Below, one piece after another: positions 1-12,941 of a stretch of 12,941 nucleotides of DNA. The position numbers and the translations under genes are program-made. The notes beneath the pieces were generated by a model. That model had not been told where the DNA came from, searched no databases, and saw nothing but the letters and a program-made list of their open reading frames with translations. This DNA comes from an uncultured Angelakisella sp. (GTDB taxonomy: Bacteria; Bacillota; Clostridia; Oscillospirales; Ruminococcaceae). Location: contig CAJFUT010000173.1 of NCBI GenBank assembly GCA_904420255.1, forward strand, positions 1-12,941, read 5' to 3'. The stretch's first letter is position 1, and every line of letters starts with the position of its first letter.

Positions 1-28
1 AAAGCGAGGTGAAAGGGACCGGAGCGGA

Positions 29-95
29 GCAAAAACTTCATGGGCGGACGTCTCGCCCCGAAAGCGGGCAAAGGCGCCGCCCATGAAGTCTTTGC
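29..95 (-). terminator. 19-bp inverted repeat downstream of the tail-fibre gene, candidate terminator or structured RNA
   Basis: Two 19-nt arms (29-47 and 77-95) face each other across a 29-nt loop. Read on the minus strand they pair along their full length with one G-U wobble; on the plus strand the same position is a mismatch, which fits an RNA selected as the minus-strand transcript. The T-rich run lies inside the distal arm rather than after the stem, so this is not a textbook intrinsic terminator. It starts 33 bp past the stop codon of the fibre gene, where a late-operon terminator would be expected. The loop is GC-rich and could form a nested hairpin. Confidence 0.5.
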
Positions 96-128
96 CCTCT
101 CGGGCCGTCCAGCTCCCCAGGCTCCCCG

Positions 129-611
129 CTATGCCAGGGGTTTGATGGCGAAATACCGGTAGGTGACATTCAGCTGGTTGAGGCAGATCTTGGCCATCCC
201 CGCCAGGGGGCTGCTCTGGGCCTGCTTGGCGGTGAAACCGGTTGCGGTGAGGGCGACGCCGCTGCTCCCCTGGCCGTCGGCCGCCACGGCGAACCGCAGC
301 AGGGGGTTGTCCTGGACGGTGTCCAGCTCCAGGGGGCCGTAGCCCTGGGCCGTCACCACCAGGAGGGCGGGCTGAAAGCCCAGGGTCACCGCCTTTTCCG
401 CCGCCCCGTCCCCGGTGTAGGTCCCGGTGACAAAGGGCTGGGCCACCCAGGTGCTCTGGTTGCCCTGGAGGTGGAGGGCGGTGTTCTGGACATGGGCCTG
501 GAGGGCGCTGTCCACCTTTTGGTTGTCGCTGTTGAAGTCCGCCATTTTGGGCTTGTCCCCGGCGGACCAGCTGTTGAGCTGGAGGTAGCTGGTCTTGGCG
601 CTGCTGGGCAT
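129..611 (-). CDS. Short tail-fibre-like / receptor-contact protein
   Basis: This 160-residue protein is the last gene of the tail module in the window. The N-terminal part (about residues 8-40, with the string KMADFNSDNQKVDSAL) resembles the opening segment of many Clostridia phage fibres, where a conserved FN-x-x-x-x-K-x-D-x-A-L pattern begins the fibre. From about residue 60 the sequence is rich in Thr, Gly, Ala and Val with alternating hydrophobic residues (GTYTGDGAAEKAVTLGF), as in small beta-sandwich fibre tips. It follows tail protein I by 19 bp, the usual fibre position, and has an AGGAG site before its ATG. It is short for a fibre, so it may be a tip or collar with further fibre genes to the left. 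The specific receptor role is inferred. Confidence 0.65.
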   Translation of the reverse strand: MPSSAKTSYLQLNSWSAGDKPKMADFNSDNQKVDSALQAHVQNTALHLQGNQSTWVAQPFVTGTYTGDGAAEKAVTLGFQPALLVVTAQGYGPLELDTVQDNPLLRFAVAADGQGSSGVALTATGFTAKQAQSSPLAGMAKICLNQLNVTYRYFAIKPLA

Positions 612-630
612 ATCCGTTCTCCTTTCCGTT

Positions 631-1239
631 TCAAGAGGCCGCCGGGGCTTCCCCGGTGTCCCGCTGCTGCCAGGTCAGGTCCTGGGCGTCCAGCTGGGCC
701 CAGGTGAGGTCCTGGGCGTCCCAGGCGGTCCAGTCCGGGCCGCCGAACTCAAATTCCACCGCCATGTGGGCGGGGAGGAACTCCCTGGCCCGGTCCATGC
801 AGTCGTAAACCGAGTCGTAGCTGGGGTCGAAGGAGGCCACCTCAATGAGCAGCGTCCCCGCCAGGGGGTCCTCCGCCACCGAGGCGGCGGTGATGCCGGC
901 GGCGGCCAGGCATTTTTCCATCCCGGCGGGGGTGCAGTCCCCGGGGGAAAGGGCCAGCAGGGCCGCCACCGTGGCCCGGCGCTCCTCCAGGGTGGCCCTT
1001 GGCCGCAGGGGCAGCTCCAGGATGTCCTCCCAGAGGCGGAGCCGCTCCTCGGAGCAGGTCTGGGGGAGGCAGTCCCCGCCCGCCTGGTCCAGGGCCTCCT
1101 CCACAATGCCCACCCCGGTCATGTAGGCCTGCATCTCGTATTTCACCAGGGTGTCCCCCGCAAGGTCGTAGAGCCCCAGGGCGGCCATGTCCCGGTACAT
1201 CTGGCTCTTGGGGAGGGCCAGGATGGGATGCTCCCTCAT
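631..1239 (-). CDS. Phage tail protein I / YmfQ-XkdU-like baseplate protein
   Basis: This 202-residue protein lies directly after baseplate J, the position of P2 gpI, Mu gp48 and PBSX XkdU. These proteins join the baseplate wedge to the fibres. Features typical of the YmfQ/DUF2313 group include an N-terminal helical part (about 10-60), a central segment with the string RATLEERRATVAALLAL (about residues 80-97) and a C-terminal alpha/beta domain ending in FLPAHMAVEFEF. The tail end carries two tandem 10-residue units, DAQDLTWAQL and DAQDLTWQQR (residues 174-193). The ATG overlaps the stop of gene J by 4 bp (ATGA), and GGAGG lies 7 nt upstream, so translation is probably coupled. The family call rests on position and general pattern more than on catalytic residues. 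Confidence 0.75.
   Translation of the reverse strand: MREHPILALPKSQMYRDMAALGLYDLAGDTLVKYEMQAYMTGVGIVEEALDQAGGDCLPQTCSEERLRLWEDILELPLRPRATLEERRATVAALLALSPGDCTPAGMEKCLAAAGITAASVAEDPLAGTLLIEVASFDPSYDSVYDCMDRAREFLPAHMAVEFEFGGPDWTAWDAQDLTWAQLDAQDLTWQQRDTGEAPAAS
671..721 (-). repeat. Two near-identical tandem copies (30-bp period) at the 3' end of the tail protein I gene
   Basis: A 21-bp sequence at 671-691 is repeated at 701-721 with one change. The 30-bp period keeps frame and encodes the doubled DAQDLTW motif near the C terminus of tail protein I. In-frame tandem repeats such as this can expand or contract by slippage. They lie where the protein would meet the fibre, so copy number could change the length of an attachment segment (inference). 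Confidence 0.8.
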
Positions 1240-2306
1240 ACCGTCACCTCCATCTGGGTGACGGTGATCCCCGAGGGCACCAGCAGCCGGTCCTCCAGGG
1301 GGTAGGTGTCGGCGGCGGGCAGCTCCACGGCGCAGTTATACACCCCGGGCACCCCCATCACCACGCTGCCCATCCGGGCCAGCAGCCACGGGGCGCCGAT
1401 CTCCAGCTCCCCCATGGCGGCGGTGAGGGCATCCTCCACGGCGGCGCTCACCGAGGCGAATTCCCACCCCTGCTCCACCGCCACCTCCAGCTCCAGGTTC
1501 ACCGGGGTGGTCTGGGGGGAGCGCACCACCACGTCCACCCCCAGCTCCCGCCGGGCCGAGGCCAGCTCCTGGAGCTGGGTGAGCTGGGCCTGGCCCAGGG
1601 CCCCCGAGGCGCCGTAGGCCAGGATGTCCACCGTGCCGCTGCCCCGGAAGGCGGGCAGCACCTTCACCTTCCCCACCCCGGCCTGGGAGAGGATCAGCTC
1701 CCGGTAGTACCCCGCGCTCCCCTCCACCGCCGGGTGGCGGTAACTGTCCAGCAGCCGGGCCCGGAGAGATTCGTCGTCCTCCGGGTCGGCGCCGCCGGTG
1801 CAGTCGGAGATGTGGGTCACCTCGGTGATGCCCTGGGGCGGCGTCACCATGACGGTGATGTTCCCCGATTTGATGTTGTAGGCCGCCCCCGGCTCCACCG
1901 CGTCCACGGTGCAGAGGATGCTGGTGGCGGCGGGCACCATGGTCATATCCCACCGGGTGGCGTACTGGAGGGCCTCGGCGCCCCCGGTCTGGACCAGGGT
2001 CCCCGCCGGGATCAGGACGCTGTACCCCACCGGGGCCGGGCGCTTGAAGATCACCGCCCCGGTGGCCTTGGTGCCCTCCTTCCGGGAGAGGCCCCGGAGG
2101 GCGGCGTGGCGCTCCAGGGCCTCCCCCGCGGCGGTGGCGGGGAAAGCCTGGCGGTCCACCTCCTCCGCCCGCTGCTGGAGCAGGTCCAGCTGGGCCGCCA
2201 GCACCTGGATGCGGATGGCGATGTCCGAGGCCTGGTCCGGGGTGTTGCCGGCCAGGCTGCAGTAGTAGTCCAGCATCTGCTGGCGCAGGGTTTCATAATA
2301 CTCCAT
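1236..2306 (-). CDS. Baseplate assembly protein J (contractile tail wedge)
   Basis: This 356-residue protein matches the Baseplate_J family (P2 gpJ, Mu gp47, PBSX XkdT, T4 gp6 type), which forms the baseplate wedge ring. Family landmarks are GEALERHAALRGLSRK (61-76), the beta-rich segment with IPAGTLVQT (99-107), the AYNIKSGNITVM turn (142-153) and the diagnostic TGGADPEDDESLRARLL (170-186). A GxxGYYRELILSQAGVGKVKV stretch follows, then a C-terminal alpha/beta region. Length is normal for the family. GGAGGG sits 7 nt before the ATG. The 5' end overlaps the W-like gene by 14 bp and the 3' end overlaps tail protein I by 4 bp. Confidence 0.95.
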   Translation of the reverse strand: MEYYETLRQQMLDYYCSLAGNTPDQASDIAIRIQVLAAQLDLLQQRAEEVDRQAFPATAAGEALERHAALRGLSRKEGTKATGAVIFKRPAPVGYSVLIPAGTLVQTGGAEALQYATRWDMTMVPAATSILCTVDAVEPGAAYNIKSGNITVMVTPPQGITEVTHISDCTGGADPEDDESLRARLLDSYRHPAVEGSAGYYRELILSQAGVGKVKVLPAFRGSGTVDILAYGASGALGQAQLTQLQELASARRELGVDVVVRSPQTTPVNLELEVAVEQGWEFASVSAAVEDALTAAMGELEIGAPWLLARMGSVVMGVPGVYNCAVELPAADTYPLEDRLLVPSGITVTQMEVTV

Positions 2307-2676
2307 GGGCGTTCCCTCCCGATACCTCCAAGGCCAGCTCCAGGGCCTGTCCCCCCAGAGCCAGGCGGCACTTCACCCCGGCCCGGTCGGCGGCGGGGTC
2401 ATAGCTGCACGCCACCCGGGTCAGCCGCACCCCCGCCATGGGGGACAGGGCCTCCTCAATGGCGGCGCGGGCAAAGCCCTCCATCTCCTCCCGGCTCCCC
2501 CGGGGCATCCGGTACAGCCGGCTGCCCAGCTCCGGGTCCAGCCGGAAGGAGCCCCTGGGGACGGCCAGGCGCAGCCAGATCCGCTGGGCCTGCTCCTCCG
2601 CCCCCGTCACCGGGATGGGCACCCCCTGCAGGGTGGCGGCGAAATCCCGCTTCTCCGGGTCCAGCTTCATATCCAT
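2293..2676 (-). CDS. Baseplate wedge protein, gp25/gpW/XkdS-like
   Basis: This 127-residue protein fits the short lysozyme-fold-like wedge family (T4 gp25, P2 gpW; PBSX XkdS/DUF2634), which helps join sheath and baseplate. The hallmark is the segment RLAVPRGSFRLDPELGSRLY (about residues 36-55), matching the family pattern of a short strand, then F-x-L-x-x-x-x-G-S-x-L. An amphipathic helix follows (REEMEGFARAAIEEAL) before a beta-rich end. It precedes gene J, as in other myophages. Two starts are possible: the ATG used here has GGGAG 7 nt upstream, while an ATG two codons later has GGAGG 6 nt upstream; the product differs by two residues. Confidence 0.85.
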   Translation of the reverse strand: MDMKLDPEKRDFAATLQGVPIPVTGAEEQAQRIWLRLAVPRGSFRLDPELGSRLYRMPRGSREEMEGFARAAIEEALSPMAGVRLTRVACSYDPAADRAGVKCRLALGGQALELALEVSGGNAHGVL

Positions 2677-2689
2677 CCTCCCACTCCCT

Positions 2690-3052
2690 TCATCCTTCGG
2701 TTCCCTGGTTTTCCTCCGCCGGGGGCTGGAAGGCCTGGCCGTTGATGACCACCGTCCCGTCGGCCTTGAGCCAGATATAGCTCCCGGCGGGGCCGCTGAT
2801 CCGCACCTCCCCGGGGGCCAGCCCCTGGGGGTCCCCCGGCACCCCGGCGCAGAATTCCCCGCTCCCGGTGCGCAGCAGCAGCACCTCCTCCCCCTGGCTG
2901 GGGCACCAGGCGTAGCCCCCCGGCGCCACCATGGGCCGGTAGCGGTATTCCTGGTCCGCCACCGCCCCCCACTGGCCGTCCTCGGAATAGGACACCTGGG
3001 CCAGGGCGGATTCCTCCTCCCGCCGCCGCTCCAGCAGCCCGTCCAGCAGCAT
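2690..3052 (-). CDS. Baseplate spike / gpV-like assembly protein (short)
   Basis: This 120-residue protein lies between the hub and the W-like gene, the slot of P2 gpV and PBSX XkdR-type proteins that form the membrane-piercing spike. The pattern is an N-terminal helix (LLDGLLERRREEE), an OB-fold-like core with the string RPMVAPGGYAWCPSQGEEVLLL (split: RPMVAPGGYAWC at 39-50, then GEEVLLL), and a C-terminal hairpin SYIWLKADGTVVING (91-105). The last resembles the ends of gpV-type proteins, in which short strands alternate with D-G turns. It is shorter than P2 gpV (about 211 residues) and lacks an obvious His-rich apex, so the tip may be a separate protein. GGGAGG lies 8 nt before the chosen ATG. 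An ATG at 3070 overlapping the hub stop codon is an alternative with a poorer site. Confidence 0.75.
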   Translation of the reverse strand: MLLDGLLERRREEESALAQVSYSEDGQWGAVADQEYRYRPMVAPGGYAWCPSQGEEVLLLRTGSGEFCAGVPGDPQGLAPGEVRISGPAGSYIWLKADGTVVINGQAFQPPAEENQGTEG

Positions 3053-3066
3053 CGTCCTTCCTCCCT

Positions 3067-4020
3067 TCATTCCGCCAGGATCAGCCGGGTGTACTCCCCC
3101 CGGTCCGACCACTCCCAGCGGCTCTGCCACACCGTCATGTCCTTCGCCGGCCCCAGGCCGGTTTCCAGGGTCACCCGGTCCCCCGGGGAAAGCTCCGCCC
3201 ACCCCGGCAGGAGGGCCTCCGCCGTCCGGGCCCCGTGCTGGGCCTGGCGGAACCGCTCCCAGGCGTCGGCGGTGGGGACGGTGGCGTATTCCGCCCCGGG
3301 GATGACATACCGGCGGCGGACCACCCGCCAGGGGTTGCCCCAGGGGTTTCCCAGGGAGCGGCTGTAGTTCCCCTTCTTGTCCCGGAGGATGATCTCGGAG
3401 ATCACCGAGGCCCGGCGGACGGTGTCCTCCGCCGAGAGATACCGCAGCCCCTCCCGCCCCGGGCGGTTGGTGATCCGGGCCGCCGGGGCGGCGGGCAGCT
3501 CCGCCACCACCACCCGCTCCCCGGTGGTGACCCTGGGGGAAAGGGCGTACATCCGCACACAGAAGGCGTAAAACACCTCCCAGTGGCTCATCCCCTTGGC
3601 CACGGTGAAGACCCCGGCGGTGTAGTCCCGGGGGATTTCCAGGGCCGAGGGGGAAAAGCCGTAGGGGACCAGGTGCTCCCGGAAGATGTCCCGGGTGGAT
3701 ACGTTGTAGTAGGTCTGGGGCAGGGCCTCGTTGTCCAGCAGGAGGCCCCCCCGGCTCCTGGCCTGGATCTCCAGGGTCCGGCCGTCCCCGTCCTCCCGGG
3801 CGGTCTGCTGGTCGCACCAGCCGGCGAAGATCCGGCGGTTCCCCCGGCTGAGGGTGACGGTGACGGCGGGGGAGGGGGCCGTCCCCCGCTCCAGGGGGAA
3901 AACCGCCTCCAGGCTCTGGGCGGGGCTCTCCAGGGTGCGGGTGAGCAGGGCGGAAAAAGGCCCCGTCAGCTCCAGGCTGCCCCCGTCCGCCAGCCCCAGG
4001 GTCATGGCGATCTTTTCCAT
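3067..4020 (-). CDS. Tail hub / late control gpD-like protein (XkdQ-like)
   Basis: This 317-residue protein matches the length and position of the baseplate hub family (P2 gpD, T4 gp27, PBSX XkdQ), which forms the ring that links tail tube to spike. Visible traits are an early beta-rich domain ending in RRIFAGWCDQQTAR (about 62-75), a middle segment with LPQTYYNVSTRDIFREHL, and late beta-rich segments (LSPGDRVTLETGLG and DMTVWQSRWEWSDRGEYTRLIL). The latter follow the family habit of a G-D-x-V/I turn before the C-terminal strands. AGGAGG lies 7 nt before this ATG. A GTG two codons upstream overlaps the previous stop codon but sits only about 2 nt from the same ribosome binding site, so it was not chosen. 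The gene begins 2 bp after the upstream stop. Confidence 0.85.
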   Translation of the reverse strand: MEKIAMTLGLADGGSLELTGPFSALLTRTLESPAQSLEAVFPLERGTAPSPAVTVTLSRGNRRIFAGWCDQQTAREDGDGRTLEIQARSRGGLLLDNEALPQTYYNVSTRDIFREHLVPYGFSPSALEIPRDYTAGVFTVAKGMSHWEVFYAFCVRMYALSPRVTTGERVVVAELPAAPAARITNRPGREGLRYLSAEDTVRRASVISEIILRDKKGNYSRSLGNPWGNPWRVVRRRYVIPGAEYATVPTADAWERFRQAQHGARTAEALLPGWAELSPGDRVTLETGLGPAKDMTVWQSRWEWSDRGEYTRLILAE

Positions 4021-4022
4021 CC

Positions 4023-4385
4023 TCACCCCTCCTGCCCGGCCCAGGACGCCCCCGGGCGCTCCAAAAATTCAAAGGAATACCGGATCACCTGGCCGTCCCC
4101 CTCCCCCAGCCATCCCAGCTTGGAGAAGTGGGCCGTCACCGCCGTGTGCCCCGGCAGCACCAGCCGCCCCGGGGTCTGCTGGAAGAACAGCTCCTCCAGC
4201 CGGCGGTACTGGTCCCCCGCCTCGGGGCCGAAAAACGCCCCCTCCCCGGTGATGACCCGCTGCTGGACCCCCAGCTCCTGGATCACCGGGCCGTAGCCGG
4301 GGCAGTGGCCCACCCCCAGGCGGTTCACCGCCCCCACCTCCAGCTTGGCGGGCTCGTGGGGAAAGACAAAATCCTTAAACTGCAT
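4023..4385 (-). CDS. Short baseplate/tail protein resembling the N-terminal domain of phage gpU/DNA-circularization proteins
   Basis: This 120-residue protein lies just before the hub gene, where P2-like phages place gpU/gpX and PBSX places XkdP. The segment QELGVQQRVITGEGAFFG (36-53), then QYRRLEELFFQQTPGRLVLPG, resembles the conserved stretch in Mu gpN-type 'DNA circularization' and gpU-like proteins: an E-x-L/G motif, G-x-F/G, a central helix, and x-P-G-x-L-x-x-P-G. Proteins of this class sit at the tube-hub junction. It is far shorter than Mu gpN (about 490 residues) and has no visible LysM domain, unlike XkdP. GGGAGG precedes the ATG by about 6 nt. The family assignment is by eye and moderate; the tail role is well supported by context. 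Confidence 0.6.
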   Translation of the reverse strand: MQFKDFVFPHEPAKLEVGAVNRLGVGHCPGYGPVIQELGVQQRVITGEGAFFGPEAGDQYRRLEELFFQQTPGRLVLPGHTAVTAHFSKLGWLGEGDGQVIRYSFEFLERPGASWAGQEG

Positions 4386-4412
4386 GGAGGGCCTCCCTTC
4401 CTCTCACGGTTC

Positions 4413-4430
4413 CCCGGCCCCGGGGCCGGG
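4413..4430. promoter_or_regulatory. Perfect 18-bp GC-only palindrome between the 127-residue gene and the gpU-like gene
   Basis: The 18 bases are identical to their own reverse complement and contain only G and C. As RNA they can fold to a 7-bp stem with a 4-nt loop. It lies in a 54-bp gap, one of the few gaps in this densely packed tail operon, about 30 nt upstream of the next ATG. No T-run follows on the minus strand, so it is unlikely to be an intrinsic terminator. An RNA-stability or attenuation role is possible. Confidence 0.5.
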
Positions 4431-4439
4431 ATGGTTCCT

Positions 4440-4823
4440 TTACAGCACTTCCTCCCCAAAAAGGCCGGCGGTGCTGCCCATCCGCCGCAGCACCCGGAGC
4501 CGCCGGGAAAGGGCCCGCTCCAGATCCTCCTGGGGACGGAGGGGGGCATAACCTCCCCCGCCGCCCCAGCCGCCGGTTTCCACCCCCGCCGCCTGGGAAA
4601 GGCTACCGCCTCCCGGGGCCCGGGCGGAGGCCGGGGCTGCCGGCCCCTCCCCTCTCCCCGCGGCCGGGGAAAGGGGGGCGGGCATCCCTCCCGCCTCCCC
4701 CCGGGCGCTGGCGGGGAGATCGGGCCCCCGGGCCTCCCGGGCGGGGGCGGGGCCCTCCTCCCCGGGGGAAAGGCGGCGGAGGGCCGCCTCCAGGCCCCGG
4801 GCCAGGAGCTGCCGGGGGGTCAC
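4440..4823 (-). CDS. Low-complexity Ala/Gly/Pro-rich protein occupying the tape-measure position (function unknown)
   Basis: I do not recognise this 127-residue protein. It opens with a basic amphipathic helix (LLARGLEAALRRL, residues 5-17). A disordered middle (about 20-90) of Ala, Gly, Pro, Glu and Ser follows, including a run of five Gly. It ends with a second helical segment, DLERALSRRLRVLRRM (about 100-115). It sits directly after the tail tube gene, where myophages encode the tail-assembly chaperone and then the tape measure. It shows no similarity that I can see to XkdN-type chaperones and is far too short for a normal tape measure. The GTG start overlaps the tube stop codon by 4 bp (GTGA), with GGAGG 7 nt upstream, which supports real translation. 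It could be a remnant or miniature tape measure, a chaperone-like linker, or a deletion scar. Confidence 0.6.
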   Translation of the reverse strand: MTPRQLLARGLEAALRRLSPGEEGPAPAREARGPDLPASARGEAGGMPAPLSPAAGRGEGPAAPASARAPGGGSLSQAAGVETGGWGGGGGYAPLRPQEDLERALSRRLRVLRRMGSTAGLFGEEVL

Positions 4824-5209
4824 GCCGCCACCTCCACCCGGCGGCTGGCGGCGATGGTCACCGTTTCAAACACCAGGTCCCCGGCGCTGGCCGCCTCGGC
4901 GATGTCCGACCACTGGCAGCCGGAATAGATGATCTTCCGCCCCGGCCGGGCCACCACCACGTTGAAGTCGCTGAGGCTGTAAAAATCCACCTTGTCCCGG
5001 AGGGCGGCGCCGGTGGCGCAGACCCGGGTCAGCTCCAGGACGTGCTTCACCCGGCCGTCCACGGCGCCCACCGGCTCCCTGCTGCCGAAGGCCTCCACAT
5101 AGCGGCTCTCCTTGGTGGTGCGGGCCTTGTAGCTCTGGGCCACCGCCAGGGGCTGGCCGTTGACCTCGATGGTGATGTCGCTGCCGGTGGGGAATGTGAT
5201 CCTGCTCAT
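4820..5209 (-). CDS. Tail tube protein (contractile tail, XkdM/gp19-like)
   Basis: This 129-residue protein follows the sheath gene by 18 bp, the standard place for the inner tube. The beta-rich layout is typical of tube proteins: a start with FPTGSDITIEVNGQPLAVAQSYKA (given here in parts: SDITIEVNGQPLA at 9-21), an EAFGSREPVGAV segment (39-50) like the family's FGE-x-EP/VxxV turn, HVLELTRV strands, and a final DLVFETVTIAA strand. A GGAGG motif lies about 7 nt before the ATG. Stacked rings of this protein would form the channel for DNA. In T4-like and PBSX-like systems tube length is set by the tape measure, which is not evident next door. Confidence 0.85.
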   Translation of the reverse strand: MSRITFPTGSDITIEVNGQPLAVAQSYKARTTKESRYVEAFGSREPVGAVDGRVKHVLELTRVCATGAALRDKVDFYSLSDFNVVVARPGRKIIYSGCQWSDIAEAASAGDLVFETVTIAASRRVEVAA

Positions 5210-5227
5210 CTTCCTTCCTCCTTCCCC

Positions 5228-6256
5228 TTAAAGCTGGATCTGGGCCTGAATCTGGATCTGGTTGATGAGGTAGGCGGCGGTGAAGGAAACCTCCACCACG
5301 CACACCTCGGGGGCAGTGCTGGGGCAGTAGGCCCTGGGGGCGCCGTACTGGGTGATGATCCCCCGGTCCTGGAGCTCCCCCAGCAGGACGGTGACCTGGC
5401 TGGCCACCGCCGAGAGGGTCTGGGCGCTGTTCCTGGCCCCCTTGAGGAAGGCCGCCAGGCTCTGGCGCAGGGCCTTCATCACATAGTCCACAATGAGGAT
5501 GGAATTGATGGGGGAAAAGGAACGGTTGGGGCTGCCGTCCAGGGAGGTGCTGGTGGTGATGACCCGCACCGCCTCCACCCCGTCCCCGGAGCGGCAGAGG
5601 GGGGTCACCCCCGCCCCCAGGAGGGCGTCGATCTGGGCCCAGGTGGCCTCGGCCTCCAGGGTGGGGAGGCCCGCCAGCTCCTGGCCGGTGAGGGAAACGA
5701 TGGGCTCCTCCATCACCGCCACGGCGGCGCAGAGGGCCGCCGCCCCCAGGAAGGGGACGCCGTCCTCCTCCCCCTCCGGCACCGGGCTGCCCCAGGAGAG
5801 CACCACCCGGGGGCTGTTCACCGCCGCCGCGATGGTCTGGGCCGAGGCGATGTCCCCGCAGCCGGCGAAGGCCACCATCTCCCGCTGCTCCTCGGCCTGC
5901 TGCTCCACAAAGGCCTTGACGGCGGCCAGGACGGCCTGGCTCCCGTCCTCCACCGCCAGAAGGTCGGGGGAGGCGGCCTGGTTCAGGGCCGCCAGGGCGG
6001 TGGTATAGCCGGCGGCCCCGGCGTCGGAGGCCACCGAAAGGGCGGCGAACTCCGAAAGCCCCGCGGCGAAAAGCACCTCCGCCGCCTGAGCCAGGCCGGC
6101 GGGGATGACGTCCCCCCGGCGGTAGGTGTGGGGGAGGCTGTCGGAAAGGCCGAAGGCCCCGATGACCCCCACCCCCAGGGCCTCCACCGCCCCGGTGTAG
6201 CCGGGGAGGATGGTGTAGCTGGAAAAGACCCCCGGCCGGTAACTGCTGATGCTCAT
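5228..6256 (-). CDS. Contractile tail sheath protein
   Basis: This 342-residue protein is a compact member of the phage sheath family. The N-terminal arm contains YRPGVFSSY (6-14), like the R-P-G-V-Y/F segment at the start of many Clostridia sheaths. The C terminus ends in the strands EVCVVEVSFTAAYLINQ and IQIQAQIQL (last residues), the donated arm that interlocks neighbouring subunits. The middle, Ala-rich segment forms the alpha/beta subtilisin-like core. It lacks room for large outer insertions found in sheaths of 450 residues or more. AAGGAGG lies 7 nt before the ATG, and ATGA overlaps the stop of the preceding gene by 4 bp. A sheath proves a contractile (myovirus-type) tail. Confidence 0.92.
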   Translation of the reverse strand: MSISSYRPGVFSSYTILPGYTGAVEALGVGVIGAFGLSDSLPHTYRRGDVIPAGLAQAAEVLFAAGLSEFAALSVASDAGAAGYTTALAALNQAASPDLLAVEDGSQAVLAAVKAFVEQQAEEQREMVAFAGCGDIASAQTIAAAVNSPRVVLSWGSPVPEGEEDGVPFLGAAALCAAVAVMEEPIVSLTGQELAGLPTLEAEATWAQIDALLGAGVTPLCRSGDGVEAVRVITTSTSLDGSPNRSFSPINSILIVDYVMKALRQSLAAFLKGARNSAQTLSAVASQVTVLLGELQDRGIITQYGAPRAYCPSTAPEVCVVEVSFTAAYLINQIQIQAQIQL

Positions 6257-6753
6257 TGGCTTTCCTCCTTCTTCACAATGATGCTGCCGATGGCCGCCGC
6301 CTCCTCGCTGTAAAGGAGGAAGGCCCGGAGGCTCCCCCGGCAGGTGAGGCGGAAGCCCCCCGCCTCTCGGTCAAAGGCCAGGCTCCCGCAGGAAAGGTCC
6401 CGGACCCGGGGCCCGCCCTCCTCCAGCATGAAGAACTGGCACAGCTCCCCAAAAATCCGGTGGCAGGCCCCGGCGTCGTAGCGGTCCAGGATATCCGCCC
6501 GCAGCCCCAGCTCCAATTCCCTTCCCATGGCGCCGGCGGCGGGCAGGCCCCCCTGGGCCGGCTCCTCCCCCAGGTAGGGGGAGAGGCCGGCGCCCGGGGC
6601 GGTGATCTTTTCCACCCCCAGCCAGACCACCGGCTGGTCGGGGGGGAGCTTCCGCTGGAAAAAGGGGTAGTCGGCGGTGACCAGGGCCTCGGGCAGGCGC
6701 TCCCCCAGGCCCTCCGCCAGCTCCTCCAGCAGCTCCCGCACCGGCCCGCTCAT
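6253..6753 (-). CDS. Tail terminator / tail completion-like protein
   Basis: This 166-residue protein lies between the head-tail connector and the sheath, the place of tail terminator or XkdJ-like proteins that cap the tail before it joins the head. Visible structure: an N-terminal helix (VRELLEELAEGL), a PPDQPVVWLGVEKI strand, a LELGLRADILDRYDAGACHRIFGELCQFFM segment (given in parts: LRADILDRY and CHRIFGELCQFF) and a C-terminal beta pair with FRLTCRGSLRAFLL. This strand-helix-strand arrangement, with a G-x-L-x-x-F-L-x-Y end, is typical of terminators in Clostridia phages. GGAGG lies 6 nt before the ATG; both ends overlap neighbours by 4 bp. The assignment rests mostly on position and size. 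Confidence 0.65.
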   Translation of the reverse strand: MSGPVRELLEELAEGLGERLPEALVTADYPFFQRKLPPDQPVVWLGVEKITAPGAGLSPYLGEEPAQGGLPAAGAMGRELELGLRADILDRYDAGACHRIFGELCQFFMLEEGGPRVRDLSCGSLAFDREAGGFRLTCRGSLRAFLLYSEEAAAIGSIIVKKEESQ

Positions 6754-7103
6754 AAGGCGCCTCCGGTGCGCCGGAAGCAGAACTCCGGCGGCAGCAGCCA
6801 GGGGGAGGCCCCCCGGCGGTACTCCTCCTCCAGGGCCTCGGCGGCGCTCCTGGCCCCCTCGGGGCCGGAAACCGGCTCCCCGATGGCCAGGGTCCCCCCC
6901 GCCGCCAGGGTGAGGAGGACAAACCGGCGGCAGGCCATGGCGGCGGCGTAGGCCTCCAGGGGCCCTTCCCCGCCGGGGGCGCCGCTCTGCATGGCCCGGA
7001 CCCGGCCCATGGCGTCGGCGCAGAGGGTCCGGCGCTTCTCCCCCTCCTCCTGGGAAAGGCCGCAGAACTCGGTGAAACGGCTCACAATGTTATCCAGCTG
7101 CAT
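6750..7103 (-). CDS. Head-tail connector (gp6/XkdH-type adaptor)
   Basis: This 117-residue protein follows the major capsid gene and precedes the terminator-like gene, as adaptor proteins do in HK97- and PBSX-like phages. The N-terminal half is helical (LDNIVSRFTEFCGLSQEE and KRRTLCADAMGRVRAM), followed by an Ala-rich helix with AAAMACRRFVLLTLAA (about 52-67). This helical bundle pattern matches connector rings that bind the portal. AGGAGG lies close before the ATG (AAGGAGGAACC-ATG). The 3' end overlaps the next gene by 4 bp. The exact adaptor subfamily cannot be told from sequence alone. Confidence 0.7.
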   Translation of the reverse strand: MQLDNIVSRFTEFCGLSQEEGEKRRTLCADAMGRVRAMQSGAPGGEGPLEAYAAAMACRRFVLLTLAAGGTLAIGEPVSGPEGARSAAEALEEEYRRGASPWLLPPEFCFRRTGGAL

Positions 7104-7152
7104 GGTTCCTCCTTTCGCAGCGTGCCCCCGCTTTCCCCCGGGCGTTTTTGGA

Positions 7153-8181
7153 TCAGCCGCCGGTGGAGGCGGGCTTCAGCTCCAGCACCTGGACCGCCTG
7201 GGGGAATATCTTGGCGAAACCGGCGGTGGAGGTGATGGCCGCCCGCTCCATCTGGCAGTCGATGAGCTTGTCGTAATCCACCGTCACATCCCCGGCGGTG
7301 ACCATCTCCAGGGCGCAGCGGCTGTCCATGGCGATGATGGTGCCGTCGGGCACGGCGGAGGTTTTGATGAGCTTCGCCCCCATGGGGGTGCCCAGGCGGC
7401 CGGTGGCGTTGAAGTCCAGCCCGGCGGCGGGGTCCTTCATCTCGCTGAGGTTCAGGATGGCGGCGGCCATGTCGGGGGCGGCCAGGAGGGTGTCCATCCG
7501 GCAGCCGTCAAACCGCTTCCACAGCCCCACCAGGTCGGCGTAGGCCAGGGCGGTGCCGGCGGTCTGGATGGGGGTGGCGGCGGTGCCCTCGTTGCCGTCC
7601 CCGTCGATGAGGACCTCCACCGCGTCCTCCAGCTGGCTCCTCGCGATATAGGCGCCGATCCGCCCCAGGGCCACGGTGAAGAGGTCCAGCCGCTGGAACC
7701 GCAGGGCCTCGTAGGAGGCCGCCAGGAGGCGCCCCCGCTTGCGCAGATGCACCAGGTTCTCCTTGAGGAGGATGTCGGTGCGGGGGATCATGCCCCCCTC
7801 GGCCACGTCCCTGGGCTCCAGGCTGCCGGCGCTTTCGTCCAGGCAGATGGTGCGGTAGTCCAGGGAATCAATCTGGGTGCGGCTGGCCAGGATCTGGCTG
7901 AGGACCTCCCCGTCCTCCATCCCCTGGCGCACCGCCCGGGCCACATACTCGGGGAAGAGGGCGGCGCTGTCCGAGGTGGCGAAGAATTTTTCAATGGGGC
8001 TGCTCCGGGGGCCGCTGACCCGGATGTCGAAGCGTTTGAGCTGGCGCTGGTAGGCATCCAGCCCCTCCAGGGGGGTGCCCCGGTAGTCGGCGGAGGGGTC
8101 CAGCTCCTCCAGCCGGGCGGCAAAGCCCCCGCCCCCCTTGTACATGGTCTTGTCCAGCTTGATGGATTTGTAGCGATTCAT
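7153..8181 (-). CDS. Major capsid protein (HK97-fold)
   Basis: This 342-residue protein is preceded by decoration and protease/scaffold genes and followed by a connector, as expected for a major capsid protein. HK97-fold traits include a long N-terminal segment before the first core strands, the FFATSDSAALFPEYVARAVRQG stretch (given in parts: ATSDSAALFPEYV, about 68-80), the E-loop-like MIPRTDILLKENL region, and the A-domain/P-domain strands near ALGRIGAYIARSQLEDAVEVLI. The C-terminal SVDYDKLIDC-type strand (here VTVDYDKLIDCQMERAAIT) is also common in Clostridia capsids. GGGAGG lies 7 nt before the ATG. A GC-rich hairpin and the repeat island lie in its leader, so its mRNA may be controlled apart from upstream genes. 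Confidence 0.92.
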   Translation of the reverse strand: MNRYKSIKLDKTMYKGGGGFAARLEELDPSADYRGTPLEGLDAYQRQLKRFDIRVSGPRSSPIEKFFATSDSAALFPEYVARAVRQGMEDGEVLSQILASRTQIDSLDYRTICLDESAGSLEPRDVAEGGMIPRTDILLKENLVHLRKRGRLLAASYEALRFQRLDLFTVALGRIGAYIARSQLEDAVEVLIDGDGNEGTAATPIQTAGTALAYADLVGLWKRFDGCRMDTLLAAPDMAAAILNLSEMKDPAAGLDFNATGRLGTPMGAKLIKTSAVPDGTIIAMDSRCALEMVTAGDVTVDYDKLIDCQMERAAITSTAGFAKIFPQAVQVLELKPASTGG

Positions 8182-8198
8182 CAGTAAACCTCCCTACG

Positions 8199-8216
8199 GG
8201 CCCGGCAGGCCGGGCC
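8199..8216 (-). promoter_or_regulatory. Strong 7-bp hairpin in the major capsid leader
   Basis: The arms ggcccgg (8199-8205) and ccgggcc (8210-8216) pair perfectly around a 4-nt loop. It lies just upstream of the ribosome binding site of the major capsid gene. No T-run follows it on the minus strand, so termination is unlikely. A 5' hairpin next to the most abundant late protein's start could stabilise a processed mRNA; that role is inferred. Confidence 0.5.
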
Positions 8217-8318
8217 TTTGCAATTGATTCCGCCCCCTCGGGGCTCCATTCACCCATTACAGCGCCATGAAACCGTTGGATATGCCCATCAGAGCGCCTT
8301 CCGCACCCCAGGTGATAT

Positions 8319-8474
8319 GCTCAGAGAGCGGGGTACAATCTAACGCAACGCAGGCGCTCCTCTCACGGACGCAAAAAGAGCGGGGCACAACCCACCGCCA
8401 TGCAGGCGCTCCTCTCACGGACGCAAAAAGAGCGGGGCACAACCTACCGCCATGCAGGCGCTCCTCTCACGGAC
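8319..8474. repeat. Three tandem 52-bp repeats between decoration and major capsid genes
   Basis: Minus-strand units start with gtccgtgagaggagcgcctg and end with a run gtgccccgctcttttt. Units 1 and 2 (nearest the decoration gene) differ at only one base in 52. Unit 3 (nearest the capsid gene) has diverged in its middle and end. The first unit begins immediately next to the decoration stop codon. The array is the bulk of a 293-bp island (8182-8474) in an operon whose other gaps are mostly under 55 bp. A TTG-started frame of 61 codons crosses it but has no credible support as a gene. A fourth, diverged copy lies in the opposite orientation at 12667-12715. Confidence 0.9.
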
Positions 8475-8816
8475 CTAAAGAAGGATTAGTTCCGCTTCCT
8501 CGCCGCGGATGGCGGTGACGATGGCGGACCGGCCGCCGGCGCCGTTTTTCACCTTGCCTCCGGCGGAGGACACCACCTGGCCGATGCCCAGGGCCAGGGC
8601 GGAGGCGGTGGTGTCGGCGGGGAGGGTGACAAACCCCTCCACCTGGACCAGGGCCAGCTCCCCCTCCCGCGCCACGCAGACCCCGGCAAAGGCCCCGCTG
8701 GCGCAGTCGGCGGCGGTGTCGGCGGCGGTGATGTTCACCGGCTGCCCCACGGTGCAGCTCTCCCCCGCCAGCAGGGTGACGTACTTTTCGTTGAAGCCTT
8801 TCAAACTGACGCTCAT
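8475..8816 (-). CDS. Small capsid decoration / head-stabilisation protein
   Basis: This 113-residue protein lies between protease/scaffold and major capsid genes, a typical place for a decoration protein that binds the capsid surface. The composition is beta-rich and low in charge: YVTLLAGESCTVGQPVNIT (given in parts: YVTLLAGESCTVGQPV, 12-27), VEGFVTLPADT, and a G-x-G-x-V-V-S-S turn. It ends at a stop codon that abuts the first 52-bp repeat unit. AGGAGG lies 8 nt before the ATG. Similar small all-beta proteins include lambda gpD-type and DUF2190-like decoration factors; I cannot assign one. Confidence 0.75.
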   Translation of the reverse strand: MSVSLKGFNEKYVTLLAGESCTVGQPVNITAADTAADCASGAFAGVCVAREGELALVQVEGFVTLPADTTASALALGIGQVVSSAGGKVKNGAGGRSAIVTAIRGEEAELILL

Positions 8817-8829
8817 CTCTCGCTCCTCC

Positions 8830-9819
8830 TCATACCATAAACTGCCGGTTGGACTGGGGGCCGGCCTCCCCCTCCCGGGGCGATTCCTCCGGGGCGGTCT
8901 GGACCAGGGGGCGCTCCCCCACCGGCAGCCGCCGGGCGGCGGCTTTCCGAAGGGCGGCTTCCCACTCCTCCAGTTCCAGGGGGTCCAGCCCCTCCAGGGC
9001 CTTTTTCAGCAGGGCCCGCTCCAGCCCCGGATGGGCCAGCAGCCCCAGGCGGAGGGTTTCCTCCAGCCGCCGCTCCCGCAGCAGCCGCCCCTCCCGGGCC
9101 AGCTTCTCCAGCCCGCCGGCCCACCGGGCCAGCTCCCGGGCCTCGGCCGGGGAGAGGTCCAGCCCCTCCCCCGCCTCCAGGGCCTTGGCCACCCACTCCG
9201 CCGGTTCCCCCGGCAGGGCGGAGCGGCCCTTCACCACCCCGGCGGCGGGCTGGGCGGGCACCGCCACAAAGCTCCACTCGTAGGCGTCGGTGGGGTCCTC
9301 CAGCACCGTGTGGCAGAGGACGCCGCCGTATTCCTCCCCGGGGCGGTGGCCGCAGGGGCTTTGCCGGCGGTCGGCGCCGCAGACGCTGCACCGGGCCGCG
9401 GCGCAGGCGCAGCCCACGCTCACCTCCTTTTTGATGCCGCCGTCGATCTCCAGGATCAGGCCCTGGTTCTCGGGGCTGCGGACCATGTAGGCGTCGGCCC
9501 GGAGGGCGCAGTAGACCTCCCCGGCCCGGGTGCGCCGGTCCGGGTCCCGCTCCACCCGGCAGCGGTAAATCCGGGCGGTCTGGTTGCGGCCCTTGGGGTC
9601 GTGGTCAAAGATGCCGGTCCTCCCCAGGAAAAGCTCCGCCAGCTTCTCCAGGGCGGGGATGGAAAACCGCTCCCCGTCCCGGTCCACCTCGTTGTCGCAG
9701 AGCACCACCGGGAAGATGTAGACCTCCTCCGGGGAAAGCTCCCGCCTGGCGTATTTCCCGATGAGGGCCAGGTCCTCCGGCCCCGGGGCTCCCGCCAGCT
9801 TTTCCGCTTGCTCCTTCAT
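8830..9819 (-). CDS. Prohead protease fused to scaffold, with a cysteine-rich putative zinc-binding insert (XkdF-like)
   Basis: This 329-residue protein follows the portal by 1 bp, where phages encode the protease that matures the capsid. The N-terminal domain (about 30-190) looks like an XkdF/S78-type protease: GIFDHDP with candidate catalytic His at residue 73, EVSVGC with candidate Ser at 134, and the family-typical EWSFVAVPAQPAAGV near 181-195. Between them sits a cysteine-rich insert, CACAAARCSVCG and CGH (Cys 137, 139, 144, 147, 156, His 158), suggesting a bound zinc. The C-terminal part (about 200-300) is Leu/Glu/Arg-rich helix typical of a scaffold. The catalytic assignments are by analogy. 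AGGAGG lies upstream of the ATG, inside the end of the portal gene. Confidence 0.8.
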   Translation of the reverse strand: MKEQAEKLAGAPGPEDLALIGKYARRELSPEEVYIFPVVLCDNEVDRDGERFSIPALEKLAELFLGRTGIFDHDPKGRNQTARIYRCRVERDPDRRTRAGEVYCALRADAYMVRSPENQGLILEIDGGIKKEVSVGCACAAARCSVCGADRRQSPCGHRPGEEYGGVLCHTVLEDPTDAYEWSFVAVPAQPAAGVVKGRSALPGEPAEWVAKALEAGEGLDLSPAEARELARWAGGLEKLAREGRLLRERRLEETLRLGLLAHPGLERALLKKALEGLDPLELEEWEAALRKAAARRLPVGERPLVQTAPEESPREGEAGPQSNRQFMV

Positions 9820-9820
9820 G

Positions 9821-10963
9821 TCAGTTCACTCCCTCCTTTTCCAGCTTGGCGGCCTGGGCGTTCATCAGCCTGGCCTGGGCCAGCTCGGTTTCGTCCTGGA
9901 GGCTGATGTTGTCCCAGACCACCCGGGCTTCTCCCCCCATCCCCGCCAGCTCCAGCACCATCCCGCAGATCTTCTGGATCACCGGGGTCAGCAGGTTCCG
10001 GTAGCTCTCCAGCTCGCTGGTGAGCAGGTCGGCCTGCTGGCGGCTCATCCGCTCGGTGGTGCTCCAGCTCAACCCCAGGAGGAAGGGCGGCAGCCCCGTC
10101 TTGGCAACCATCTGCTCCAAGATCTGCCGCACCGGCACCTGGGTGTCGATGAACTGGCTGTCGGCGCCGATGACCTTGATCTCCACGTCCCCCACCGCCA
10201 CAAAGTCCCGGAGCTCCCCTCGGGCGGAGGCCTCCATGGCCCCGCTCCACTCCCGGGCGATGGCGTCGGCCACCGCCTTGGCGTCGGCCCCCTGGCCCGC
10301 CTTGCAGGTGACGGCGTAGCGCAGGGCGCCGATGCGCTCAAAGTTCTGGCCGATGGAACGGTATATCTGCATCAGCACCGAGGAGAGGAAGGGCAGCCCC
10401 TTTAAGAGGGACTGCCCCGCCGCCTCTCCGGGCCGCGGGTCCAGGGCGGAAAAGAACACCAGCTCGGGGTATGGGAGGGGCTTTGCCCCTCCCGGGGAGG
10501 CGGTCAGCAGCTCCGTTTCCAGGGGCGTTGCCCCCGGGCGGAGCTCCAGGTCCCGCAGGTCGGCCAGGTACAGGGCCGCCACCTCCCGCCCCCCGGGGGA
10601 AAGGACCATCTCCCCCACGGCGCTGCCGTAGGTGAGCAGGCAGTCCAGGTACCCCGCCAGGAAGGAATCCAGCCCCACGGCGCTCCGGCCCCAGGGCACC
10701 CGGCGGCGGAAGCCCTCCAGCAGCCTCTGGGCCCGGGGGTCCGGGTGCTCCAGCCGGAAGCCCCCGGACAGCCGGACGATCTTCTGGATGGCGGCGTCCA
10801 GGATGGGCACCGCCTCCCGCAGCTCCTCGTAGACCGCCGCCTCGGGCGGGCGCAGGGGCCGGGGAAGCCCCGCCTCCCAGGGGCCGCGCCCCCGGCAGGT
10901 CTGGACCGCCGCCACCGCCGCCCCGGCAGGGGCAGGGGTCTTTTTGCCAAACCAGCGCATCAT
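9821..10963 (-). CDS. Phage portal protein
   Basis: This 380-residue protein sits between large terminase and protease, as portal genes do. Portal-family traits include the opening MRWFGKK, the region VYEELREAVPILDAAIQKIV (20 residues, about 45-64), the crown-loop area with VAVGDVEIKVIGADSQ, and KTGLPPFLLGLSWSTTERMS, a segment matching the conserved G-V/L-P-P-x-L-L-G motif near the stem. The C-terminal helix (AQARLMNAQAAKLEKEG) is usual. Twelve copies would form the ring for DNA entry. The ATG overlaps the terminase stop (ATGA), with AAGGAG 8 nt upstream. The same frame stays open upstream, but that part is the shadow of the terminase gene. Confidence 0.93.
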   Translation of the reverse strand: MMRWFGKKTPAPAGAAVAAVQTCRGRGPWEAGLPRPLRPPEAAVYEELREAVPILDAAIQKIVRLSGGFRLEHPDPRAQRLLEGFRRRVPWGRSAVGLDSFLAGYLDCLLTYGSAVGEMVLSPGGREVAALYLADLRDLELRPGATPLETELLTASPGGAKPLPYPELVFFSALDPRPGEAAGQSLLKGLPFLSSVLMQIYRSIGQNFERIGALRYAVTCKAGQGADAKAVADAIAREWSGAMEASARGELRDFVAVGDVEIKVIGADSQFIDTQVPVRQILEQMVAKTGLPPFLLGLSWSTTERMSRQQADLLTSELESYRNLLTPVIQKICGMVLELAGMGGEARVVWDNISLQDETELAQARLMNAQAAKLEKEGVN

Positions 10964-12243
10964 ATCCCACTCTCCTTCTTTCTGGAAACGCTCCGGGCCC
11001 AAAAGCCCTCCTCCTCCCGGCAGGCCACGGTGCTGACAAAGTACCGGATGTCGTCCATGGCGTGGTCCTGCTCCTTCACCGGCTGGTCCCGGTCCTTCCC
11101 CTGGGCCCAGCGGTATTCCCCGAATTCCCGGATGGCGTCGGCGCAGGAGGCGGAGATGAGCAGCCGCCCCGCCCGCAGCTCCCGCCCCACCCGCCGGATG
11201 CCGTCCGCCACCTGGTTCACCGCCGGGATGGCCCGGTACCGCCCCCGGCGGCGGATGCACTCTAAGAAGCTGGCGGCGGAGGGGTCCACCACCACCCCCT
11301 GAAGCTCCCGGCCCCCGGCCAGGGCCTCCAGGGCCTCGTAGTATTCCTCGTCGGTGCGCTGGACCCCCTCCCGGCGGCTGTCGTGGTAATATTCCGCCGC
11401 CCGGTACCATATCTCCCCCTGCCGGCCCCAGAGGCCCATGGAACAGGGGTTGACGGTGCCGTAGTCGCAGGAAATATACCAGTCCCCCAGCCCCTCCGGC
11501 AGCCGCTCCACCACATGGAGGTCCCGCCGGAAGAAGGGATACACCGCCCCCTGGGGGGCCGTCCACCGCCCCAGGACGTACCGCTCATAGAAAGGCCCGG
11601 AATAGAGGCTGCGGTACCGCTCCAGCATGGCGGGGGAAAGGGAGGGGTTGTCCTCCATCCGGAAATGGAGCACCAGGGCGTTCTTCTCCCGGGCCCGGAG
11701 GATCCATTCCCGGTAGAACCAGTGGCCGGGGTGCTCCGGGTTGCAGTTGAACCAGAACCGGGACCCCTCCACCGAGCACCGGGCCAGGGCCTGCTCCACA
11801 AAGGACCGGGGCAGCAGGGCCGCCTCGTCCAGCAGCACCCCCGCCAGGGTGATGCCCTGGATGAGGGCGGCGGAGCCCTCGTCCTTGCCGCCGAAGAGCC
11901 AGAAGCGGTTCCGGCGGCGGCCCCGGGTGATGTCCACCACCCCCCGGCTCCGCTGGTGGCGGCACCGGAAGCCCAGCCCCTCCAGCCGGGGCAGCAGGGG
12001 GGTGAGGATGTTTCGCTCCACCCCGCCCCGGGTCTTGCCGCAGATGGCGAAGCTCCTGCCGTCAAATTCCTCCATGGCCCAGGCCACAAAGGAAAGGCCC
12101 ATGCAGAAGGTCTTGCCGCTGCGCACCGCCCCGTGGCAGATGAGGGCGTCCCGCCCCCGGTGGGGGCTGGCGGGGGTCCACCAGGTGAGGACCTCCAGCT
12201 GCCGGGCCGAGAAGGAGGCGACGGCCTCCCGCCCCTCACCCAT
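10960..12243 (-). CDS. Terminase large subunit (PBSX-type ATPase/nuclease)
   Basis: This 427-residue protein packages DNA into the head, using ATP to translocate it and a nuclease to cut it. The N-terminal ATPase has Walker A GAVRSGKT (38-45), Walker B GVLLDEA (135-141; DE at 139-140) and a motif-III-like FWFNCNPEHP (163-172). The C-terminal RNase H-like nuclease has candidate metal-binding aspartates in WYISCDYGT (D260), GVVVDPS (D320) and DHAMDDIRY (D397/D398). The layout matches Terminase_3/XtmB proteins of normal length. The chosen ATG has AGGAGG 6 nt upstream and overlaps the small-terminase stop by 8 bp; an in-frame ATG 15 codons upstream has a weaker case. Confidence 0.96.
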   Translation of the reverse strand: MGEGREAVASFSARQLEVLTWWTPASPHRGRDALICHGAVRSGKTFCMGLSFVAWAMEEFDGRSFAICGKTRGGVERNILTPLLPRLEGLGFRCRHQRSRGVVDITRGRRRNRFWLFGGKDEGSAALIQGITLAGVLLDEAALLPRSFVEQALARCSVEGSRFWFNCNPEHPGHWFYREWILRAREKNALVLHFRMEDNPSLSPAMLERYRSLYSGPFYERYVLGRWTAPQGAVYPFFRRDLHVVERLPEGLGDWYISCDYGTVNPCSMGLWGRQGEIWYRAAEYYHDSRREGVQRTDEEYYEALEALAGGRELQGVVVDPSAASFLECIRRRGRYRAIPAVNQVADGIRRVGRELRAGRLLISASCADAIREFGEYRWAQGKDRDQPVKEQDHAMDDIRYFVSTVACREEEGFWARSVSRKKESGI

Positions 12244-12592
12244 GGGGCGCCTCCTCCCCGGGGGCGTCCTGCCCGCCCTCCCCCTCACGCCGGTAGAGGG
12301 CCCGGGCGCTCCGGTCCAGGGCGGCGTAGAAGCCGTCCTCCTCCCCGGCCTCCTCCCCCGCCATGGCCGCCAGCCGGTCCAGGGCCTCCAGGCGGCTGAA
12401 AAACTTCATCTCCATGCCCCCCTTCACCCGGCGGATTTCGGAAACGTTAAAGAGGTCCAGGCGGCCCCAGTCCAGGGCCTCCCCCTCCTCCAGGAGCAGC
12501 AGCCGCACCGCGTCCCCCACCGGGCCGAAGGCCAGGCGGCGGTAGCCCTCCTCCACCTGGCCCCGGAGGGCCTCCCTCTTTTCCCGGTCCAT
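12236..12592 (-). CDS. Terminase small subunit
   Basis: This 118-residue protein is the first clear gene of the operon and lies just before the large terminase. The segment YRRLAFGPVGDAVRLLLLEE (17-36) and LDLFNVSEIRRVKGGMEMKF (46-65) match a pattern common in small terminases of Clostridia phages: an 'LAFG-x-V-x-DAVRLL' stretch, then 'LDLFN-x-SEI-K/R-x-x-x-G-x-MEIKF'. The small subunit binds the packaging signal and controls the large subunit. GC-rich Glu/Gly tail at the end. An AAGGGGG site precedes the ATG. The frame continues upstream through TTG at 12679, but that part overlaps a hairpin and repeat and is probably not translated. Confidence 0.82.
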   Translation of the reverse strand: MDREKREALRGQVEEGYRRLAFGPVGDAVRLLLLEEGEALDWGRLDLFNVSEIRRVKGGMEMKFFSRLEALDRLAAMAGEEAGEEDGFYAALDRSARALYRREGEGGQDAPGEEAPHG

Positions 12593-12632
12593 GGCGCCGC
12601 CCCCTTTCACCCATGGGCCCAAAACCACTCCT

Positions 12633-12653
12633 TTTTGCGCTTTCAGCGCAAAA
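12633..12653. promoter_or_regulatory. Perfect 8-bp hairpin in the leader of the terminase genes
   Basis: The arms ttttgcgc and gcgcaaaa pair perfectly across a 5-nt loop. It lies 41 bp upstream of the small terminase ATG. On the minus strand the A-rich side follows the stem, so it does not have the T-tract needed to stop rightward-to-leftward transcription; on the plus strand a T-run appears only 8 nt later, so a plus-strand terminator is possible but weak. Its place suggests a control element for operon entry or an old terminator. Confidence 0.5.
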
Positions 12654-12666
12654 TCACACATTTTTT

Positions 12667-12715
12667 GTCCGTGAGGCAAGTTTCGTGAATCGTTAGTTTG
12701 TGCCCCGCTCTCTTT
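12667..12715 (+). repeat. Diverged single copy of the 52-bp repeat, in inverted orientation to the array
   Basis: The plus strand begins gtccgtgag and ends tttgtgccccgctctcttt, the same ends as the minus-strand units of the array at 8319-8474. With one gap the spacing between the shared ends is conserved. The middle shares cgttag with the most diverged array unit rather than with the two near-identical ones. The copy is the opposite way round relative to the genes. This indicates a dispersed repeat family rather than local duplication alone. Confidence 0.75.
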
Positions 12716-12843
12716 TCCGCCCGCCGGATTTTCTCTTAAATAGATTACTCCGGTCGGAGCGGAAGTCTGGGCTTGTTTTACCTTGTGCCATGGGTAGAGT
12801 TTCGGTTTGAGAGTTTGTCAGGCAGGAGCCCGACGCCGGTGTC

Positions 12844-12871
12844 GCCACTTTCCCCATCAAAAGAAAGTGGC
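12844..12871. repeat. Perfect 9-bp inverted repeat in the right flank
   Basis: Arms gccactttc (12844-12852) and gaaagtggc (12863-12871) pair perfectly around a 10-nt loop. No T-run follows on either strand, so it is not an obvious terminator. A second, 6-bp inverted repeat (ccaggg/ccctgg, 12882-12897) follows within 15 bp. Both lie in sequence without a credible gene and could be part of a host intergenic element or a structured RNA. Confidence 0.55.
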
Positions 12872-12941
12872 CAAAGATTGACCAGGGAGGGCCCTGGACC
12901 CCTCTAAGGCGACAGGCTGTGCAGGGTGGCTCCGGCTTGGC

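Follow-up and report, generated by a model that had tools for sequence, protein, structure and literature searches.

A phage-derived gene cluster of Angelakisella and its relatives with a probably very short contractile tail and a tape measure that looks reduced to a stub

The DNA analysed here, called the window, is a stretch of 12,941 nucleotides from an uncultured Angelakisella sp.; it is the entire contig CAJFUT010000173.1 of a 331-contig, 81%-complete assembly (GCA_904420255.1), and the evidence on flanking genes comes from relatives only. The nearest named relatives of the window are Angelakisella and other Oscillospiraceae MAGs. Its genes all lie on the minus strand, head and packaging genes first, then a contractile tail and a fibre-like gene. 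The small terminase gene (terS, 12236..12679) is assigned by its position and by a weak, below-cut-off Terminase_2 match (PF03592) in two scanned homologues. It is followed by the large terminase (terL, 10960..12288; phrog_2, 3.3e-46; PF03237, 5.4e-13), a portal with an uncertain start codon (9821..10957; phrog_30703, 7.5e-127) and a head maturation protease-like, XkdF-like protein (8830..9819; phrog_16951, 4.5e-99), whose homologue in the Tepidibacter plasmid L208 is annotated as an XkdF-like putative serine protease. Then come a head decoration-like protein (8475..8816; phrog_4588, 1.3e-11) and the major capsid protein (MCP, 7153..8181; phrog_3922, 8.4e-95; PF25209, 5e-13), the profile of which matched three recA chains and, weakly, Gp6 among solved structures. 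Between the decoration and capsid genes (8325-8480), a 52-nt unit is repeated three times in tandem, with copies 85-100% alike; the relative L002 has about 20 nt at this place, and Rfam at gathering thresholds gave no match.

The tail genes begin with a head-tail connector, assigned by position and conservation (6750..7103), and a tail terminator, assigned by position (6253..6753). The tail sheath is short (342 aa, 5228..6256; PF04984, 7.6e-11; phrog_279, 2e-18). The tail tube (4820..5209) matches a family of unknown function (phrog_27038, 4.2e-42) and, at 0.013, the tail tube family phrog_185, and its family profile finds the tube-position gene of L208 at 1.2e-33. After two small genes at 4440..4823 and 4023..4385, the baseplate hub (3067..4026; phrog_177, 1.7e-9) is followed by a spike-position protein (2690..3067; phrog_25991 of unknown function, 1.3e-15) with a homologue in L208, by baseplate W or sheath initiator (2293..2676; phrog_120, 1.1e-6), by baseplate J (1236..2306; PF04865, 9.4e-45) and by a baseplate I or Mu gp48-like protein (631..1239; phrog_521, 4.4e-14; PF10076, 6.7e-9, just under cut-off). 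A tail-fibre-position protein (129..611; phrog_33092, 6.5e-7) comes last, and it closes the cluster in the relatives where it is found. Sheath, tube and baseplate J and W are thus all present by PHROGs, Pfam and profiles, and the window carries a contractile-tail module; the earlier note was right to read sheath, tube, hub, spike, W, J and I as complete. Their order, i.e., sheath, tube, (chaperone), slot, DNA_circ/LysM protein, hub, spike, W, J and I, is that of the tail module of Mu and PBSX. Unlike Mu and PBSX, the cluster has no full tape measure, its sheath is short, and no lysis or integration genes were seen beside it in the scanned relatives.

Tape measures are taken as a fixed part of contractile phage tails. 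In the window, the slot between tube and hub holds only two ORFs, of 127 aa (4440-4823) and 120 aa (4023-4385), neither of which matched a tape-measure or chaperone family in PHROGs and Pfam: the former gave no family at E<=1 and the latter gave weak matches only, to baseplate/DNA_circ_N families. We collected relatives through tube, sheath and capsid and mapped their genes with iterative profiles; contractile loci were picked by profile matches to sheath, tube and the homologue of 4023-4385, slot size playing no part. In 35 contractile rows, which make 34 distinct loci (L006 and L083 are one record), 543-1856 nt (median 1048) separate the end of the tube gene from that of the 4023-4385 homologue. 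In six contractile loci of another family of the same taxonomic order, the figure is 1719-1928 nt. These six are the order-level regions, out of 16, that carry sheath, tube and the 4023-4385 homologue, and the slot is short in every one (slot ORFs inspected in four). All 40 distinct contractile loci (34 + 6) thus have a short slot with no full-length tape measure, a count that leaves out the Tepidibacter outgroup L208, which meets the same three profiles but carries a tape measure. Among the 35 rows the longest plausible slot gene has 200 aa, and the longest non-assigned ORF in any slot has 253 aa and is out of frame with readable slot genes. Two positive controls gave long genes at this position: in L206 the same gene calling found an ORF of 696 aa, placed by its TMP_3 match, and the annotated 796-aa tape measure of L208 lies exactly in the slot. 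L206 (G204:C4:62000-80000) is an ordinary myoprophage about 34 kb from a tape-measure-less cluster on the same contig, and so serves as a control inside one genome. The search for a longer version of the slot in related genomes that the earlier note proposed thus yielded none inside the group and one in the outgroup. The short slot, which is also found on long contigs (e.g., G013 C3, 2.58 Mb), is systematic in the family and is no assembly gap.

The 127-aa protein of 4440-4823 has a short N-terminal part, a middle rich in Pro, Gly, Ala and Ser, and a C-terminus of which about 30 aa are conserved in close relatives. It lies in the slot that the 796-aa tape measure occupies in L208. Its counterparts in relatives end in [SA]RRY, like the C-terminus of the L208 tape measure, and such a C-terminal motif occurs within the last 30 residues of just 7 of 1423 called genes, stubs counted. 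A profile of the stub end, made from 19 peptides chosen by eye, was compared with 56 proteins of two phage regions; its best match, a weak one, was to residues 780-793 of the 796 of the L208 tape measure (E 0.02), the next-best match having an E of 1.1 and the control tape measure of L206 giving no match (E 1.5). The window's own protein has RRM instead of RRY and a disorder-prone middle, and is tied to the tape measure only via its relatives. In the close clade, the length varies from 110 to 180 aa; the Pro/Gly/Ala/Ser fraction of the middle is 0.56-0.70 in four of the five window-clade proteins checked and 0.41 in L074, while L094 and L085 have no stub-sized ORF in the slot. Judged by these likenesses, the gene at 4440-4823 looks like a tape-measure stub with the C-terminal end kept, so that the tape measure would be reduced and not wholly absent. 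The earlier note, which had found both tape measure and chaperone missing from the slot, thus stands for the full tape measure and for the chaperone in the window, and needs amending for one slot gene. A helical ruler spans about 0.15 nm per residue, so that one of 127 aa could reach no more than about 19 nm. A middle prone to disorder and a length that varies among close relatives favor, over a working ruler, a tether or a plug that remains from the hub end of the tape measure.

A chaperone-like gene adjoins the slot in 26 of the 35 contractile rows (25 of 34 distinct loci), all without a full tape measure, with no match among controls; it is absent from the window and from eight other contractile rows. 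Most relatives retain this gene and the clade of the window has lost it, so that the joint loss of chaperone and tape measure supposed in the earlier note does not hold. Chaperone-like protein A gave no significant Foldseek match. A slippery site in the canonical phase was found in all eight loci inspected, which had been picked for a visible or likely second chaperone frame: the heptamer A-AAA-AAA occurs in the chaperone-like gene of L008, L010, L214, L216, L218, L219, L220 and L223, and the tape-measure-position protein of these loci has, where read, only about 170-230 residues. The other slot protein, 4023-4385, has a weak PF07157 match, stands at the position of XkdP and Mu gp43, and has a predicted tube-like fold whose top structure matches are baseplate proteins; three longer homologues (L008, L010 and L012) have PF07157 over cut-off together with LysM. 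It is a hub-side tube protein of the DNA_circ_N/LysM type without the LysM domain. The LysM protein noted earlier as missing is hence still there, minus this domain only, and the idea that 4023-4385 is itself a tape measure was rejected. In L210 and L217, the homologue of the terminator is joined to the tube protein in one ORF, as would fit a tail of a single ring in these two; it supports the course of change proposed for sheath-less members and gives no measure of the tail in the window. Terminator-o120 fusions in L084, L088 and L114 are not claimed, as the two profiles cover identical residues.

The clusters of the relatives are set among host genes. A Pfam scan of 48 flanking proteins from 23 relatives found overwhelmingly host genes (PGK, phosphoglycerate mutase (iPGM), DegV, SpoU, TrkH, pyruvate kinase, MatE, a sigma factor, rpsT, FtsK, GerA, RpoC, LepA, PheT, RecG and glutamine synthetase) and no integrase, phage replication or holin family. 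The exceptions are a PcfJ-like protein by L009, an M23 peptidase on the other strand by L097, and three proteins without family; the first two could be read otherwise and count against a reading as a gene-transfer-agent-like (GTA-like) element. In these scanned flanks, the structural and packaging genes thus stand without replication, integration and lysis genes, as is looked for in a GTA. A left neighborhood SpoU-DegV-PGK, whole or partial, recurs in 5 of 43 genera (g5, g97, g51, g147 and g32) and hosts both contractile and sheath-less clusters. L076 (g97) and L083 and L095 (g51) are not at this site, the position varying even within genera. Since the site is common to five genera and not to all their members, a fixed genomic position is found only in part. 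A second site, beside a gene of about 800 aa, is common to the sheath-less clusters of g40, g107, g96 and g146. A LexA/DinR-like box near terS was seen in 2 of 63 loci against 0.5 expected in a single-motif scan, a result that we take as negative.

Of 396 genomes of the family, 174 contain the capsid gene (139 of the 283 good genomes), and 169 of these 174 give a single match; the gene was also found in 43 of the 295 genomes searched in the order, 33 of them outside the family. Sixty places were read from the 174 genomes, chosen for long contigs and genus spread and not at random. Distances between cluster proteins follow those of rpoB, with Mantel r of 0.68 for MCP, 0.57 for terL, 0.60 for portal, 0.70 for hub and 0.42 for protease, the largest of 999 permutations being 0.31. 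Within contractile loci r is 0.46-0.66 (only 0.46 for MCP and terL; largest permuted value 0.33). Genomes entered this comparison if a segment of their rpoB was usable (59 for MCP, 53 in the trees). A tree of terL, portal, MCP and hub recovered 20 of the 26 rpoB splits with support >=0.9 and contradicted six; all nine multi-member genera are monophyletic in both the rpoB and the cluster tree, and loss or gain of the sheath takes four changes on the rpoB tree vs at least 13 in 200 shuffles. The six contradicted splits and the weaker correlations reflect some horizontal transfer or tree error. The cluster is thus inherited much as the host is, and this, with the host genes around it in the 23 scanned relatives, speaks against the prophage setting assumed in the earlier note.

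The genes are also intact. Among eight core genes, lengths below 70% of the median were confined to the portal of L009 and L085 and to J of L012, each lying at the end of a contig. In one close pair the dN/dS of MCP and of tube is 0.05, that of sheath 0.16 and that of the terminator-region ORF 0.49. In five genomes of 0.7-0.9 Mb, terminase and capsid are on separate contigs or more than 100 kb apart. In G118, MCP lies at C4:321 kb and terL at C4:195 kb with tail genes; in G209 and G137 capsid and terminase are on different contigs. A transmissible phage should not outlast such splitting. In L210-L213 with L107-L110 (g101 and g120, genomes of 0.7-0.9 Mb), protease and capsid are together and terS-terL elsewhere, and in G327 terS-terL has the portal nearby on the opposite strand. 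Hub, spike, W, J and I are present, and no sheath was found, in L217, L221, L222, L224, L225, L226 and L228.

Among known systems, the closest in gene order is the 38.8-kb circular plasmid NZ_CP120734.1 of Tepidibacter hydrothermalis (L208). It is collinear with the cluster, 15 cluster-gene profiles matching in order with only TerL and the fibre unmatched, and its MCP is 38.7% identical to that of the cluster. Unlike the cluster, it carries the 796-aa tape measure, XhlA, a holin, an M15 peptidase and non-structural genes, and is a phage-plasmid by gene content. RcGTA is a vertically inherited defective phage cluster with a non-contractile tail, whose genes are dispersed in some hosts; GTAs of this type resemble the present cluster in vertical inheritance and dispersal, and differ from it in their unrelated lineage and non-contractile tail. 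Present MCP and TerL profiles were run against genomes that we take to be Faecalibacterium by a 16S probe, the MCP profile finding nothing in ten genomes (six presumed Faecalibacterium and four neighbors) and the TerL profile, with G001 and G013 as positive controls, nothing in five presumed Faecalibacterium. A TerL match in G287 was dropped as a lead to FpGTA, the GTA-like element of Faecalibacterium, for it lies in an ordinary-looking myophage region. Since MCP and TerL were not found in these genomes, we provisionally treat the window's family as separate from FpGTA, a separation that depends on the genus given by the probe. FpGTA resembles the cluster in what is described of it: an operon of about 10 kb on the chromosome that encodes head and packaging proteins and lacks replication genes, found in 12 of 12 Faecalibacterium genomes, with structural genes split over two loci (PMC12946183; Borodovich et al. 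2026). It is described as podovirus-like, and the words sheath, contractile and tape measure do not occur in that main text (PMC12946183), whereas the cluster of the window is contractile. The same source reports GTA-like packaging in Ruminococcaceae, Oscillospiraceae and Christensenellaceae, with short fragments of host DNA packaged in the first two, and for Ruminococcus callidus GTA-like packaging of 4.6 kb with, in the main text, no operon named (PMC12946183). The open literature searched, with subscription journals and preprints largely outside it, held no report of a contractile, tape-measure-less element of this kind.

We conclude that the window probably carries a host-inherited, phage-derived, GTA-like head-and-tail cluster with a very short contractile tail, its tape measure reduced to a stub. 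The ancestor would have been a phage that carried a normal tape measure within the Mu/PBSX gene order, an arrangement that the Tepidibacter plasmid retains. The tape measure would then have shrunk to the 4440-4823 stub, keeping the C-terminal end that may sit at the hub and losing the helical ruler. In assembly, growth of the tube would start from the 4023-4385 protein on the hub, subunits of tube and sheath would form no more than a few rings, and these would be capped by the terminator (6253-6753); terminase and portal would fill a small head, the terminase of the cluster itself packaging DNA, presumably of the host, for delivery by the particle. A contractile particle that has a head and an uncommonly short tail, as suggested in the earlier note, is the best reading.

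Several other explanations have to be weighed against this one. An ordinary prophage, its tape-measure gene of 2-3 kb lost from 4386-4823 in assembly as the earlier note had considered, would suit a short contig of a 331-contig assembly; it is extremely improbable, and for the family it is excluded by the same short slot in all 40 distinct contractile loci, long contigs included, the more so as the ordinary myoprophage of G204 was assembled with its long slot gene. A tape measure encoded elsewhere and acting in trans is conceivable, cluster genes being dispersed in places and FpGTA having two loci (PMC12946183, main text), and 10 of 28 cluster-bearing genomes do have an over-cut-off match to the tape-measure models PF10145 or PF20155 outside the cluster. 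The remaining 18 have none, the only match whose surroundings were read (G204) belongs to the separate myoprophage L206, and the window's own genome offered a single weak candidate (23 bits, C122), which proved to be a GLUG-motif protein, so that this reading, which would also have overturned the earlier note, is quite unlikely. A tape measure in the flanks was likewise rejected: around the 35 contractile rows there are 34 non-cluster gene calls >=500 aa, and of the 24 scanned with Pfam 21 matched non-phage families, the other three, without a match, being antisense to the cluster (L087 and L096) or a 538-aa flank gene (L085); of the ten unscanned calls, most lie on the wrong strand across cluster genes or duplicate L006. 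One of the 21, a gene of 2668 aa some 12 kb from the cluster of G013 (L034:9210-17216), encodes immunity-type domains (SUFU, SUKH, DUF4253, Imm33 and others). As to the stub, a plug or scaffold unrelated to tape measures and gained after tape-measure loss would fit the Pro/Gly/Ala/Ser-rich middle and variable length of the window-clade proteins and the weakness of the match to the tape-measure end (E 0.02). We give it a minor share of belief, as the gene sits exactly at the tape-measure position, relatives retain a chaperone-like gene with a putative frameshift site beside it, and stubs and tape measure have in common a C-terminal motif found in 7 of 1423 genes.

The cluster could also be a decaying prophage remnant without function, as tape measure, chaperone and LysM domain have been lost, and other lineages have lost sheath and baseplate too. 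Such decay is very unlikely in view of the core genes, shortened only at contig ends (L009, L085 and L012), of the dN/dS of 0.05-0.16 for MCP, tube and sheath, and of a genomic position common to several genera. A PBSX-like killing particle, which would package host DNA or none and kill instead of transferring genes, is an unlikely reading that nonetheless keeps some weight. PBSX has a full tape measure, which the cluster has not; a sheath-less relative, L090, stands at the SpoU-DegV-PGK locus, and contraction-based killing is hence unlikely as a general purpose. On its side are the contractile tail, the Mu/PBSX order, and the description of PBSX as a Gram-positive GTA-like element acting as a tailocin, given in the main text of PMC12946183.

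Beyond the window, we hold it possible, with slightly more doubt than confidence, that there is a large, vertical GTA-like lineage, separate from FpGTA, in several families of gut Clostridia, whose contractile members make do without a ruler, with one or a few rings as a tail, and whose forms range to sheath-less, tube-less and dispersed capsid-plus-terminase ones. If so, it could explain GTA-like packaging in hosts without an identified operon, such as Ruminococcus callidus and Onthomonas. A ruler pared to a stub, with sheath, tube and baseplate intact, would offer a natural test of how tail length is set and of how small a working contractile tail can be. With its capsid gene so common (174 of 396 family genomes, 33 outside), the cluster would, if active, move genes among gut bacteria on a large scale, and its gene set can now be searched for in virome proteomics and long reads. 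Five virome contigs (MT835508, MT836604, MT835952, MT838993 and MT835769) are suggestive of packaging, contamination being possible; they look like those of the VLP study PMC8361208, in the main text of which the accessions are absent. Two faecal contigs deposited as phage, L013 (MT835952.1) and L209 (MT836604.1), carry head genes, the 4023-4385 homologue and a hub, no sheath being found in them, and the 46.7-kb faecal contig L011 (MT835508.1) has head genes mid-contig, flanked left and right by genes of the opposite strand; no tail genes were found on it. The listed capsid-protein matches carried the names Ruminococcus, Fimivicinus or Oscillospiraceae, or none, and the Ruminococcus-named capsid proteins P0002, P0020 and P0047 fall in a distant sheath-less class.
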